From NCBI RefSeq assembly GCF_021568795.1, contig NZ_JAKGUE010000001.1, positions 310,001 to 374,000 on the forward strand: a stretch of DNA of 64,000 bases. The letters are read 5' to 3'. The notes under the pieces were generated by a model. That model ran no database searches and was not told the origin of the DNA. It saw only the letters and a list, made by a program, of their open reading frames with translations. Positions 1 through 64,000 of the stretch are shown here, in pieces. How positions within the stretch are numbered: position 1 is the first letter of the stretch; every line of letters begins with the position of its first letter. This DNA comes from Dethiosulfovibrio faecalis (GTDB taxonomy: Bacteria; Synergistota; Synergistia; Synergistales; Dethiosulfovibrionaceae). The translations under genes were made by a program, and so were the position numbers.

Positions 1-390
1 ACCCCCAGGATAGCTCTGAGGATCCTCAGGAGAGTCAGAGACGTGGCGGAGGTCGCGGGAGACGGAGTTATAACTCCTGCCATTGCCGAACGAGCCATGT
101 CCATGTTGGGTCTGGACGGCTTCGGTCTCGACGACGGGGATCGAAGGATTCTGGAGGCATTGGTCGATCTTTTCTCCGGCGGCCCAGTCGGGTTGTCTAC
201 CGTTGCTGCGTCGTTAAACGAGGAATCTCAAACCGTGGAGGACATATACGAACCCTATCTGCTCCAGCTGGGACTTTTGGAGAGGACCCCCAGAGGAAGA
301 AAGGCGACCGCGAGGACCTATGAATATCTTGGACGGCGACCTCCTCGTTCTTCTCAGTTGACCATACCTACAGAGGAGGATACAGAATGA
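1..390 (+). CDS. ruvB: RuvB, Holliday junction branch-migration helicase (C-terminal fragment)
   Basis: The reading frame is open from the window edge, so this is the 3' part of a gene that starts upstream. It begins [18 protein letters not shown], matching the sensor-2 and lid region of the RuvB AAA+ ATPase. The rest is the C-terminal winged-helix domain ([20 protein letters not shown], then [14 protein letters not shown]). RuvB hexamers drive branch migration of Holliday junctions with RuvA during recombination and repair. The stop overlaps the start of the next gene as ATGA, so translation is probably coupled. An internal GTG at 43 is in frame but is not a real start, because the homologous sequence continues upstream of it. 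Confidence 0.95.
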
Positions 391-1766
391 AGCAGAATAG
401 ATATAGACTGACCGTCTTGTTTTTGACGGTTATCTCCTTCGTTTCCCTTTTTTTTACCTCTCCCGTACTTGCCAGCAGAGACATAAAGGTGGGGTTGGGC
501 GAGGGGAAATCCACCGTGTCGCTCTATTCGTCAGCTCCGCTAAAGGCGTCGGATAAAAACGGAACGGTTATGTCCGGCAAAAAAGCGCTCTCTTTTTCCG
601 TTTCAGGAAATCGCTTGATGTGCCAGGGGCGAACCATGGTCTCTCCCGTGACGATCATATCCTCGTCTCCCATAGTATACGAAAAGAGACCTTATCTAGG
701 GTCTTTTTCTCTGATATCGATAGGCGGCAGGCTATCGGTGGTAAACGTCCTTGATATAGAGAGTTACCTGAGAGGCGTGCTTAAGATGGAGGCCAATCCC
801 AAATGGCCCATGGAGGCGCTGAAGGTTCAGGCCATTATCTCCAGGACCTACGCCCTGAGATCCATAGGCCGTCACGGAGCCAAGGGGTACGATGTATGCG
901 CCACCCCTCACTGTCAGGCCTATAGGGGGATAAACGCCCATGATCCTGTGACGGACCGAGCCGTAAGAGAGACGAAAGGCATGGTGGTGAAATACGGGGG
1001 GACTCTGGCCAAGACCTTCTTTCACTCAGACAGTGGAGGTACGACTGCATCAGTGGAAGACGTCTGGGGAGGCTCCATTCCCTATCTTCGATCCGTGAAG
1101 GATCCTGTACCCTCCAACTCCCCTCACTCCAGGTGGTCGATCAGCCTTAGCGGATCTCAGTTGGGCAAGGCACTCGCCAGAGGCGGCTATTCCATCGGAA
1201 GCGTCACAGATATTAAGATAAACTCGCTGGACGGTTCGGGCAGAGTGCTCTCGATGACCCTTAGGGGAACGAAGGGCAGCAAGACAATGTCCGGTCATCG
1301 CTTCCGTATGGCCGTGGGAAGCAAGATCGTAAAGAGCACGGCGTTCAAGATAGTGTCCGGGACCCAAAGCCAGGCTTTCGATTCGATCAAGTCGAAAAAA
1401 GACTCGGCAAGGTCGGACGAGGGGCTGACCTTAGAGGAAGAGTCTTTGATAATGACTCTGACCAAACAGGGAGCTTTCTCCTCGGAAGAGCTGATAGCCA
1501 TGTTGGTCGATCCGGCTAAAAAAAGGGAACTTTTGGATCAGAGGCGAGGAACCGTGACTCGAAATGCCCCGAATCCATCTCCTTTTCCCAGTAGCGGTTA
1601 TTCCCGGTCCAACGGGACCTTCATCTTAGAGGGGACGGGCTGGGGACATGGGGTCGGTTTATCTCAGTGGGGGGCTAGAGCCCTGGCTTTGGCCGGATGG
1701 GACGCCAAAAGGATAGTGGAGTACTATTATCCCGGTACGGTAGTCACGTCGAACGGTCTCCGATAG
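387..1766 (+). CDS. SpoIID/LytB-domain protein, probable secreted peptidoglycan lytic transglycosylase
   Basis: 459 residues. An N-terminal signal peptide (hydrophobic residues about 8-27, likely cleavage after VLA at 29) exports the protein. The SpoIID core follows, with [17 protein letters not shown], in which Glu135 aligns with the catalytic Glu of SpoIID, and a Cys171/His175/Cys176 cluster (CATPHCQAY) resembling the metal-binding segment of SpoIID. The C-terminus has the family hallmark [17 protein letters not shown]. SpoIID cuts glycan strands lacking stem peptides in spore-formers. In a vegetative non-sporulating organism a role in septal or wall remodelling is an inference. The start overlaps the ruvB stop and queA follows after 54 bases. 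The Ser/Lys-rich stretch at about 330-400 is an unusual insertion before the last motif. Confidence 0.88.
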
Positions 1767-1820
1767 AGATCTGTTTCATATAGGGATGTAACGTAAAAAA
1801 CTGGAGGTTCGTTCTTTTTC

Positions 1821-2855
1821 ATGGAAGAAAACATATTCAAGGTATCCTCTTACGATTACCGACTGCCGGAGGAACTCATAGCTCAAAACCCTGCAGATCC
1901 TAGGGATAGCTCTCGGCTGATGGTGCTCTCCAGAGAGGATGGAAGCCTGGATCACAGGGGCTTTTCCGATCTTGTAGAATATCTAAGGTCTGACGACGTT
2001 TTGGTGAGGAACGATACCAAGGTTATGGCAGCTCGACTGAAGGGCAAAAAGGTCGAGGGAGAGGCTGAGGCCGAGATTCTGGTGCTTTCCAGATTATCCG
2101 AACAGACCTGGGAGGCTATGGTACGCCCGGGTAGAAGGCTGAAACCGGGAGTCTCTGTTCAGCTTTCCGATGGGACCATTGTCAAGGTGGACGGTATCAG
2201 GCCAGAGGGGCTGAGATCTGTGACCTTCCCTGATGACGTGGATGTTCCATCTCTTTTAGATGAAGTGGGGACCGTACCTCTTCCTCCCTACATAACCAAC
2301 TCGAAGGCCTCACCCGAGGCCTATCAGACAGTCTTCGCCAACAAAATAGGCTCTGCTGCGGCCCCTACCGCCGGCCTACACTTTACCCCGGGGCTTATAG
2401 AGAGGATAGAGAAAAAGGGTGTCGAGATACTGGACGTAACCCTCCAGGTGGGATTGGGAACCTTTAGACCGGTGAAGGAGGAGGACCTGAGGCATCATCC
2501 GATGCATCGGGAGAGGTGTCAGATCTCTTCCTATACAGCCGATCGTATAAACGAAGCGAAGGCTCAAGGACGACGAATAGTGGCCGTAGGGACCACATCG
2601 GTCAGGACCTTGGAGTCCATGGTGGATTCTGAAGTCTTACTTTCCGGAGAGAGGGATACGTCTTTGTTCATATATCCGGGGTTCGAATTTAAGATAGTGG
2701 ACGCTATGATCACCAATTTTCACCTACCTCAAAGCACCTTGTTGATGCTGGTCTCCGCTTTCGCTGGTCGAGAGAGGACGTTGAACGCCTATAAAGAAGC
2801 GGTGTCTATGAAGTACCGCTTCTTTTCCTTTGGCGATGCGATGTTTATATACTGA
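1821..2855 (+). CDS. queA: S-adenosylmethionine:tRNA ribosyltransferase-isomerase (queuosine synthesis)
   Basis: 344 residues, the usual QueA length. QueA transfers and isomerises the ribosyl part of SAM onto 7-aminomethyl-7-deazaguanine in tRNA, giving epoxyqueuosine at position 34 of tRNAs for Asp, Asn, His and Tyr. Family motifs are YRLPEELIAQNPADPRDSSRL at the N-terminus, VRNDTKVMAARLKG, the central AAPTAGLHFTP, VGLGTFRPV, VGTTSVRTLES and NFHLPQSTLLMLVSAFAG. GGAGG at 1802-1806 lies upstream of the ATG. In many bacteria queA follows ruvAB and precedes tgt. Here a SpoIID gene intervenes and tgt is not in the window. Confidence 0.97.
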   Translation: MEENIFKVSSYDYRLPEELIAQNPADPRDSSRLMVLSREDGSLDHRGFSDLVEYLRSDDVLVRNDTKVMAARLKGKKVEGEAEAEILVLSRLSEQTWEAMVRPGRRLKPGVSVQLSDGTIVKVDGIRPEGLRSVTFPDDVDVPSLLDEVGTVPLPPYITNSKASPEAYQTVFANKIGSAAAPTAGLHFTPGLIERIEKKGVEILDVTLQVGLGTFRPVKEEDLRHHPMHRERCQISSYTADRINEAKAQGRRIVAVGTTSVRTLESMVDSEVLLSGERDTSLFIYPGFEFKIVDAMITNFHLPQSTLLMLVSAFAGRERTLNAYKEAVSMKYRFFSFGDAMFIY

Positions 2856-3877
2856 TGGCTCCGATGAAGGTAAAAAAGAAGCTGCTTTTTAGATGTTTTT
2901 GTATGGTTTCCTTGATCGTATCCATATCGGCGGCGACGTTGTGGCTTATGTTTCCCGATTGGTGGTACGATGTATGTGTTATGTCCTTCCGTTCGTCTCC
3001 TGCGGTTGATTTTAGGATTTCCCCCGGGATGAGGGCATCTCAAATAGCGGAGGATCTCGTCGACGAAGGGATATCTGTCAGCAAGGGGAATCTGGTTCGT
3101 TTTATGGTCCGATCCGGACTGGACAGAAAACTAAGACCGGGACTTTACAGCCTGATCCCAGGGCCCAGCTGGAGGGTCGTGGAACAACTGTTAAACCAGG
3201 AGCCGTTGCAGTTCAAGATAACCTTGATTCCCGGAACTCCACTGGACGACTATTTCCCATTCGAGGAAAATTCCGTATCCAGAGACGACGAAATCCAGCT
3301 TTCCAAGAGCTTTTTCCCCGGAGAGATGGTGGACCTTTTGCCGTCCATGCCCGCTTACAGGGCGGCCTATCTTCTCCCCGAGACATATCACCTACCGGAA
3401 CTGAGTCCGGAATTTCTTGTCTCTCAGGCCTCGAGCCTATGGTGGAATTTGCTTGGAAAACGGATGCCAAAAGCATCCAAAGACGTCTTCGATCTTGCCA
3501 TAAAGGCATCCCTGGTGGAGAGGGAATCCCTTAAAGACGAGGAACGTACCGTGATCGCCGGGGTCATAGAAAACAGATTAAAAAGAGGGATGCCCTTGCA
3601 GATAGACGCCACCGTTGTCTATGCCTTGAAACTTAATGGACGAGACGTCAAGAGGGTGTCCTACGAGGACCTGAAGGTCGATTCCCCTTACAACACCTAC
3701 AGGATACCGGGGTTGCCGCCTTCTCCGATATGCATACCCTCGGCTGCATCGTGGGAAGCGGTGTTATCGCCGGATGAACACGGTTATCTCTACTATGTGG
3801 CGGACGGCACGGGAGGTCATATCTTCTCCTGTACCTATGAACAGCATAGAAGGGCCATAAGGAAGGTACGTAATTGA
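2855..3877 (+). CDS. mltG: Endolytic transglycosylase MltG (YceG family)
   Basis: 340 residues with one N-terminal transmembrane helix (about 9-33) and an extracytoplasmic YceG/MltG domain. MltG cuts nascent glycan strands near the membrane and is thought to terminate their elongation. The signature LPETYHLP is at about 177-184, and the catalytic glutamate segment SLVERES at about 220 is followed by VIAGVIENRLKRGMPLQID. The tail ends PGLPPSPICIP, then a YYVADGTGGHIFS segment typical of the family. The ATG overlaps the queA stop by one base (TGATG). Together with the SpoIID-like gene upstream it gives two glycan-cleaving enzymes in one operon. Confidence 0.93.
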   Translation: MAPMKVKKKLLFRCFCMVSLIVSISAATLWLMFPDWWYDVCVMSFRSSPAVDFRISPGMRASQIAEDLVDEGISVSKGNLVRFMVRSGLDRKLRPGLYSLIPGPSWRVVEQLLNQEPLQFKITLIPGTPLDDYFPFEENSVSRDDEIQLSKSFFPGEMVDLLPSMPAYRAAYLLPETYHLPELSPEFLVSQASSLWWNLLGKRMPKASKDVFDLAIKASLVERESLKDEERTVIAGVIENRLKRGMPLQIDATVVYALKLNGRDVKRVSYEDLKVDSPYNTYRIPGLPPSPICIPSAASWEAVLSPDEHGYLYYVADGTGGHIFSCTYEQHRRAIRKVRN

Positions 3878-3906
3878 CGATCCGAAAGATCGAGGAGGGG
3901 AACCTC

Positions 3907-5043
3907 ATGGAAGAATTAAAGGATAAGAGATGTCCCGGGTGTGGTGCCCGTTTTCAGAGAAACGATCCGGATGGGGCAGGCTATCTTCCGGAGGGTAAGG
4001 ACCCCGACGGTAACGTAATATGCAAAAGATGCTTTCAGATGAAACACTACGGGGTTTTCAAAAAGGCCTCCATAAAGGACAGTTCGATTAAACGAGACAT
4101 CTCCAGGGAGGTCTCTGGGTGTTCCGCAATCTTTCTCGTAGTGGACATATGTCAGTTCGAGATATCCTCCAGTGCCTTGGACTGGGTAGCCGACCTCAAC
4201 AAGCCGGTTTTCGTCGTTATAAATAAATGCGACGTCCTATCCAAATGGATCGCTCTAGGAGAAATAGCCTCCTGGGCATCCGAAAGGCTATCGGTACCGC
4301 TCCATAGGATATACCCTCTGTCCGCCTTGAACCGGAAATCCGTCAGAGATCTTAGAAATAGGATAGAGGATGCCTTCCCTCCGGGAAGTAAAATATTGCT
4401 TCTAGGAACCACTAACGTAGGGAAAAGCACTCTTCTGAGCGAACTGACGGGGGACGATACTCCTACTATCTCCCGGCTCCCTGGAACGACTTTAGGGATA
4501 ACCCAGGTAAAGAGTCGCCATAGCGCTATCACCTACGTAGACGTGCCTGGATTGAAGGAGGTCAACCCATGGCTAGGGAAGCTGTGCGCTGACTGCCTGA
4601 CCGGGCTGATACCACAAAAAAAACTTCAGAGTTATTCCACCGTGCTTAAGCCGGGACAATGTCTGTCTTTAGGGGCTATAGGCTGGTTTGTCGTAGACGG
4701 TGCGGGAGAGCGAGGATGGATAAAGGTGGATGCCTTTGCCGCCGACGAGATGATCTTCCATCGGACTACCGAGAATCGATTGCATGAACTTCTGGCTCCC
4801 TACAGGGAGGACCTTTTCTCTCTTCCCTGTTCGAGTTGCTGGGCCTCTCTGGAGGGCCCCGACTACGTCGAATACAGGGAGGATTTTCACGTCGGCCTCG
4901 ATGTAGTCTTGCCTGGATGTGGCTGGTTTTCCGTCCGGAGCGGTTACGGTAACGGTAGATTTTACCTCCCCAAGGGGATCTCTCCTATACTGAGGCCCGC
5001 TCTCGTTCCGAGTCAAAAGGATAGAAAAGGACAATCTCGATGA
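3907..5043 (+). CDS. yqeH: Circularly permuted ribosome-assembly GTPase, YqeH-like
   Basis: 378 residues from the chosen start. A four-cysteine zinc finger comes first (CPGC at residues 9-12, CKRC at 39-42), followed by a G domain in permuted order: G4 NKCD at 106-109, then G1 GTTNVGKS at 167-174, then G3 DVPG at 212-215. That order, with the N-terminal Zn finger, is diagnostic of YqeH, a GTPase needed for assembly of the 30S subunit in Bacillus subtilis. The C-terminal part (about 230-378) is the less conserved domain. The ATG at 3907 is preferred because AGGAGGGG (3893-3900) sits six bases upstream. A TTG at 3874 is in frame but overlaps the mltG stop and lacks a comparable site. Confidence 0.88.
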   Translation: MEELKDKRCPGCGARFQRNDPDGAGYLPEGKDPDGNVICKRCFQMKHYGVFKKASIKDSSIKRDISREVSGCSAIFLVVDICQFEISSSALDWVADLNKPVFVVINKCDVLSKWIALGEIASWASERLSVPLHRIYPLSALNRKSVRDLRNRIEDAFPPGSKILLLGTTNVGKSTLLSELTGDDTPTISRLPGTTLGITQVKSRHSAITYVDVPGLKEVNPWLGKLCADCLTGLIPQKKLQSYSTVLKPGQCLSLGAIGWFVVDGAGERGWIKVDAFAADEMIFHRTTENRLHELLAPYREDLFSLPCSSCWASLEGPDYVEYREDFHVGLDVVLPGCGWFSVRSGYGNGRFYLPKGISPILRPALVPSQKDRKGQSR

Positions 5044-6407
5044 CTGTTTTTATGGATTCATTGAGGGATTATTGGTCCTCCCTATGTTCCCGATCTGAAA
5101 TAGTTCTTGGGGATCTTTACCTACAGAGCTCTTCAGGGCATCATATGACTTTGGACGATGGACGGTTGGAGGACATAGGCTCCTCCAGCTCCTCTGGAAT
5201 AGGGGCGAGACTCCTCAGGGGGGAGGAGACTATATACGCCAGCAGGAACGGTACCGATGGAAATGCCTTAAAAACAGTGATGGAAGAGATATCCACCCTA
5301 AGGGGTTGCGGCGCAGGTAGGGCCCCTGAGGGTGACAGTCTACTGGCAATCCCCGTGTTGCCCTCTGTGGCGATGGGGGATGAACTGATCAGGCTCGATA
5401 GGAAAATCCGATCTCTGTCGTCCAAGGTGGCTCAGGTGAGTCTAGCTTTTTCGTCTTCGGAGAAAAACGTTCTCATAATTCGAGAGGACGGTTCCGTCTG
5501 TAGAGATAAAAGACGTTATTCCATGTACAGCGTCAACGTAGTGGCCGAGAAAGACGGATATCTTCAGACCGGATCGAGGGTAGTAGCCCAGATGACCGAT
5601 ATCGACGGTCTTTTAAGGAAACACGATCTGGACGAGATCGCCTCGGAGGCCTTGCGAACAGCCGAAACCATGTTGGAGGCCACCCTGTGCCCTGCCGGAG
5701 CCATGGACGTCGTCTTCGCCGGAGAGGCGGGAGGTACCATGATTCATGAAGCCTGCGGCCACGGAATGGAAGCCGATATAGTCGAAAAGGATTTCTCTGT
5801 TTATAGGGGTAGGATAGGAGAGACCATAGCATCTCCTTCCGTCACGATCGTCGACGATGGCTCTATCCCCGGTCTGTACGGAAGCTTTGAGGTCGACGAT
5901 GAGGGGACTCCCTCGAGAAGAAACGTCCTGGTCGACAAAGGGGTGCTCAAGGCCTATATGACCGATAGACAGACCTCAGAGAGGGTCGGCTTCCCCTTGA
6001 CGGGCAACGGCAGGAGGTCGTCCTACAGAGTGCCCCCTCAGGTCAGAATGAGCAATACCTTCGTGGAGCCGGGAGAGATCGCTATGGATGAGCTACTGGG
6101 GGCGGTCGACAACGGTTTGCTGGTAAGACAGATGGGCGGAGGAGAGGTCAATCCTACCTCCGGTGATTTCGTCTTTCACGTCACCGAAGGGTATCTGGTC
6201 AAAAGAGGCAAGGTGACCGTTCCGGTAAGAGGTGCCATATTGACCGGCAACGGCCCTGATGTCCTTCGACGTGTCGTCGGAGTCGGAACGGATCTTCGAT
6301 TCCTTCCCGGTATGTGCGGGAAGGGTGGTCAGAGTGTCCCCGTAACGGACGGACAACCGGCCCTTTTAGTTGAAAATATAACCGTGGGAGGGAGTTCGAC
6401 AGATTAA
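5040..6407 (+). CDS. tldD: TldD-family metalloprotease
   Basis: 455 residues. The zinc motif HEACGHGMEAD (nt about 5740-5775) is the HExxxH signature of TldD rather than of its partner TldE/PmbA. The N-terminal half has the family pattern around DGRLEDIGSSSSSGIGARLL, and the C-terminal half has GSFEVDDEGTPSRRNVLVDKGVLKAYMTDRQ and MGGGEVNPTSGDFVF. In the family, TldD supplies the metal site and TldE is an inactive partner. The complex degrades unfolded peptides and processes some ribosomally made peptides. No tldE is present in this window. The start overlaps the yqeH stop as ATGA and the stop overlaps ftsK, so this is a tightly coupled operon. Confidence 0.93.
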   Translation: MTVFMDSLRDYWSSLCSRSEIVLGDLYLQSSSGHHMTLDDGRLEDIGSSSSSGIGARLLRGEETIYASRNGTDGNALKTVMEEISTLRGCGAGRAPEGDSLLAIPVLPSVAMGDELIRLDRKIRSLSSKVAQVSLAFSSSEKNVLIIREDGSVCRDKRRYSMYSVNVVAEKDGYLQTGSRVVAQMTDIDGLLRKHDLDEIASEALRTAETMLEATLCPAGAMDVVFAGEAGGTMIHEACGHGMEADIVEKDFSVYRGRIGETIASPSVTIVDDGSIPGLYGSFEVDDEGTPSRRNVLVDKGVLKAYMTDRQTSERVGFPLTGNGRRSSYRVPPQVRMSNTFVEPGEIAMDELLGAVDNGLLVRQMGGGEVNPTSGDFVFHVTEGYLVKRGKVTVPVRGAILTGNGPDVLRRVVGVGTDLRFLPGMCGKGGQSVPVTDGQPALLVENITVGGSSTD

Positions 6408-8758
6408 TGCCCTTGAATAACGAACAGGATCAAGATCGCGTGATCATAAGAAGAAAGAAAAGAAGATCGGGGAGAAAAAACGAGAAAACCGGAGGAGTTT
6501 TGGCCCTCCGTCTGTTTTTCATGCTTTCCTTTTTTCTAGTCGTCTACTTGGTCGGAACCCTCGTCTGTCCTTGGACCGGACTTTGGGGGCGGTCTTTAGG
6601 GGACTTCATCCTGGGTCTTTTCGGAGGATCCACGGTGATACCCTTGCTCTTTCTGGCCTATTCTCTTTTTGCCCTCGGGACCGGTAGAAAGATAACCTCC
6701 CCTCTAAGGCAGATCGGAGGGACCGGGCTTCTCTTTATCTGTGGGGCCATCTTGACCGGGATAATGTCCATGACCGGTCCTCAGCCCAGAATTCTGACCC
6801 CGGGCATCATGGGAACCATGCTGGCAGGGTTGTCGGTAGAATGGGTCGGAGCCTTGGGCACACTGATAGTAGGTATTTCCTTGACGGTGTTGTCGGCCTA
6901 CCTCTACGGTATCTCTACAATTAGGTTCGAGGCCGTTCTCGGCTGGATTCAGGGCATGATACTTCGGTTTAGGGCGAGACTGCCAAAGAGGCCGCTTTCC
7001 GATGGATACGACCCCTCCGAAGACGTATCGTTGGACTGGGAAGACGATCCGCTTCCAGAGATATCCATAAGGACGGTGTCCTCCGATAATTCGGACGAAC
7101 GTCTCAATGACGACCCATATGAGGACCAGGAGGAAGAGAAGCTCCCCGTAGAGGGATGTCAAGAAGAGATTCTTTGCGAAGACGACGAGGATGATTTTTT
7201 CTCCTCCGATGAGAAAGATGACCAGGAAAAACGATCCTTTTCCGACGCATCTCCCGCCTACCGCGAAGAGGACCACGAGTTGGACGATGACGAAATCGAC
7301 GAGGAAGATCTCCCGGAGGAGGAGACTGATCCTACCGGTCCATTTCCTCCGCCGATGGATCTTTTCGGACCAGGAGAGACCGGAGACCCTAGAAACGATC
7401 CGATGATACTCCGCCAGAAGGGTTTGGACATAGTGAGCGCTCTTTCTAGTTTCGGAGTGGACGCCGAGTTGGCCCATACCGTCGAGGGACCTACTGTCAT
7501 ACAGTATCAGATCCAATTGGCTCCGGGGGTGAAGGTCAGCAAGGTCGCTGGACTGAGCAAGGATATCGCAGTTGCCCTGGCTGTCCCGTCTTTGAGGGTG
7601 GAAGCCCCCATCCCAGGGACATCCTACGTAGGCATCGAGGTTCCCAACAAGAAAAGGCGCCCTGTGACGCTCCGTTCCGTGATGGAATCCGGAGAATTCT
7701 CCGATTCTGACGTGATACTCCCTCTCCCCCTGGGATTTCGTGTAGACGGATCCCCCTTGGTGGTGGGATTAGAGGAACTTCCTCATCTCCTGGTAGCTGG
7801 GACGACCGGTTCGGGTAAAAGCGTCTTCGTCACGAGCTGTATAACCGCCATGTGCGCTAGCAGGACACCTGCGGAGCTGCGTTTTATACTGGTCGATCCC
7901 AAGCGAGTCGAGATGGCTATATACGAAAAACTTCCTCACGTCTTGGCAAAGCCGATCGTGGATCCCCAAAAGGCGATACACGCTTTAGGTTGGGCTGTCC
8001 GCGAGATGGAGAGACGATACGAGGTCTTTGCCAGAACAAGGGTGCGTCAGCTGTCGGGCTACAATCAAAAGGTGCTCCCGAAAGACAGGCTGCCCCATAT
8101 AGTGATCGTGGTGGACGAGTTGGCCGATTTGATGTTCACCGCCTCCAAAGAGGTGGAGGATTTTATCTGTCGCCTGGCTCAGATGGCTCGAGCTACCGGT
8201 ATCCACCTGATATTGGCTACCCAGAGGCCTTCCGTCAACGTCATCACGGGGTTGATAAAGGCCAACGTCCCCGCCAGAGTGGCTTTTACCCTTCCGTCAC
8301 AGACCGATTCCAGGACGATAATCGACGTAACGGGAGCACAGCAGCTTTTGGGTAAGGGCGATATGCTGTTTTCCAGCACTAAATTCCCGAGACCCATAAG
8401 GATCCAGTCTCCTTTTATAGACGAGGATACCACCTTACAGGTCATAGACTCTCTTCGACGTTCTTTTGGGGATCCCGAATACGTTGAGCTCGAGGACCAA
8501 CAAAATGGCAAAAAAGGAGGCAACGTTGACTTCTCCTACGACGATAGACTGGAAGAGGCGATCAGGCTCGTTCTCGGCAGTGGAATCGCCTCGGCCAGCA
8601 GGTTACAAAGACAGATGCGGGTAGGATTTACCAGGGCCGCCAGGATGATAGATACCATGGAACAGATGGGAATCATAGGTCCTCAAGACGGATCTAAACC
8701 CAGGGAGATCTACGTCGACGAAGAAAGGGCGGAGGAAATACTTGAGGAATATCTCTGA
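6407..8758 (+). CDS. ftsK: FtsK/SpoIIIE DNA translocase
   Basis: 783 residues. A basic N-terminal stretch (RRKKRRSGRK) precedes about four transmembrane helices (about 28-175) that anchor the protein at the septum. Next comes a very acidic linker (about 195-325), then the RecA-like motor with Walker A GTTGSGKSV at about 465 and Walker B IVIVVDELADL near 565. The last about 70 residues form the winged-helix gamma domain (QRQMRVGFTRAARMIDTMEQMGI), which reads polar DNA motifs (KOPS/SRS). FtsK pumps chromosomal DNA across the closing septum and helps resolve dimers. The ATG follows directly on the tldD stop. The linker is short and unusually rich in Asp/Glu compared with the Pro/Gln-rich enterobacterial linker. 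Confidence 0.96.
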   Translation: MPLNNEQDQDRVIIRRKKRRSGRKNEKTGGVLALRLFFMLSFFLVVYLVGTLVCPWTGLWGRSLGDFILGLFGGSTVIPLLFLAYSLFALGTGRKITSPLRQIGGTGLLFICGAILTGIMSMTGPQPRILTPGIMGTMLAGLSVEWVGALGTLIVGISLTVLSAYLYGISTIRFEAVLGWIQGMILRFRARLPKRPLSDGYDPSEDVSLDWEDDPLPEISIRTVSSDNSDERLNDDPYEDQEEEKLPVEGCQEEILCEDDEDDFFSSDEKDDQEKRSFSDASPAYREEDHELDDDEIDEEDLPEEETDPTGPFPPPMDLFGPGETGDPRNDPMILRQKGLDIVSALSSFGVDAELAHTVEGPTVIQYQIQLAPGVKVSKVAGLSKDIAVALAVPSLRVEAPIPGTSYVGIEVPNKKRRPVTLRSVMESGEFSDSDVILPLPLGFRVDGSPLVVGLEELPHLLVAGTTGSGKSVFVTSCITAMCASRTPAELRFILVDPKRVEMAIYEKLPHVLAKPIVDPQKAIHALGWAVREMERRYEVFARTRVRQLSGYNQKVLPKDRLPHIVIVVDELADLMFTASKEVEDFICRLAQMARATGIHLILATQRPSVNVITGLIKANVPARVAFTLPSQTDSRTIIDVTGAQQLLGKGDMLFSSTKFPRPIRIQSPFIDEDTTLQVIDSLRRSFGDPEYVELEDQQNGKKGGNVDFSYDDRLEEAIRLVLGSGIASASRLQRQMRVGFTRAARMIDTMEQMGIIGPQDGSKPREIYVDEERAEEILEEYL

Positions 8759-9503
8759 TGACGAGGGGAGAAACGCCGTCGAACTGCCTCAGGTAGACCT
8801 GTTTTTAGAGGGTCTTCACGAACGACGGAGAGGAAGGGTCATGGTCGCAGGAGGCAGAAAGCCGATATCTTCCTGGCTCGAAGACCTCTGCCGCGAACGA
8901 GAATTATGGGCGGTGGATTCCGGTGCCGATTCCTGCGTGAAGGCAGGTATCGTCCCCGATCTATGTCTAGGCGATTTCGACAGTCTATCTTGTTGTTCCC
9001 TCGATTGGCTGCAAAAAAAAAATGTCCCGTTGGAACGACATCCCGCCGACAAGGACCTTACGGATTTTCAGTTGGCCGTAGATAGGTCTAGGCGAGACCC
9101 GTCAGGATATCTTATAATAACCGGATGTTGGGGAGGGCGATTCGACCATCTTTGGAGTTTGGTGATGACTGCCTTCGAGACGGATATCTCCACACATACC
9201 CCCGTCATCTTAGCCGATCACAGAGAGCTGATGTTTTTCTTGAAGGAAGGGGAGTCCTGTACGGTCTCCCTGAAAGGCAAAAGGCTGCCTAAGGCACTGT
9301 CACTTCTGGCCCTGTCCGACAAGGCGGAGGGAGTTTCGGTCTCCGGAGTGAAGTGGCCTCTCTCGAGAGCCTCTCTGAGGAGAGAGACTCCCTATGCTGT
9401 AAGCAACGTGCCCTTGCCTGAGGTAGAGGAAGTACCCGTCAGCCTTGAGAAGGGGGCTTTAGGGGTCTACATCACCTGGGAAGATGAAGGGGATTTTTCC
9501 TAA
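8742..9503 (+). CDS. thiN: Thiamine pyrophosphokinase
   Basis: 253 residues. The enzyme transfers pyrophosphate from ATP to thiamine, making the TPP cofactor. Family motifs: VMVAGGRKP, then AVDSGADSCVKAGIVPDLCLGDFDSLS, RHPADKDLTDFQLAVD, and GCWGGRFDHLWSLV. These are the nucleotide-binding and acidic active-site segments of ThiN/TPK. The C-terminal half is the small thiamine-binding beta domain and is more divergent. The frame's first usable start is TTG at 8742, overlapping ftsK by 17 bases. An ATG at residue 34 (just before VAGGRKP) would give the usual family N-terminus, so the true start is uncertain. TPP made here would serve Dxs and the Kor beta subunit encoded elsewhere in the window. 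Confidence 0.85.
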   Translation: MRNISDDEGRNAVELPQVDLFLEGLHERRRGRVMVAGGRKPISSWLEDLCRERELWAVDSGADSCVKAGIVPDLCLGDFDSLSCCSLDWLQKKNVPLERHPADKDLTDFQLAVDRSRRDPSGYLIITGCWGGRFDHLWSLVMTAFETDISTHTPVILADHRELMFFLKEGESCTVSLKGKRLPKALSLLALSDKAEGVSVSGVKWPLSRASLRRETPYAVSNVPLPEVEEVPVSLEKGALGVYITWEDEGDFS

Positions 9504-9534
9504 AAAGGAAGCGGGCCCCTAGAGGGCCCGCTTA
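9502..9534 (-). terminator. Rho-independent terminator of rpmB (stem includes the stop codon)
   Basis: Read on the minus strand, AAGCGGGCCC and GGGCCCGCTT form a ten-pair stem (9525-9534 with 9510-9519) followed by CCTTTTT. The TAG stop codon of rpmB lies between and within the arms. No T-run follows on the plus strand, so it should act mainly on rpmB transcription rather than on thiN. Confidence 0.8.
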
Positions 9535-9713
9535 ACCTTACCGGAACGAAGACAGCGAGAACATATGCGAAGCTTTCTCGTCTCACCGGCACCGAGATCA
9601 ACCCTAACGGAATGAAGGTTGGGAAGCCAGCGCCTGCGGGTCTTCCTGTGGGAGTGACTTACGGAGTTGCCCGTTACCGGCCCCTTTCCGCAACAGTCGC
9701 ACACCTTAGACAT
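9519..9713 (-). CDS. rpmB: 50S ribosomal protein L28
   Basis: 64 residues, standard for L28. The N-terminus [16 protein letters not shown] has a CxxC pair, and [13 protein letters not shown] at the C-terminus supplies the second, so this is the zinc-binding (C+) form of L28. [19 protein letters not shown] is the characteristic rRNA-contacting segment. Start choice: AAGGAGG lies nine bases before the ATG. It is transcribed alone, convergent with thiN, with its own promoter and terminator. Confidence 0.97.
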
Positions 9714-9754
9714 GATATAGTGGCCTCCTTACATAGGTTCAAATCGACTGGAGC

Positions 9755-9784
9755 ATTGTATCATAGAAGAGCCGAAAGGGGCAA
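9755..9784 (-). promoter_or_regulatory. Probable rpmB promoter
   Basis: On the minus strand TTGCCC (9784-9779), an 18-base spacer and TACAAT (9760-9755) resemble a sigma-70-type promoter 41 bases upstream of the rpmB ATG. The -35 box is only partly consensus. Confidence 0.5.
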
Positions 9785-9813
9785 CGATTCTTTACAGCTA
9801 GGGGAGTGTAAAT

Positions 9814-10038
9814 ATGAGATTTTCCGAAAAGATGGCCCTTTTAGAGGAAATCGTACATAAACTGGAGACGGAAAAACTTCCTTTGGAGGATTCTCTGGAG
9901 CTTTTCGAACGAGGGGTATCCTTGGTCTCCGAGGCTAAGGGTTTTCTCTCCGAAGCTGAACAGCGCATATCCATGGTTACCGATAAAGGGCGGGAACCAG
10001 TTGTATTGGAAGGGGCAACGAAAGATGGTGAACTCTGA
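9814..10038 (+). CDS. xseB: Exodeoxyribonuclease VII small subunit
   Basis: 74 residues. XseB wraps around the XseA catalytic subunit in exonuclease VII, which degrades single-stranded DNA in both directions. The family pattern is visible: MALLEEIVHKLETEKLPLEDSLELFERGV, then a second helix with LSEAEQRI. AGGGGA lies nine bases before the ATG. The usual neighbour xseA is not upstream (rpmB is there instead), so the catalytic subunit must be encoded elsewhere. The gene overlaps ispA by 14 bases, the common xseB-ispA-dxs order. Confidence 0.9.
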   Translation: MRFSEKMALLEEIVHKLETEKLPLEDSLELFERGVSLVSEAKGFLSEAEQRISMVTDKGREPVVLEGATKDGEL

Positions 10039-10927
10039 TATCCTGAAAATAGAGCTGAAAGATAAAAAAGAGATTTTTGAGATGTATATGGGAAATTGGG
10101 TAAAATCTCGCCCCGAGGGCGTTCCTCCTCGTATGTGGGATGCCATGGTCTACTCTCTCAAGGTGGGAGGCAAGAGGCTTCGTCCCGTGCTCTGTATGGC
10201 GGCCTCAGAGCTTTTAGGAGGAACGTCCGACCTGGTTCTCCCCATGGCCTTGGCCTTGGAGATGGTCCACACCGCGTCTTTGATACACGACGATCTTCCC
10301 GCCATGGACGACGACGTCCTCCGAAGAGGACAGCCTACAAATCACGTCGTCTATGGCGAAGCCTTGGCCATACTGGCGGGGGACGCCCTTCTATGTCAGG
10401 CTTTCGAGCTTCCTCTGACCGAGCTTTCCTCGGAGATTCCCAGAGGAAACGTTGTCAAGGCGGTGGCTCACTTCGCCAGATCGATCGGCCCTGGCGGAAT
10501 ATGCGGAGGGCAGGTGCTGGATATGGAGTCGGAGGGATCCGAAGAGGGCTGTAGTTCTCCTACGGAGATATCTACCTTGAAGACGGCCGCTTTGATCAGG
10601 ACGTCTCTGATCACAGGGGCCATCCTGTCGGGAGGAAGTGTCGAGGATCTAGATGCTTTGGAGAGCTACGGTCTGGAACTCGGAGTGGCTTTTCAGATAG
10701 CCGACGATATACTGGACGTGAAGGGCGATCAAGAGGAGCTTGGCAAATCTCTGGGAAAAGACGAAGCTCACGGCAAGAGGACGTTCGTGAGCGATCTCGG
10801 CATGGAAGGCGCTATGAGGAGACTGAAGGAGAGGACCGAACGGGCTATATCGTCGTTGGATCGGTTTGGAGAGAGTAGCATCTTCCTCAGAGAACTGGCC
10901 CTCTATCTGGAACACCGGACCAGATGA
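10025..10927 (+). CDS. ispA: Short-chain (E)-prenyl diphosphate synthase, FPP or GGPP synthase
   Basis: 300 residues. It condenses isopentenyl diphosphate with allylic diphosphates. The first Asp-rich motif DDLPAMD is at 89-95, with the two-residue insertion of bacterial enzymes, and the second, ADDILDVKGD, is near 225. GGKRLRP at 48-54 binds diphosphate. The residue five before the first Asp motif is Ala84 (HTASLIHDD), where E. coli and Geobacillus FPP synthases have Tyr. That residue sets chain length, so a C20 product is plausible. ATG 10025 is chosen because GGAAGGGG lies upstream; an in-frame TTG at 10001 is less likely. It works with dxs just downstream. Confidence 0.92.
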   Translation: MVNSDILKIELKDKKEIFEMYMGNWVKSRPEGVPPRMWDAMVYSLKVGGKRLRPVLCMAASELLGGTSDLVLPMALALEMVHTASLIHDDLPAMDDDVLRRGQPTNHVVYGEALAILAGDALLCQAFELPLTELSSEIPRGNVVKAVAHFARSIGPGGICGGQVLDMESEGSEEGCSSPTEISTLKTAALIRTSLITGAILSGGSVEDLDALESYGLELGVAFQIADDILDVKGDQEELGKSLGKDEAHGKRTFVSDLGMEGAMRRLKERTERAISSLDRFGESSIFLRELALYLEHRTR

Positions 10928-10940
10928 AAGGAGATCGGTC

Positions 10941-12806
10941 ATGTCTATACTCGAAAACATGGAAGGACCGGATGAACTGGAGAGATTAAGCTATGCGGAT
11001 GTAGACGTCCTCTGTCAAGACGTCAGGGATATGATAACTGACGTGGTATTCGAAAACGGTGGGCATCTCGCCTCGTCCCTCGGAGCGGTGGAGCTGACGG
11101 TATCGATATTGAGGAACTTCGATCCTTACAGCGATCGAATCGTATTCGACGTGGGACATCAGACATATCCCTACAAGATACTGACCGACAGGAAGGATCG
11201 TTTCCACTCGGTCCGAAGTCTGGGGGGAATCAGCGGCTTTCCCAAGAGATCCGAGAGTCCCTGCGACCATTTCGACGTGGGACACAGCAGCACATCCCTG
11301 TCCGCTGCTTTAGGCTACGCAAAGGCCAGAGACCTCCTGAAGGAAGATCACGAGGTCGTGGCGATAATAGGGGATGGTTCCATAATAAACGGGATGGCTT
11401 TCGAGGCTTTGAACCACCTCAAGGAAGCGGATACCAAGGTAATATTCGTCCTGAACGATAACGACATGGCTATAAGCCCCAGAATCGGTGGCGCTGCGAA
11501 CCATTTCGCTCACCTCAGCGCCAATCCCTACTACCGCAAGTTCAAGAAGGCCATCAAGGAGTGTTGCAAAGGCATCCCTAAGGGGGAGACCATTGAGCAC
11601 ATCTTGGGGAAGGCAAAGGATCAGATAAAAAGCCTGGTGAAGCCGGAAAACATCTTCGATTCCCTTGATATAGATTACTGGGGGCCTTTCGACGGACACT
11701 CGGTGGAGGAGATGGACTTGATCTTCTCCCTCGCAAAGAAGTTCGATAAATCGGTGCTGATCCATCTCATAACCCAAAAGGGAAGAGGTCTCGAGATCGC
11801 AGAGAGGGAGCCGAGCGTTTATCACGGAGTCCCTTCCGCCCTATCCCGGTTGAAGAAGGCCTCAAAAAGCTGGAGTCAGGCCGTAGCGGACGAAATCGGA
11901 GATCTGGCGGAAAGGGATCCTCGTGTCGTGGCCCTCACCCCTGCGATGAAAGAAGGATCTAAGCTCAACGGTTTTGCGGAAAGCTTTCCCGATCGTTTTT
12001 TCGACGTGGGGATAGCCGAAGAACACATGGTTACCATGGCCGCCGGAATGGCGGCAGGGGGGCTTAAACCGGTCGCTTTCATATATTCCACCTTTCTTCA
12101 AAGGGCGATGGATCAGATGGCCCTGGACGTCTGCCTCCAAAATCTACCGGTCTTATTTGCCATAGACCGAGCCGGCATGGTCGGAGAGGACGGAGAGACC
12201 CATCAGGGACTCTTCGATATCGGATGGTGTCGAATGATACCGAACCTGGTCGTTCAGGCTCCCAGAGATCTGGTGGATCTTAAAGCCATGATCGCCGAAG
12301 CGATGAATAGAGATGGGCCTACCGCTATAAGGTACCCCAGAGGAGCGGTGGTTACCTCTCTTTGTCGAGAGGGATCGATATCGGTGCAGGGGCTTAAGGC
12401 GGAAATACTCTATCCCTCGCTGGGAGAGGTCACCTATATGGGCATAGGGAAGACAGTGAATTTCCTAGCCCAGGCCAGAGACGAGGCCATAAGGAGGCTT
12501 TATCCTTCTCCTGGCCTGGTGGATCTGAGAACCATCGCCCCTCTGGACTATGAGACCCTGGATCCCCTTCTTCTGAGAGGCGGCACTGTGGTAACCGCCG
12601 AGGATGGCTATCTGGACGGAGGCATAGGAGAGGCTATAGCGGCCAGAGCTGCGGAGCTCAACGCCGACGTGTCCATTCACCGTATGGGAGTGAAAAAAGC
12701 CTTCCTTCCTCATGGGACGGTTGAGGATCAATGGGATATATGTGGCATGACCCTGGAGAAGGCGGTGTCTTTTTGCGGTGAAAAAACGGAAAGAAAGACT
12801 GGATAA
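10941..12806 (+). CDS. dxs: 1-deoxy-D-xylulose-5-phosphate synthase
   Basis: 621 residues from ATG 10941, preceded by AAAGGAGA. Dxs joins pyruvate and glyceraldehyde 3-phosphate using TPP, the first step of the MEP isoprenoid pathway. Motifs: DVGHQTYPYKILTDR and HFDVGHSSTSLSAALG at the N-terminus, the TPP/Mg motif GDGSIINGMAFEALNH with NDNDMAISP, WGPFDGH, and the transketolase pyrimidine domain with FDVGIAEEHMVTMAAGMA and DRAGMVGEDGETHQG. The C-terminal transketolase domain runs to the end. A longer frame to 10866 overlaps ispA and is rejected. With ispA it supplies precursors for undecaprenyl phosphate and quinone-like lipids. Confidence 0.97.
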   Translation: MSILENMEGPDELERLSYADVDVLCQDVRDMITDVVFENGGHLASSLGAVELTVSILRNFDPYSDRIVFDVGHQTYPYKILTDRKDRFHSVRSLGGISGFPKRSESPCDHFDVGHSSTSLSAALGYAKARDLLKEDHEVVAIIGDGSIINGMAFEALNHLKEADTKVIFVLNDNDMAISPRIGGAANHFAHLSANPYYRKFKKAIKECCKGIPKGETIEHILGKAKDQIKSLVKPENIFDSLDIDYWGPFDGHSVEEMDLIFSLAKKFDKSVLIHLITQKGRGLEIAEREPSVYHGVPSALSRLKKASKSWSQAVADEIGDLAERDPRVVALTPAMKEGSKLNGFAESFPDRFFDVGIAEEHMVTMAAGMAAGGLKPVAFIYSTFLQRAMDQMALDVCLQNLPVLFAIDRAGMVGEDGETHQGLFDIGWCRMIPNLVVQAPRDLVDLKAMIAEAMNRDGPTAIRYPRGAVVTSLCREGSISVQGLKAEILYPSLGEVTYMGIGKTVNFLAQARDEAIRRLYPSPGLVDLRTIAPLDYETLDPLLLRGGTVVTAEDGYLDGGIGEAIAARAAELNADVSIHRMGVKKAFLPHGTVEDQWDICGMTLEKAVSFCGEKTERKTG

Positions 12807-13590
12807 AAGGATGGTCGAGCTGGGTCTCTCAGAGACGAGAAGTCGAGCTCAGGCCGTTATCATGAGCGGCGAGGTACTGTTGAACGGCGAGGTCGCGGAT
12901 AAGGCCGGTACTCCTGTAGACCTGGATGACCTGGTCGAACTTAAAGCCAAAGGGCGCACGGAGTGGGCAAGTCGTGGAGCTTACAAACTTCTGGGAGGAT
13001 TGGAGGCTTTTCCCGTGTCTCCAGAGGGTAGGGTCTGTCTGGATGTAGGGGCTTCCACCGGAGGCTTTACCGATGTCCTGCTTTCCAGAGGGGCGGAAAA
13101 GGTCTATGCCGTGGACGTGGGGTACGGGCAGCTTCATTGGAGGTTGAGGACCGACCCCAGGGTCGTCATAATGGAGAGGACGAACGCGAGGTACATCGTC
13201 CCGGAGGATTTCTCGCCTCTGCCGTCACTGGCCGTCATGGACGCCTCTTTCATCTCGATAAGGCTCCTGCTACCTGCGCTCGAGAGGATCCTTCCCGACG
13301 GCGGAGAGATCTTGACCTTGGTAAAGCCTCAATTCGAGGCAGGGCGAGATAGGATCGGGAAGGGTGGAGTGGTGAAATCGTCCAAGCTACATTTGGATAT
13401 CCTGAGAGAACTGAACGACTTCATCTCTTCCGATACGAACCTGGGGCTTCGTGGCTGTATCCCATCTCCCATAAAAGGCCCCAAGGGGAACGTAGAATTC
13501 CTTTTTTATCTAGTTAAGGGGGTTCCATCGCTCTCCGTTGACCTGGCAGCCGAGGTTGAAAAAGCCCACGAGGGGGAAATGGACGGATGA
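12778..13590 (+). CDS. tlyA: TlyA-family RNA 2'-O-methyltransferase (S4 + FtsJ domains)
   Basis: 270 residues. Residues 6-65 form an S4 RNA-binding domain (LDKRMVELGLSETRSRAQAVIMSGEVLLNG). The remainder is an FtsJ/RrmJ-type SAM methyltransferase with motif I CLDVGASTGGFTDVLLSRGA and the later VMDASFISI and LVKPQFEAGR. TlyA of mycobacteria methylates 16S and 23S rRNA and affects capreomycin sensitivity. The target here is not deducible. It starts at GTG inside the 3' end of dxs. The xseB-ispA-dxs-tlyA-nadK-recN order is common in Gram-positive-like genomes. Confidence 0.92.
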   Translation: MKKRKERLDKRMVELGLSETRSRAQAVIMSGEVLLNGEVADKAGTPVDLDDLVELKAKGRTEWASRGAYKLLGGLEAFPVSPEGRVCLDVGASTGGFTDVLLSRGAEKVYAVDVGYGQLHWRLRTDPRVVIMERTNARYIVPEDFSPLPSLAVMDASFISIRLLLPALERILPDGGEILTLVKPQFEAGRDRIGKGGVVKSSKLHLDILRELNDFISSDTNLGLRGCIPSPIKGPKGNVEFLFYLVKGVPSLSVDLAAEVEKAHEGEMDG

Positions 13591-14471
13591 CCCAGAATAA
13601 GGTCTTGGGACTTATCGTCAATACCCAGAAACCGAAGGCTATAGAGACTGCTATTAAGCTTTTGCGCTGGGCACCGGAAAACGGAATAACGTTTAGACTT
13701 CCGCCTATGGAAGCCTCCGTGTTGGGAATGCCGGTAAACGACAGAGGCTGGAAGGACGGCATATCCGTGGCGATCGTCATAGGGGGAGACGGTACGTTTC
13801 TTAGGGCCGCCCGTTATGTATTGGACGATCATATAGCCCTTTACGGAGTAAACCTGGGACGCCTAGGCTTTCTCGCCGCCGGTGACAGGGAAAACGTGAA
13901 AGACGACGTCCTCAAAATAGTCGCCGGAGACTATCAGATCCAAAGAAGACAGCTCATGCTAGGCGAACTCTATCGATCGAATCACAGGGAGCATGTCCTA
14001 TACGCCCTCAACGACCTGGTCCTGACCAAGGGGGCCCTCGCCAGGGTAATGGAGGTCGATATCAAGGTCTGCGGCAAGCCGACCAGCGTCCTCAGGGCGG
14101 ACGGCATAATAGCCTCGACTCCGACCGGGTCGACGGCATATGCTCTATCGGCGGGAGGACCGATAGTACCTCCTCACGTACCCTGCATGATCATGGCCCC
14201 CATATGCGCCCATACTCTCTATGCCAGGCCCATGGTGCTCGGTCCGGAGGACGTCCTGACCCTCTCTCCTAAGGGAGAGAGTCGTGACCTCACCCTCACA
14301 CAGGACGGCCAATTGGGGTACGAGATACTTCCGGGAGACAGGATAGACATAAGTTTGGCCAAAAACAAGGCGGTAGACACCCTTTGGCTGCCTGGAAGGG
14401 ACTACTACGACCTTTTAAGTAAAAAACTCATGTGGGGACAGACCTTCTACGTCTCCGACGGCGAGGAGTGA
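13587..14471 (+). CDS. nadK: NAD kinase
   Basis: 294 residues. It phosphorylates NAD to NADP. The conserved GGDGT motif (IVIGGDGTFLRAAR) is at about 69, and NLGRLGFLA follows. TPTGSTAYALSAGGPIV near 175 is the second signature, in which the serine and threonine contact the substrate. The N-terminal Rossmann-like domain begins LGLIVNTQKPKA. ATGA overlap with tlyA suggests coupled translation. recN starts five bases after the stop. Confidence 0.95.
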   Translation: MTQNKVLGLIVNTQKPKAIETAIKLLRWAPENGITFRLPPMEASVLGMPVNDRGWKDGISVAIVIGGDGTFLRAARYVLDDHIALYGVNLGRLGFLAAGDRENVKDDVLKIVAGDYQIQRRQLMLGELYRSNHREHVLYALNDLVLTKGALARVMEVDIKVCGKPTSVLRADGIIASTPTGSTAYALSAGGPIVPPHVPCMIMAPICAHTLYARPMVLGPEDVLTLSPKGESRDLTLTQDGQLGYEILPGDRIDISLAKNKAVDTLWLPGRDYYDLLSKKLMWGQTFYVSDGEE

Positions 14472-14475
14472 TCTC

Positions 14476-16140
14476 TTGATAGAGGAGCTTCATATACGTC
14501 ATATAGGAGGTATAAGGGAGAGTCACCTTCGGTTTTCCTCCGGCCTGACGGCCATAACAGGAGAAAGCGGAGCTGGCAAAAGCAGTGTGGTCAGAGCCCT
14601 GGAGCTTGCATCCGGAAAGAGAGCCTCTTCCTCCATGATAAGGTCCGACAGCGACTCGGCAGATGTGGAGGCTGTGTATCTTTTCGACGAGGAAGCCCCC
14701 GACTTTCTCTACGGTTCGGAGGACGGGCGTCTGTTTGTAAGAAGGGAGATCGTTAAAAACGGACGAGGAAAGGTGCTCCTTCAAAACAGACAGGCTCCGG
14801 TCGGAGCTCTCTCGGAGGTCTCTCAAAAACTGATCACCATACAGAGTCAGTTCGCCCAGTTAGAGCTGCTGGATCAGGATAAACAGCTGTTTATCCTCGA
14901 TCTCTGCGGTGGAGATAGTCTGAAAAAACTTCGGGGAAGCTTAAAGGATCAGGTCAAGGCGACCATCTCCATAGAGAAGGAGCTTCAGAGCCTCAGACAA
15001 CGACAGAGATCGATTACAGATCGATTTAAAAGCGCCGAGGAGGTCGTCCATCGCTGGAGAAAGATGGATATCTCCGAGGAAAGCGAGGCCCTCTGGGAAG
15101 AGGAATACAGAAGGCTGTCGGAGGAACTCGAGCGTCTGAACGACCTTCGTAAAATCGTCATAAGGATGAAAAACGATGAACCGGGGAGCGTCAAGGAAGA
15201 GTTGGACGATTTGATCCAACGTTTGTCTCAACTTCTCCCCAGAAAACGATGCGACGACCTGTCTCCGCACATGGAAGCCATCGTGGAGGGATATGGAGCT
15301 CTCCTAAACGAACTCGAAAGCGATTCCGACGAGGATCGTCGATCCGCCATAGAGGAAAGCGTAGAAGAGCTAGAGTCAAAGATAGGTCACCTCAGAAAGC
15401 TTAAAAGGGCAGCCGGTGTTACCTCTCTGAAGGATCTCATCCTTTACTGTAGGGAGGCGGACCAGGAGTTGGACTGGTTGTCCAAGAGCAACGACCTTAG
15501 ACAGGTTCTGGAGAAGGACGTGGAGGAGCACAGGAAGACCGCATCCAGGATGGCCTTGGAACTTCGAAAGCTGAGAAAAAAAGCGGCTTTATGGCTTGAG
15601 GCCAGAGTAAATCGATGTCTGAACGAGATGGCTATGGAGGACGCTCGCTTTTCGGTGGGGCTGATAGAGGAGAGAAAGCTCAGACCTAACGGGGCGGACT
15701 CGGTCGAGTTTCGACTTTCATGGGGAAGGAACGAGCCTGGACCGGTCTCTAAGATGGCATCTGGAGGGGAGTTGAGCCGCATTCTTTTGGCCATAAGACT
15801 CTCTCTTCCAGAGGAGGATCGGCCTCCTACCGTCGTTTTCGACGAGGTGGAGGCCGGTTTGGGAGGTAGAGCCGCGGTGTTGGCCGGTCTGAAGTTGAGG
15901 GACCTATCCCGCAGGTGCCAGGTGATAATGGTTACCCATGAGGCATCTATAGCGGCCTTGGCGGACGTACACCTGGTCGTCAAAAGGGACGGGATGGACA
16001 GCGAGATATCCGAACTAGAGGACGAAGAGAGAATCTCCGAGATAGCAAGGATGCTCTCCGGCGATCTGGATATGGACGAGGCCAGATCCCATGCCTTTAT
16101 GCTCTTGAGACGAGGGGAATCGCCCACCTCCACGGAGTAA
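14476..16140 (+). CDS. recN: DNA repair protein RecN (SMC-like ATPase)
   Basis: 554 residues. The N-terminal ATPase half has Walker A GESGAGKSSVV near residue 35. Long coiled-coil arms follow (about 150-360, rich in Glu, Lys, Arg and Leu). The C-terminal half carries the ABC signature MASGGELSRILLAIRLSL and Walker B TVVFDEVEAGLGGRAA, then VTHEASIAALAD. RecN gathers and tethers broken DNA ends in recombination. The start is TTG, with GAGGAG nine bases upstream in the nadK tail. argR, often located before recN, is absent. Confidence 0.93.
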   Translation: MIEELHIRHIGGIRESHLRFSSGLTAITGESGAGKSSVVRALELASGKRASSSMIRSDSDSADVEAVYLFDEEAPDFLYGSEDGRLFVRREIVKNGRGKVLLQNRQAPVGALSEVSQKLITIQSQFAQLELLDQDKQLFILDLCGGDSLKKLRGSLKDQVKATISIEKELQSLRQRQRSITDRFKSAEEVVHRWRKMDISEESEALWEEEYRRLSEELERLNDLRKIVIRMKNDEPGSVKEELDDLIQRLSQLLPRKRCDDLSPHMEAIVEGYGALLNELESDSDEDRRSAIEESVEELESKIGHLRKLKRAAGVTSLKDLILYCREADQELDWLSKSNDLRQVLEKDVEEHRKTASRMALELRKLRKKAALWLEARVNRCLNEMAMEDARFSVGLIEERKLRPNGADSVEFRLSWGRNEPGPVSKMASGGELSRILLAIRLSLPEEDRPPTVVFDEVEAGLGGRAAVLAGLKLRDLSRRCQVIMVTHEASIAALADVHLVVKRDGMDSEISELEDEERISEIARMLSGDLDMDEARSHAFMLLRRGESPTSTE

Positions 16141-16186
16141 ATAGAGGTGCCGAAAAGCGCAAGTTCTCGGTGAAAACCATGTCTCC

Positions 16187-16215
16187 TTGACTTGTATGGC
16201 CCTTTCCCTTAAAAT
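16187..16215 (+). promoter_or_regulatory. Promoter of the rplU-prp-rpmA operon
   Basis: TTGACT (16187-16192), exactly 17 bases, TAAAAT (16210-16215). Transcription would start near 16222, leaving a leader of about 70 bases before rplU. This is the only gap in the run of plus-strand genes here that is large enough for a promoter. Confidence 0.75.
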
Positions 16216-16238
16216 GCAAAGGCTGTTGATATACCGCA

Positions 16239-16275
16239 TGAGACGGGTCTTTAAAAGCTAAGCTACCCGTGCTCA
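16239..16275 (+). promoter_or_regulatory. Hairpin in the rplU leader, possible L21-type autoregulatory element
   Basis: TGAG plus ACGGGT (16239-16248) pairs with ACCCGT, one bulged G, and CTCA (16265-16275). The loop holds AGCTAAGCT. It ends seven bases before the AGAGGAGG ribosome site, which is where ribosomal protein leaders bind their protein or affect initiation. An L21 leader is known upstream of rplU in Bacillus. Whether this is the same element cannot be judged by eye. Confidence 0.45.
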
Positions 16276-16293
16276 GCGAGAGGAGGAAATATA

Positions 16294-16605
16294 ATGTACG
16301 CTATAATCGAAACCGGTGGAAAGCAATATCGAGTTCAGCCAGGAGACGAGCTCAAGATCGAGAAGTTGGCGATAGAGGAGAACGATCAGGTCTCCTTCGA
16401 CAAGGTCCTTCTTGTAGGCTCGGAGGACGACGTTAAGGTCGGGACCCCTCATGTAGAGGGAGCCTCGGTAAAGGGAACCGTTCTTACCAATGGCAAGAAC
16501 AAGAAACAGATCGTCTTCAAGTACAAGAACAAGACCAAATATAGGAGATTCAGAGGGCATAGACAGCCCTTCAGCTTGGTCAGAATCGACTCTATCGACA
16601 GCTGA
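16294..16605 (+). CDS. rplU: 50S ribosomal protein L21
   Basis: 103 residues, standard length. MYAIIETGGKQYRVQPGDEL is the family N-terminus, and KYKNKTKYRRFRGHRQPFSLVRI is the 23S rRNA-binding C-terminus. AGAGGAGG lies seven bases before the ATG. First gene of the rplU-prp-rpmA operon. Confidence 0.98.
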   Translation: MYAIIETGGKQYRVQPGDELKIEKLAIEENDQVSFDKVLLVGSEDDVKVGTPHVEGASVKGTVLTNGKNKKQIVFKYKNKTKYRRFRGHRQPFSLVRIDSIDS

Positions 16606-16934
16606 TGACCAAGGTGGTGATCTCCCGACGGAATGGTTTAATACACGCTCTGTCGGTGGAGGGACATTCAGGATATGCCCCTTCGGGGGAGGATATCGTC
16701 TGTGCCGCGGTCACCACGCTTGTCCAGGCTCTCCATATAGGTCTTTCCGACGTCCTAGGTAATCCCGTGGATAGTCGCGTAGACCAGGAAAACACAAAGA
16801 TAGCCCTTGAATGGCACGGCATGTCGTCGGAGGTCCAGGCGATAGCCGCAACGATCTGCGAGAGCTTCAGAGCTCTTGCGGAAACCTATCCGGAAAATGT
16901 ACAATTGGTGGAGGTGCAGGAAGATGCTTCGTAA
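16605..16934 (+). CDS. prp: Ribosomal-processing cysteine protease Prp (YsxB family)
   Basis: 109 residues. Prp removes the N-terminal extension of ribosomal protein L27 in Firmicutes and relatives. The active-site histidine is in [14 protein letters not shown] (His21) and the catalytic cysteine in IVCAAVT (Cys33), the same spacing as in Staphylococcus aureus Prp. The gene lies between rplU and rpmA, and the rpmA product here does carry the cleavable extension. The ATG overlaps the rplU stop (TGATG). Confidence 0.93.
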
Positions 16935-17217
16935 TCTATTAAGTCTTCAGTTTTTCGCCCATAAAAAGGGACAGGGGAGTAGCTCGAACGGAAGAGACTC
17001 TCGCGGACAGAGGCTTGGCCTCAAGCTCAGCGACGGTCAGATAGCCAAGGCCGGCAATATCATAGTTCGTCAGAGAGGTACGTCCTTTCACCCTGGCGTT
17101 AACGTCGGACTCGGCAAGGACTACACCCTTTTCGCGTTGAAGGACGGTATCGTCCGTTTCAAGAACAAGGGTGCTAGAAAATACGTCACCATAGAAGAAC
17201 TCACCCCGGCCGTTTAA
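16924..17217 (+). CDS. rpmA: 50S ribosomal protein L27 with a Prp-cleavable N-terminal extension
   Basis: 97 residues. The N-terminus [18 protein letters not shown] has the LQFF/A motif cut by Prp (predicted between Phe11 and Ala12), leaving [15 protein letters not shown] as the mature end, which reaches the peptidyl-transferase centre. The remainder ([44 protein letters not shown]) is typical L27. ATG 16924 is inside the prp 3' end, preceded by GGAGG. A longer frame from 16876 lacks family similarity upstream of this ATG and is rejected. Confidence 0.97.
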
Positions 17218-17283
17218 GAGAGCTTCCTGCTTGGTCGAGAGTGATCTACTCAGGAACGTAAGTTCTTTTATCCAGCTTTCTAG

Positions 17284-17313
17284 CGGGCCTAGGTAATCCT
17301 TGGCCCGTTTTTT
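17284..17313 (+). terminator. Rho-independent terminator after rpmA
   Basis: CGGGCC-T-AGG (17284-17293), loop TAAT, CCT-T-GGCCCG (17298-17307), then six T residues (17308-17313). It separates the L21/L27 operon from obgE, although read-through would still supply the downstream genes. Confidence 0.85.
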
Positions 17314-17344
17314 GTCATTCTCACCCCGGAGGGTAGGTACAACT

Positions 17345-18646
17345 ATGAAATTTGTAGATATAGTAACCATACAGGTGGCTGCCGGTAGAGGCGGTAACGG
17401 ATGTATGAGTTTTCGCAGGGAAAAATTCGTTCCCAAAGGAGGTCCCGACGGCGGAAACGGCGGTAGGGGTGGCCATATTTTTCTCGAGGCCACCACGGAT
17501 CTGCATACCCTGGCGGACTTCGAGTACTCTAGACATATTTCGTCCAACAACGGAGCTCATGGACAGGGAGCCAGAAAATTCGGTGCCAACGCATCGGACG
17601 TGGTGATAAAGGTTCCATGTGGTACCATCGTCTTCGACAAAGATACGGGCGAGCCCCTGGCTGACCTGGTGGAGCCCGGTGACCGTTGTCTGGTGGCCAG
17701 AGGCGGGAGAGGCGGGAAGGGCAACGCCCATTTCGCCAACTCCAGGAGACGGGCCCCCCGTTTTTCCGAAAAAGGCGAGGACGGGGAAAAACGAAAGATA
17801 ACCATGGAGCTCAAACTGATAGCCGATGTAGCCTTAGTAGGGGTCCCGAACGCGGGGAAGTCGTCCCTTTTGGCGGCGATATCCAACGCGACCCCTAAAA
17901 TAGCTGATTATCCCTTTACCACTTTATCCCCTAATCTTGGAGTCATGAGGATAGACCAGGATAAAATCGTAGTAGCCGACATACCGGGACTGATCGAAGG
18001 AGCTCATCAGAACAAAGGACTAGGCCATTACTTTCTTCGTCATATAGAGAGGACCAGGGTCATCGTCCACGTCCTGGATCTCAGCTCCGGTTCCCTTGAG
18101 AGCGTCGTTAATCAATGGGAAACCGTTTTGGACGAGTTCCGGGCATACAACGCCGATCTGTTGGAGCGACCCTATATAGTCGTGGGGAACAAGATCGACA
18201 TAGACTCGGGCAGGGATTTGATCGATAAGGCCGATGAATTCTTCTCCCAAAGGGATATCCGCTTTATCGCTACAAGCGCTTTGACTGGAGAAGGGGTCCA
18301 GAAATTCATGGATCATATAGTCTCACTGTCCAGAGAACATCCAAGACCTACGGGGACCACCAGGCTGTTCGCTACGGTGGAGGAGAATCTTCCAGAAAAA
18401 AGGACCAGGGATAAGGTCCAGATCCTCAAGCTTCACGAGTCCGGCTGCTTCCGGGTGATTCATCCCAGGATAGAGGCAGCTTCCGCCAGATACGATTTCG
18501 GTCAAGAAGAGGCTGCTGTGAGGTTTATGAGGATACTTAGACAATATAAGGTGGAAGAACTTCTGGAAGCAAGCGGAGCTCAGGAGGGAGACACCATATA
18601 TATAGGCGACGTCGCGTTCGAGTTCCAGCCGGAACGGGCTTACTGA
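17345..18646 (+). CDS. obgE: GTPase Obg/CgtA
   Basis: 433 residues from ATG 17345, preceded by CGGAGGGTAG. The N-terminal glycine-rich Obg fold (about 1-158) begins MKFVDIVTIQVAAGRGGNGC and contains GGPDGGNGGRGGH. The G domain has GVPNAGKSS (G1, near 168), DIPGLIEGAH (G3) and NKID (G4). The extra C-terminal OCT-type domain (about 345-430) is present. Obg is an essential GTPase acting in 50S assembly and stress control. The rplU-rpmA-obgE order is widely conserved. The longer frame from 17300 runs into the terminator and is rejected. Confidence 0.97.
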   Translation: MKFVDIVTIQVAAGRGGNGCMSFRREKFVPKGGPDGGNGGRGGHIFLEATTDLHTLADFEYSRHISSNNGAHGQGARKFGANASDVVIKVPCGTIVFDKDTGEPLADLVEPGDRCLVARGGRGGKGNAHFANSRRRAPRFSEKGEDGEKRKITMELKLIADVALVGVPNAGKSSLLAAISNATPKIADYPFTTLSPNLGVMRIDQDKIVVADIPGLIEGAHQNKGLGHYFLRHIERTRVIVHVLDLSSGSLESVVNQWETVLDEFRAYNADLLERPYIVVGNKIDIDSGRDLIDKADEFFSQRDIRFIATSALTGEGVQKFMDHIVSLSREHPRPTGTTRLFATVEENLPEKRTRDKVQILKLHESGCFRVIHPRIEAASARYDFGQEEAAVRFMRILRQYKVEELLEASGAQEGDTIYIGDVAFEFQPERAY

Positions 18647-18654
18647 GAATCGCT

Positions 18655-19293
18655 ATGTCCTCTGTCCGTAAGATCGGCGTGATGGGAGGAACCTTCGATC
18701 CTATACATCACGGGCATTTGGTAGCGGCGGAAGAAGCCTACCATGCCTTGGGCCTGGAGAGGGTTATATTTATCCCCACCGGAGATTCTTTTCATAAAAA
18801 GGACAGGAGAGTCACGTCTCCGGAAGACAGATACATGATGACCTGTCTGGCTACTTTGGAAAACGATCATTTCAGGGTCTCTCGGATCGAGATAGACAGG
18901 CATGAACCCAGCTATACAGTGGAGACCATGAGAGAGATGAGCCATTGGTATCCCGAGGGTACCGCTTCTTTCTTCTTTATCACAGGAATAGATGCGGTCA
19001 TGACCATGGAGAACTGGCACGAGCACGAGTATCTTCCCGGATTATGCACCATCGTGGCGGTAAGTCGTCCTGGTTACGATCGTGATGAAATCCAAGACGA
19101 GACCTGCTTTCCCACCTTTCTGGAGAACTCGGTCGTCCCTCTATCCATACCCTCTTTGTCCATATCGAGCACCGACATAAGGAAACGGGTCGCAAAAGGG
19201 GAGAACATAAGGTATTTAGTGCCTCCCCTGGTGGAGAAGTTTATAGACAAAAAAAGGCTTTACAGGAAGGAAGAATCGGCACATAGAGCATGA
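18655..19293 (+). CDS. nadD: Nicotinate-nucleotide adenylyltransferase
   Basis: 212 residues. It adenylates nicotinate mononucleotide in NAD synthesis. The nucleotidyltransferase motif GVMGGTFDPIHHGHL (residues about 8-22) contains the HxGH site. PSLSISSTDIRKRVAKGENIRYLVPP near 165 is the second signature (ISSTxIR). The start is eight bases after obgE with only a weak ribosome site, so coupling to obgE is likely. With nadK and nnr it makes three genes of NAD(P) metabolism in this window. Confidence 0.95.
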   Translation: MSSVRKIGVMGGTFDPIHHGHLVAAEEAYHALGLERVIFIPTGDSFHKKDRRVTSPEDRYMMTCLATLENDHFRVSRIEIDRHEPSYTVETMREMSHWYPEGTASFFFITGIDAVMTMENWHEHEYLPGLCTIVAVSRPGYDRDEIQDETCFPTFLENSVVPLSIPSLSISSTDIRKRVAKGENIRYLVPPLVEKFIDKKRLYRKEESAHRA

Positions 19294-19505
19294 GAATCCT
19301 TTAAAAAGACAAGCCTTCCGTAAGATCACCTTGGCCTTGCCCCTGTTTTAGTCCATTCGATCGCCTCGGGGACACGTCCTGTCGTGCCATCCGTGCTGTG
19401 CGAGGCCAGGTCGAAAATACGGATCGACCGGACTCCGCCGGTGCGATTTCAAGGAGGAGACTCGGACGTAAGTTTTTAGAAGTTTTTATAAAAGAGGTGA
19501 AATCG
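19294..19505 (+). other. 212-base non-coding gap with potential RNA structure
   Basis: No credible gene is seen. Palindromic pieces lie close together: GCCTCG (19363-19368) with CGAGGC (19401-19406); GGTCGA (19409-19414) with TCGACC (19424-19429); ACCGG (19427-19431) with CCGGT (19438-19442). The last two share bases 19427-19429, so they exclude each other. TCGATC (19357-19362) could also pair with GATCGA (19422-19427). It ends in AAAGAGGTGA, the ribosome site for the LCP gene. Confidence 0.4.
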
Positions 19506-20747
19506 ATGATACGAAAGACGAGGATCTTTTTACTTATATTCGTCGCTCTCGTCGCCACTGTCGCCGGAGGAGCCTGGCGATTGAAGGGATTGATCTCTCC
19601 GGAAGCGCAGGATATAAAGCAAAAAATCCAATTCGACGAAAAAACCGGAAGCATAAACATACTGGCCTTGGGGGTCGACGATGTAGAAGGGGTGCATCGG
19701 TCCGATACGATAGCCTTCATCACTCTGGACATAGACAACAAGAGGATAAAGGTTATGTCCCTCCCGAGGGATACCAGGACGACCATAAGGGACCATGGAA
19801 CTCAGAAGATAAATCATTCTTACGCTTACGGCGGGGTAGACCTTCTCAAGGAAACTGTCGTCAACCTGATAGGCATGCCTATACATTATACCTTGGCGGT
19901 AAACTATGAAAGCTTCCCCAAGATAGTGGACTCTCTCGGCGGTATCGACGTCGACGTTCAAAAAAATCTTCACTATAGGGATAACGCCGGTGGGCTATAC
20001 ATAAATATCAAAAAGGGATGGCGTCATCTGGACGGCAAGACCTCTCTCGAGTACGTTCGATTTCGTCACGATGCTCTCGGCGATATAGGACGTATTCAGA
20101 GACAGCAGAGATTCTTGAAGGCCCTGTTAAAAAAACTCTATGATCCCTCTACCATGTCCCATTTGCCGGAGATAACAGAGGAAATTCTCTCCGTGGTGGA
20201 GACCGACATACCTCCGAGTCAGGCCTTACAGCTGATAGGTTACCTAAAAGACATATCTCCCGAGAGGATTTCCTTTTTCACCATGCCAGGAAAGGCCGCG
20301 ATGATAAACGGAGCTAGCTATTGGTCGCCGGATCTGCTTCAGACATCTACCTTGTTGACGTCCAGTCAGGACCTTTCGAGTGCCATGAATCTAAGCGGTC
20401 AGGACGAAGCGAAAGTAGGGGGAGTAGAGGATCTCGTGTCAGAGATAAACCGACCTATAGCTATATTGAACGGAGACGGTACCTCCGGGCTTGGAAAAGA
20501 GATATCCTCCAGACTCGAAAAGCACGGCATAGAGGTGGCTTACGTAGGCAACGCCAAGCATTTTGACTTTCACTACAGCACTATAAACCATAAACCCGGA
20601 GAGGACTCCAAAGATGTCGCCCTTGCTTTGGCTAGGCTTTCCGGTATCCCGGAAAATCTGGTCAAAGAGGACAGAGGGGCCTCCTATAGTGCAACTTTGA
20701 TATTGGGACACGACAAAGACAGGATAATCGCTAATTTAGACAGATAG
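19506..20747 (+). CDS. LytR-CpsA-Psr (LCP) family protein with C-terminal LytR_C domain
   Basis: 413 residues from ATG 19506, preceded by AAAGAGGTGA. One N-terminal membrane helix (about 6-24) and an external LCP domain (about 50-200): RSDTIAFITLDIDNKRIKVM, SLPRDTR, INHSYAYGG, VDSLGGIDVDV, SLEYVRFRHD and DIGRIQRQQRF, including the arginines and aspartates that bind polyprenyl diphosphates. A LytR_C domain (about 315-405, RPIAILNGDGTSGLGKEISSRL) follows. LCP enzymes move glycopolymers from lipid carriers onto peptidoglycan in Gram-positives; their substrate in this organism is unknown. An upstream in-frame ATG at 19398 would cross the structured gap and is not preferred. Confidence 0.9.
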   Translation: MIRKTRIFLLIFVALVATVAGGAWRLKGLISPEAQDIKQKIQFDEKTGSINILALGVDDVEGVHRSDTIAFITLDIDNKRIKVMSLPRDTRTTIRDHGTQKINHSYAYGGVDLLKETVVNLIGMPIHYTLAVNYESFPKIVDSLGGIDVDVQKNLHYRDNAGGLYINIKKGWRHLDGKTSLEYVRFRHDALGDIGRIQRQQRFLKALLKKLYDPSTMSHLPEITEEILSVVETDIPPSQALQLIGYLKDISPERISFFTMPGKAAMINGASYWSPDLLQTSTLLTSSQDLSSAMNLSGQDEAKVGGVEDLVSEINRPIAILNGDGTSGLGKEISSRLEKHGIEVAYVGNAKHFDFHYSTINHKPGEDSKDVALALARLSGIPENLVKEDRGASYSATLILGHDKDRIIANLDR

Positions 20748-20762
20748 GGGAGGGATACCTTC

Positions 20763-21110
20763 GTGGAATACAGCAAACAAGCCGATTCGGTAGCCAAAGC
20801 CGTTTCCGACAAAAGAGGAAACGACGTCACGATAATGGACGTCAGAGAGGGTTCTACCATTGCGGAGGAATTCGTGGTCGTCACCGCTAACTCGGACGTC
20901 CATATGAAGACGCTCTGCGAAGCCGCATCGGACGCTTTAGACGAGTTGGGGGTATCTCATACTGTCGAGGGCCAGACCAGCTCTATGTGGCGTTTGATAG
21001 ATGCGGGATACCTACTGGTTCACGTATTCAGCTCCAAGGGCAGAGAGTTCTACGATCTGGAGAGGATATGGGGAGATCATCCTAACGTGAAGCTGCAAAA
21101 TCAGGACTGA
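20763..21110 (+). CDS. rsfS: Ribosomal silencing factor RsfS
   Basis: 115 residues. RsfS binds L14 on the 50S subunit and blocks joining to 30S under starvation. The pattern DVREGSTIAEEFVVVTANSDVHMKTLCEAASDAL, then EGQTSSMWRLIDAGYLLVHVFSSKGREFYDLERIWGD matches the family throughout. The start is GTG with GGGAGGG nine bases upstream. Last gene of the obgE-nadD-LCP-rsfS run, followed by a strong terminator. Confidence 0.96.
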   Translation: MEYSKQADSVAKAVSDKRGNDVTIMDVREGSTIAEEFVVVTANSDVHMKTLCEAASDALDELGVSHTVEGQTSSMWRLIDAGYLLVHVFSSKGREFYDLERIWGDHPNVKLQNQD

Positions 21111-21116
21111 TCCTAG

Positions 21117-21153
21117 CATGGCCCGGATCTCGGTATATCGGGCCATGTCTTTA
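21117..21153 (+). terminator. Rho-independent terminator after rsfS
   Basis: CATGGCCCG (21117-21125) pairs with CGGGCCATG (21139-21147), followed by TCTTTAT. It closes the long plus-strand block. Confidence 0.8.
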
Positions 21154-21202
21154 TCGAAGCCATGTCCTATAATATATCTTATGTTGCTTTTAGGGCAAAA
21201 AC

Positions 21203-21246
21203 AAAAAGATACAGGGACACATAAAATTGCGTCCCTGTATCTTTTT
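21203..21246 (-). terminator. Bidirectional terminator at the tpiA 3' end
   Basis: A perfect 16-pair inverted repeat: AAAAAGATACAGGGAC (21203-21218) and GTCCCTGTATCTTTTT (21231-21246), 12-base loop. On the minus strand it ends in TTTTTGTTTTTG, and on the plus strand in TTTTTCTCTTTT, so it can stop transcription from both sides at the convergence point. Confidence 0.9.
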
Positions 21247-21251
21247 CTCTT

Positions 21252-21995
21252 TTATCGAACCATGTTCAGGAAAGATCCAGGATCTAAGGAAGCTCCTCCT
21301 ACGAGTCCACCGTCTATATCGGTCATGGAGAACAGACTTTCCGAGTTGTCCGGTTTTACGCTTCCTCCGTATAGGATGGGAATCGTGGCACCGGGGAAGC
21401 GACCTGATAGCCATTTTCTTATGGCCCCGCATACTTCCTGGGCGTCCTCGGGAGAGGCAGAACGTCCCGTTCCTATAGCCCATACGGGCTCGTAGGCCAC
21501 TACGATAGAATCGGACGGGATTTTATCTCCGGAGAGTCCGGATTTCAACTGCCTCTCTATCGTCTCCCAGGTAACTCCCCCATCCCGCTCCTCCAGCGTC
21601 TCTCCTACGCATAAAACGGTCTTCAGGCCTCGGCTACAACAGGCGTTCACCTTGGCCGCTATACGTTCTTCCGACTCTCCAAAGACGTGACGTCTCTCGC
21701 TATGACCGATCAAGCTGTATACGGCTCCACAGTCCAGGGCCATTTCCACCGATATCTCGCCCGTATAGGCGCCCTTGTCGGCCTCGTGAACGTTCTGAAC
21801 CCCTATGGAGAGCTTATCTGCAACGCCCATGGATTTCGCAAGTTTGACGGCCCTCTCCAGATAGACGAATGGAGGGAATATAGCCATTACCGTTTCCGAT
21901 TTTTCAGGAAAACTGGAGGATAGATCTTTAAAAAAACGGTCTATCTCAGACCCGTTCATGTTCATCTTCCAGTTTCCGAAAAGATAGTTTTTCAT
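21252..21995 (-). CDS. tpiA: Triosephosphate isomerase
   Basis: 247 residues. It interconverts dihydroxyacetone phosphate and glyceraldehyde 3-phosphate. GNWKMN at the N-terminus holds the active-site Asn and Lys, IGHSERRHVFGE the catalytic His, and VVAYEPVWAIGTGRSAS the catalytic Glu and the flexible loop 6. ILYGGSVKPDN and DGGLVGGASLDP form the phosphate site. Last gene of gapA-pgk-tpiA, ending at a strong terminator. Confidence 0.98.
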   Translation of the reverse strand: MKNYLFGNWKMNMNGSEIDRFFKDLSSSFPEKSETVMAIFPPFVYLERAVKLAKSMGVADKLSIGVQNVHEADKGAYTGEISVEMALDCGAVYSLIGHSERRHVFGESEERIAAKVNACCSRGLKTVLCVGETLEERDGGVTWETIERQLKSGLSGDKIPSDSIVVAYEPVWAIGTGRSASPEDAQEVCGAIRKWLSGRFPGATIPILYGGSVKPDNSESLFSMTDIDGGLVGGASLDPGSFLNMVR

Positions 21996-22008
21996 GGCTC
22001 CTACCGCC

Positions 22009-23193
22009 TTAATCGAGTATAAGAGGAGCTATGCCGGGAAGGACTTTGCCCTCGCAGAACTCGAGGCTGGCTCCTCCTCCGGTGGACACATGGGAGACCT
22101 TCGACCTATACCCCATCGAGGATACCGCCGAGGCGGTGTCTCCTCCACCTACTACGGAGAAAGCCCCTTGCGATGTGGCTTTGGCCACGGCGTCGCATAG
22201 CCCCTTGGTTCCCCTAGAAAAAGTCTCGACCTCGAAAACCCCGGACGGTCCGTTCCAGAGTATGGTCTTTGCTCCTTCGATGATTTTAGAGAAAGCCTTT
22301 ACGGATTCGGGGCCTATATCCAGCCCCATCAAATCGTCGGGGATTCCGTCGGCGGGACAGGAAGTAAGACCCGATAGATCCTCTATAGATGTAGCCGCTA
22401 CGACGTCGACAGGTAGCTCCATCGTCACGCCCGAATTTGCCGCCTTCTCAAGCATGGAAGCGGCAAATTCGAGATGTCCCTCGTCGAGAAGGGATCTGCC
22501 CACCGCACCACCTTTTGCCTTGAGGAACGTGAAGGCCATGCCCCCTCCTATCACTATGGAGGACACCTTGGACATGAGGTTGTCTATGACCCCTATCTTA
22601 TCCGAGACCTTCGCTCCTCCCAATACAAGCACGAAAGGGGGTTCGGAATGATCTCTCACCTTTGACAATGCGGCTATCTCCTCGTCCAAAAGATAACCGG
22701 CGTAGGAATCGAGGTGTTCCTGAACTCCTACGGTGGAAGCATGAGCTCTGTGGGATGCACTGAAAGCGTCCAATAGGAATACCTCGAAAGGAGCCGCCAT
22801 GGAACGAGAGAAATCGGGGTCGTTGGCCTCTTCTTCCTTGTGGAATCTGGTGTTCTCCAACAGGAGGATCTTACCCGTCGAGTTTTTTAGGGCTTTCTCC
22901 ACTTTGGGACCGACACAGTCCTCGACGAACTCTATGGTGCCGAGCAGTTTTTCCGCTGCCGGCACTACCGCCTTCAGGCTGAACTCCGGATTTATTTTGC
23001 CCTTCGGACGACCTAGATGGGAGGCCAAAGCTACGATAGCTCCAGCGTCCTTCAAGGCCTTCAATGTCGGCAGGTGGGCCCTTATCCTCGTGTCGTCCGA
23101 TACGATACCGTCTTTCAACGGAACGTTGAAGTCCACCCTTACCAGGACTTTTTTGCCTCTAAGAGAACCGTAGTCGGGGGTCCTTAGGTTCAA
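22009..23193 (-). CDS. pgk: Phosphoglycerate kinase
   Basis: 394 residues, the usual length. It makes ATP and 3-phosphoglycerate from 1,3-bisphosphoglycerate. KKVLVRVDFNVPLKDG is the N-terminal signature. ASHLGRPKG follows, then LLLENTRFHKEE, the nucleotide-domain LGGAKVSDKIGVI, and GPESVKAF with ILWNGPSGVFE, and GGGDTAS near the C-terminus. It lies between gapA (three-base gap) and tpiA (13-base gap). Confidence 0.98.
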   Translation of the reverse strand: MNLRTPDYGSLRGKKVLVRVDFNVPLKDGIVSDDTRIRAHLPTLKALKDAGAIVALASHLGRPKGKINPEFSLKAVVPAAEKLLGTIEFVEDCVGPKVEKALKNSTGKILLLENTRFHKEEEANDPDFSRSMAAPFEVFLLDAFSASHRAHASTVGVQEHLDSYAGYLLDEEIAALSKVRDHSEPPFVLVLGGAKVSDKIGVIDNLMSKVSSIVIGGGMAFTFLKAKGGAVGRSLLDEGHLEFAASMLEKAANSGVTMELPVDVVAATSIEDLSGLTSCPADGIPDDLMGLDIGPESVKAFSKIIEGAKTILWNGPSGVFEVETFSRGTKGLCDAVAKATSQGAFSVVGGGDTASAVSSMGYRSKVSHVSTGGGASLEFCEGKVLPGIAPLILD

Positions 23194-23196
23194 GTC

Positions 23197-24216
23197 CTAC
23201 AGCCCCTTCCTGATCATGTGATTGACCAGGTCCAGACAACGGCACGAATAGCCCCATTCGTTATCGTACCAGGACAGTACCTTGACCATGTTGTCTATAG
23301 CCATAGTGTGGTTCGGGGCGAAAATAGAGGATCGACTGTCATGGACGAAATCCATGGACACGCAGTCGTCCGTCTCGTATCCCAGATATCTGGACATGGA
23401 TCCCTCGGAATATTTTTTGACCGTAGAGTTGATTTCCTCTGTCGTCACCGATTTGGGAAGCTCTACGACGAGGTCGACTACGGAGACGTTAGGAGTAGGG
23501 ACCCTCAGGGCCATTCCGTTCAGTTTGCCCTTGAGTTCCGGTATTACCAAGCCTACAGCCTTAGCTGCTCCAGTGGAAGTTGGGACCATGGAGACGGCGG
23601 CCGCTCTTCCTCTGTGGAATTTTTTATGAGACGAGTCGACCGTCTTCTGATCTCCTGTATAGGCGTGAACGGTGGTCATAACCCCTTTTACGATGTTGAA
23701 TTCGTCGTTCAGTATCTTCGCCACAGGGGCAAGACAGTTGGTCGTGCAGGAAGCGTTGGAGACGATGTGATGTGTCGCAGGATCGTAGGACCCCTCGTTG
23801 ACCCCCATCACGAAGGTTCCCAGCCCTTCTCCGCTGCCAGGTGCAGTGATTACCACCTTCTTAGCCCCTGCCTCGAGGTGAGCTTGGGCTTTTTCCGTAT
23901 CCTTGTATATCCCCGATGCCTCGATCACGATATCCACTCCAAGGTCGCCCCAGTTGAACTGGTCCGGGGTCGAGTGTCGGAGGGTGGCTATGGCCTTGCC
24001 ATCCACGAAGATATTTTCGTCGTCGTAGTCGACTTTACCCTGATATCTGCGATGGACCGAATCGTACTTGAAAAGATAGGCTCTCTGCTCAGAGGTCGAG
24101 CGACTGTTTGTCGCCACTATGTCTATCAACCCCTCCTGGTCGTACTCATGGAGGGCTCTCAGTACCAATCTTCCTATTCTACCAAAACCGTTAATTGCGA
24201 CTTTCACCTTAGACAT
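23197..24216 (-). CDS. gapA: Glyceraldehyde-3-phosphate dehydrogenase
   Basis: 339 residues from ATG 24216, preceded by AAAGGAG. It oxidises glyceraldehyde 3-phosphate with NAD. VAINGFGRIGRLVLRAL is the nucleotide-binding N-terminus, and SNASCTTNCLAPVAK the active site with the catalytic Cys. HAYTGDQKTVDSSHKKFHRGRAAA and WYDNEWGYSCR are further signatures. The upstream in-frame start at 24249 lies inside the whiA 3' end and adds non-family residues, so it is rejected. Only 25 bases separate it from whiA, leaving no obvious room for a separate promoter. Confidence 0.97.
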   Translation of the reverse strand: MSKVKVAINGFGRIGRLVLRALHEYDQEGLIDIVATNSRSTSEQRAYLFKYDSVHRRYQGKVDYDDENIFVDGKAIATLRHSTPDQFNWGDLGVDIVIEASGIYKDTEKAQAHLEAGAKKVVITAPGSGEGLGTFVMGVNEGSYDPATHHIVSNASCTTNCLAPVAKILNDEFNIVKGVMTTVHAYTGDQKTVDSSHKKFHRGRAAAVSMVPTSTGAAKAVGLVIPELKGKLNGMALRVPTPNVSVVDLVVELPKSVTTEEINSTVKKYSEGSMSRYLGYETDDCVSMDFVHDSRSSIFAPNHTMAIDNMVKVLSWYDNEWGYSCRCLDLVNHMIRKGL

Positions 24217-24241
24217 GGCGTATGACGCTCCTTTCGAGTTT

Positions 24242-25132
24242 TTAATCATCGTAGCTAAAACCGTAGATCTCGGCGATGGACATGATCTTTTTCCATCGAT
24301 AAGTTACGGTACTCTTGCTTACGGGAGAATTCATTGCAGCTCCCAGTTCGTTCAGGCTGGCACTTGGATTGGCGATTCTCAGTTCGATAAGTTCGGCCAG
24401 ATCGGGAGATAGCTCATCTTCATGGCCGTTTTCCTTAAGGAATGTCGCAAGGGCTATCTGACGTCTTGCGGCATCGACAGTCTTCCTTATGTTGGAGGCA
24501 TCGCAATTTACCAGACGATTGGCCCTGTCCCTCATGGATCTGACGATGGCTTTTTCCTCCATCTTCAGAGCCGCGTCGGATAACCCCATGCCTATCATGA
24601 GATCTACGATGTCGTTTTGGCCTCTCACCATGACCTCGACACAGCCAGAGCCCCTCCGATAGGAGACGGAAAGGTCGTTTTTCTGAAGGTGATCCTTCAG
24701 GCCCGTAAGTATTTCGTCGTAAGGAACTCGAAATAGAAAGTAGTACCCTCGTTTAGGGAAAAATACAGAACCTACGGCACCGAATATCCCTCTGACCCAG
24801 GCCCAACGGATGAAGGATCCGCTAAGCTCTTTCGACTGAACCGTTCTGAATAGGTCCATGGGCATCTCCAGTTGTACGGTCCCTCTGTGTCTTGCCGGGA
24901 CATGCAACATTTTCCCCAGGTCAAAATCGCTCCCCCATGAGGTTTTTTTCCATAAACGTCTCATGCGATGGAAAATCCACAGTCTTCTGGAGGAGAGAAC
25001 CACCCTATCTGCTTTCGTGATCTTTCGTCTCATACAGGAAAATGTACCAGCTATTTCCGAGTCGGCCGATATCCGATCCGGAACATGGGATGATATCCAT
25101 TCATCCCATATCTCACTGCTTAGAGAGTCCAC
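24242..25132 (-). CDS. whiA: WhiA-family DNA-binding protein
   Basis: 296 residues. WhiA combines a degenerate LAGLIDADG homing-endonuclease-like fold with a C-terminal helix-turn-helix. It controls sporulation division genes in Streptomyces and affects division in Bacillus. Visible here are the N-terminal segment CMRRKITKADRVVLSS, the central FIRWAWVRGIFGAVGSVFFPKRGYYFLFRV typical of the LAGLIDADG part, NCDASNIRKTVDAARRQ in the linker, and the HTH region (ELIELRIANPSASLNELGAAMNSPVSKSTVTYRWKKI). It is adjacent to yvcK, as in Firmicutes, and directly upstream of gapA. Confidence 0.92.
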   Translation of the reverse strand: MDSLSSEIWDEWISSHVPDRISADSEIAGTFSCMRRKITKADRVVLSSRRLWIFHRMRRLWKKTSWGSDFDLGKMLHVPARHRGTVQLEMPMDLFRTVQSKELSGSFIRWAWVRGIFGAVGSVFFPKRGYYFLFRVPYDEILTGLKDHLQKNDLSVSYRRGSGCVEVMVRGQNDIVDLMIGMGLSDAALKMEEKAIVRSMRDRANRLVNCDASNIRKTVDAARRQIALATFLKENGHEDELSPDLAELIELRIANPSASLNELGAAMNSPVSKSTVTYRWKKIMSIAEIYGFSYDD

Positions 25133-26245
25133 TTAGAAAGTTCCACCGTCCTTCTTCTGTATCAAGGAGAATATGGCCTCCGATAGACGTCCCCCGTCAT
25201 GTCTGATGACCGGTTCTCCCTTTACTCGATCTACCCTTAGAAAAGAACCCCGTAGGACCTTGCAGCCTTTTTCGTACAACTCGACCTCTTCGTCGTCGTT
25301 CAGGTAGAGAGGTTCCGCTCCATCCGCTTTATATCGTTCCAACAGTCCTCGCGGGACCTCCTGATCGTTCACTATTACGTAGTCTGGGAGTTTTCCGAGG
25401 ACTCTCTCTATCCAATTTAAATGTTCCGTTATCGACATCCCCTCGGTCTCTCTGGGCTGGGTCATTATATTGGCCACATACACGGTGGGAGCCAAACCAT
25501 TTCTTATTCTTTCTCGAAAATCTCTTATAAGGAGGTTGGGGATCACGCTTGTGAAGAGACTTCCGGGGCCCAAGACGATAAGATCCGCCGTGTCTACAGC
25601 GGCGATGACCTCCTTGATCGGTTTTGCATCCGACGGCTCCAGCCATATCTCGTTCAGGTCCGTGCCGAAGTTGGAAATCTCAAGCTCTCCCTTGACGTCT
25701 TTGCCGTCGTTTGTCCTTCCCCGAAGAACGATGTTTTCCGTGGAGACCGGGAGAACTCGACCTCTTATAGCTAGAAGTTGATTGATTCTCTCAACCGCCA
25801 GCTTGAAGTCTCCTGCCATCTCGGCAGAGGCGAGCAGCATGAGGTTGCCCAGACTATGTCCGGCTAAGTCTCCTTTATCGAAGCGAAAATCCATAAAGGA
25901 CCTCAACACGTCGTCGTTCTCGCTCAAAGCGACGATGCAGTTTCGGATATCTCCGGGGGGAAGAACACCCCAGTCTCTTGTGATACGTCCCGAGCTACCG
26001 CCCTCATCGGTGACTGTGACGACCGCCGTTATGTTTTTCGTGAATCCCTTCAGTCCCATCAAGAATGCGGATAGACCGGTACCTCCACCTACCGCTACTA
26101 CATAAGGTCCGAACGAAAGACGAAACGAAACACCGGAGTCGGCCGTGGGGGGGGATGATCGGAATCCCGTTCTTCTCCTCTTAAAGAGCACTCCACCGAT
26201 AACACCTACCGAAAGTCCCCATAAAAAGGGCCATAGATGCCTCAT
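25133..26245 (-). CDS. yvcK: YvcK/CofD-like gluconeogenesis factor
   Basis: 370 residues. YvcK is related to the CofD phospholactate transferase fold, binds UDP-sugars, and is needed in Bacillus for growth on gluconeogenic carbon sources and normal cell shape. An N-terminal hydrophobic segment (about 4-21, FLWGLSVGVIGGVLF) may anchor it. The family motif VAVGGGTGLSAFLMGLKG follows, then TDEGGSSGRITRDWGVLPPGDIRNC, LGPGSLFTSVIPNLL and VANIMTQPRETEGMS. It lies in the rapZ-yvcK-whiA trio that is conserved in Gram-positive bacteria. Confidence 0.95.
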   Translation of the reverse strand: MRHLWPFLWGLSVGVIGGVLFKRRRTGFRSSPPTADSGVSFRLSFGPYVVAVGGGTGLSAFLMGLKGFTKNITAVVTVTDEGGSSGRITRDWGVLPPGDIRNCIVALSENDDVLRSFMDFRFDKGDLAGHSLGNLMLLASAEMAGDFKLAVERINQLLAIRGRVLPVSTENIVLRGRTNDGKDVKGELEISNFGTDLNEIWLEPSDAKPIKEVIAAVDTADLIVLGPGSLFTSVIPNLLIRDFRERIRNGLAPTVYVANIMTQPRETEGMSITEHLNWIERVLGKLPDYVIVNDQEVPRGLLERYKADGAEPLYLNDDEEVELYEKGCKVLRGSFLRVDRVKGEPVIRHDGGRLSEAIFSLIQKKDGGTF

Positions 26246-26294
26246 TGAGTCATCTCCTCCCTGAAGCGTATCGTTGTATCGTCAAAAAAGCTCC

Positions 26295-27176
26295 TCAAGG
26301 CTTATCTATGTCTCTATGGGAATGGGTCACACGATAACCCTCTTCCTCAAAAATTGACTCGAGCCATTCGACCACGGCTACGGATCTGTGTCGTCCTCCG
26401 GTGCACCCTATCGCTATGTGCATGGAGTTCTTTCCGACCCTTACATATTGAGGGAGCAAAAACTCGAAGAAATCGACGGTTTTGTCTAAAAAAAGTTTCC
26501 AATCAGGAAATTGTTCCTTTATATAGCTTTTTACCGGTTCGTCCGCACCTGTAAGATCTTTCAGGTTGGAGACATAATAGGGGTTAGGCAAAAACCTGAC
26601 GTCCATGACATAATCGCTGTCGTTCGGTATTCCGTGTTTAAACCCAAACGAGGAAAAAAGAACCGTGAGCTGAGGATCCGGCGATCCCAGAGCTTTTAAA
26701 AGTGCGGGTCTAAACGATCTTATATCCAGATCGGAGGTATCTACGATTATATCCGCCTCCTGTCTTATGGAGGCAAGAAGTTCCCTTTCCCTTTTTATCC
26801 CCTCTAGTATGGTGACTCCATCTCCCAGAGGATGGCTCCGTCTGGTGGTGTTGAACCTCTGTACGAGAACATCCTCGGTGGCGTCCAGAAAGACGACGGA
26901 AAAGTCCTCTACTCTCGCCCTGAGCTTCCTGGAGATCGTCACGAATCGATCCAGGTCTTTCCCTCTCACGTCTACAACGACGACCACGCCGTTTACGACG
27001 GCGGAATCATGAGTTCCCAAAAGTTCCAGAAGCTGAGGAAGAAGAGCCGCCGGGATGTTGTCTACGGCGAATAAGCCTTGATCCTCCAGGATATTAAGGG
27101 TACTGGATTTACCGCTGCCGGAGAGTCCGGTGACCACCACCAGCTTCTTGACCTTGTAGATTCCCAACAGAGTCAC
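26295..27176 (-). CDS. rapZ: RapZ/YvcJ-family nucleotide-binding protein
   Basis: 293 residues. Walker A GLSGSGKST is near residue 18. DNIPAALLPQL, SDLDIRSFRP, FSSFGFKHGIPNDSDYVMDVRFLPNPYY and the C-terminal IGCTGGRHRSVAVVEWLE are family hallmarks. In E. coli, RapZ is an adaptor that senses glucosamine 6-phosphate through sRNAs; in Gram-positives YvcJ is a GTPase/ATPase of less clear role. The start is ambiguous: GTG 27176 is only three bases after AGGAGG, while TTG 27167 has 12-base spacing. It abuts the SPOR gene with no gap. Confidence 0.93.
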   Translation of the reverse strand: MTLLGIYKVKKLVVVTGLSGSGKSSTLNILEDQGLFAVDNIPAALLPQLLELLGTHDSAVVNGVVVVVDVRGKDLDRFVTISRKLRARVEDFSVVFLDATEDVLVQRFNTTRRSHPLGDGVTILEGIKRERELLASIRQEADIIVDTSDLDIRSFRPALLKALGSPDPQLTVLFSSFGFKHGIPNDSDYVMDVRFLPNPYYVSNLKDLTGADEPVKSYIKEQFPDWKLFLDKTVDFFEFLLPQYVRVGKNSMHIAIGCTGGRHRSVAVVEWLESIFEEEGYRVTHSHRDIDKP

Positions 27177-27785
27177 CTACCTCCTGAGAAACACAAAATA
27201 GGGATATCCTAGCTTTTTGAGTCTCTCCCCGATCGCAGTAGCCTGGTTACGCGAGGTTCCGCCGGGGATCCAAACCCTATAATATCTGGTTCCGTTCACT
27301 ATCCCCTCTCCTATTATAGCGGAGTACCCTTTGGAATCGACCTTAGACGCCAATGCCTTAGCCATTGACCGTTGTTCAAAGGCACCTATCTGAACGTACC
27401 AAGAGGAGTTTTTCGCGTTGGCAGAGGGTCTTGATGGGGTGCTTGCAGGCTTTGGCAGGGTTGCGGTTTTTTTCGGAGAAGGAGCTTTCGTTTTTTCCTT
27501 CGCCTTTTCCACGGATATGGGAACGGCAACCACAGTGCCGTTTTCCACAGAGATTTCGTCCTCTTTCAGAGAGCGGCCCTCCGTGGAATCGTCTGTCTTA
27601 CGAGTCTGAGGAGGAACGGGGCTGGCCTCCTGAACGTATTTTCCGTAAGGGTCGTCTTTATCGGGAAGGAAAAAAATTTTTATCCCGAAAACCAAAAATC
27701 CCAACGCTACCAGGCCAAGTATAGGCAGCATCAGATCTCCAAAGGGCAACAAGCTCCTCTTTTTCCGCTTTACCTTCCTAGCCAT
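27177..27785 (-). CDS. SPOR-domain membrane protein (FtsN-like)
   Basis: 202 residues. A basic N-terminus (RKVKRKKR), one membrane helix (about 17-36), a Pro/Lys/Thr-rich linker (about 45-125), then a SPOR domain (about 128-202: SWYVQIGAFEQRSMAKALASKV, RVWIPGGTSRNQATAIGERLKKLGYPYFVF). SPOR domains bind denuded glycan strands at septa, and FtsN-type proteins trigger constriction. The short sequence does not show the FtsN essential segment, so only an FtsN-like role can be claimed. It lies between ftsZ and rapZ, just after a terminator. Confidence 0.85.
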   Translation of the reverse strand: MARKVKRKKRSLLPFGDLMLPILGLVALGFLVFGIKIFFLPDKDDPYGKYVQEASPVPPQTRKTDDSTEGRSLKEDEISVENGTVVAVPISVEKAKEKTKAPSPKKTATLPKPASTPSRPSANAKNSSWYVQIGAFEQRSMAKALASKVDSKGYSAIIGEGIVNGTRYYRVWIPGGTSRNQATAIGERLKKLGYPYFVFLRR

Positions 27786-27802
27786 AACAACACCATTCCC
27801 TT

Positions 27803-27841
27803 AAAAAAGCGGGACAAACCTACTAGAGGTCCGATCCCGCT
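27803..27841 (-). terminator. Rho-independent terminator after ftsZ
   Basis: On the minus strand AGCGGGA (27841-27835) pairs with TCCCGCT (27814-27808), with a 20-base loop, followed by a run of T (27808-27803). It is moderately strong. The next gene begins 18 bases beyond, with no clear promoter, so some read-through is likely. Confidence 0.7.
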
Positions 27842-27847
27842 AAATGT

Positions 27848-29071
27848 CTATCTTCCTCCGTTGTCTTTGTCTTTATCGCGGGTCCTACGAACCTTTCTTA
27901 TGTAGGACGGAACGTCATATGAGTCTTTAGGAAGCCCTGGGAGCTCGAACATGTCCGGCCCGTCTTCCTCGGGCGATAGGTCCGTAGGTTCTAATTTTAT
28001 ACCGGAAGTCTTCTTCTCGTTTCTCTGTGTGGTGGTGGACTTGGATCCTGATCCATGGTTAACGTTCCCAAAGGGAGTCGCCTTGGATTTTGCCTGTTCG
28101 TAGTCGGAGAACCCTGTCGCGATGACAGTTATCTTTATCCTGTCCTCCATCTCGTCGTCTATGGCACTTCCCCATATAATGTTGGCATCCTCGTCGGAGG
28201 CTTCGTTTATTATCCTGGCGGCTTCGTGGATCTCGAATATACCGACGTCCGCTCCTCCGGTTATGTTAAAGAGTACTCCTTTGGCTCCGGTCATGGGTAT
28301 GGACATAAGAGGACTGTTTATCGCGGCCTGGGCTGCCATAACCGCCCTGTTGTCGCCTCGTCCTTCTCCTATGCCCATGATTGCCGAGCCTGCGTTCTGC
28401 ATCACCGATCGGACGTCGGCGAAATCGACGTTTACGAGTGCTGGTCTCAAGATTAGATCGGTCACCCCTTGAACGGCTTGGCGAAGAACGTCGTCTGCCA
28501 TCCTGAAGGCATCGGTCAAAACGGTGTTTTTATCGGAGATCTCCATTAATTTGTCGTTCTCGATAACTATCAGAGCATCGACCTTTTCCTGAAGGGCCTT
28601 TATTCCCATCTCGGCCTGCGACTTCCGTCTTTTGCCCTCCCAGAAGAAAGGCGTCGTAACAACCGCGACAACGAGTGATCCAGTCTCTCTGGCTATCTCG
28701 GCTATGACCGGACTGGCGCCGGTTCCGGTGCCTCCTCCCATTCCTGCGGTCAAGAAGACCATATCGGCTCCGACCAGGACCTCTTTGAGCTCGTCGAAGG
28801 ACTCCTTGGCTGCTCCGTGTCCTATCTGAGGGTCCGCTCCGGCTCCGTGCCCCTTGGTGAGCTCTTTGCCCAATATCAGACGGGTCGGGGCTTCCGATAG
28901 ACTTAACGATGCCATATCGGTATTGACGGCTAAAAACTCTACTCCGGTTACGCCGCTTCGGATAATGTTGTTGAGGGCGTTGCCTCCGCCCCCTCCGACA
29001 CCGACGACCTTGATCACCTCTCTGTTCGGATTGCTCTCCGAGGTGACTTTAAAGACACCATTCATGTCCAT
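27848..29071 (-). CDS. ftsZ: Cell division GTPase FtsZ
   Basis: 407 residues. The tubulin-like GTPase that forms the division ring. [13 protein letters not shown] begins the nucleotide fold, with [10 protein letters not shown], the GTP signature [18 protein letters not shown] near 118, and [22 protein letters not shown] containing the T7 loop. Residues about 325-385 are a variable linker. The C-terminal peptide DVPSYIRK (about 387-394) matches the conserved tail that binds FtsA, and is followed by a basic tail. Last gene of the mraZ-ftsZ cluster. Confidence 0.98.
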
Positions 29072-29097
29072 ATCACAACCTCCCAGCGGCTGGTTCT

Positions 29098-30390
29098 TTA
29101 AAACAGATCCTTAAAGGCCCTCTTTATGGAATCGAAGACCCCTCTTCCCTCTCCGAAGCTCGGCACGTGCCTAGGCGACGACTCTCTTGCCGAGTACCCC
29201 CCGCCCCTTAAAATTCCCACAGAGGTCTCTATGTAACGATATCTATGCCGATCTCTCTCCACAAGGTAGCGAACGATTCCTGCCAAGGAAGAATATTGAC
29301 ATGAACTCATCCCAGGAGGCATCTGATGGGATACGATGGGGGCTCCGACTCTCACCGGCAGCGCCATGACATCGGAGACGAATCCCTCCAACCCTTCCGT
29401 TAAAGCCACGCCTCCCGTTAGGATGATTCCCGAGGGGAAAGCATGATAGTTCATACCGTCCAGAATCTCTTTCACGTGATGAGAGAACAGCTCTTCCAAT
29501 CGACAGGAGACGACCTCTACTAAGGCGTCTATAGGCATGGTTTTGGCCTTGCCTCTTATCACTACCTCGAACTCCTCATCCTCTTCTGGCGGCTCTAGAG
29601 ACAGACGCTTTTTCAGTTCCTCCGCCACGCTTATAGGGATCTTAGCTACATAGGCAAGATCGTTTGTGATGTGGTCTCCTCCTATGGGTATTACGGAAAG
29701 GCGAACCGGGCGACCATCTACGAATACAGCCACCCCGGTAGTACCTCCACCTATGGATACCACCACAGCTCCAGCGGTCCTCTCCTCAGAGGAGAGAGCC
29801 CCTAGGGCCGCTACGAGAGGCTTTACGACCAGTCCGTTGACTCTAGCACCGGCTTTTTCGACGCAGTTAACCACGTTTTGAAGCGCTGTGGTGGGCACAA
29901 CTACAGACTGTAGCTCTATCTCGAGACGAATTCCAGTCATTCCCAAAGGATCGTCTATACCGGAATTTCCGTCTATCGAATATTTTACCGGAATTGTATG
30001 GAGTACGCTCCTGTTGGATGAAACAGAAAGCTCGCTTTGCGCCGTCTCGATGACTCTCTCGACGTCGTCTATCTCTATCTGCCGGGGTGTCCTTCCCAGA
30101 GAGACCATGCCGTGAGACATGACGCTGTCAACCTCTACTCCGCTAAAAGCCACGGTAACATCGTCCAGAGAGAACCCCACCATGGTCTCCGCTTCCTTTA
30201 AAGCCCTTCTTACCGCTAAAACGGCCTGTTCCAGGTTGACTATCATGCCCTTTCTTATCCCTGCGGAGGGAGCCTGCCCCACCCCTATGATCTGGGCCTC
30301 GTCAGAGCGAACGTCTCTTTCCGCCACGACGACGGACACCTTAGAGGTGCCGAGATCAAGACCTACGAAAATGTCAGGCTCTTTTTTCAC
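29098..30390 (-). CDS. ftsA: Cell division protein FtsA
   Basis: 430 residues. Actin-like membrane tether for FtsZ. GLDLGTSKVSVVVAE is the phosphate-1 motif. SHTS-type features are replaced by MSHGMVSLGR in the 1C domain, and VVVSIGGGTTGVAVF and GIILTGGVALTEGLEGF are the phosphate-2 and adenosine motifs. The extreme C-terminus GVFDSIKRAFKDLF is an amphipathic helix that attaches FtsA to the inner membrane. It is followed by ftsZ after 26 bases. Confidence 0.96.
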   Translation of the reverse strand: MKKEPDIFVGLDLGTSKVSVVVAERDVRSDEAQIIGVGQAPSAGIRKGMIVNLEQAVLAVRRALKEAETMVGFSLDDVTVAFSGVEVDSVMSHGMVSLGRTPRQIEIDDVERVIETAQSELSVSSNRSVLHTIPVKYSIDGNSGIDDPLGMTGIRLEIELQSVVVPTTALQNVVNCVEKAGARVNGLVVKPLVAALGALSSEERTAGAVVVSIGGGTTGVAVFVDGRPVRLSVIPIGGDHITNDLAYVAKIPISVAEELKKRLSLEPPEEDEEFEVVIRGKAKTMPIDALVEVVSCRLEELFSHHVKEILDGMNYHAFPSGIILTGGVALTEGLEGFVSDVMALPVRVGAPIVSHQMPPGMSSCQYSSLAGIVRYLVERDRHRYRYIETSVGILRGGGYSARESSPRHVPSFGEGRGVFDSIKRAFKDLF

Positions 30391-30417
30391 AAACCCATCG
30401 CTCCCTTCGCGCCTGGT

Positions 30418-31206
30418 TTAATCGTTCAGCCCTTTTACGACTATCTTATCACCGTAGGAGGCGTCCACGATTTCACCGCTTTTGAACTTGACCCCAGAAC
30501 ACAGTAGCTCGTTTACGGCAGAGGTCTGAGAGTACAAGTCCTTATCTCTATCGATTATAACAGTCAAAAAACCTCGGTCTTCTCTCTTTATATACAGAGA
30601 GGCCAACTCCATACCGCCTTCTCTATAGATCCTTAAAGACAGGATTTCTCCAGGTAAATCCATATCTGTGAGGCCTCTTATGGTCGACGAATACTCATCG
30701 AGATCGTAATTGAAATCCATTACCGATTCTTGGTCGTTCGATATCATTTCCACCGGAGGAGGCATCGAGCCATCTATAATCACCAAGGGATTATCCGGCT
30801 TCCCGTAGATATCTTCGTTCATAGGATGAAACTCGGACCAGACCTTTCCTCCGAGGGAAAGATACCAAGAGTTTTTTCCCCAGGAAAAGGTACTCAAGAC
30901 GGTCAAGGGCTTTATCCTGCAAAGCAGGGTCCCCCACCTAACTTGGACATCTATGGACAACGGCTCGCTCTTCTCTACGCCATCGACCAAATCGTCTACT
31001 CGCGTAAACGATAGGGGCCAAAAACGTATAGCATCCGGTGGTATGTACGACAGGATCTTTTTCTCTATCCTTAACGACGGACAGGAATCCAATACCATCG
31101 ACCTCAACCTCAAAAACTGATAGTTTCTCTCCAGTTTAAACGGAAACGCTGCGAGAAACGACACCAATAGGAGGAAAAAAAATACCCCTAGACGATTTTC
31201 CGGCAT
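30418..31206 (-). CDS. ftsQ: FtsQ/DivIB-like division protein
   Basis: 262 residues. One N-terminal hydrophobic helix (about 7-22) and an external domain. The sequence is divergent; position between murC and ftsA is the main support. The segment IKPLTVLSTFSWGKNSWYLSLGGKVWSEF resembles the FtsQ beta-domain motif in which a bulky aromatic is followed by the 'G.V' turn. A POTRA domain would be at about 30-95 but has weak similarity. FtsQ bridges early (FtsA/FtsZ) and late (FtsL, FtsI, FtsW) divisome proteins. murB and ddl, often found next to ftsQ, are absent here. Confidence 0.75.
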   Translation of the reverse strand: MPENRLGVFFFLLLVSFLAAFPFKLERNYQFLRLRSMVLDSCPSLRIEKKILSYIPPDAIRFWPLSFTRVDDLVDGVEKSEPLSIDVQVRWGTLLCRIKPLTVLSTFSWGKNSWYLSLGGKVWSEFHPMNEDIYGKPDNPLVIIDGSMPPPVEMISNDQESVMDFNYDLDEYSSTIRGLTDMDLPGEILSLRIYREGGMELASLYIKREDRGFLTVIIDRDKDLYSQTSAVNELLCSGVKFKSGEIVDASYGDKIVVKGLND

Positions 31207-31234
31207 ATGGAGACACTCGTCCCAATGGTCTCGC

Positions 31235-32677
31235 TCAAACCCCTACTGCTATAGAATGAGGGGCAACGTTCCTGCGGCCTATCTCTTTTACAAGTATATC
31301 TCCCAGGTCCTCGATATCCCCCGCTCCTAGGGTCAATATAACATCGCCATCCTCGACCAAGGAGATGACCTTATCTATGGCGTCCTTTTTTCTGTCCGTC
31401 ACGAAAAAGGACGGGTGGTTTTTCTTCGATAAATGATCCCCTATCAGGTGGGACGTTACCCCCTCAATGGACGATTCGTCCGCAGGGTATATGGGCAAGA
31501 CCACTACCTTATCGGCATAGGTAAGGACTTCGGCAAATTGCTCTGCCATGGCTGCCGTTCTTGTGAATCGATGGGGCTGAAAGGCCACCAGGATTTTTCT
31601 CTCCGGAAATATCTGACTTATCGCCTTCAGGGTAGCCTCTACCTCTCTCGGATGATGACCATAATCGTCGTATACGTCTATATGTTCTATTCCACCCTTG
31701 AACTGTAACCGTCTTTTTGCACCTTTAAACTGACGCAGGGTTCTCTTTATCACGTCGAACGGAACGGATAACGTGTCTGCCACGATACAGGACGCAAGAG
31801 CGTTCAAAACGTTGTGGTCTCCCGAGACCGATAGCTCTATTCTGCCTATAGACCTACCGTCTTTCCTGACGGAGAAGGAAACTCCACCACCATGATTATA
31901 CTCTATGTCTGAAGCTCCCCAATCCCATCTATCGCCCCAACCATAGGTGATTTTGGGACTGCTTTCGTCCATCATCTTCAACAGAGACTGTACTCCCCTG
32001 TCCTCGCCGCAAAGGATGGACAGACCGCCCTTTCTCAGGTTTTTAGAGAAAGATTCGAAAGTATTCAAGACGGAATCAAAATCAGGATAATGGTTTACGT
32101 GATCCCAATCGACGTTCGTTATAACCGATATGGTTGGATGGAAACAGAGAAAGGAGCCGTCGCTTTCGTCAAGCTCGGCAACCATGTGGGGACCCGACCC
32201 CAGCCTGGCGTTGCACCCGATGTCGCACAGCTCTCCGCCTATTGCGACGGTAGGTTCAAGCCTGGCTCCGCTGAGTATGAGCCCTATCATGGAAGAGGTC
32301 GTGGTTTTTCCGTGGGTACCGGCGACTCCGATACCGTATCTAACGTCGAAGATGGCACTCAATACCTGAGCTCTCTGGGCGACGGTTATGCCAATTTCTC
32401 TAGCGGCCACAAGCTCCTCGTTGTCGTCGGGAATCGCACTGCTGTAGACCAAAAGGTCGGGAGAAAACTGAGATAGATGGTCCGGACTATGACCTATATT
32501 GAAGTCTATGTCAGCTTGAGCCACCTTTTCGACGTAGAATCCATAGGACATATCGCAACCACTTACATCGAAACCTAGCTCATTTAAAAGAAGGGCTAGA
32601 CCGCTCATTCCGGCACCGCCGATCCCCATCAGATGTATATGGCGAACCTCATCCAAGTTTATCTCCTTTATTTCCAA
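31235..32677 (-). CDS. murC: UDP-N-acetylmuramate-L-alanine ligase
   Basis: 480 residues. It adds the first L-alanine of the stem peptide. The N-terminal Rossmann motif HLMGIGGAGMSGLALLL is followed by the ATP loop GVAGTHGKTTTSSMIG near 115. ELDESDGSFLCFHP, NVDWDHVNHYPDF and DDYGHHPREVEATLKA (with the family-typical HHP) are further signatures. FQPHRFTRTAAM lies in the C-terminal domain. Placed between murG and ftsQ, as in many dcw clusters. Confidence 0.98.
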   Translation of the reverse strand: MEIKEINLDEVRHIHLMGIGGAGMSGLALLLNELGFDVSGCDMSYGFYVEKVAQADIDFNIGHSPDHLSQFSPDLLVYSSAIPDDNEELVAAREIGITVAQRAQVLSAIFDVRYGIGVAGTHGKTTTSSMIGLILSGARLEPTVAIGGELCDIGCNARLGSGPHMVAELDESDGSFLCFHPTISVITNVDWDHVNHYPDFDSVLNTFESFSKNLRKGGLSILCGEDRGVQSLLKMMDESSPKITYGWGDRWDWGASDIEYNHGGGVSFSVRKDGRSIGRIELSVSGDHNVLNALASCIVADTLSVPFDVIKRTLRQFKGAKRRLQFKGGIEHIDVYDDYGHHPREVEATLKAISQIFPERKILVAFQPHRFTRTAAMAEQFAEVLTYADKVVVLPIYPADESSIEGVTSHLIGDHLSKKNHPSFFVTDRKKDAIDKVISLVEDGDVILTLGAGDIEDLGDILVKEIGRRNVAPHSIAVGV

Positions 32678-32692
32678 AGCCGGACTCTCCCT

Positions 32693-33751
32693 TCAAATAT
32701 GCGAAAGAATCAATCGCCACAACGCCGAGGCTGCATCATCGTCGTCGGTCGAGTTTTTCAATCCACTGTCTTTTCTATCAGATTTTCGAAAAGCTCCATT
32801 CTCCAACTCGTCTATCACCTTTATCAGCTTGGAAACGCCCATTTCGGGACTCCAGATCCGTCCTGACTCTCTATCGTCCAAAAAAGACAGGGCATTTTCA
32901 TATTGATGTCCATCGGAGGCTTTCTCCCAGGGAATTACCACGGCGGGTATGCCTAACTTGCCTATTTCGGCCAGTGTGGCTCCTCCGGATCGACAGATAA
33001 CCATATCTGCCACCCCGTAGATCGGCGACATGTCCCATCTACTGGAGAAATATGCTACTTTATCATCTAAGCGGTCCTTGTCGGCCCCCAATACGATGAA
33101 AAAGCACCTTGCAAATTCTACCATAGATAAGGTGATCGTTACCAAGTCGATTAGACTCGAGCTTCCCAGAGAACCGCCAAATACCACTATGATACGATCT
33201 TCGCTGTCGACCTTGTCGATTAACCCTAGTTCATTGAGGGCCGACTCCCGAGAAAGTTTTCGAAAGTCTCTTACCGGTATCCCCGTGTATGTTCCTGTTA
33301 TCCCTCTACATTTTCGCCATCCCATAGCGACAGGAACTTTCCATATCGAGGCTATACGTGCCACCTTTCCTGCCACGACGTTCTGTTCGTGGATAAAGAC
33401 GGGGATTTTCATGATTTTGCTCACAACGAGGGCGGGGAAAGAGATGTAACCTCCAAAAAGGACCATGCAATCGGGCTTAATCTTATTGATCTTCTCGTAC
33501 ATGATCACGATGGACTTTATCATGCCCCACGATCTTTCGACGACGCTTTTAAAGGTCCTTTTCCCTAGAGGAGACCCCTCTATAGGCAGGATCAAAGGAT
33601 GAACGTGATGGCTTTCATATATGGATTTTTCTATAGACCTGGATCCACATACGTAACATACTCGATCTCCCGCTTTTTTTCTCGAGTCTCCGAACGCTAT
33701 CGCCGGAGTTATATGTCCACCGGTTCCTCCTGCAACTAAGATTATTTTCAA
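32693..33751 (-). CDS. murG: UDP-GlcNAc:lipid I GlcNAc-transferase
   Basis: 352 residues. It makes lipid II by adding GlcNAc on the inner membrane face. VAGGTGGHITPAIAFG is the first glycine-rich loop, FGGYISFPALVVSK the second, and HEQNVVAGKV follows. The C-terminal UDP-GlcNAc site has VVFGGSLGSSSLID and VICRSGGATLAEIGKLGIPAVVIPWEKASDGHQ. ATGA-type overlap with ftsW (stop 33748). Confidence 0.97.
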   Translation of the reverse strand: MKIILVAGGTGGHITPAIAFGDSRKKAGDRVCYVCGSRSIEKSIYESHHVHPLILPIEGSPLGKRTFKSVVERSWGMIKSIVIMYEKINKIKPDCMVLFGGYISFPALVVSKIMKIPVFIHEQNVVAGKVARIASIWKVPVAMGWRKCRGITGTYTGIPVRDFRKLSRESALNELGLIDKVDSEDRIIVVFGGSLGSSSLIDLVTITLSMVEFARCFFIVLGADKDRLDDKVAYFSSRWDMSPIYGVADMVICRSGGATLAEIGKLGIPAVVIPWEKASDGHQYENALSFLDDRESGRIWSPEMGVSKLIKVIDELENGAFRKSDRKDSGLKNSTDDDDAASALWRLILSHI

Positions 33752-34842
33752 TCCTCCACCCCCCGTTTTTCATCGTATAACTCTCTCAAAGCTCGAAGGA
33801 TAAGCCCTATCTTAAGCCAAGATATTACCAGAGAGCTCCCGCCGTAACTCAAAAAGGGCAAAGGCATCCCTGTCATCGGCATGGCGTTCGATATTCCTCC
33901 GATATTTATAACCAGGGGGAGAGCTATGGAGAGAGCTCCTGCCCACAACAGCAAGGCTATCGATGAATCTTGGGCCTGACGAAAATGACAGTAAATCCGA
34001 AAAAACCAGAGAGAGAACAACAACAAGACGGTTACGCTTCCCAGTACTCCCAACGTCTCCGCGATAGCGGCAAACACGAAATCTGTATGAGCTGCCGGTA
34101 GAAATCGACTTCTCTGTACAGCCTTTCCCAATCCGGTTCCCCAGAAACCTCCGTTAGCGAATGCTATCAAACCCTGAATCGTCTGATATCCGATATCGGT
34201 AGGATCTGACCAAGGATCAAGCCATGCAACGATTCGTCTCTGTCTGTAGCCTTTCTGAGATAGAAATACGAAAACGGGCGACAACAATATGGCTGAGGTA
34301 AAAGGCAGAAGAAAACCGTAAGCTTGTACATAGATGCCCATGGCTAGGAAAAACAATAACATGGTTCCACCAAGATCGGGTTGCAACAAGATCGGAATTG
34401 CCACGATAAATATCAGCAATAACGTCAAGGAGAATGCTCTGAAGGATTTTAAGCTCTTTTCTGTGTAGATTTTGCACAGGTGAATCATCAGAAAAAAAAC
34501 GAGCAATTCCAGTGGCTGAAAGCTTATAGAACCTACTTTGATCCATCTTGAAGCTCCGCCTCCGCCGGTCCCTATCCCTGGTATTAATGTCAGCCACGTC
34601 AACAACCAGGATGACAGCAGGAAAAGTCCACTACGATTCCACCAGAAAGCCAACGGTAAGGCGCTCGACATCAACATACATATCAAGGCCAAAGCTAACC
34701 ACTGAGCCTGCCTCTGTCCTATCACAAACGATATTGAACCGTCGCCTAGCCTAACCGTGGTCAAAGACAGTATCACCACTATTCCAAGAGCGGAAAGGAT
34801 AAGGGGTACGATCCATACGATAGGGTCCCTTCCCGACCTCAC
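33748..34842 (-). CDS. ftsW: Peptidoglycan glycosyltransferase FtsW (SEDS family)
   Basis: 364 residues from GTG 34842. About ten membrane helices. SEDS enzymes polymerise lipid II with a cognate class B PBP (here FtsI). Visible are GTGGGGASRWIKVGSISFQPLEL, the loop RQRRIVAWLDPWSDPTDIGYQTIQGLIAFANGG with the conserved essential Asp, GLGKAVQRSRFLPAAHTDFVFAAIAE, and MPLPFLSYGGSSL near the C-terminus. GTG overlaps the murD stop as GTGA. An in-frame ATG at 34926 would overlap murD by 88 bases and add an atypical charged tail, so it is not preferred. Confidence 0.95.
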   Translation of the reverse strand: MRSGRDPIVWIVPLILSALGIVVILSLTTVRLGDGSISFVIGQRQAQWLALALICMLMSSALPLAFWWNRSGLFLLSSWLLTWLTLIPGIGTGGGGASRWIKVGSISFQPLELLVFFLMIHLCKIYTEKSLKSFRAFSLTLLLIFIVAIPILLQPDLGGTMLLFFLAMGIYVQAYGFLLPFTSAILLSPVFVFLSQKGYRQRRIVAWLDPWSDPTDIGYQTIQGLIAFANGGFWGTGLGKAVQRSRFLPAAHTDFVFAAIAETLGVLGSVTVLLLFSLWFFRIYCHFRQAQDSSIALLLWAGALSIALPLVINIGGISNAMPMTGMPLPFLSYGGSSLVISWLKIGLILRALRELYDEKRGVED

Positions 34843-36212
34843 GACCCGACGTCGATCCCCTCTATCGCTTTCGCCAACCCACTGAAATGGTCGCCTCTCT
34901 CCCTGTAGCTTCCGTACATATCCCAACTAGTGCAGGCAGGGGAGAGCAGCACAGTATCTCCTTTTTTAGCCTTCCCGGATGCTTCGATAACGGCCTCTTC
35001 CATGGAGCGGACCATCTCCCAGTCGGTTATGCCCTGTTCTTTCAGGGCCTCGGCTATGGCAAAACGCTCTTCTCCCAGTAATATGGCGTATCTACAGTTA
35101 TCCTTCACCGCCAGGGCCAACTCGCGGTAACTTTCTCCCTTACCTTTTCCTCCCAAAATGACTACCTTTCCTCCCGGAATGGATCTAAGGGCAGTACAGG
35201 TAGAGGCGACGTTGGTTCCCTTGGAGTCATCCACATAGGATATCCCGTTTTTCTTCACTATGAACTGGCATCTATGTGGTGGCGCTTGATAGGAGGCAAG
35301 CCCTATGGACCAATCCGTCTCCTTGCAAGAGGACAATATACAGGCGGTTGCAGCCATAGCAGCGTTCTCTATGTTGTGTCCTCCCAGCAAAGGGACCTGT
35401 TCCGACTTAAAAAGATCGTGGCGAATTCCCTCTATAACGGCGGTCGCCCTTTCATCGCCTATATATATGCCGTCTTTCTTTAAATCGTTCTCCAGCGTCA
35501 AACCTATGGTCCTTGGATCGCCCTGCCCTCCTAGGAGGACACGATCCTTTTCCTGAACGATGGACCACCCTGTATCTCCTCTGCGAGAGATAGCTTTTTT
35601 CTTGGCTAAAATGTAGTTTTCGTAGGATCCATGCCAATCGATATGGTCCGGTGCGATGTTGGTGACTACAGAGATATCGAACTCGGCTTTTTCGGTCCAG
35701 TAAAGTTGAAAACTGCTCAGTTCTATCACGAAAACGTCTCTTTTTTCACCTGCGAAGGTCCCTAAAGGCGAACCTATATTACCCACGGCTAGGGCATCAA
35801 GGCCGGAAACTTTAAGCAGATGAGCGATCAGAGAGGTGGTGGTGGTTTTTCCGTTAGTCCCCGTCACGGCGATAACCTTCCCGTCCAGGTTGGGCAACAC
35901 GAAATCGACCTCGCCGATCACCTCGATACCGAAATCCCTCGCTTCCAGAAGCAAAGGAGCCGTAGGGGAAACTCCGGAACTCACCAGCATGAGATCACAT
36001 TCCAAAGCCTTGGAGGAATGCCCTCCTATCTCGAAGTCGACTCCCATACCCTTTAGGGCAAGCCGTCTCTCCTCCGGTATATCGGCTTTGCTTTCGGTAA
36101 CAAATACGGAAGCCCCCGACCTGACCGCACAGGACGCCAAAGCCTCGCCGCTGATCCCGGCCCCCAATACGGTAACTTTTTTACCGAAAAAATCTTCCAC
36201 GACGACTGCCAC
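34839..36212 (-). CDS. murD: UDP-N-acetylmuramoyl-L-alanine-D-glutamate ligase
   Basis: 457 residues. It adds D-glutamate. VTVLGAGISGEALA forms the UDP-binding fold. The ATP loop VTGTNGKTTTTSLIAHLL is near 115, and NIAPDHIDWHGSYENYILAK holds the carbamylated-Lys region. DDSKGTNVASTCTALRSIP and LLSPACTSWDMYGSYRERGDHF are C-terminal signatures. The start is GTG at 36212 with AGGAGA just upstream; a second GTG six codons in is possible. Confidence 0.97.
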   Translation of the reverse strand: MAVVVEDFFGKKVTVLGAGISGEALASCAVRSGASVFVTESKADIPEERRLALKGMGVDFEIGGHSSKALECDLMLVSSGVSPTAPLLLEARDFGIEVIGEVDFVLPNLDGKVIAVTGTNGKTTTTSLIAHLLKVSGLDALAVGNIGSPLGTFAGEKRDVFVIELSSFQLYWTEKAEFDISVVTNIAPDHIDWHGSYENYILAKKKAISRRGDTGWSIVQEKDRVLLGGQGDPRTIGLTLENDLKKDGIYIGDERATAVIEGIRHDLFKSEQVPLLGGHNIENAAMAATACILSSCKETDWSIGLASYQAPPHRCQFIVKKNGISYVDDSKGTNVASTCTALRSIPGGKVVILGGKGKGESYRELALAVKDNCRYAILLGEERFAIAEALKEQGITDWEMVRSMEEAVIEASGKAKKGDTVLLSPACTSWDMYGSYRERGDHFSGLAKAIEGIDVGS

Positions 36213-36218
36213 CTCTCC

Positions 36219-37172
36219 TTAAAAGTGAAGACCAAGGCCCATTCCAAACAGAAAAAGGGCGACGATACCGACTAAATGCAGGATCCAGAATCTCAGAACT
36301 ATCTGAACCTCGCTCCAGCCGGATAACTCGAAATGATGATGGATCGGGCTCATCTTGAAGACCTTTTGGGAAAAAAGCCTTATAGCTACTATTTGAATTG
36401 CCACGGATAATATCTCTACCCCGAAGAGAGCTCCCGCAGGAACGACGTACAGCAAGCCTCCCCCACAGACCGATATTGATACTAAAAGCCCCCCGAGAAA
36501 ATGAGAACCGCAATCTCCCATGAATATCCTGGCAGGGAAGGAATTGTACCACAGAAAACCGAGCGTCATGGCTAGTCCAGCTACCACCCCGCTGATTCCG
36601 GACGATACTACTGTACAGAGGAACATCAACGAGATCGACGAGGCTCCCGCGGCCAGTCCGTCCAATCCGTCTGTAACGTTGACCCCGTTGAGCATGGACA
36701 CGACGAGAAAAGAACATATGAGAACCGACAGCGTCGGGGACAGGTAAATTCCGGGCAAAACGGCAATTCCTAAATATCTTTGAACTATCACGGACCAAAT
36801 CAGGGATATCAATACCTGAGCTGAAAGTTTCTGCAGGCTGGATAGCCCTTCACTGGAGGATCTCGAGTATTTCAGAAGGTCGTCCCATAGCCCGATTCCG
36901 CCCGACGCCAGAGGCAAGGACCATAAAAGGATTTGGAACCTTAAAGACCCATCTCCTAAAGCCCAGCCTATCAAAATTGACGGCAGCACCGTTGTCATAA
37001 ACACCGCCCCTCCTAGGGACGGGGTCTTGCCCTTTTGTTCGTCTCTCGCCGGTCCGTAGCTTTTCTGGGCCAATTTAAAATCGCGACGTTTCAGCCATGC
37101 TATCCATCTGGACTGAACCAAGACGGAGAAAAAAAACAGGATCAATCCCCATATTAAAAGACCTATTGTCAT
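36219..37172 (-). CDS. mraY: Phospho-N-acetylmuramoyl-pentapeptide transferase
   Basis: 317 residues from ATG 37172, which overlaps the murF stop as ATGA. It makes lipid I on undecaprenyl phosphate. About ten membrane helices. GKTPSLGGAVFMTTVLPS near 70 is followed by the metal-binding loop GLWDDLLKYSR. LNGVNVTDGLDGLAAGAS carries the active Asp pair, FMGDCGSHFLGGLLV follows, and SPIHHHFELSGWSE is the HHH loop at the C-terminal end. The longer frame (start 37319) adds 49 residues overlapping murF and is rejected. Confidence 0.96.
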   Translation of the reverse strand: MTIGLLIWGLILFFFSVLVQSRWIAWLKRRDFKLAQKSYGPARDEQKGKTPSLGGAVFMTTVLPSILIGWALGDGSLRFQILLWSLPLASGGIGLWDDLLKYSRSSSEGLSSLQKLSAQVLISLIWSVIVQRYLGIAVLPGIYLSPTLSVLICSFLVVSMLNGVNVTDGLDGLAAGASSISLMFLCTVVSSGISGVVAGLAMTLGFLWYNSFPARIFMGDCGSHFLGGLLVSISVCGGGLLYVVPAGALFGVEILSVAIQIVAIRLFSQKVFKMSPIHHHFELSGWSEVQIVLRFWILHLVGIVALFLFGMGLGLHF

Positions 37173-38545
37173 GGAAAGATCTCCATAAGACGTTCTAGCT
37201 CGTTGGACCTGGATCCCTTTATCGCGATGAAATCCCCCTCTGAGAGAAGGCTCTTCAAATCGGAAGACAACGATTCGATGTCCTCGTACACCTTTACAGG
37301 AGGCTTCAAATGGCCCCACATGACCCCGAAAAGAAAGACCTTGCCCAATGGCAGAGCTTTCTTAAGAATTTCTTCATGTAGAGAGAGAGAGCCTTCTCCA
37401 AGTTCCCCCATCTCACCGAGAACGAGGATCCTTTTTTCTCTAGGGAAAGGACTCTGGGCCACCAGATCCAGCATGGCTCCCATGGATTTCGGGTTTGCAT
37501 TGTAGCTTTCATCCAGCACCAGGATCCCGTCTCGATCTTTCAAGACCCCTCTTCCACGGTAGGGTTTTATCGACGATAACCTGATAGAGGCCTCCTCGGG
37601 GGATACTCCCGATTCCACAGCAGTAGCCCATGCCATACCCAACAGGCTGGCGTTATGTATTCCGGCGATCTCCGCCGAGATTCCGTAAGAGCTTCGATCC
37701 AGTTCTCTCCCGATAGTCATAGAAAGAACAGGACGTTCCTGCCAGTCGAGGCAGATATTCTCCAATACGTAGTCTCCGGAAATACCTACCGATATAGCCC
37801 GCCAGTTCGTTCCCAGGGACCTGTTCTTCAAGGCGGAGGACAATATGAAATTGTCGCCGTTAAATATGACCTTCCTCAAATTTGAGGATCCCAGTATTTC
37901 AAGTTTTGCCTCAAGAACGCCTTCCAGGCTACCCAATCCCTCTAGGTGAGCCGGAGCTATCTCGGTTATAACCGCAGTGTCTACAGGATATAGATCGATC
38001 ATCTCGGAGATCTCTCCTGGGTGGCTGGTCCCCATCTCCAGGATCAGGACGGAAGTGTCCTCCGGCATCTCCGCTGCGGTAAGAGCACAGCCTATTCTCG
38101 TATTGTGGCTGCTTCTGGCCCTGTAGACCCCTGACGAAGTCCCTCCTAAAGCGAGAAATATCATCTCTCTGGTGGACGTCTTGCCTACGCTTCCGGTTAC
38201 GGCTATCGCTTTTTTCAGCCCTTTGAGCCGATGACGGGCTATTCTTATCAGTCCCTGCTCTGGGTCATCCACCTCTATAACTCGAAATCCCACGGGGAGG
38301 GTCTTTATTTTCTCCCTCCAAGAGGGACTCACCAGAGCGCAATGGGCTCCCCGGGAAACTGCGTTCAGGATGAAGTCATGTCCATCCACGTTATTACCCG
38401 GCAAAGCCACGAATAGGTCTCCCTCTTCGATCTTTCGGCTGTCCACCCGGATAAGGCCGGAGAATTCGCCGTCGTCACCCTTGAGCGTCCCCTCCGCCAA
38501 CGAGGCATATTTAGACCACGAACGGATCTTTGTGCTCATTTCCAT
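37169..38545 (-). CDS. murF: UDP-MurNAc-tripeptide:D-Ala-D-Ala ligase
   Basis: 458 residues. It completes the pentapeptide. FVALPGNNVDGHDFILNAVSRGA is the N-terminal domain. VTGSVGKTSTREMIFLAL near 115 is the ATP loop, ILEMGTSHPGEISEM and EIAPAHLEGLGSLEGVLEAK follow, and DESYNANPKSMGAMLDL is the MurF hallmark. It overlaps the murE 3' end by ten bases. Confidence 0.97.
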   Translation of the reverse strand: MEMSTKIRSWSKYASLAEGTLKGDDGEFSGLIRVDSRKIEEGDLFVALPGNNVDGHDFILNAVSRGAHCALVSPSWREKIKTLPVGFRVIEVDDPEQGLIRIARHRLKGLKKAIAVTGSVGKTSTREMIFLALGGTSSGVYRARSSHNTRIGCALTAAEMPEDTSVLILEMGTSHPGEISEMIDLYPVDTAVITEIAPAHLEGLGSLEGVLEAKLEILGSSNLRKVIFNGDNFILSSALKNRSLGTNWRAISVGISGDYVLENICLDWQERPVLSMTIGRELDRSSYGISAEIAGIHNASLLGMAWATAVESGVSPEEASIRLSSIKPYRGRGVLKDRDGILVLDESYNANPKSMGAMLDLVAQSPFPREKRILVLGEMGELGEGSLSLHEEILKKALPLGKVFLFGVMWGHLKPPVKVYEDIESLSSDLKSLLSEGDFIAIKGSRSNELERLMEIFP

Positions 38546-40038
38546 GAAACTCCTCGATCTTCCCCCCAGCTTCGTACCGACTCGGAGTCGCTGTAAGGAG
38601 TTTTCTTGCCTTTTATCAGGATATAATTCTCCGGCCCCTTGCCGGAAATTACCACGACATCTCCCTCTCTAGACATATCCAGGGCTTTGTAGATAGCGTC
38701 TTTTCTATCGATGACGACATCGTAGCTGTTACCCTCTACCTTATGGACGCCTTCCAGTATATCCTTGACTATCAACAGTGGATCCTCTCCTCTGGGATTA
38801 TCCATCGTCAGAACCAGATGGTCCGCCTTTTGTGCCGCTATCTCGCCCATTGCCCAACGGTTTCCTCTGAACCTCTCTCCGCCGAGGCCGAATACCCCTA
38901 TAAGCCTCCCGTTACATATATCCCTGGCGGCTGAAAGGAGATTGCTCAATGCGTCAGGAGTATGGGCGTAATCCACGATGGCGCAAGCTCTCTTATCGAA
39001 AAGGTAACGTTCCATTCTGCCCGGCACCTGGGGTATGTTCTCAAGACCGTGTTGGATCTCATCGTAGGAAAAACCCATGGAATGGCAGGCCGCCGCCGCC
39101 GCTAGGGCATTGCTGACGTTATACCTTCCGATAAGGGGCAGACGCACCCGATTAACCCGTTCCTCGATAGCGAGGTCGAAGAGAAGCCCGCCGACATCCA
39201 GGGCTATATCGGATCCCGTTACAGTGGCCGAGCTGGACTTGGACGAATAGGTTACGACGTTGGAGCCGGTACATTCTCCCAGCAATCTTTTTCCGTAGGG
39301 ATCGTCCATGTTGAAAATCTTTTTACAGTCGGGTTTCATGTATCGTGTAAAAAGCAACTTTTTAGCCTCGAAATAGCGCTCCATATCTCCGTGGAAGTCG
39401 AGATGTTCCGAGGTCAGGTTTGTAAAGACCGCCACGTCGAAAAGACATCCCGATAGTCGTCCCTGGGCGAGACCGTGAGAGGATGTTTCCATGACGCAAC
39501 CGTGACAGCAGGATCGGACCATCTCGGATAAAAAGGCCTGTATCTCCGACCCCTCTGGAGTGGTCCTATCGGCCTCGATTTCCTTGTTCCCGTCGTCGTA
39601 GGTGATTGTCCCCAACAGACCGACCTTGCCTCTTCCTCTCATGATGGATCGAATCATATAGGTAGTCGTGCTTTTGCCGTTGGTTCCGGTAACCCCGACC
39701 ATAGAGAGAGACCTAGAGGGATGATCGTGAAACGAAGAGGCTATCGCTCCTAAGGCACTCCTTGAATCCGCGGTCAAGATGATCGGCACATCTTTTTCCA
39801 CCCCATCGGGAATATGTTCACATAAGAGAGCCGTCGCTCCCGATTTTACGGCAGCGACGGCGAAATTATGTCCATCGTTGTGGACTCCGGGAACGCAACA
39901 AAAGAGAGTTCCCGACGTTACCCTACGGGAATCGAACTCGATAGAACGAACGATCTCATCGTGAAGTTGACCTACGGTCGCCGATACCATTCCGGAGGCC
40001 CTAAGATCCTCAACAAGTCCTCTGAGTCTTTTAATCAT
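38536..40038 (-). CDS. murE: UDP-MurNAc-L-Ala-D-Glu:diaminopimelate ligase
   Basis: 500 residues. The N-terminal domain has SRRVTSGTLFCCVPGVHNDGHNF, with ATP loop VTGTNGKSTTTYMIRSIM near 115. TTPEGSEIQAFLSEM, VFTNLTSEHLDFHGDMERYFEAKK and VDYAHTPDALSNLL follow. The amino-acid pocket motif is DNPR (about residue 409, LTMDNPRGEDP), the version associated with meso-diaminopimelate rather than lysine. This predicts mDAP-type peptidoglycan. It follows ftsI after seven bases. Confidence 0.97.
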   Translation of the reverse strand: MIKRLRGLVEDLRASGMVSATVGQLHDEIVRSIEFDSRRVTSGTLFCCVPGVHNDGHNFAVAAVKSGATALLCEHIPDGVEKDVPIILTADSRSALGAIASSFHDHPSRSLSMVGVTGTNGKSTTTYMIRSIMRGRGKVGLLGTITYDDGNKEIEADRTTPEGSEIQAFLSEMVRSCCHGCVMETSSHGLAQGRLSGCLFDVAVFTNLTSEHLDFHGDMERYFEAKKLLFTRYMKPDCKKIFNMDDPYGKRLLGECTGSNVVTYSSKSSSATVTGSDIALDVGGLLFDLAIEERVNRVRLPLIGRYNVSNALAAAAACHSMGFSYDEIQHGLENIPQVPGRMERYLFDKRACAIVDYAHTPDALSNLLSAARDICNGRLIGVFGLGGERFRGNRWAMGEIAAQKADHLVLTMDNPRGEDPLLIVKDILEGVHKVEGNSYDVVIDRKDAIYKALDMSREGDVVVISGKGPENYILIKGKKTPYSDSESVRSWGEDRGVSWK

Positions 40039-40045
40039 GGCGTAA

Positions 40046-41665
40046 TTATCCTCCAGAGTTCAATCTCTCTATGTCCTCAACTATAGCCTTAAAGACCGGA
40101 GCGGCTATGTCTCCTCCGTAATATCTGCCTTGGCCGGGCTCTCCGAGAACGACCAACAAGGTATATTCAGGAGAGTCGTAAGGCCAAAAACCTATGAACG
40201 ACGCCACCATACGCTCTTTGGAGTACTCGCCTTTTGTAGCCACCTGGGCGGTTCCGGTCTTTCCTCCTATTTTAACTTCTTGACAGTCGGCTTTTTTGCC
40301 GGTTCCCTCAACTATCACTCTTCGAAGCGTCTTTCTAAACCAATCGACGTAATCCGGGGGGAGCAGGTCTCTCAGGACGACCGTCTGAGATCGATATATG
40401 GATTTCCCCTCTCCATCCTCTACCCTATCGACTATATGAGGAAGCAACAGTTTCCCCCCGTTTATGATGGCGTTGAAAGCTGTGATAAGTTGAATGGGAG
40501 TAACGGCTATTCCCTGTCCGATCGCTACGTTAGCAGGGATTACCCCGTACCACCTTTCGGGAGGGAGCAACAACCCGTTCTCCTCTCCGTTCAACTCCAC
40601 TCCGGATTTCTTTCCGAACCCCCAGGCTCCCAGATCTCTGTAGGCTTCGTAGGGATTGAGTTTTATGCCGATCTGAGCCATCCCGACGTTGGAAGAATAT
40701 ATAAGCACATCGGAAAGGTCGATCTTACCCCTACCTCGTCCATGAGAGTTTGAAATCCAACCGTCGGCGACCTTGATCCTGCCGTTATCGACAAACCAGG
40801 AGTTTTTACCCACTAATCTAGACTTAAGGGCCATGGCCACTATAATCGGTTTCAATGTGGAGCCTGGTTCGTAGACCCTGCCGATACAGTTATTCGTCAT
40901 GTTTTCGTCGTTTATAGTTGTTCTTTTGTTGGCATTAAAGCTAGGCCAGCTGGCCATTCCGACGACTCTCCCGGTATCGCTTTCCAAACAAAGGGCGGCA
41001 CCCCATTTGACCTTTTCCTTGGCCGATATATCCGAGAGTCGCTTTTCAAGGATATATTGAATACGACGGTCCACGGTCAAAAAAACCTTGCCCTCGGGGT
41101 TCATGAGGTCGAAGTCCCTTTGACTTCTGGTTTTCATTGTCCAACCGGAAGGAGTGTAAAGTACATCGTTCCATATCAGTTCCAATCCGGCCAGCCCTAT
41201 CCCATCTATATCGCAGTATCCCAAAACATGAGACAGTAGATTCTCGTTAGGATACACCCTCTTATTCTCCTGAAGAACATGGAGTCCATCCAACCCCATG
41301 TCGAGTATTTTTTTTGCTTTTTCATCCTCCATTTGCCTCAGGAGCCAATAAAAACGACCTTTTTTAAGCGACGACAGTATGGTCGCTTTCTCCTTCGATA
41401 CCCACTCGCTCAGCTTTCCGACGCTATCGGTGTTCCATTCCTGGGGATCGATGTACAGGCTTGCGGTAGGGACGGAAATCGCCAAAGGCTCGCCTCTTCT
41501 ATCCAAGATAGGCCCTCTGGTTGAACAGGTCCTACCAAGTCTGTTATTCTGAGTTCCGAGCCTCTCTAAGACCCTATCGTCAGGATGTATCTGAAGAACG
41601 ACGATCCTACCTATGAGTCCAGCCATAACCAGAAAAAGAAGCATCCACGGGAAAAATTTTTTCAT
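40046..41665 (-). CDS. ftsI: Division-specific class B penicillin-binding protein FtsI (PBP3)
   Basis: 539 residues. One N-terminal membrane helix (about 5-22), a pedestal domain with the RGPILDRRGEPLAIS motif, and a transpeptidase domain. The catalytic SxxK is EPGSTLKPI near residue 270, SxN is YSSNVGMAQIG near 325, and KTG is KIGGKTGTAQVA near 468. It crosslinks septal peptidoglycan with FtsW. No PASTA domains follow, unlike some Gram-positive homologues. Overlaps ftsL by an ATGA. Confidence 0.96.
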   Translation of the reverse strand: MKKFFPWMLLFLVMAGLIGRIVVLQIHPDDRVLERLGTQNNRLGRTCSTRGPILDRRGEPLAISVPTASLYIDPQEWNTDSVGKLSEWVSKEKATILSSLKKGRFYWLLRQMEDEKAKKILDMGLDGLHVLQENKRVYPNENLLSHVLGYCDIDGIGLAGLELIWNDVLYTPSGWTMKTRSQRDFDLMNPEGKVFLTVDRRIQYILEKRLSDISAKEKVKWGAALCLESDTGRVVGMASWPSFNANKRTTINDENMTNNCIGRVYEPGSTLKPIIVAMALKSRLVGKNSWFVDNGRIKVADGWISNSHGRGRGKIDLSDVLIYSSNVGMAQIGIKLNPYEAYRDLGAWGFGKKSGVELNGEENGLLLPPERWYGVIPANVAIGQGIAVTPIQLITAFNAIINGGKLLLPHIVDRVEDGEGKSIYRSQTVVLRDLLPPDYVDWFRKTLRRVIVEGTGKKADCQEVKIGGKTGTAQVATKGEYSKERMVASFIGFWPYDSPEYTLLVVLGEPGQGRYYGGDIAAPVFKAIVEDIERLNSGG

Positions 41666-42069
41666 TTATAGCGCTTGTCCGGCAGAGACCCTCTCCAGCC
41701 TTCGGAATCGGATATCGACGACGCCGTTTTTTCTGAGAACTGAACCTTTATTATCCCCGCATAGGACTTCTCCGTCATCCCCAATTTTGTGCTGGCATAA
41801 CCATATACCGACGAAGGAGATTCCATGGCCAAACACCTTTTATGGATCGACGTAACCTGTAACTCCAAGTCTCTGACCTTTGCGGTGAGCTCATCCAGCT
41901 CGGATTCCAGTACTAGACCGTACATCCTCAGGCAGACCAAGGAAGAGCACAGCAACATGGCCAGAACGAGAAAGAGCACGAATACAGGGCTTATCTTGTT
42001 TTTATTTCTTCCGACACGGACGTCGCCAGGCCAATTGCGATCTTCTCCGGTTTTATCTTTGATAAGCAC
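41662..42069 (-). CDS. ftsL: FtsL-like division protein
   Basis: 135 residues. A short basic cytoplasmic end, one membrane helix (about 29-50, VFVLFLVLAMLLCSSLVCL), then a heptad-like coiled coil (about 54-78, LESELDELTAKVRDLELQV) and a C-terminal part with LGMTEK, a segment typical of FtsL/FtsB-type proteins. Identification is from shape and from position between rsmH and ftsI. FtsL pairs with FtsB/DivIC and FtsQ. Start GTG 42069, preceded by AGGAGGG. Confidence 0.8.
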   Translation of the reverse strand: MLIKDKTGEDRNWPGDVRVGRNKNKISPVFVLFLVLAMLLCSSLVCLRMYGLVLESELDELTAKVRDLELQVTSIHKRCLAMESPSSVYGYASTKLGMTEKSYAGIIKVQFSEKTASSISDSEGWRGSLPDKRYK

Positions 42070-42089
42070 GACAGCCCTCCTCTGTGCGT

Positions 42090-42989
42090 CTATCCTTTGG
42101 CGAAAGCTCTAAGCTTAGCACTTCTGGATTTGGGATTATTCTCTATCTCAAGATCCGAGGGCGTCAGGGCTTTTTTAGTCAAGATAACCCCTTCTCCCTG
42201 GTCCTTCCATTCCCTGAATTTCCATTTAACCACTCTATCCTCAAGGGAGTGATACGATACCACCACCACCACTCCCCCAGGAGATATTACCTTTAGGGCG
42301 GCATCCAGCCCGTCGTTCAGGGCATCCATCTCCTTGTTTACAGCAATTCTAAGAGCCTGAAAGACCTTTCTGGCTGGGTGTCCTTTGGCTTTTCTCATAA
42401 CTGGAGCGGGAAGTGCCTTACGAATGACCTCCACCAGGGTATCCGTATCCTCTATAGGACCGCTCTTCTCACGATGGCGGACTATGGATTTTGCTATCGG
42501 CCAGGCAAAGCGCTCCTCGCCATATTTCCTAAAAATCTCGCTCAGCTCGGGGGCGGTTAGCTCTCTGACCATATCGGCAGCACTCTCGCCTCCGTCTTCG
42601 TGGTTCATTCTCATATCCAAAGGCCCGTTTTCCCTGAAGGAAAAACCCCTTTCCGGTAGGGATATCTGCATATTGGAGACCCCTAAATCGAAGACGACTC
42701 CCCCCACCGGGGTTCCATTAATATCTTCGAGCAACCCCTTTAGATCGGAAAAGTTACCCTTTATGGGAATGAATCTCTCTCCAAATGAACTCAATCTTTC
42801 CGAGGCCATGGTCAAAGCCTGAGGGTCTCTGTCTATCCCGAAAACCTTTGCCTCTTCTATGCGATTCAGAATCGCTTCCGAATACCCTCCCAAACCTAAG
42901 GTAGCGTCTACTATACGTTCAGGAGAGCTCGTTTTTATCAGATATTCCAAGACCTCCTCCAACATAACTGGAACGTGCTTGACCTTCAC
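42090..42989 (-). CDS. rsmH: 16S rRNA m4C1402 methyltransferase RsmH
   Basis: 299 residues from GTG 42989, which overlaps the mraZ stop as GTGA. SAM-dependent N4-methylation of C1402 in the P site of 16S rRNA. KVKHVPVMLEEVLEYL, IVDATLGLGGYSEAIL (SAM motif I), GIDRDPQALTMASERL, GVVFDLGVSNMQI and HPARKVFQALRIAVNKE are hallmarks, with VVSYHSLEDRVVKWKFREW near the end. The longer frame to 43067 adds a tail read through mraZ and is rejected. Confidence 0.97.
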   Translation of the reverse strand: MKVKHVPVMLEEVLEYLIKTSSPERIVDATLGLGGYSEAILNRIEEAKVFGIDRDPQALTMASERLSSFGERFIPIKGNFSDLKGLLEDINGTPVGGVVFDLGVSNMQISLPERGFSFRENGPLDMRMNHEDGGESAADMVRELTAPELSEIFRKYGEERFAWPIAKSIVRHREKSGPIEDTDTLVEVIRKALPAPVMRKAKGHPARKVFQALRIAVNKEMDALNDGLDAALKVISPGGVVVVVSYHSLEDRVVKWKFREWKDQGEGVILTKKALTPSDLEIENNPKSRSAKLRAFAKG

Positions 42990-43408
42990 TGCATCACTTC
43001 CTCGATCATCTTCCCCAGGTCTCCAAGCAAGGTAGACCTTCTGTCGTTCCAACGGACACGGTCCCATATCTCTATGTGGTCCTCGACACCTATAACCGAA
43101 ACGTCCTCTTCCAGCCCTCCATAACCACGAAGAGATGGAGCGATGAGAATACGTCCGGTTTTATCCGGCACAATTTCGTCAGCCATAGAGAAAAGGACTC
43201 TCTTGAAGTTTCTGGATTTCTCTTTAGAAAAAGGCAGTTCATCGAAGCGAGCTACGAAGGTCTGCCAACTATCAAGTGGGTATACTGACATGCATCTCTC
43301 TATCCCGACGGTACATACGACGGGGGATCCGAGGGCGTGACGAAATCGGGAAGGAAGGATCATCCGCCCCTTATCGTCTATTTTATGGTCATAGTTCCCC
43401 ATAAACAT
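42986..43408 (-). CDS. mraZ: Transcriptional regulator MraZ
   Basis: 140 residues from ATG 43408. Two SpoVT/AbrB-like MraZ folds: MFMGNYDHKIDDKGRMILPSRFR at the N-terminus, and VPDKTGRILIAPSLRGYGGLEEDVSVIGVEDHIEIWDRVRW in the second. In E. coli MraZ oligomers bind direct repeats of TGGG at ten-base spacing upstream of the operon and repress it. Just such repeats lie before this gene. An upstream ATG at 43423 (five codons longer) and another further up are in frame but lack ribosome sites. Confidence 0.95.
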   Translation of the reverse strand: MFMGNYDHKIDDKGRMILPSRFRHALGSPVVCTVGIERCMSVYPLDSWQTFVARFDELPFSKEKSRNFKRVLFSMADEIVPDKTGRILIAPSLRGYGGLEEDVSVIGVEDHIEIWDRVRWNDRRSTLLGDLGKMIEEVMQ

Positions 43409-43418
43409 GACTTCTACC

Positions 43419-43452
43419 CCCATAATATCCCATTTCTCTCCACGATATACCA
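43419..43452 (-). promoter_or_regulatory. Probable MraZ operator: four TGG repeats at ten-base period
   Basis: Read on the minus strand, TGGT (43452-43449), TGGA (43442-43439), TGGG (43432-43429) and TGGG (43422-43419) begin exactly ten bases apart. MraZ of E. coli binds TGGGN direct repeats separated by five bases, the same period. The block starts at the expected transcription start and ends 11 bases before the mraZ ATG, a position suited to repression. Confidence 0.65.
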
Positions 43453-43457
43453 AGTAA

Positions 43458-43486
43458 ACAGTAGGACGTAAAGGCGAAAGAGTCAA
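43458..43486 (-). promoter_or_regulatory. Promoter of the mraZ-ftsZ division cluster
   Basis: On the minus strand, TTGACT (43486-43481), 17-base spacer, TACTGT (43463-43458). The start would fall near 43451, inside the first TGG repeat of the operator. Confidence 0.65.
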
Positions 43487-43518
43487 GAGGCTCATGGCCA
43501 TTCAGAGGATGAAAGGAC

Positions 43519-43560
43519 AAAAAAAAGGACCTAGGCCTTTTTTTTCTAGGTCCTAGGTCC
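43519..43560 (-). terminator. Terminator of rnpB
   Basis: On the minus strand the 5' arm GGACCTAG occurs twice, overlapping by two bases (within 43560-43546). Either copy can pair with CCTAGGTCC (43535-43527), followed by eight T (43526-43519). The inner pairing has an A-rich loop. Confidence 0.8.
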
Positions 43561-43574
43561 CAAGAAACGGTATT

Positions 43575-43912
43575 GGAGAGCCTTCCTGTAAGCCGGGTTT
43601 TGTCGTGGGTAGTCATTTATCTAGGACGTCCCTCGCGAGACATCTCGAGCGACCGTACCCGGAGGTCGGCGGGCCGCCTCATCCCCCCCTATTCGGTCTT
43701 GCTCCGGACGGGGTTTACCTGGCACGACAGTCACCTGCCGTCCGGTGGGCTCTTACCCCACCTTTTCACCCTTACCTCTCAAGGAGGCGGTATATCTCTG
43801 TGGCACTGGCCTGTGGCTTACGCCAACTGGGCGTTACCCAGCGTCCTGCCCTTCGGAGCCCGGACTTTCCTCTCCCGATAGCTATCGGCAGCGACTACCT
43901 AGAAGACTCTCA
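43575..43912 (-). ncRNA. rnpB: RNase P RNA
   Basis: Catalytic RNA that matures tRNA 5' ends. On the minus strand are the universal GAGGAAAGTCCGGGCTCC (conserved region I), AGACCGAATAGG, and the 3' AACCCGGCTTACAGG. The 5' GAGAG-T-CTTC (43911-43902) pairs with GAAG-G-CTCTC near the 3' end, giving P1. Length about 338, a bacterial type A size. An extended -10, TGCTATACT (-10 hexamer 43924-43919), lies just upstream, and a terminator lies about 15 bases after the 3' end. The ends are set from P1 and are approximate to a few bases. Confidence 0.96.
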
Positions 43913-43930
43913 GGAGGCAGTATAGCACAT

Positions 43931-43958
43931 TTCAAGTAATCCGCCGACATGGTATGAT
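43931..43958 (+). promoter_or_regulatory. Possible cheR promoter
   Basis: TTCAAG (43931-43936), 16 bases, TATGAT (43953-43958). It is divergent from the rnpB -10 element and only weakly consensus. Confidence 0.35.
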
Positions 43959-43991
43959 TGTAGACGATAACATCATAAAGGAGGGATTCCC

Positions 43992-44801
43992 TTGGTCGCT
44001 AACGAAAAAGACTACGATTCGCCGGAGTACACACGCTTCAAACAACAGGTTCAAAAATTAACTGGATTAGATTTAAATTCATATAAAAATCAAATACATC
44101 GTCGTGCTCATATGCTCATGAGCCGATGGAATTTGACCGATTACGACCAGTACTTCACCATGATCAATAAAAACGAGGATAAACTGAGGGATTTTCTCGA
44201 CTATCTTACGATAAACGTTTCGGAGTTTCTAAGAAATCCCCCACGGTGGTGGGATTTGAGAGATCATGTAATTCCAGATCTCATCAAGACCAAAGGCAGT
44301 AAAAAGCTTCGTCTTTGGAGCGCCGGATCTGCAACCGGAGAGGAACCCTACTCTCTCGCGATGTTGTCCAGCGAATGCGGGCTATCCTCCACTCCTCCTG
44401 TTCATGCGAGGGATATCGATGCCGGTGCAATCGCCATAGCCCAAAAGGGAATCTATCACAAGAGACAGCTGGTAAACGTTCCTCCCGATTGGATAACCAG
44501 GTATTTCAATGTCGTAGACGAACAGACCTATCAGGTTAAAGACGATCTCAAAAAGAGGGTCGATTTCGCCAGATTGAACCTGATAGAGGATAGGTTCGAA
44601 AAAGACTACGACCTCATACTGTGCAGAAACGTAGTCATATATTTCAGACCGGAGACGAAGGCAGTCCTTTATCAGAAGTTTTTCGATGCACTCAGACCGG
44701 GAGGGTATCTCCTAGTGGGATCCACGGAGCAGATTTTCGAGTATAAATCCTACGGATTCGAGGCTGCAAAGCCCTTTCTTTACAGAAAACCCCTCAAATA
44801 G
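43992..44801 (+). CDS. cheR: CheR-type chemoreceptor glutamate methyltransferase
   Basis: 269 residues. SAM-dependent methylation of chemoreceptor glutamates. The N-terminal helical domain (about 1-80) leads to NVSEFLRNPPRWW (the CheR 'NVTEFFR' segment), then SAM motif LRLWSAGSATGEEPYSLAM near 112, ARDIDAGAIAIAQKGIY, and DLILCRNVVIYF followed by LRPGGYLLVGSTEQ. The start is TTG, seven bases after AAAGGAGGG. It is the only plus-strand gene in this half of the window, and no other chemotaxis gene is near. The first about 40 codons are more A+T rich than the neighbours. Confidence 0.92.
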   Translation: MVANEKDYDSPEYTRFKQQVQKLTGLDLNSYKNQIHRRAHMLMSRWNLTDYDQYFTMINKNEDKLRDFLDYLTINVSEFLRNPPRWWDLRDHVIPDLIKTKGSKKLRLWSAGSATGEEPYSLAMLSSECGLSSTPPVHARDIDAGAIAIAQKGIYHKRQLVNVPPDWITRYFNVVDEQTYQVKDDLKKRVDFARLNLIEDRFEKDYDLILCRNVVIYFRPETKAVLYQKFFDALRPGGYLLVGSTEQIFEYKSYGFEAAKPFLYRKPLK

Positions 44802-44813
44802 AAGGGAAGACCG

Positions 44814-44855
44814 AAAAAGCGGAGGTGAGGCTTTAAAGCCCCACCTCCGCTTTTT
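44814..44855. terminator. Bidirectional terminator between cheR and the V-ATPase D gene
   Basis: AAAAAGCGGAGGTG (44814-44827), GGCTTTAAAGCC in the loop region (44829-44840), and CACCTCCGCTTTTT (44842-44855). T-runs follow on both strands, so it serves both converging genes. Confidence 0.9.
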
Positions 44856-44857
44856 GT

Positions 44858-45481
44858 TTAGTGAGATCTGACGATATCTTTGATCTTCATTATACGGCTG
44901 AGAGTCGACCGCTCCTGTTCCTCCAGCTTCATGGTGATGTACTTTATGGTCTCTATCGTGGCCGGAATCAGGACATGCTCCAACGCGTTGACCCTTCGTC
45001 GGGTCTTCTCTATCTCGGTTGACATGAGAGCTATGGCCTTTTCCTCCGCCGCAAGCTCTATGAGTTTCGGCATTATGGAGGAAAAACGCTCGAGAGCGAC
45101 GTCGAGACTGCCCAGGGTCGTTGCAAAACCGTAGTTGAGAGCCTTGCCTTCCTGGTCTATACCGTATTCAGGGACCACAACGCTCATGACGTTGCGATGT
45201 TCCACGGAGATACGGCACTTCGCCCCGGGAATCATAAGTGCCTGTTCCAACATGGCGGGCAAGGTCTGAGCTCTGGCGAGGAGAAAGCTCTCGTAACATC
45301 TACGGAGCTCTTCCTCCACCGCTTCGCGTTGCTCCTTGACCTTGCGGGCCTTTTCCAGAAAGGCCTTTATCAGGGCGTCCTGTTTGTCCTTCAGGAGTTT
45401 GTGGCCCCTCTTGGCCACCACCAGGTTTTTCTTGAGCCTGGATAGCTCCATTCGGTTCGGGTTGACGTTCAGACGAGCCAT
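44858..45481 (-). CDS. ntpD: V/A-type ATPase subunit D (central stalk)
   Basis: 207 residues. Forms the coiled-coil rotor shaft inside the A3B3 head. The N-terminus VNPNRMELSRLKKNLVVAKRGHKLLKDKQDALI and the C-terminal RRVNALEHVLIPATIETIKYITMKLEEQERSTLSRIMKIKDI are family-conserved helices. Last gene of the operon, followed by a strong terminator. Confidence 0.96.
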   Translation of the reverse strand: MARLNVNPNRMELSRLKKNLVVAKRGHKLLKDKQDALIKAFLEKARKVKEQREAVEEELRRCYESFLLARAQTLPAMLEQALMIPGAKCRISVEHRNVMSVVVPEYGIDQEGKALNYGFATTLGSLDVALERFSSIMPKLIELAAEEKAIALMSTEIEKTRRRVNALEHVLIPATIETIKYITMKLEEQERSTLSRIMKIKDIVRSH

Positions 45482-45493
45482 GACATCACCCCG

Positions 45494-46906
45494 CTAAGCC
45501 TTGACTTCTTCTGCGGACTTCTGACCCTCTTTGAGAGGCAGCAGATACCTCTCTATATACTCGTCGTGGACACGCTTGAGTTCCTTGACAGGGACCATGG
45601 TGAGGAGCTCCCAACCAAGCTGAAGGGTTTCCTCCACCGTCCGGTTTTTGTACTCTCCCTGACGGACGTACTCGTCCTCGAAACGGTCGGCGAAAGAGGC
45701 GAAAGCCTTGTCGTCCTCGGACAGAGCACCCTCTCCCAATATGACGGCCAACTCCTTGGCCTCCTTGCCCCTGGCGTAGGCAGCGAAGAGCTGGTTCATC
45801 AGGTCGGCGTGATCCTCTCTGGTCTTTCCCTTGCCGATACCCTTGTCCTTGAGTCTGGACAGCGAAGGCATGACGTCCACCGGGGGATATATGCCCTTAC
45901 GGTGAAGGTTGGGACTGAGGATTATCTGACCCTCTGTGATATAACCCGTAAGGTCCGGAATCGGGTGGGTCTTGTCGTTTTCCGGCATGGTAAGTATGGG
46001 AACCTGGGTTATGGATCCGCTGCGCCCCTTTATCTTACCGGCCCGCTCGTACATAGTGGCGAGGTCGGTGTAGAGATATCCGGGGTAACCACGTCTACCC
46101 GGAACCTCTTTTCTGGCCGCCGAGATCTCACGAAGAGCCTCGCAGTAGTTGGTGAGGTCGGTAAGGATGACCAAGACGTGCATATTCTTTTCGAAGGCGA
46201 GATACTCCGCCGCAGTCAAAGCCAAACGGGGAGTGGTGATTCGCTCGATAGCCGGATCGTCGGCCAGGTTGACGTACATTACGGTTCGCTCCAGAGCACC
46301 GGTTCTCCTGAAGTCCTCCATGAAGAAAGAGGCCTCCTCGAAGGTTATTCCCATGGCGGCAAATACGACGGCGAAAGCCTCGTGGCCGCTGATTACGTTC
46401 GCCTGACGGGCCAGCTGGGCCGCCATTCTGTTGTGGGGAAGCCCTGCTCCGGAGAATATGGGCAGTTTCTGGCCTCGAACCATGGGATTCATCCCATCGA
46501 TGGTCGATATACCGGTCTGTATGAACTCCTCCGGATAGTCACGGGAATAGGGGTTCATTGGCAGACCGTTGACATCGATGTTGTCGGCGGCGATTATCGG
46601 AGCCCCTCCGTCGATGGGCTCTCCTCTACCGTTGAAGACCCGTCCCAGCATGTCTCCGCTGACCGGCAGGGTGAGGACCTTTCCGACGAAACGGACCTTG
46701 GTATCCTCTATGTCGATCCCGTCTGTACCCTCGAAAACCTGTACCAACGCTCTGTTGGAGTCTATCTCCAAGACCCTCCCACGACGATGTTCGCCGTTGG
46801 AAAGCTCGATCTCGACCAGCTCGTCGTATTTAACGTCCTGGACTTTCTCAACCACGAGGAGCGGTCCCTGAAGGCTGCTGATGGTCTTATATTCTCTAGG
46901 CAACAT
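45494..46906 (-). CDS. ntpB: V/A-type ATPase subunit B
   Basis: 470 residues. Non-catalytic head subunit. Visible are [81 protein letters not shown], and [42 protein letters not shown]. The P-loop is degenerate, as normal for subunit B. Overlaps the ntpA end by 11 bases. Confidence 0.98.
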
Positions 46907-48692
46907 TGGATTCGCCTCCCGTCGGAACCAGTTTGGCGATCTCTTCCTTCATCACGTTCTCAAGATCGTCGATCTGCTGAAGCGAGTCCTCGGCAACGAG
47001 TCCCATCCTGGCTATCTTCTCTCTGACAGAGAGGTTGAAAAGCTCGTTCATGGGAGCACCGTTTTTCAGCGCCTCGGTTCCGTAATGATGGAATTTTATG
47101 ATAGTCGAAAGCATCTTGAACTGCTTCTTCATCGACGTATAGGTGTCGGTCTCGTGGAAGGCGTTCTGGTGCAGGAAATCCTCCCTGAGGGACTTGGCCG
47201 TCTCGAGTATCATCCTCTCGTTTCTGGAGAGGGCGTCTATTCCGACCAACCTCACTATCTCTCGGAGTTTATCCTCCTCCTCAAGCAGTCCCATGGCCTC
47301 GACCCTAGTGTGAGTCCACTCATCGTCGAACTCTCCGTCCCAGTACTCGTCCAGCTTGTTGGTGTAGAGAGAGTAGCTTTGAAGCCAGTTGATGGCCGGG
47401 AAGTGGCGCTGATAGGCCAACTGGGCGTCCAGTCCCCAAAAGACCTTTGTAACTCGAAGGGTATTCTGGGTTACGGGCTCGGAGAGGTCTCCTCCGGGAG
47501 GAGAGACGGCCCCGATAACCGATACGGATCCCTCGGCAGCCTCTCTGCCGTAGCAGACTGCACGACCAGCTCTCTCGTAGAAGGATGCCAGTCGGGTTCC
47601 CAGATATGCGGGATAACCTTCCTCTCCTGGCATCTCTTCCAGTCGACCGGACATCTCTCTGAGGGCCTCGGCCCAACGGCTGGTGGAGTCGGCCATCAGA
47701 GCTACCGAGTAGCCCATGTCCCTGTAATACTCCGCCATGGTTATGCCGGTATAGACGCTAGCCTCTCGGGCCGCAACCGGCATGTTGGACGTGTTGGCGA
47801 TGAGGACCGTTCTCTTCATCAGAGGCTCTCCCGATCTGGGGTCCTCCAGATGGGGGAACTCCAGGAGGACGTCGGTCATCTCGTTTCCTCTCTCGCCACA
47901 GCCGATGTAGACGACTATCTGAGCCTCCGCCCACTTGGCCAGCTGGTGCTGTATGACCGTTTTGCCGGAGCCGAAGGGTCCGGGCACACAGGCTGTTCCC
48001 CCCTTGGCTATGGGGAAGAAGGTGTCCACTACCCTCTGACCGGTGGTCAAGGGAGTCACGGGAGGAAGCCTCTTCGCTACCGGACGGGATTTACGGACGG
48101 GCCATTTCTGGGCCATCCTTACATCGTGCTTCTCCTTGTCGTCGCCCTCTATTACAACGACCACGTCGTCGACGGTAAAACTTCCCTTGGAGATCTTCTT
48201 TATCTTGCCGGATACGCCGATAGGCACCATTATGCGATGTTCGACCAGCACGGTTTCCTGTACTACTCCGAGGACATCTCCCTGGGAAACCTGATCCCCT
48301 TCCTTAAGACGGGGTTCAAAATCCCATTTTTTCGAGTGATCCAGGGCGGGGACGTCGATCCCCTTCGCTATATAAGGACTCTGAGCGGCGTCCTCGATGC
48401 TCTTGAGAGGTCTCTGAACGCCATCGTAAAACTGCTCTATCAGTCCGGGCCCAAGCTCGACGCTAAGGGGTTCTCCGGTGCTTACGACTGGTTCGCCGGG
48501 TTTTAGCCCCGACGTCTCCTCGTAGGCCTGAATCGAGGCATATTCGTCTTTCAGCTCAATAATTTCGCCGACAAGACCTATTTCCCCGATACGGACCACG
48601 TCGTACATGCTGGCACCGATCATTCCCTTAGCGACTACCAGGGGTCCGGATATTCTTTCTATGCTGCCTTTTATGACCTTATCCGTGGCCAC
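46896..48692 (-). CDS. ntpA: V/A-type ATPase catalytic subunit A
   Basis: 598 residues. ATP-hydrolysing (or ATP-making) head subunit. Walker A is [14 protein letters not shown] near 238, preceded by the non-homologous insert that distinguishes A subunits from F-type beta (about 115-190, with the [18 protein letters not shown] barrel). [58 protein letters not shown] follow. Start GTG 48692 with GGAGGCGAT upstream. In anaerobes such enzymes often run as Na+ or H+ pumps. Confidence 0.98.
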
Positions 48693-48714
48693 TATGAATC
48701 GCCTCCAGCCTTAA

Positions 48715-49050
48715 CTATTTTTCAGCAAAGATATCCATTCCCACGGCTCGCTCCACGTTTCCGCGAATTGCGGAGAGTCCGACGTTGAGAGACCCTCTTA
48801 TGCCTGGGATGGGGATCATGCTGGCGGGATACTCCTGGTTGAGCTCCGAGATGAGGTCCTGATTCTCGACGAAGAGGGCCTCCTCCACGAAGACGACTGC
48901 GTAGTTCTCTCTGGCCAGTCGTTCCAGAAGTTTCTTGACCTCATCGGAATTCTCTCCGACAGGGAAGGGCTTTACGCCTACTGCCTGAAATGGCAACACC
49001 GTATCATACTGTCCGATCGCGGCCATAGGGCGAGAGCTTTTATCCGACAC
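48715..49050 (-). CDS. ntpG: V/A-type ATPase subunit F (central stalk)
   Basis: 111 residues. Small Rossmann-like subunit bound to subunit D. DTVLPFQAVGVKPFPV and ENYAVVFVEEALF fit the family, as does the C-terminal IPIPGIRGSLNVGLSAIRGNVERAVGMDIF. Named ntpG in Enterococcus hirae nomenclature. Starts at GTG inside the 3' end of the C-subunit gene. Confidence 0.92.
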   Translation of the reverse strand: MSDKSSRPMAAIGQYDTVLPFQAVGVKPFPVGENSDEVKKLLERLARENYAVVFVEEALFVENQDLISELNQEYPASMIPIPGIRGSLNVGLSAIRGNVERAVGMDIFAEK

Positions 49051-50053
49051 GACGCATCAGCCTCCTCACCATATCTCGATCGGCTCCGTTGGCGATGGAA
49101 ACCAAGATGACCCTCAGGTTTTTAGCTTCCATCTCCTTCAACCAGGAAAAACGAAGTACGTTTTCCGGCTCGAAGCAGCCGTACTTAGCCTCTTGCAGTA
49201 CATCGGTGACGTAATCATCTAGGATCTTGTCGAACACCATCAGAAGTGTCTCCATGTCGGAGGAATCCTGGATATGGTCGAATACAGTTCCTACGTCAGC
49301 GAAGGCCAGAAGCCTTCCCCAGCTTTCGATAGGCTCTGCCAGAGTGGATATAAGACGGTCTATCGATATATCCCCGCCTTTATGTAGAAAATCCACCGCT
49401 GTAGAGGATTCCACCTGGGCTCGACTTAACCTGATGAGAGTACGGACGTTCTCCGCGTCTACCCGCCTCTTGAACCAAAGATCCACCTGCGGCATCGAGA
49501 GCTTGCCGACCAAATCGGACATGGCCTCGAAGAGACCTCTGTCCAAGGCACACTCGATCGCCAGCATATCGTGATTCTGATCCCAATGAGTCAACACCTG
49601 CGGGATAGAGCGATGCAGGCCAAATGGCAAGAGGCGATACTCCTCGCTCTCCACTGCCATGACCAAAGAATCGGTGTCGATGGTCCCCAGAGACGTCAGG
49701 AGATCGAAGCGACGATCTCCCCCTTCTTTGGAGAGGATCAGGCTCTTCACCAGAACCTTGACATTGTGAAAATCGTAAGGCAGTCGGCAAAGCTGAACCA
49801 ACTCCTCGTCTGGGGTGAATCGGCTGATCTCATCGTAAGCGAGATGAAGTTCCGCCTCGATGGCCGAGTCAAACTCCTCGTTGGACTTCATCTCCATGAT
49901 CCATGGGGCATAAACGGTCTCCCCAAGTATTTTTATGGCTCCGTCCAGACCGTCACACTCGATAAGCCTCTGGAAGAGGGACTCGTCGAGTAACCGATTC
50001 TCCATCGCCCTCAGACGCGCGACCGAATATCCATATCGTTCCGCCGGGGCCAT
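49040..50053 (-). CDS. ntpC: V/A-type ATPase subunit C (rotor-stalk connector)
   Basis: 337 residues from ATG 50053. Subunit C (d in some schemes) is the funnel that joins the K ring to the central stalk. YGYSVARLRAMENRLLDESLFQRLIECDGLDGAIKIL is the typical N-terminus, with repeated helical units ending FSWLKEMEAKNLRVILVSIANG (the ExxN/R repeat). An in-frame TTG at 50068 is possible, but GGGCGGTGA fits the ATG better. Confidence 0.93.
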   Translation of the reverse strand: MAPAERYGYSVARLRAMENRLLDESLFQRLIECDGLDGAIKILGETVYAPWIMEMKSNEEFDSAIEAELHLAYDEISRFTPDEELVQLCRLPYDFHNVKVLVKSLILSKEGGDRRFDLLTSLGTIDTDSLVMAVESEEYRLLPFGLHRSIPQVLTHWDQNHDMLAIECALDRGLFEAMSDLVGKLSMPQVDLWFKRRVDAENVRTLIRLSRAQVESSTAVDFLHKGGDISIDRLISTLAEPIESWGRLLAFADVGTVFDHIQDSSDMETLLMVFDKILDDYVTDVLQEAKYGCFEPENVLRFSWLKEMEAKNLRVILVSIANGADRDMVRRLMRRVG

Positions 50054-50068
50054 GTGTTCACCGCCCAA

Positions 50069-50650
50069 CTACTCTGAGAACAGCCGTTTTACAACGTCTG
50101 CCTCAAGATCGTCCCGAAGCCAGCGGACCAACATATCGAAGGAAGCGTTTTCGCTTATTTTATCCCTCTTGAGTACAAAGCCTCCGGTTATTGGAGTCTT
50201 TTCTCCCGACATAGTCAGGTTGGTCTTGTGCTTTTCGTTGTATCCCTTGAGCCAGGTCTCGCTGAGGTGTTTGTCCCCTTTACCTATGACTATCTCCTCG
50301 TCGCCTGTCTGAACCGCTTTCCCCAAGAGGGATTCGACGAAAGAAATATACTTCGCGGCGGAAAGGGCTCTGAGTTTTTCAAGGGATCCCTTGTAAACCT
50401 CGTCGACGAGCTGTTGCCTGGCACCGAGCTCGAGTTTCTTGACGTCCAGCTTCGCCACTATCTCGCGACGCCGCATAATTTCCGGTTTTTCGCTCTCGAA
50501 TCGAGATTCGTAGGAGTCCTTCATAGACTCCACCTCTCTCTTTACCTCGGCCGTTATCTCTCCGGCCTGTTCTCGAGCTTTATCCAGGATTTTTCCGGCC
50601 TCTGCATTGGCATCGGCCTCGATTTTTTTCTTTATATCGGATAAAGACAT
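50069..50650 (-). CDS. ntpE: V/A-type ATPase subunit E (peripheral stalk)
   Basis: 193 residues from ATG 50650, preceded by GGAGTGA. The N-terminal half (about 1-85) is a Lys/Glu/Ala-rich coiled coil; the C-terminal half carries GGFVLKRDKISENASFDMLVRW, typical of the E subunit head-binding domain. With subunit H it forms the stator that links the head to subunit I. Confidence 0.9.
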   Translation of the reverse strand: MSLSDIKKKIEADANAEAGKILDKAREQAGEITAEVKREVESMKDSYESRFESEKPEIMRRREIVAKLDVKKLELGARQQLVDEVYKGSLEKLRALSAAKYISFVESLLGKAVQTGDEEIVIGKGDKHLSETWLKGYNEKHKTNLTMSGEKTPITGGFVLKRDKISENASFDMLVRWLRDDLEADVVKRLFSE

Positions 50651-50680
50651 GCCGATCACTCCAACTCTTCAGGCCTAAGC

Positions 50681-51157
50681 CTAGGAGATCCCGTTAAGCA
50701 GGAGGATACTCACCAAAAGGGCAAGAACGGCGTAGGTCTCGACCATAGCGGGAAGGATAACGGCTTTACCGGTCTCCTCCGGACGCTTGGCGATCATCTG
50801 AATACAGGAAGCGGAGGTCTTTCCCTGAGCTATTCCGGAAAAATATCCGGCAATGGCGATGGGAAGGCAGGCGAAAAGCACACCGAGTCCGTTGAGCCAG
50901 GTTATCGCCATCGTAGGCTCTCCTCCGATGAGGCCGGCCTTGAGCATGGCAAAGAAAGCAATTAGAAGACCGTATATTCCCTGAGTTCCCGGAAGGGCCT
51001 GAAGCAGAAGCACCAAACCAAATTTACCGGGATCCTCCGTCATGACTCCAGCGCCGGATTCACCGGCAATACCAACTCCGATAGCCGATCCAGCACCGGC
51101 GAAACCGGCGGCCAAAGCTGCACCAAGAATCGTCAGCATAACACCGAGATGTTCCAT
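50681..51157 (-). CDS. ntpK: V/A-type ATPase membrane ring subunit K, Na+-type signature
   Basis: 158 residues from ATG 51157. Four membrane helices arising from a duplicated hairpin. The first hairpin has LPGTQG (Leu55, Thr58, Gln59), and the second SGIAQGK (Gln111) and MVETYAV (Glu140). These are the positions of the Na+ ligands Leu61, Thr64, Gln65, Gln110 and Glu139 in E. hirae NtpK. Thus one carboxylate serves four helices, as in that Na+ pump. A GTG seven codons upstream is in frame but overlaps the ribosome site. Confidence 0.95.
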   Translation of the reverse strand: MEHLGVMLTILGAALAAGFAGAGSAIGVGIAGESGAGVMTEDPGKFGLVLLLQALPGTQGIYGLLIAFFAMLKAGLIGGEPTMAITWLNGLGVLFACLPIAIAGYFSGIAQGKTSASCIQMIAKRPEETGKAVILPAMVETYAVLALLVSILLLNGIS

Positions 51158-51220
51158 AAAGTACGACACTCCCCTCACAAAAATAAATGGTGACTCCCTA
51201 TTGCGGGATAGACCAATCTA

Positions 51221-53218
51221 CTAGCCTTCGCCGCCCTCTTCTGATATGGCGACGTACTTCGTGTTATACCGAAGAGGTTCGAAAAGGCGGCCTCCTCCGG
51301 CGTAGAACTTGCTAAAAAACTCCACGTACTGTAGACGCAGAGAGTGGACGAACGCTCCCAGAACGTTGACTGCAACGCTGAAAAGGTGACCTCCCAGGAA
51401 AAGCACGATGGCTATCAGCCATCCTACGTAAGGAATGCTCGAGGAAAGACCGGCCAACATGTTTATTATCATAGCGATGGCCGAAGTAGCCAATCCCAAG
51501 GCCAGGAGACGACTGTAACTGAGGACGTCCCCCAAGTAGGCTGTCACGTTGTACAGGCTCAGGAGCCCAGAGATAGCCTTTTGGATCATGCCGTCTTTGT
51601 CTCTGCCCTGTGTCGCCACCAAGGTTATCGCTCCAGCTGCTGTTACGAGCTTGCCCAACCAGGAGATTGCCGGCAACTTCGCGGAAGCGCCTAAAAGAAG
51701 AAGTCCGGTAAGAAAGACCATCCATCCGAGTTGGTCCGCGAAAGCGCCCATGTAATCGCCTTTTTTGAGGCAATCCTTCATAGCTACGGCCATCCCAAAG
51801 AATATTTGGACTATACCGAAAACCAGAGAGATCCCTAAAAAGGCCATAGGATCGTTCATGGGAATCAGAAGGACCGGGATATCCTTGATGGGCTTAAGGA
51901 AACGAAGGAACGGTACTACGTCTATCATGTCTCCCATCCAACTTCCGGTTAAGGCGCCGACCAAGGTGGCGGCGATGCCGGACAGAACGAAAAGAGAGAA
52001 GAATTGCTTGGTTCCCGAGGGCATTTTCTTGAATTTTTTAAGGAAGGCCATGAAGAAACCGACCATGATGAGACCGTACCCACCGTCTCCCAGACACATT
52101 CCGAAGAATATGAAGAAAAACGGCGCCAACAGAGGAGTCGGATCTATACCACCGTATTTGGGAGCTCCGTAAAGCTTGGTCAAGGTCTCGAACGGAAGAG
52201 ACCACTCGGGATTTTGAAGCAGGGTCGGAGGCATGTCGGACTCCCCCGGATCGTAAAAACGAAGTTCGGTAAGATCGGACACAGGAGAAAGAGCCTTTAC
52301 CAGTTCGTCCTCTTCTTCCACCGGAACCCAGGAGCGGATTAAAACGACTTCGTCGGTGTACTCTCCGCCCTCCAATGCTCTCGCGCGATCGGCAAGGACA
52401 GTCCAATAGTCGCTGAACCTTCTGACGTCAGGGACCAGATCCTCCGCCTTTTGATGCATCTTAACGTCCAGATCCTCGGCCTCTTTTAGAAGCCGCTCCC
52501 TCTTCTCGACGAGGCGTTTTATCTCCTCCTGCGAAGACAGGGACAGGTCTTTCGAAACATCGATCTTTGAAAAGCCGAAACCGCCGGCTATCTCCATAGC
52601 CCTCGATTCCAAGGCTCTTAGCCCCACCATCACGACCCAGGTCTCTTTATCCTTGGGGCCGAACGGCACATGATAGGTCTCGATGTCCTCTCCCAAAGCG
52701 TCTAAAATGGACCGATTCCACTGGTCTATCTTTTCGACCGGGATGGTCCCAATTACACCGGAGACGCTTTCGGTTCCGGAGGACATGAGGCTCATCGGAT
52801 AGGGCATATCCTTCAACTCGCCAAGAAAAGAGATATATCCGTCCGTTTGAGATATATCCGATCGAATTTCGACGAGTTTTCTCTCCAGGGCGCGAACTTC
52901 CTCCGCCCTCTCCTTGACCTCGAACGATTCGGACGCGGAAGCCAAATACCGAAGTGAGCACTCCGGTTTTTCCCCAAAGGATCTAGCTATAGAGCTGACC
53001 TCGTCCACATAATAGGGCTCCAGTATCCTGAGGAGATATCGGGCTTCGCTGATCTTATCGTCCAAATCCGCCAGAATTGCCGGAGACTTCTGTCCATCCT
53101 CGTCTCCATCGGGAAGGACGATCTCACAACACCCTAACTTCTGAAGCGTGGCGAGAACCGTGTCGACCACGGTGTTGTGAGCGTAAAGCTCCAGCTTTTT
53201 GACACTAGCTACGCCCAT
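51221..53218 (-). CDS. ntpI: V/A-type ATPase subunit I (ion channel and stator)
   Basis: 665 residues. The N-terminal soluble half (about 1-340) is a coiled arm binding the E/H stalks. The C-terminal half has about eight membrane helices with PTLLQNPEWSLPFETLTKLYGAPKYGGIDPTPLLAPFFFIFFGMCLGDGGYG, the signature of the a/I subunit, and LGDVLSYSRLLALGLATSAIAMIINMLAG with the essential Arg facing the ring. ATG lies inside the end of the H gene. Confidence 0.96.
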   Translation of the reverse strand: MGVASVKKLELYAHNTVVDTVLATLQKLGCCEIVLPDGDEDGQKSPAILADLDDKISEARYLLRILEPYYVDEVSSIARSFGEKPECSLRYLASASESFEVKERAEEVRALERKLVEIRSDISQTDGYISFLGELKDMPYPMSLMSSGTESVSGVIGTIPVEKIDQWNRSILDALGEDIETYHVPFGPKDKETWVVMVGLRALESRAMEIAGGFGFSKIDVSKDLSLSSQEEIKRLVEKRERLLKEAEDLDVKMHQKAEDLVPDVRRFSDYWTVLADRARALEGGEYTDEVVLIRSWVPVEEEDELVKALSPVSDLTELRFYDPGESDMPPTLLQNPEWSLPFETLTKLYGAPKYGGIDPTPLLAPFFFIFFGMCLGDGGYGLIMVGFFMAFLKKFKKMPSGTKQFFSLFVLSGIAATLVGALTGSWMGDMIDVVPFLRFLKPIKDIPVLLIPMNDPMAFLGISLVFGIVQIFFGMAVAMKDCLKKGDYMGAFADQLGWMVFLTGLLLLGASAKLPAISWLGKLVTAAGAITLVATQGRDKDGMIQKAISGLLSLYNVTAYLGDVLSYSRLLALGLATSAIAMIINMLAGLSSSIPYVGWLIAIVLFLGGHLFSVAVNVLGAFVHSLRLQYVEFFSKFYAGGGRLFEPLRYNTKYVAISEEGGEG

Positions 53219-53531
53219 ATCTAGCCATCACCTCTTCCGCAACCCAGGAGGACACAGCACCGACACCTTTTCTACCGGCCTCGATAAACTTCTGAGCTTC
53301 TTTTTCGCCCTCCGCAACGATGGAGTCGGCCTTTTTTTCCGCCTCCGCCTCGACCTCGGTCAATCGGCTTTTGTACCTCTTGTAGGCCTCCTGCTTCGAT
53401 TCCTTGCGCATAAGATCCGCCTCGTCCCTTGCCTTGGAGACTATCCTAGCTGCCTCGGATCTGGCTTCAGCCACCCGTTGTTTAGCCTGAGCTTCGACCT
53501 TTTTGATCTCTTCGGTAAGACTGGTCGCCAT
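53205..53531 (-). CDS. ntpF: V/A-type ATPase subunit H (peripheral stalk, NtpF-like)
   Basis: 108 residues from ATG 53531, preceded by AAAGGAGGTGA. Nearly all coiled coil, rich in Ala, Glu, Lys and Arg (EEIKKVEAQAKQRVAEARSEAARIVSKA), as for the G/H stator subunit. First gene of the nine-gene operon, same order as E. hirae ntpFIKECGABD. The longer frame to 53603 includes the leader hairpin and is rejected. Confidence 0.88.
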   Translation of the reverse strand: MATSLTEEIKKVEAQAKQRVAEARSEAARIVSKARDEADLMRKESKQEAYKRYKSRLTEVEAEAEKKADSIVAEGEKEAQKFIEAGRKGVGAVSSWVAEEVMARYGRS

Positions 53532-53569
53532 TCCGCTCACCTCCTTTCGAGGAACAAAATCCTTCAAAA

Positions 53570-53593
53570 GGTCTGTACTCTCGTGTACAGACC
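53570..53593 (-). promoter_or_regulatory. Hairpin in the V-ATPase operon leader
   Basis: A perfect nine-pair stem, GGTCTGTAC and GTACAGACC with a six-base loop, within the 5' untranslated region between promoter and first gene. It is followed by only TTTTG, too short a T-run for a strong terminator. Confidence 0.6.
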
Positions 53594-53606
53594 GGGACAC
53601 CACTCA

Positions 53607-53635
53607 ATTTTAGTGATCGAGGATAGTCGTGTCAA
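53607..53635 (-). promoter_or_regulatory. Promoter of the V-ATPase operon
   Basis: On the minus strand TTGACA (53635-53630), exactly 17 bases, TAAAAT (53612-53607). This is close to the sigma-70 consensus, about 75 bases upstream of the first ATG. Confidence 0.85.
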
Positions 53636-53680
53636 TCAAAACAAATGGCCGAAAACGAATTATCCCCTAAAAAGAGCTAT

Positions 53681-53735
53681 AAAAAGCAAAAGAGCCCAAC
53701 TGTCAATTAAAGACAGCTGAGCTCTTTTGCTTTTT
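53681..53735. terminator. Bidirectional terminator after tRNA-Gly
   Basis: AAAAAGCAAAAGAGC, then TGTC, against GACAG and GCTCTTTTGCTTTTT (53681-53735), with loop AATTAAA. It is a long stem with A- and T-rich ends. It ends four bases after the encoded CCA of the tRNA and shields the V-ATPase promoter. Confidence 0.85.
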
Positions 53736-53738
53736 ATA

Positions 53739-53814
53739 TGGAGCGGACAACGGGATTCGAACCCGCGACCCTTAGCTTGGGAAGCTAATGCTCTACCGAC
53801 TGAGCTATGTCCGC
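53739..53814 (-). tRNA. tRNA-Gly (anticodon CCC)
   Basis: Minus strand: acceptor GCGGACA/TGTCCGC, D arm GCTCAGTCGGTAGAGC, anticodon stem TTAGC/GCTAA with loop TTCCCAA (anticodon CCC, reads GGG), T arm GCGGGTTCGAATCCCGT. Discriminator U and an encoded CCA (53741-53739). Confidence 0.97.
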
Positions 53815-53846
53815 ACACTGACGTCTGGAATCGATCGACGCCCGTA

Positions 53847-53874
53847 ATTATAGCGATTCATGCAGATATGTCAA
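53847..53874 (-). promoter_or_regulatory. Promoter of tRNA-Gly
   Basis: TTGACA (53874-53869), 16 bases, TATAAT (53852-53847) on the minus strand: full consensus. The TGA stop codon of rlmD (53873-53871) is inside the -35 box. Confidence 0.85.
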
Positions 53875-55235
53875 CCTCTTGCGATACGTTTGAACGAGGC
53901 CAGGGTTTCGACGTGGACGGTCTGGGGGAACAGGTCGAAACACTCCAATGTGGTCAACTCCCAACCGTCGGAGACCAGCTTGGCGCCGTCTCTTGCCAGT
54001 GTAGATGGATTACAGGAGACGTAGACCAACGTATCGGCGGAGCTCTCCGTAACGGCGTCCAGTACCTCCGAGGCGCAGCCGCCTCTCGGAGGATCGACGA
54101 CGATCACGTCAGGCTGGGCTTCCACCATGGTTCTAACGGTATCCTCCGCCCTGTTGCATATCCCCTTGACGTTGTCCAATCCGTTACGGGAGACGTTTTT
54201 CAAAAGCCCTTCGATCGCCGGTGCCCACTCCTCCACCGCCAATACCGTTTTCGCAGCTTTGGCTAAAACGACGGTCAGGGCCCCTACTCCGGCGTAGAGT
54301 TCCACGACCGCCCCTCCCCTTTCGGCAACGATAGAGGACGCTCTGAGGAAGAGCCTTTCCGCCTGAAACGGATTTACCTGAAAGAAAGCGGTCCCGTCAT
54401 AGGATAGATCGTAGTTGGAGATCTTTTCCGACATGACCCCTTCTCCCCATATCGTCGACGATCTCTCTCCAAGTATCCTGTTTCCCCTGGAGGGGTTTTC
54501 GTTCCAGACTCCGGAAAACGGCGCCTGAGTCGTCTCCTTCAGCCTAGCTAGGGATCGCTCGAGAAGCTCCTTGCCACGGCAGTCTCTGAGGGATGTCACC
54601 ACGGCTAGAGCCAAAAGAGAGCCCCCTCTGTTGCCCCTGATAACCATGTGTCGCAACAGGCCTTTATGCCGTCTCTCGTCGTAAAAGGGAACTCCGTCCC
54701 TTTTCAACTCCGGCATCACCCTATTCCTGAAATCGACGTAGAGTTTTTCCACGTGGGGCATGAGAACGGGACATCCGTCGATGGGGACCAACTTATGGCT
54801 ACCGGATCTAAAAAAACCTATTTCCCCACCGTTTTCGGATCTTACGGGAAACGAGGCCTTGTTACGATAGCCCCATTGAATAGGACTCGGGTGACAGATG
54901 GGTCTCTCTACCTTCATCCTTCCGATCCTCTCCATGGCGTCTTTCACGCTCTTGGCCTTTATCTCCAGCTGTAGATCGTAACTTCCGTGTTGGAGCTGAC
55001 ATCCTCCGCAGAGACCGTACCAGGGACATCTAGGGGTTATCCTATGTTCCGACGGAACCTCGACATTAAGGACCTTAGCAGTGGCGTAGTTTTTTTTCTC
55101 CGTCTCCAGGGAGACCCTTACTATCTCGGAAGGCAGACCTCCATCCAGGAAGACTACTTTGCCGTCCTCTCCGACTGCCACCCCTTGTCCCCTGGAATTC
55201 ACGTCCCTGACTGTAAGAGTGATTTCTTTGCCCAC
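53871..55235 (-). CDS. rlmD: TrmA-family 23S rRNA (uracil-5-)-methyltransferase, RlmD-like
   Basis: 454 residues. An N-terminal TRAM domain (about 1-60), a Fe-S cluster segment CPWYGLCGGCQLQHG, and a SAM methyltransferase domain with VVELYAGVGALTVVLAKAAKTVLAVEE. The catalytic region DPPRGGCASEVLD and VYVSCNPSTLARD carry the nucleophilic Cys. Family members methylate U1939 or U747 of 23S rRNA or U54 of tRNA. The Fe-S cysteines point to the RlmC/RlmD group, but exact target is uncertain. Start GTG 55235. It follows the kor genes after a terminator. Confidence 0.88.
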   Translation of the reverse strand: MGKEITLTVRDVNSRGQGVAVGEDGKVVFLDGGLPSEIVRVSLETEKKNYATAKVLNVEVPSEHRITPRCPWYGLCGGCQLQHGSYDLQLEIKAKSVKDAMERIGRMKVERPICHPSPIQWGYRNKASFPVRSENGGEIGFFRSGSHKLVPIDGCPVLMPHVEKLYVDFRNRVMPELKRDGVPFYDERRHKGLLRHMVIRGNRGGSLLALAVVTSLRDCRGKELLERSLARLKETTQAPFSGVWNENPSRGNRILGERSSTIWGEGVMSEKISNYDLSYDGTAFFQVNPFQAERLFLRASSIVAERGGAVVELYAGVGALTVVLAKAAKTVLAVEEWAPAIEGLLKNVSRNGLDNVKGICNRAEDTVRTMVEAQPDVIVVDPPRGGCASEVLDAVTESSADTLVYVSCNPSTLARDGAKLVSDGWELTTLECFDLFPQTVHVETLASFKRIARG

Positions 55236-55247
55236 GGAGATCCCCCC

Positions 55248-55286
55248 AAAAATATGCCGGGGTAGAGTTTTTATCTCTCCCCGGCA
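55248..55286 (-). terminator. Rho-independent terminator after korC
   Basis: On the minus strand TGCCGGGG (55286-55279) with CCCCGGCA (55262-55255), plus an inner AGAG/CTCT extension, then TATTTTT. rlmD begins 13 bases beyond without an evident promoter. Confidence 0.85.
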
Positions 55287-55308
55287 CGATATATGTTCTT
55301 ATTCTACA

Positions 55309-55878
55309 CTAAAAGTGGAGCGACTGGCTGTTCTTGAAGACTTTATAGCCCTCGTCGAAAGCCTTGCCGTTCATCTCCTCCGTTCCCTTGGGGACCCTGG
55401 AGAGGATGGCCTTTCTTATCGCTTCGGGTTCCGCCACTTTTTCAAGCTCGAGCACCCTGGCCACCATTCCGAGAGATACCATGTTGGTGACAAGCTCTCG
55501 TCCGATGACGTCTCTCGCCGTCTTCACGATGGGAAGATGATAGATGTTGGCGTCCACCTCAGGTATATCCTTGACATAGAAATCGTCTATTATCAACCGT
55601 CCTCCGGGCTTCGTCTCCGCAGCATACTTCTCGCAAGCTTGGGAAGTCAGGATAACCTGTAGATTCGGCTGAACCGGCATGGGATAGTCTATGGGCTCGC
55701 TGGAGATGACCACCTCTGCCTTGGAGCTGCCTCCTCTGGCTTCGGGACCGTAGCTCTGGGTCTGAACTGCGAACAGCCCGTCGGCGTAAAGAGATACGGC
55801 CTCTCCGACTACAACCGAGGCCAAGATAACGCCCTGTCCGCCGGAGCCGGCGAAACGAATTTCGAAACGATCGCTCAT
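55309..55878 (-). CDS. korC: 2-oxoacid:ferredoxin oxidoreductase gamma subunit
   Basis: 189 residues. The gamma domain that binds CoA-acyl intermediates in the KorABCD enzyme. RFAGSGGQGVILASVVVGEA is the family N-terminus, followed by QTQSYGPEARGGSSKAEVVIS. The complex oxidises a 2-oxoacid (2-oxoglutarate or branched-chain, from amino-acid fermentation) to an acyl-CoA while reducing ferredoxin. Starts at TAATG overlapping korB. Confidence 0.94.
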   Translation of the reverse strand: MSDRFEIRFAGSGGQGVILASVVVGEAVSLYADGLFAVQTQSYGPEARGGSSKAEVVISSEPIDYPMPVQPNLQVILTSQACEKYAAETKPGGRLIIDDFYVKDIPEVDANIYHLPIVKTARDVIGRELVTNMVSLGMVARVLELEKVAEPEAIRKAILSRVPKGTEEMNGKAFDEGYKVFKNSQSLHF

Positions 55879-56696
55879 TAGCCTTCCCTCACTTTCTTGG
55901 TCATGGCAAGGTATTGCTCGGTGTACTCGGCAGCGGTCTTGTTGACGAACTCTCCTACGACTATCTTGCCGTAAAGCTCCTCCGGAGACATGTCCTTTGC
56001 CTTTTCCTTGGTGACGGTGGCGGACTTGAGGAACTCTATGTTGGATATGGGAGTACGCCTGTTGTTCTTACGACCGAACTGGGTGTGACAGCTGGAGATT
56101 ATCTCCACCACGGAGAACCCCTTATGTTTTATGCCATCGACGATATATTTCTCAGCCTGTTTGGGGTTGGCGATGGTCGATCTTGCCACAAAGGTAGCTC
56201 CGGCTCCCTCGGCCAAACGACAGAGATCGAAGGTGGGATCCACTGCACCGTAAGGAGCGGTGGTGGCCAAAGCCCCGCCGGGGGTGGTGGGGGATGCCTG
56301 TCCTCCGGTCATACCGTAGATGTTGTTGTTCATCACGATGGCCGTTATGTCGATGTTACGTCGGCAGGCGTGGATGAAGTGGTTGCCACCTATGGCGGAG
56401 CAGTCTCCGTCGCCCATTACGTCTATAACGGTCATCTCCGGCTTGACCATCTTGATGCCCGTGGCGAATCCCAGAGAACGACCGTGGGTCGTGTGAAGGG
56501 TGCAGGCATCGATATAACCGGGCATACGGCTGGAACATCCGATACCGGAGGCTATGACAGTGTTGCTCTGGTCTTTCTTAAGGTCAACCAACGCCCGGAA
56601 CAGCGAATGCATGATTATGCCGTGGCCGCATCCGGGACACCACATATGAGGGAAAAACCGAGTTCTGAGCCAGCTGTATACTTCTTTCGAGGGCAT
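55878..56696 (-). CDS. korB: 2-oxoacid:ferredoxin oxidoreductase beta subunit (TPP-binding)
   Basis: 272 residues. The TPP subunit. MWCPGCGHGIIM is the N-terminal cysteine motif; GDGDCSAIGGNHFIHACRRNIDITAIVMNNNIYGMTGGQ is the TPP/Mg motif with the GDG and N residues. SPTTPGGALATTAPYG follows, typical of the Kor type. One base separates it from korA. Confidence 0.95.
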   Translation of the reverse strand: MPSKEVYSWLRTRFFPHMWCPGCGHGIIMHSLFRALVDLKKDQSNTVIASGIGCSSRMPGYIDACTLHTTHGRSLGFATGIKMVKPEMTVIDVMGDGDCSAIGGNHFIHACRRNIDITAIVMNNNIYGMTGGQASPTTPGGALATTAPYGAVDPTFDLCRLAEGAGATFVARSTIANPKQAEKYIVDGIKHKGFSVVEIISSCHTQFGRKNNRRTPISNIEFLKSATVTKEKAKDMSPEELYGKIVVGEFVNKTAAEYTEQYLAMTKKVREG

Positions 56697-56697
56697 C

Positions 56698-57834
56698 TTA
56701 TCTGACCTCCTGGGAGATTTTTTCGAGGATATCCTTGGGGTGGAACAGATCCCCGTTTACCAACTCCATGGGTATTACCCTGGATTTTCCGTGAACCGCA
56801 CGCTCCACTTCCAATACCATCTGGCCACAGTTCAGCTCGGGGACTATGATGGTCTTGACCTTGCGGGCGAGCTTCTCCAGCTCCTTGTCGGGGAAGGGCC
56901 ACAGGGTTATGGGGCGGAAGTGTCCTACCTTCATTCCCCTGGCTCTGGCGTCCTTGACGGCTCTGGAACTGGAACGAGCCACGCTTCCGTAAGAGACCAC
57001 CAGGATATCGGCGTCCTCGACGGACTCGGTATCGTAACGGACTATATCGTCTCTGAACCGGTCTATCTTTCTCATCAGACGGGTCATCTTCTTCTCTATC
57101 TCGTCGGCGTTATTGGTCGGGAATCCCCAGTCGTTGTGGGTAAGACCGGTCACGTGCCAACGATAGCCGTCGCCGAAGGAAGCCATCGGAGGGATATCGT
57201 CCTCTGGGTCTGCTTTATATGGGACGAACTTGTCCATTTCCACGGTCGGCTTTTTCCTGTTCGAGATTCTGATGTCCTCGGGATCGGGAATCTCTATCTT
57301 CTCTCTCATATGACCGATCTCGGCGTCACTCATTATCAACACCGGCTGACGATATTTCTCGGCGGCGTTGAAGGCCTCTATAGCCATGGTGTAGCACTCC
57401 TCCACCGAGGAAGGAGCATAGGCTATAGTGCCGTGATCCCCGTGGGTTCCCCAACGAGCCTGCATGACGTCCTGCTGTCCCGCTTTAGTGGGAAGCCCCG
57501 TGGAAGGGCCGCCTCTCATGACGTCGACTACGACTATCGGTATCTCCGCCTCGTAGGCAAGACCCAGGTTCTCCTGCTTAAGGGAAAAACCAGGCCCGGA
57601 GGTCGCGGTGAGAGCCTTGGAACCGGCGATGGAAGCGCCAATGGTCGCTGCTATGGCGGAAATCTCGTCCTCCATCTGGATGAAGCGACCGTCCAGTTTG
57701 GGAAGCTCTTCCGCCATCTTTTCAGCAATCTCGGTGGAGGGGGTTATGGGATAACCGCCGAAGAAACGACAGCCGGCAGCCAAGGCCCCCATAGCCAAAG
57801 CCTCGTTACCCTGCCAAAACGCTACCTTACCCAT
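56698..57834 (-). CDS. korA: 2-oxoacid:ferredoxin oxidoreductase alpha subunit
   Basis: 378 residues. Pyrimidine-binding half of the TPP site. QGNEALAMGALAAGCRFFGGYPITPSTEIAEKM contains the YPITPSTE signature. ATSGPGFSLKQENLGLAYEAEIPIVVVDVMRGGPSTGLPTKAGQQD is the typical loop. Gene order D-A-B-C suggests a 2-oxoglutarate-type (KorDABC) enzyme; other substrates such as 2-ketoisovalerate cannot be excluded. Overlaps korD by eight bases. Confidence 0.95.
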   Translation of the reverse strand: MGKVAFWQGNEALAMGALAAGCRFFGGYPITPSTEIAEKMAEELPKLDGRFIQMEDEISAIAATIGASIAGSKALTATSGPGFSLKQENLGLAYEAEIPIVVVDVMRGGPSTGLPTKAGQQDVMQARWGTHGDHGTIAYAPSSVEECYTMAIEAFNAAEKYRQPVLIMSDAEIGHMREKIEIPDPEDIRISNRKKPTVEMDKFVPYKADPEDDIPPMASFGDGYRWHVTGLTHNDWGFPTNNADEIEKKMTRLMRKIDRFRDDIVRYDTESVEDADILVVSYGSVARSSSRAVKDARARGMKVGHFRPITLWPFPDKELEKLARKVKTIIVPELNCGQMVLEVERAVHGKSRVIPMELVNGDLFHPKDILEKISQEVR

Positions 57835-58036
57835 TTTTTTCCGCCTCCCTAATCGTTATAGCCAAGTCGGGACAGATATTCTCGCACTGGCGACACCCTA
57901 TGCACTTTTCGGGCTCGAAAGGCTCGGCTTTCTGTCTGTCGTCGATGCCGAGGACCTTCTTAGGACAGATCTCCACACAGAGTGAACATCCTTTGCACCA
58001 GGTCTTGTTGATGATTACCTCAAACTTCTTCGCCAA
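57827..58036 (-). CDS. korD: 2-oxoacid:ferredoxin oxidoreductase delta subunit (2x[4Fe-4S] ferredoxin)
   Basis: 69 residues from TTG 58036. Two ferredoxin motifs: CKGCSLCVEICP (cluster I) and CIGCRQCENICP (cluster II). It passes electrons from the TPP site to external ferredoxin. TTG is chosen because GGAGG lies eight bases upstream; a longer frame (start 58111) reaches into tsaB and has no family similarity at its N-terminus. A GTG three codons upstream is also possible. Confidence 0.9.
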   Translation of the reverse strand: MAKKFEVIINKTWCKGCSLCVEICPKKVLGIDDRQKAEPFEPEKCIGCRQCENICPDLAITIREAEKNG

Positions 58037-58058
58037 AAAATTCACCTCCAAAGGTTTT

Positions 58059-58077
58059 CCGTTCCCCCCAGGAACGG
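58059..58077 (-). promoter_or_regulatory. Hairpin before korD
   Basis: Minus strand CCGTTCC (58077-58071) and GGAACGG (58065-58059) with a five-base loop, between the tsaB stop and the korD ribosome site. No T-run follows, so it is not a simple terminator. Possible mRNA processing or stability element. Confidence 0.4.
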
Positions 58078-58094
58078 TTGGTGCACATGTAAGT

Positions 58095-58763
58095 TTATCT
58101 TGAAAAACCACCTATGCCGGGATCTCTATGATATCTAGCCTTTACGGCCTCGGGGTCTACCGCATAGTCCTTGCGGTGCCAAGCCGTCAAGGCTGTAGCG
58201 ATACCACCGATACTCGGAATAAGGTTTATGGAACCATCGTATTGCATGCCTCGACATGTACGGTCTTCCGTCACCACTACCTTGGAAAAACCGTCTAAAT
58301 CGTTCAAGGCCGACGATAGATCGGATAAAGATCTCTCTTTTTCGGCCATGACCTCCTCGAATCCGTCGTCGGTTAGATAAAAAGCGGCGGAATAGACAGC
58401 ATCTCGGCCAGCTCTTATACAGGGGACGGTCAGATCCCCTATGATAGGGGTAGCTCCCCTAGCCAGGGCTTCGAGAGAGCTTATCGGTATAACCGGAAGC
58501 CTCAGCCCCTTGGCGAGAGAGACGCCATATGCCACGGCTATGCGTATTCCGGTAAAATACCCGGGACCTACCGTAACCGCTATCGCATCTATATCTTGCA
58601 AGGACATCCCGGAAAAAGAGAGAAGTGAATCCACGAGAGACGGAAGCATGGCTGCCTGGGTCCTTCCGAGATCCACGTTGATCTCGGAAACCGGGATCCC
58701 CTCGGAGACGATTCCCCCGCAGGTCCAACGATTGGAACAGTCCAGGGCCAGAATTCTATCCAT
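58095..58763 (-). CDS. tsaB: tRNA t6A biosynthesis protein TsaB
   Basis: 222 residues. Partner of TsaD in making N6-threonylcarbamoyladenosine at position 37 of ANN-reading tRNAs. RILALDCSNRWTCGG at the N-terminus, AITVGPGYFTGIRIAVAYGVSLAKGL in the ASKHA fold, with ISSLEALA following. The C-terminal part is variable. Adjacent to tsaE, its functional partner. Confidence 0.93.
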   Translation of the reverse strand: MDRILALDCSNRWTCGGIVSEGIPVSEINVDLGRTQAAMLPSLVDSLLSFSGMSLQDIDAIAVTVGPGYFTGIRIAVAYGVSLAKGLRLPVIPISSLEALARGATPIIGDLTVPCIRAGRDAVYSAAFYLTDDGFEEVMAEKERSLSDLSSALNDLDGFSKVVVTEDRTCRGMQYDGSINLIPSIGGIATALTAWHRKDYAVDPEAVKARYHRDPGIGGFSR

Positions 58764-58766
58764 GTA

Positions 58767-59240
58767 TCAATGCCTCCAATCCTCTAGGTCCAAGGAATCA
58801 AAAAGATCTCTACTGACATCGTCCAGAGGATCGACCTCTATGGTTCTGAGGAAAGCATCGTCCTCGTCTCCCTTGAAAAAGACGGAAAAACCCTCCAGCT
58901 TAGGAACGGAGGTCAGTCTCTCGGGCCATTCGATCACGACAACCCATCCGTCGTCGCTGTATTCGTCCAGCCCCAGCTCTCTGAAATCGACCTTTTCCAG
59001 ACGATAAAGATCGGCATGGGCTACCGGGATGGTCGAATCGTACTCGTTAACCAAGGTAAAAGAAGGGCTTCTCACTTCCCTCCATCCAAGTGCTTTGAGC
59101 ATCCCTCTGACGAAGGTGGTCTTTCCCATACCCAAAGTACCGTTCAACAGGACTATCGACCCCGGAGTCAGGGCTTTTGCGAAGGCGGCACCGAAAGACT
59201 CAGTCTCCTCCGACGACGTGGTTGTAATCGAAAAAGTCAT
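58767..59240 (-). CDS. tsaE: tRNA t6A biosynthesis ATPase TsaE
   Basis: 157 residues from ATG 59240, with AAGGTGG upstream. Walker A GTLGMGKTTFVRGML near 35. SPSFTLVNEYDSTIPVAHADLYRLE is the family signature, then IEWPER. TsaE supports the TsaB-TsaD catalytic cycle. The C-terminus is longer than in E. coli, with an acidic tail. A GTG at 59249 is an alternative start. Confidence 0.93.
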   Translation of the reverse strand: MTFSITTTSSEETESFGAAFAKALTPGSIVLLNGTLGMGKTTFVRGMLKALGWREVRSPSFTLVNEYDSTIPVAHADLYRLEKVDFRELGLDEYSDDGWVVVIEWPERLTSVPKLEGFSVFFKGDEDDAFLRTIEVDPLDDVSRDLFDSLDLEDWRH

Positions 59241-59470
59241 CTTTTCCACCTTTTCATCAATACGAGAAAGATGATCCCCATGGCGAAAAACATCGCTATG
59301 GCAGGCAGAAGGGCCTTAGAGATGGCGACCTCCGGACGATAAAACTTGACTCCGCCTATCATGGCCAAGGCAAACAACAGGGATAAAGCCGATATTCCCA
59401 GACCTCTACGCTGTATTTTCTTTGTTTTAAGCAGCTCTTTATCCCAATCGACCGGCTCTCTTCCTCTCAT
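59237..59470 (-). CDS. Small two-helix membrane protein, function unknown
   Basis: 77 residues. A charged N-terminus (about 1-22, REPVDWDKELLKTKK), a hydrophobic helix (about 23-42, LGISALSLLFALAMIGGV), a short loop, and a second helix (about 51-71, LLPAIAMFFAMGIIFLVLM) ending in a basic tail. I recognise no family. It overlaps nnr (ATGA) and tsaE (four bases), so it is very probably translated as part of the operon. It could be an N-in/C-in inner membrane protein. Confidence 0.75.
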   Translation of the reverse strand: MRGREPVDWDKELLKTKKIQRRGLGISALSLLFALAMIGGVKFYRPEVAISKALLPAIAMFFAMGIIFLVLMKRWKR

Positions 59471-60978
59471 AGAACCTCTCCCATCACCGATGGAATCTCG
59501 TCGGCTATCTCTGAAGCTCTTAGTCCATCCACGCTTTTCTCAGAGAGATTTTCTCCAGAGACTCCATGGATCCACGAGGCCATAGCCCCAGCCTCCATGG
59601 AGGATAGACCTCTAGCCCACATCGCTCCGACCAACCCTGAGAGGACGTCTCCCGAACCCGGTATGGACAGGGCCTGATTACCCGAGGAGATGACAGAACG
59701 CCTCCGACCGTCGCTTATCAATGTTCCGTATCCCTTCAAAAGACAGAGGCCGTATTTTTCCCCTAGCTCGGTCACGGCAGACAACCTTCGGTAAGCCACA
59801 TCGGATGGAGTCCAATCTAAAAGCCTGGCGGCCTCTCCCTCGTGGGGAGTTATCAATAGGTTTTCCCGGCGATCCTTTCGAGAGGCCAAGAAGAAAAGCC
59901 CGTCTCCGTCTACGACGGTTTTATAGCCTCCATCCTCCCAAAAGCAGGAGAAGATCTCCTCTGAAAGGCCGTTCCTGTCCAGACCTGGCCCCACCACGGC
60001 GACGGAACACCTCTCTCTCCATCTGTCGAGAATAGCGCTCAGTTCGTCGGGAGTGTTCATCGGCTCGAAAATGACCTCCGGGAGAGAGGAAATATAGGGC
60101 CTCACGATCTCTGGAGCCGCCAAGACGCAGAGCCCAGCGCCTCCTCTGAGAGCCCCCATGGAGGCCAAAGCGGCAGCCCCCGGATATCTGAGAGACCCGG
60201 CGATTATCAACACGCCTCCGCGGCTTCCCTTGTGGGCGTCCAGACGGGTAGAAGGGTATCTCTCCTCTACCCACCGTCTGTCTATCAGGTCCATGGACAG
60301 CTCCTCGTCGTCTCTGACGATGACCTCGTCGTCCACGCCTATATGAGCTATAACGAGATCCCCTGAATAAATTCGCCCTGGGGAAACGAAATGGCCGATC
60401 TTTCCGGCAATCATGGTCACCGTCACGTCTGCCTTTATCACCTCTCCGAGAACGGTACCGTCGCTCAGGTCGACACCTGACGGGCCGTCTATGGCTAAGA
60501 TCTGTCTAGCCTTTCGGGCGGAGCATACGGCACGGAGGACCTCCCCTCTGGGAGCTCCCTTAGCACCGGTACCGAGCAATGCGTCGATTACCAGGGAAGC
60601 TCGACCGACCGAGTCAGCCAACTCCGTATCGGAAAGATCCTCTGTTTTTACACACGGTATGTGAAGTTTGGTCAGGATGGAATAGTTTGCAGAGGCGGCA
60701 CCGGACAGACGGGACTCGTCCCCAGCGAGAAAGACGGAGACACGTCGGCCCATTCTGGCAAGATGCCTGGCCACTACGAATCCGTCGCCTCCGTTGCTTC
60801 CGGTACCGGCTAATATGGCCACTTCGTCCCCGACTGCGGACATGGAGGCTGCCATATCGGCACATGCGATACCGGCGTTTTCCATGAGTATCTCAGAGGG
60901 TATGCCCAGGCGATCCATGGCGTACCTATCTGCGGACTGTATGACCTCAGAAGGATAAATCTTATTTAAGGTTTTCAT
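59467..60978 (-). CDS. nnr: Bifunctional NAD(P)HX epimerase/dehydratase Nnr
   Basis: 503 residues from ATG 60978. The N-terminal NnrE domain (about 1-210: ADRYAMDRLGIPSEILMENAG, LAGTGSNGGDGFVVARHLARMG) epimerises damaged NAD(P)H hydrates. The C-terminal NnrD domain (about 225-500: GSRGGVLIIAGSLRYPGAAALASMGALRGGAGL, LITPHEGEAARLL, ALSIPGSGDVLSGLVGAMWARG) dehydrates them using ADP or ATP. This fusion is the common bacterial form. A ribosome site GGAGGAGGGG lies in the acpS 3' end. Confidence 0.96.
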   Translation of the reverse strand: MKTLNKIYPSEVIQSADRYAMDRLGIPSEILMENAGIACADMAASMSAVGDEVAILAGTGSNGGDGFVVARHLARMGRRVSVFLAGDESRLSGAASANYSILTKLHIPCVKTEDLSDTELADSVGRASLVIDALLGTGAKGAPRGEVLRAVCSARKARQILAIDGPSGVDLSDGTVLGEVIKADVTVTMIAGKIGHFVSPGRIYSGDLVIAHIGVDDEVIVRDDEELSMDLIDRRWVEERYPSTRLDAHKGSRGGVLIIAGSLRYPGAAALASMGALRGGAGLCVLAAPEIVRPYISSLPEVIFEPMNTPDELSAILDRWRERCSVAVVGPGLDRNGLSEEIFSCFWEDGGYKTVVDGDGLFFLASRKDRRENLLITPHEGEAARLLDWTPSDVAYRRLSAVTELGEKYGLCLLKGYGTLISDGRRRSVISSGNQALSIPGSGDVLSGLVGAMWARGLSSMEAGAMASWIHGVSGENLSEKSVDGLRASEIADEIPSVMGEVL

Positions 60979-61351
60979 GGTATGGCCCCTCCTCCATAAC
61001 CACAAAAGCTAATGCGTAGTCACCGTCATGGCTCAACGAAAGGTGAAAACGGTTCTCTCTTAAATATTGTCCGATCTCCGGAGAAAGTCCGCCCAACCTG
61101 ATGGAAGGACCTTTCTCCGTTCGGGAAACCCAAACTCCTTGAAAGACCACCTTGGCCAGGTGAACGCCGGAGGCCTTTGAGAATGCCTCTCTGGCAGCGA
61201 AAGAAGCGGCCAAATGTCTGGCAGGAACCGGACGGGACATGGCGTAGTCTATTTCCTCAGGAGAGAAGACCCTCTTGAGAAAACGATCGTTTTCTATGCA
61301 CCTCGCCAGTCGAGATACTCGACAGAGATCGACGCCTACACCGAGAACCAT
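60962..61351 (-). CDS. acpS: Holo-[acyl-carrier-protein] synthase
   Basis: 129 residues from ATG 61351, preceded by GGGGGAGGGG. It attaches the 4'-phosphopantetheine arm to ACP. GVGVDLCRVSRLARCIE near the N-terminus has the metal Asp; HLAASFAAREAFSKASG is the second signature, and HLSLSHDGDYALAFVV the C-terminal one. The longer frame to 61501 runs through the promoter and is rejected. First gene of the acpS-nnr-tsaE-tsaB-kor run. Confidence 0.96.
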   Translation of the reverse strand: MVLGVGVDLCRVSRLARCIENDRFLKRVFSPEEIDYAMSRPVPARHLAASFAAREAFSKASGVHLAKVVFQGVWVSRTEKGPSIRLGGLSPEIGQYLRENRFHLSLSHDGDYALAFVVMEEGPYHENLK

Positions 61352-61378
61352 GAATTCCCCTCCCCCGTACAGAACAAT

Positions 61379-61406
61379 ACTATACTCTATTTTTGAGAAA
61401 TCACAA
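61379..61406 (-). promoter_or_regulatory. Probable promoter of the acpS operon
   Basis: On the minus strand, TTGTGA (61406-61401), 16 bases, TATAGT (61384-61379). Start would be near 61372, about 20 bases before the acpS ATG. Confidence 0.6.
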
Positions 61407-61524
61407 TTCCCCCGAAGAAAAAAGATGTAAAAACAGATCTTCTGGAGAAGTGTTTTTATCGATAACCATGTTTCTTCATGATCAAACAACAGTCGCGTCA
61501 ATAAACTTCACTATTTAAAGTTAC

Positions 61525-61553
61525 AAAAAAAGCTCCGACCGTAGTCGAAGCTT
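61525..61553 (-). terminator. Terminator of tRNA-Val
   Basis: AAGCTTCGAC (61553-61544) and GTCGGAGCTT (61539-61530) on the minus strand with a short loop, one mismatch, then a T-run (61531-61525). Confidence 0.85.
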
Positions 61554-61562
61554 TGCACTCAA

Positions 61563-61637
61563 TGGTGGGTGGTAGAGGAATCGAACCTCTGACCTCTTCC
61601 GCGTCAAGGAAGCGTTCTACCCCTGAACTAACCACCC
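61563..61637 (-). tRNA. tRNA-Val (anticodon GAC)
   Basis: Minus strand: acceptor GGGTGGT/ACCACCC, anticodon stem CTTCC/GGAAG with loop TTGACGC (anticodon GAC, reads GUC/GUU), T arm AGAGGTTCGATTCCTCT, discriminator A and encoded CCA. Confidence 0.97.
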
Positions 61638-61651
61638 GCCAACGCCAGAGA

Positions 61652-61680
61652 ATTTTACATGGGATAGGGCTTCTTGTCAA
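61652..61680 (-). promoter_or_regulatory. Promoter of tRNA-Val
   Basis: TTGACA (61680-61675), 17 bases, TAAAAT (61657-61652) on the minus strand, the same boxes as the V-ATPase promoter. Confidence 0.85.
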
Positions 61681-61714
61681 TCTCCGATCTCCACTACTCC
61701 GGCATAAAGAGCTT

Positions 61715-62536
61715 CTATCTACTCGATAAATTTTCTCTCAAGGCACGAGCACCGGAACGTCCCTTCTCGCTGGCAACGACGACCGCCTCGATAATGGACG
61801 TCCTGAGACCACCGGATTCGAGAACCCTCAAGGCATCTATGGTCGTGCCAGCGGGGGTGCATACCCTGTCTTTATAGGCCGCGGGATGCTCTCCCCCCTG
61901 CAGGGCGAGCTCGGCGGATCCTATCAGGGTCATCGCCGCGGCCTCGAAGGAGACGTCCGCTTTCAGACCGGAGGCCAGTCCGCCCTGGATGAAGGACTCC
62001 AGGATGGTGAAGACATAGGCCGGACCGGAGCCGGATATTCCTGTAATACCGTCCAGATCGCCTTCGGAGACTTCTCTAGCCAGCCCGATAAAGGATAGAA
62101 CCTCGCGAAGAAACTCTCTGTCTTTTTCGGTAACCTCAGCCGATAGGCTATATCCGGTGAAAGCCTTGCATACCGACGCACATATATTGGTCATGGCTCT
62201 GGTCCAACGGGCATCGGAAGCGCTCTTCTTCAATAGTTTCAAATCCACGCAGGCCGCCAGAGAACAACAGAGTTTTCCGGAGAGTTTGTCGGAGTTGGTC
62301 TCTATCACCGACAAGACGATATGGGGCTTTAAGGCCCAGAATACAATTTCACCGTGCATCAGGGCCTCGTCCATTTCATCGGCTACGGAGATGCCCTTAC
62401 CCTCCATGTCCAGACGTCTTTCGGCGCTAGTATCGTAGACCATGACGTCCTGTCCCTTAAGATAGAGCCCCTCGGCGACGGCACCTCCTAAAGCACCGGC
62501 TCCGATTACAGCGATTTTACGTCTCACATCGTTCAA
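61715..62536 (-). CDS. proC: Pyrroline-5-carboxylate reductase
   Basis: 273 residues. Last step of proline synthesis, with NAD(P)H. AVIGAGALGGAVAEGLYLKG is the nucleotide-binding N-terminus; WALKPHIVLSVIE follows. GISGSGPAYVFTILESFIQGG and DRVCTPAGTTIDALRVLESGGLRTSIIEAV are the C-terminal catalytic signatures. It lies between rlmB and tRNA-Val. Confidence 0.95.
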   Translation of the reverse strand: MNDVRRKIAVIGAGALGGAVAEGLYLKGQDVMVYDTSAERRLDMEGKGISVADEMDEALMHGEIVFWALKPHIVLSVIETNSDKLSGKLCCSLAACVDLKLLKKSASDARWTRAMTNICASVCKAFTGYSLSAEVTEKDREFLREVLSFIGLAREVSEGDLDGITGISGSGPAYVFTILESFIQGGLASGLKADVSFEAAAMTLIGSAELALQGGEHPAAYKDRVCTPAGTTIDALRVLESGGLRTSIIEAVVVASEKGRSGARALRENLSSR

Positions 62537-62556
62537 TCCGGACAGCTCCTCTCGTT

Positions 62557-63366
62557 CTATTCAGCCAATGGATTTAATCTGCGCCATTCAAACATACCCA
62601 AAGCCGCAGCGACGCTGGCGTTCAGAGACCCGGTCTCTCCGACCATGGGAATTCTGCGAAGATCGTCGCATCTCTCCGAAGAGAGCCTGGACAGTCCCTC
62701 CCCCTCTGAACCCACTACAAGCACAAGTTTATCAGGCAGGGGGCTGGACCATATATCTCTAGGTGCCTCATGGTCCAAACCGACCACCCAGTATCCTTCC
62801 TTCTTGAGGATTTCCATAGAGCGAACCAGATTGGTCACCTCGTACAGGGGGACCCTGAAAGCCGCGCCAGCGCTGGTTTTTATCACGGTTCCCGTTACGC
62901 CTACAGATCTTCTGGAGGGGTATATCACCCCGAGTGCCCCTACAGCCTCAGCCGTTCTTATCATCGCTCCGAAATTATGAGGATCCTTCACGTGATCCAG
63001 GGCCAGCAAAATAGAAGGGCCTTTTTCCGGAGCCAGCTGCGATAGGTCCTTCGGCTTCGGCAGATCTATATTCGCCACTATACCCTGGTGTTTTTCTCCT
63101 CCGGTGATCTCGTCCAGATAGGATCCGTTGGCCTCGGTCACCTCAACGGCGCTCCTGCCAGCCAAACTCAGAAGGTCGTCTCGAAATGCGGTCTGAATAC
63201 CTGTAGCCAGATATATCTTTTTACAGGCTGAGGGGACCGTCTCGAGCATCGATATTACCGCGTTTCTTCCCCAGCATAGATCTTTATCTTCCGAACGACG
63301 GGAGCTCGTGGTTCTTCCTTTGGAACGATCCGATCGAACTTTTCTTTTGTCCTTCAGGTCAGTCAT
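62557..63366 (-). CDS. rlmB: 23S rRNA 2'-O-methyltransferase, RlmB/TrmH family
   Basis: 269 residues. A basic tail of about 30 residues precedes a substrate-binding domain ([14 protein letters not shown], then IYLATGIQ) and the SPOUT knot domain ([38 protein letters not shown], then [18 protein letters not shown] and [22 protein letters not shown]). RlmB methylates G2251 of 23S rRNA. The motif pattern fits group 3 TrmH proteins; exact target not certain. Overlaps uvrA by an ATGA. Confidence 0.92.
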
Positions 63367-64000
63367 CTCCCTTCCTCAAGATAACGGTCTATATGATAAC
63401 CGGTATATCCCGATTTTTTCTCAGCCAAATCCTCGGGAGTTCCCGAGGCGACCAAGTTTCCGCCGCCTACGCCGCCTTCCGGGCCAAGGTCTACGACGTA
63501 ATCTCCGGAACATATGACGTCCAGATTGTGCTCTATGACCACCACGCTGTTTCCCTGATCCACCAATTTTCTCAGTATCGTTATCAACTTTACTACGTCG
63601 GTATAAAAAAGACCGGTGGTCGGCTCGTCCAAGAGATACAGGGTTCCCTTTCCCGATCTGCGGCCAAGCTCCTTTGCCAACTTCACCCTCTGGGCCTCTC
63701 CTCCGCTGAGGGTCAAAGCTGATTGACCGAGCTTGATATAACCCAGACCGGCATCCTGTATGAAGGCCAATCTGGAGGCAATGGCCGGTATTTCGCTGAA
63801 ATGCCCTAGGGCTTCATCCACCGTCATGTCCAGCACATCCGCTATGCTTTTACCTCTATAGGTAACTTCCAAGGTCTCTCTATTGTACCTTTTTCCTCCA
63901 CAGACCTCGCAGTCGACGTAGACATCCGGCATAAACAACATCGAGACCTTCTGGACCCCCGCCCCTCCGCAGGCCTCGCAGCGACCGCCCCTGACGTTGA
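63363..64000 (-). CDS. uvrA: UvrABC excision-repair ATPase UvrA (C-terminal fragment)
   Basis: The frame continues off the window at 64000; this is the 3' end of the gene, 212 codons. It includes part of the C-terminal zinc finger ([15 protein letters not shown] to CEVCGG), the ABC signature [17 protein letters not shown], and Walker [12 protein letters not shown], then [25 protein letters not shown]. UvrA finds helix-distorting DNA damage with UvrB. The residue after TTGL is Phe where UvrA normally has His (GLH). An internal ATG at 63941 is not a real start. Confidence 0.97.

Follow-up and report, generated by a model that had tools for sequence, protein, structure and literature searches.

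Promoter and gene order at the head of the dcw cluster

In the window (the whole stretch of 64,000 nucleotides that was analysed), four TGG words are lined up between a TTGACT-17-TACTGT promoter and the ATG (43408) of mraZ, the gene at the head of the dcw cluster. The question raised by this locus is whether the four words make up an operator, at which MraZ controls its own gene and the division genes behind it. The features concerned are collected in Table 1.

Table 1. Features of the mraZ leader, the dcw cluster and the upstream RNA gene (positions within the window)
Feature	Position	Strand	Remarks
-35 element TTGACT	43481..43486	-	conserved in 6/6 species aligned within the genus, whether or not mraZ is present
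-10 element TACTGT, 17-nt spacer	43458..43463	-	TACTGT or TAATGT in 6/6 aligned species
Putative MraZ box 1, TACTTGG	43450..43456	-	T of TGG at 43452; covers predicted +1; score 1.9, weakest
Putative MraZ box 2, TATCGTGG without its first base	43440..43446	-	T of TGG at 43442; score 4.7
Putative MraZ box 3, GAAATGG	43430..43436	-	T of TGG at 43432; score 8.4, best
Putative MraZ box 4, ATTATGG	43420..43426	-	T of TGG at 43422; score 6.5; overlaps Shine-Dalgarno
Shine-Dalgarno GGGGG	43417..43421	-	8 nt before mraZ ATG; bases shared with box 4
mraZ, 140 aa, two AbrB-like half domains	42986..43408	-	Pfam PF02381, 6.1e-35; TIGR00242, 125.8 bits (cut-off 98.35)
rsmH/mraW	42090..42989	-	Pfam PF01795, 2e-93; overlaps mraZ stop by 4 bp; start inferred from sequence
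dcw cluster, mraZ-rsmH-(ftsL-like)-ftsI/PBP-murE-murF-mraY-murD-ftsW-murG-murC-(ftsQ-like)-ftsA-ftsZ	27848..43408	-	15.6 kb, small gaps
Intrinsic terminator, hairpin and T run	43526..43561	-	between rnpB and the mraZ promoter; -21.2 kcal/mol, z -3.1
rnpB, RNase P RNA class A	43573..43910	-	directly upstream; Rfam RF00010, 299.9 bits

The MraZ protein encoded in the window carries the near-invariant residues D11, R15, P19, R23, D82, G85 and R86. Within the cluster, no family match was obtained for the ftsL-like and ftsQ-like genes, which are named from position only. A terminator separates rnpB from mraZ, and mraZ therefore has its own promoter. Promoters and terminators predicted inside the dcw cluster showed no excess over shuffled sequences, which is evidence neither way. 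The -10 element TACTGT matches the consensus at three of six positions, and the mraZ promoter is missing from the output of a consensus promoter scan. TACTGT is retained in three further species of the genus and TAATGT in another two. The transcription start of mraZ is predicted near 43451, about 7 nt downstream of the -10 element and inside box 1.

The TGG array in the mraZ leader

Reading along the minus strand, TTGACT is followed after 17 nt by TACTGT, then by TTTAC, and then by TGGTATATCG TGGAGAGAAA TGGGATATTA TGGGGG, so that the four TGG words follow a strict 10-bp period. The initial annotation had described this promoter with four TGG words exactly ten bases apart, and on re-reading its coordinates proved exact. 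When the 90-nt leader was shuffled 20,000 times with its dinucleotides preserved, no shuffle contained four TGG at period 10, and one contained four TGG at any period between 5 and 20. In the 2,669,571-base genome, the pattern TGG(N7 TGG)x3 has a single match, the mraZ leader; the reversed control pattern likewise has one.

Further sites, within mraZ and elsewhere in the genome, were considered and rejected. A candidate fifth box, TGGGG at 43401 within the mraZ codons, is off register at 21 bp from box 4, and its presence follows from the conserved M-x-x-G with which the MraZ protein begins. As for further MraZ targets, the genome holds 14 more matches to three TGG; the total of 16 against 22 for the reversed control represents no excess.

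Conservation of the array across the phylum

A total of 81 mraZ upstream regions from the phylum Synergistota were collected, leaving 51 after removal of those at least 80% identical. At least three TG[G/T] with period 10 were found in 44 of these 51 non-redundant regions (shuffle expectation, 0.9), and at least four in 38 (shuffle expectation, 0.06); four TG[G/T] at any other period from 5 to 20 were found in none of the 51. Correspondingly, the TGG-to-TGG distances in the phylum upstream regions peak at 10, 20 and 30 (87, 60 and 36 pairs, respectively). The consensus of the unit in the phylum is AAAGTGGNNN, and four copies are usual (34/44 arrays). It had been proposed beforehand that related genomes be searched for the ten-base period, a lack of conservation counting against an operator; both the period and the TGG core turned out to be conserved upstream of mraZ across the phylum, and that objection is thereby excluded. 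When 101 complete sets of sequence from the order were searched throughout, three-unit arrays of AAAGTGG occurred almost only beside mraZ, with few control matches.

For scoring, a box matrix was built from the phylum with the genus of the window left out. The array is the top site of the window for this matrix with a score of 21.4, the next non-overlapping site scoring -3.5. The mraZ-bearing leaders have a median four-box score of 41.3, with 77 of 81 reaching at least 15, values that for the other genera follow partly by construction because a matrix built from the phylum was applied to relatives. The mraZ leader of E. coli (NC_000913) scores 26.0 with the phylum matrix.

In many relatives (L008, L009, L018, L024 and others), an extra TGG is found 8 bp ahead of box 1 and can be read as the TG of an extended -10 (TGnTAAAGT). 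In those relatives box 1 therefore overlaps the -10 element, the two being 5 nt apart in the window. In addition, a second AAAGTGG array was found at G142:C19:128-174 and an array near a contig end at G159:C76:99-145; these may stem from a duplicate of mraZ or from mixing in the assembly.

Sequence of the boxes in the window and its genus

Against the phylum consensus AAAGTGG, where boxes score 10.6 on average, all four boxes of the window are below the mean (for individual scores, see Table 1). With respect to the full unit AAAGTGG(N3), the TGG core is present in the window and the AAAG half is mostly gone in the genus; because of these low scores, the affinity for MraZ may be reduced. The more distant congener G006 (locus L013) has boxes nearer the consensus, with a total of 31.3. 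Four congeners keep all four TGG cores with exact 10-bp spacing, including one whose MraW is only 65% identical to that of the window. From these comparisons, the AAAG half seems to be disappearing in the genus, with the TGG core and the spacing maintained. Coevolved MraZ residues behind the drifted boxes were sought, and the idea was set aside: only mild changes (I17, V52, F55 and F73) were detected in the genus, none of them at near-invariant positions.

The boxes had initially been graded as two perfect and two degenerate, a grading that depends on G at the fourth base and does not hold, this base being conserved in the last box only. Among arrays with the last box 10-18 nt from the start codon, the fourth-base G is found in 97% of last boxes and in 35% of inner boxes. 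The last box includes a G-rich Shine-Dalgarno or merges into one in 32 of 33 relatives arranged in this way, so that translation start accounts for the G of box 4.

Relatives without mraZ

Two genomes of the same genus, G003 and G004 (98% and 96% complete), gave no match to MraZ. At the corresponding loci (L036 and L035), rnpB, the terminator and a TTGACT-17-TAATGT promoter are retained ahead of rsmH, and the array is absent: the best four-box scores are -35.4 and -30.0, and no two TG[GT] are in register. The array is absent also in four mraZ-lacking genomes of another genus, and all six mraZ-lacking loci read score -17 or less. The array is thus lacking wherever mraZ is, and in the two congeners the promoter stays behind; this ties the array to mraZ and sets it apart from the promoter. 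The congeners that have the promoter but neither mraZ nor the array provide a natural control for the role of the array. The losses of mraZ in G003 and G004 are probably one shared event, the two closely resembling each other, and they therefore count as one natural experiment, not two. In a whole genus of the order, g5 (G015, G024, G032, G039 and others), no MraZ match was found; rsmH is present in the four genomes inspected.

Taking the phylum and the genus together, one may tentatively picture an operator anchored at the ribosome-binding site by fusion of its last box with the mraZ Shine-Dalgarno, and, within the genus, an eroding array leading to the joint loss of mraZ and array with retention of the promoter. 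This scheme is possible rather than probable. If true, MraZ control would be dispensable by degrees, and the genus would offer a living series from the full array to none.

Alternatively, the array of the window might be a worn relic, with MraZ control fading in the genus and too little left in the four TGG cores for useful repression, as the disappearance of most of the AAAG half and the complete loss of mraZ in two congeners might suggest. This we consider unlikely, because a relic is expected to lose its spacing, whereas the cores and the exact spacing persist in four congeners, and because the near-invariant residues of MraZ are intact.

Comparison with known MraZ operators and proposed mode of regulation

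In E. coli, MraZ represses dcw (PMC7761207), and MraZ boxes upstream of mraZ were described by Eraso et al. 2014, as cited in PMC7761207 and PMC8475190. MraZ of B. cenocepacia gel-shifts a fragment with four 7-nt repeats, separated by 3-nt spacers, over the start site (PMC7761207). In M. genitalium, deletion of mraZ raises expression of the dcw cluster (PMC8475190), and the MraZ site of Mollicutes is given as (AAAGTGKN3)3 (Fisunov et al. 2016, as quoted in PMC5282649). In this literature the protein is described as an octameric ring. Solved MraZ structures exist; the literature search found no paper on the newer entries 9qlr, 9qlg, 9r4j, 9sx6 and 9sz7.

The leader of the window resembles that of E. 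coli (NC_000913: TGGGAAATTG TGGGGCAAAG TGGGAATAAG) in having direct TGG repeats of 10-bp period between the promoter and the mraZ start. E. coli, however, has three clean TGGG boxes and one damaged box, whereas the window has four TGG with a varied fourth base. The likeness to B. cenocepacia extends to the number and length of the repeats (four of 7 nt), to the 3-nt spacers, and to the placement after the -10 element and over the transcription start, which is a predicted one here; four boxes over the start site are already published for that species (PMC7761207). The AAAGTGK unit of Mollicutes and its period recur in the phylum consensus, but four units are usual in the phylum (34/44 arrays) instead of the three in the quoted Mollicutes site, and the boxes of the window lack much of the AAAG half.

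Altogether, the segment 43420-43456 is very probably the operator through which MraZ represses its own dcw cluster, of the kind found in E. coli, Burkholderia and Mollicutes. The initial annotation had assigned the repeats to an MraZ operator covering the transcription start of the division cluster, and this proposal is supported by the conservation of the array together with mraZ and its absence in six mraZ-lacking relatives. MraZ, the product of the first gene, would bind to the four direct repeats, which lie one helical turn apart on the same face of DNA, from the predicted +1 to the ribosome-binding site. The bound protein would then stop RNA polymerase at the promoter or shortly after it. 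In this way mraZ and the genes behind it would be repressed, i.e. negatively autoregulated, and the repression may reach along the 15.6 kb of the cluster. Repression at or just after +1, as we infer it here, is in line with findings in E. coli and B. cenocepacia (PMC7761207) as well as M. genitalium (PMC8475190).

It is very unlikely that MraZ activates the cluster here, or that its effect changes sign with its level, in place of simple repression. Raised FtsZ accompanied overexpression of MraZ in M. gallisepticum, in the account given in PMC8475190, but the M. genitalium deletion strain points the opposite way, and the boxes of the window lie at the predicted +1 and beyond it, covering the leader and the Shine-Dalgarno, where a bound protein normally blocks. 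Even less credible is the reading of the stretch as mainly an RNA leader that sets the translation of mraZ. The fusion of the last box with the Shine-Dalgarno in nearly all relatives of that geometry would fit, but only the last box is affected, whereas the inner boxes hold the stronger consensus and have no role in ribosome binding; furthermore, there is no array where mraZ is absent. That no protein site exists, and that TGG, a common word, came together by chance with a promoter and a Shine-Dalgarno overlapping box 4, is in substance already refuted by the shuffle and genome counts and by the phylum-wide period.

With the array read as an MraZ operator, a known unit, the repression by MraZ of its own cluster by way of 10-bp repeats, is extended to this phylum, where the repeat unit matches that of E. 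coli and mycoplasmas; no earlier report of an MraZ operator in the phylum was found in the literature searched. General ideas on the control of division are left unchanged by this finding, which is ordinary and well supported.

Genes upstream of the mraZ promoter

In nearly all relatives examined, rnpB immediately precedes mraZ, or rsmH in those that have lost mraZ (loci L003, L007, L009-L012, L014, L015, L017, L018, L020-L023, L026, L028, L029, L031, L032, L035, L036, L052, L055, L058 and L059). The rnpB-dcw neighbourhood is conserved even in a family outside the order (L052, L055, L058 and L059). At L013 and L016, the stretch upstream of mraZ gave no match to rnpB, and a selenocysteine tRNA is found there instead. 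Beyond rnpB in the window, a gene for a CheR-like methyltransferase (43992-44801, plus strand) faces away from rnpB.
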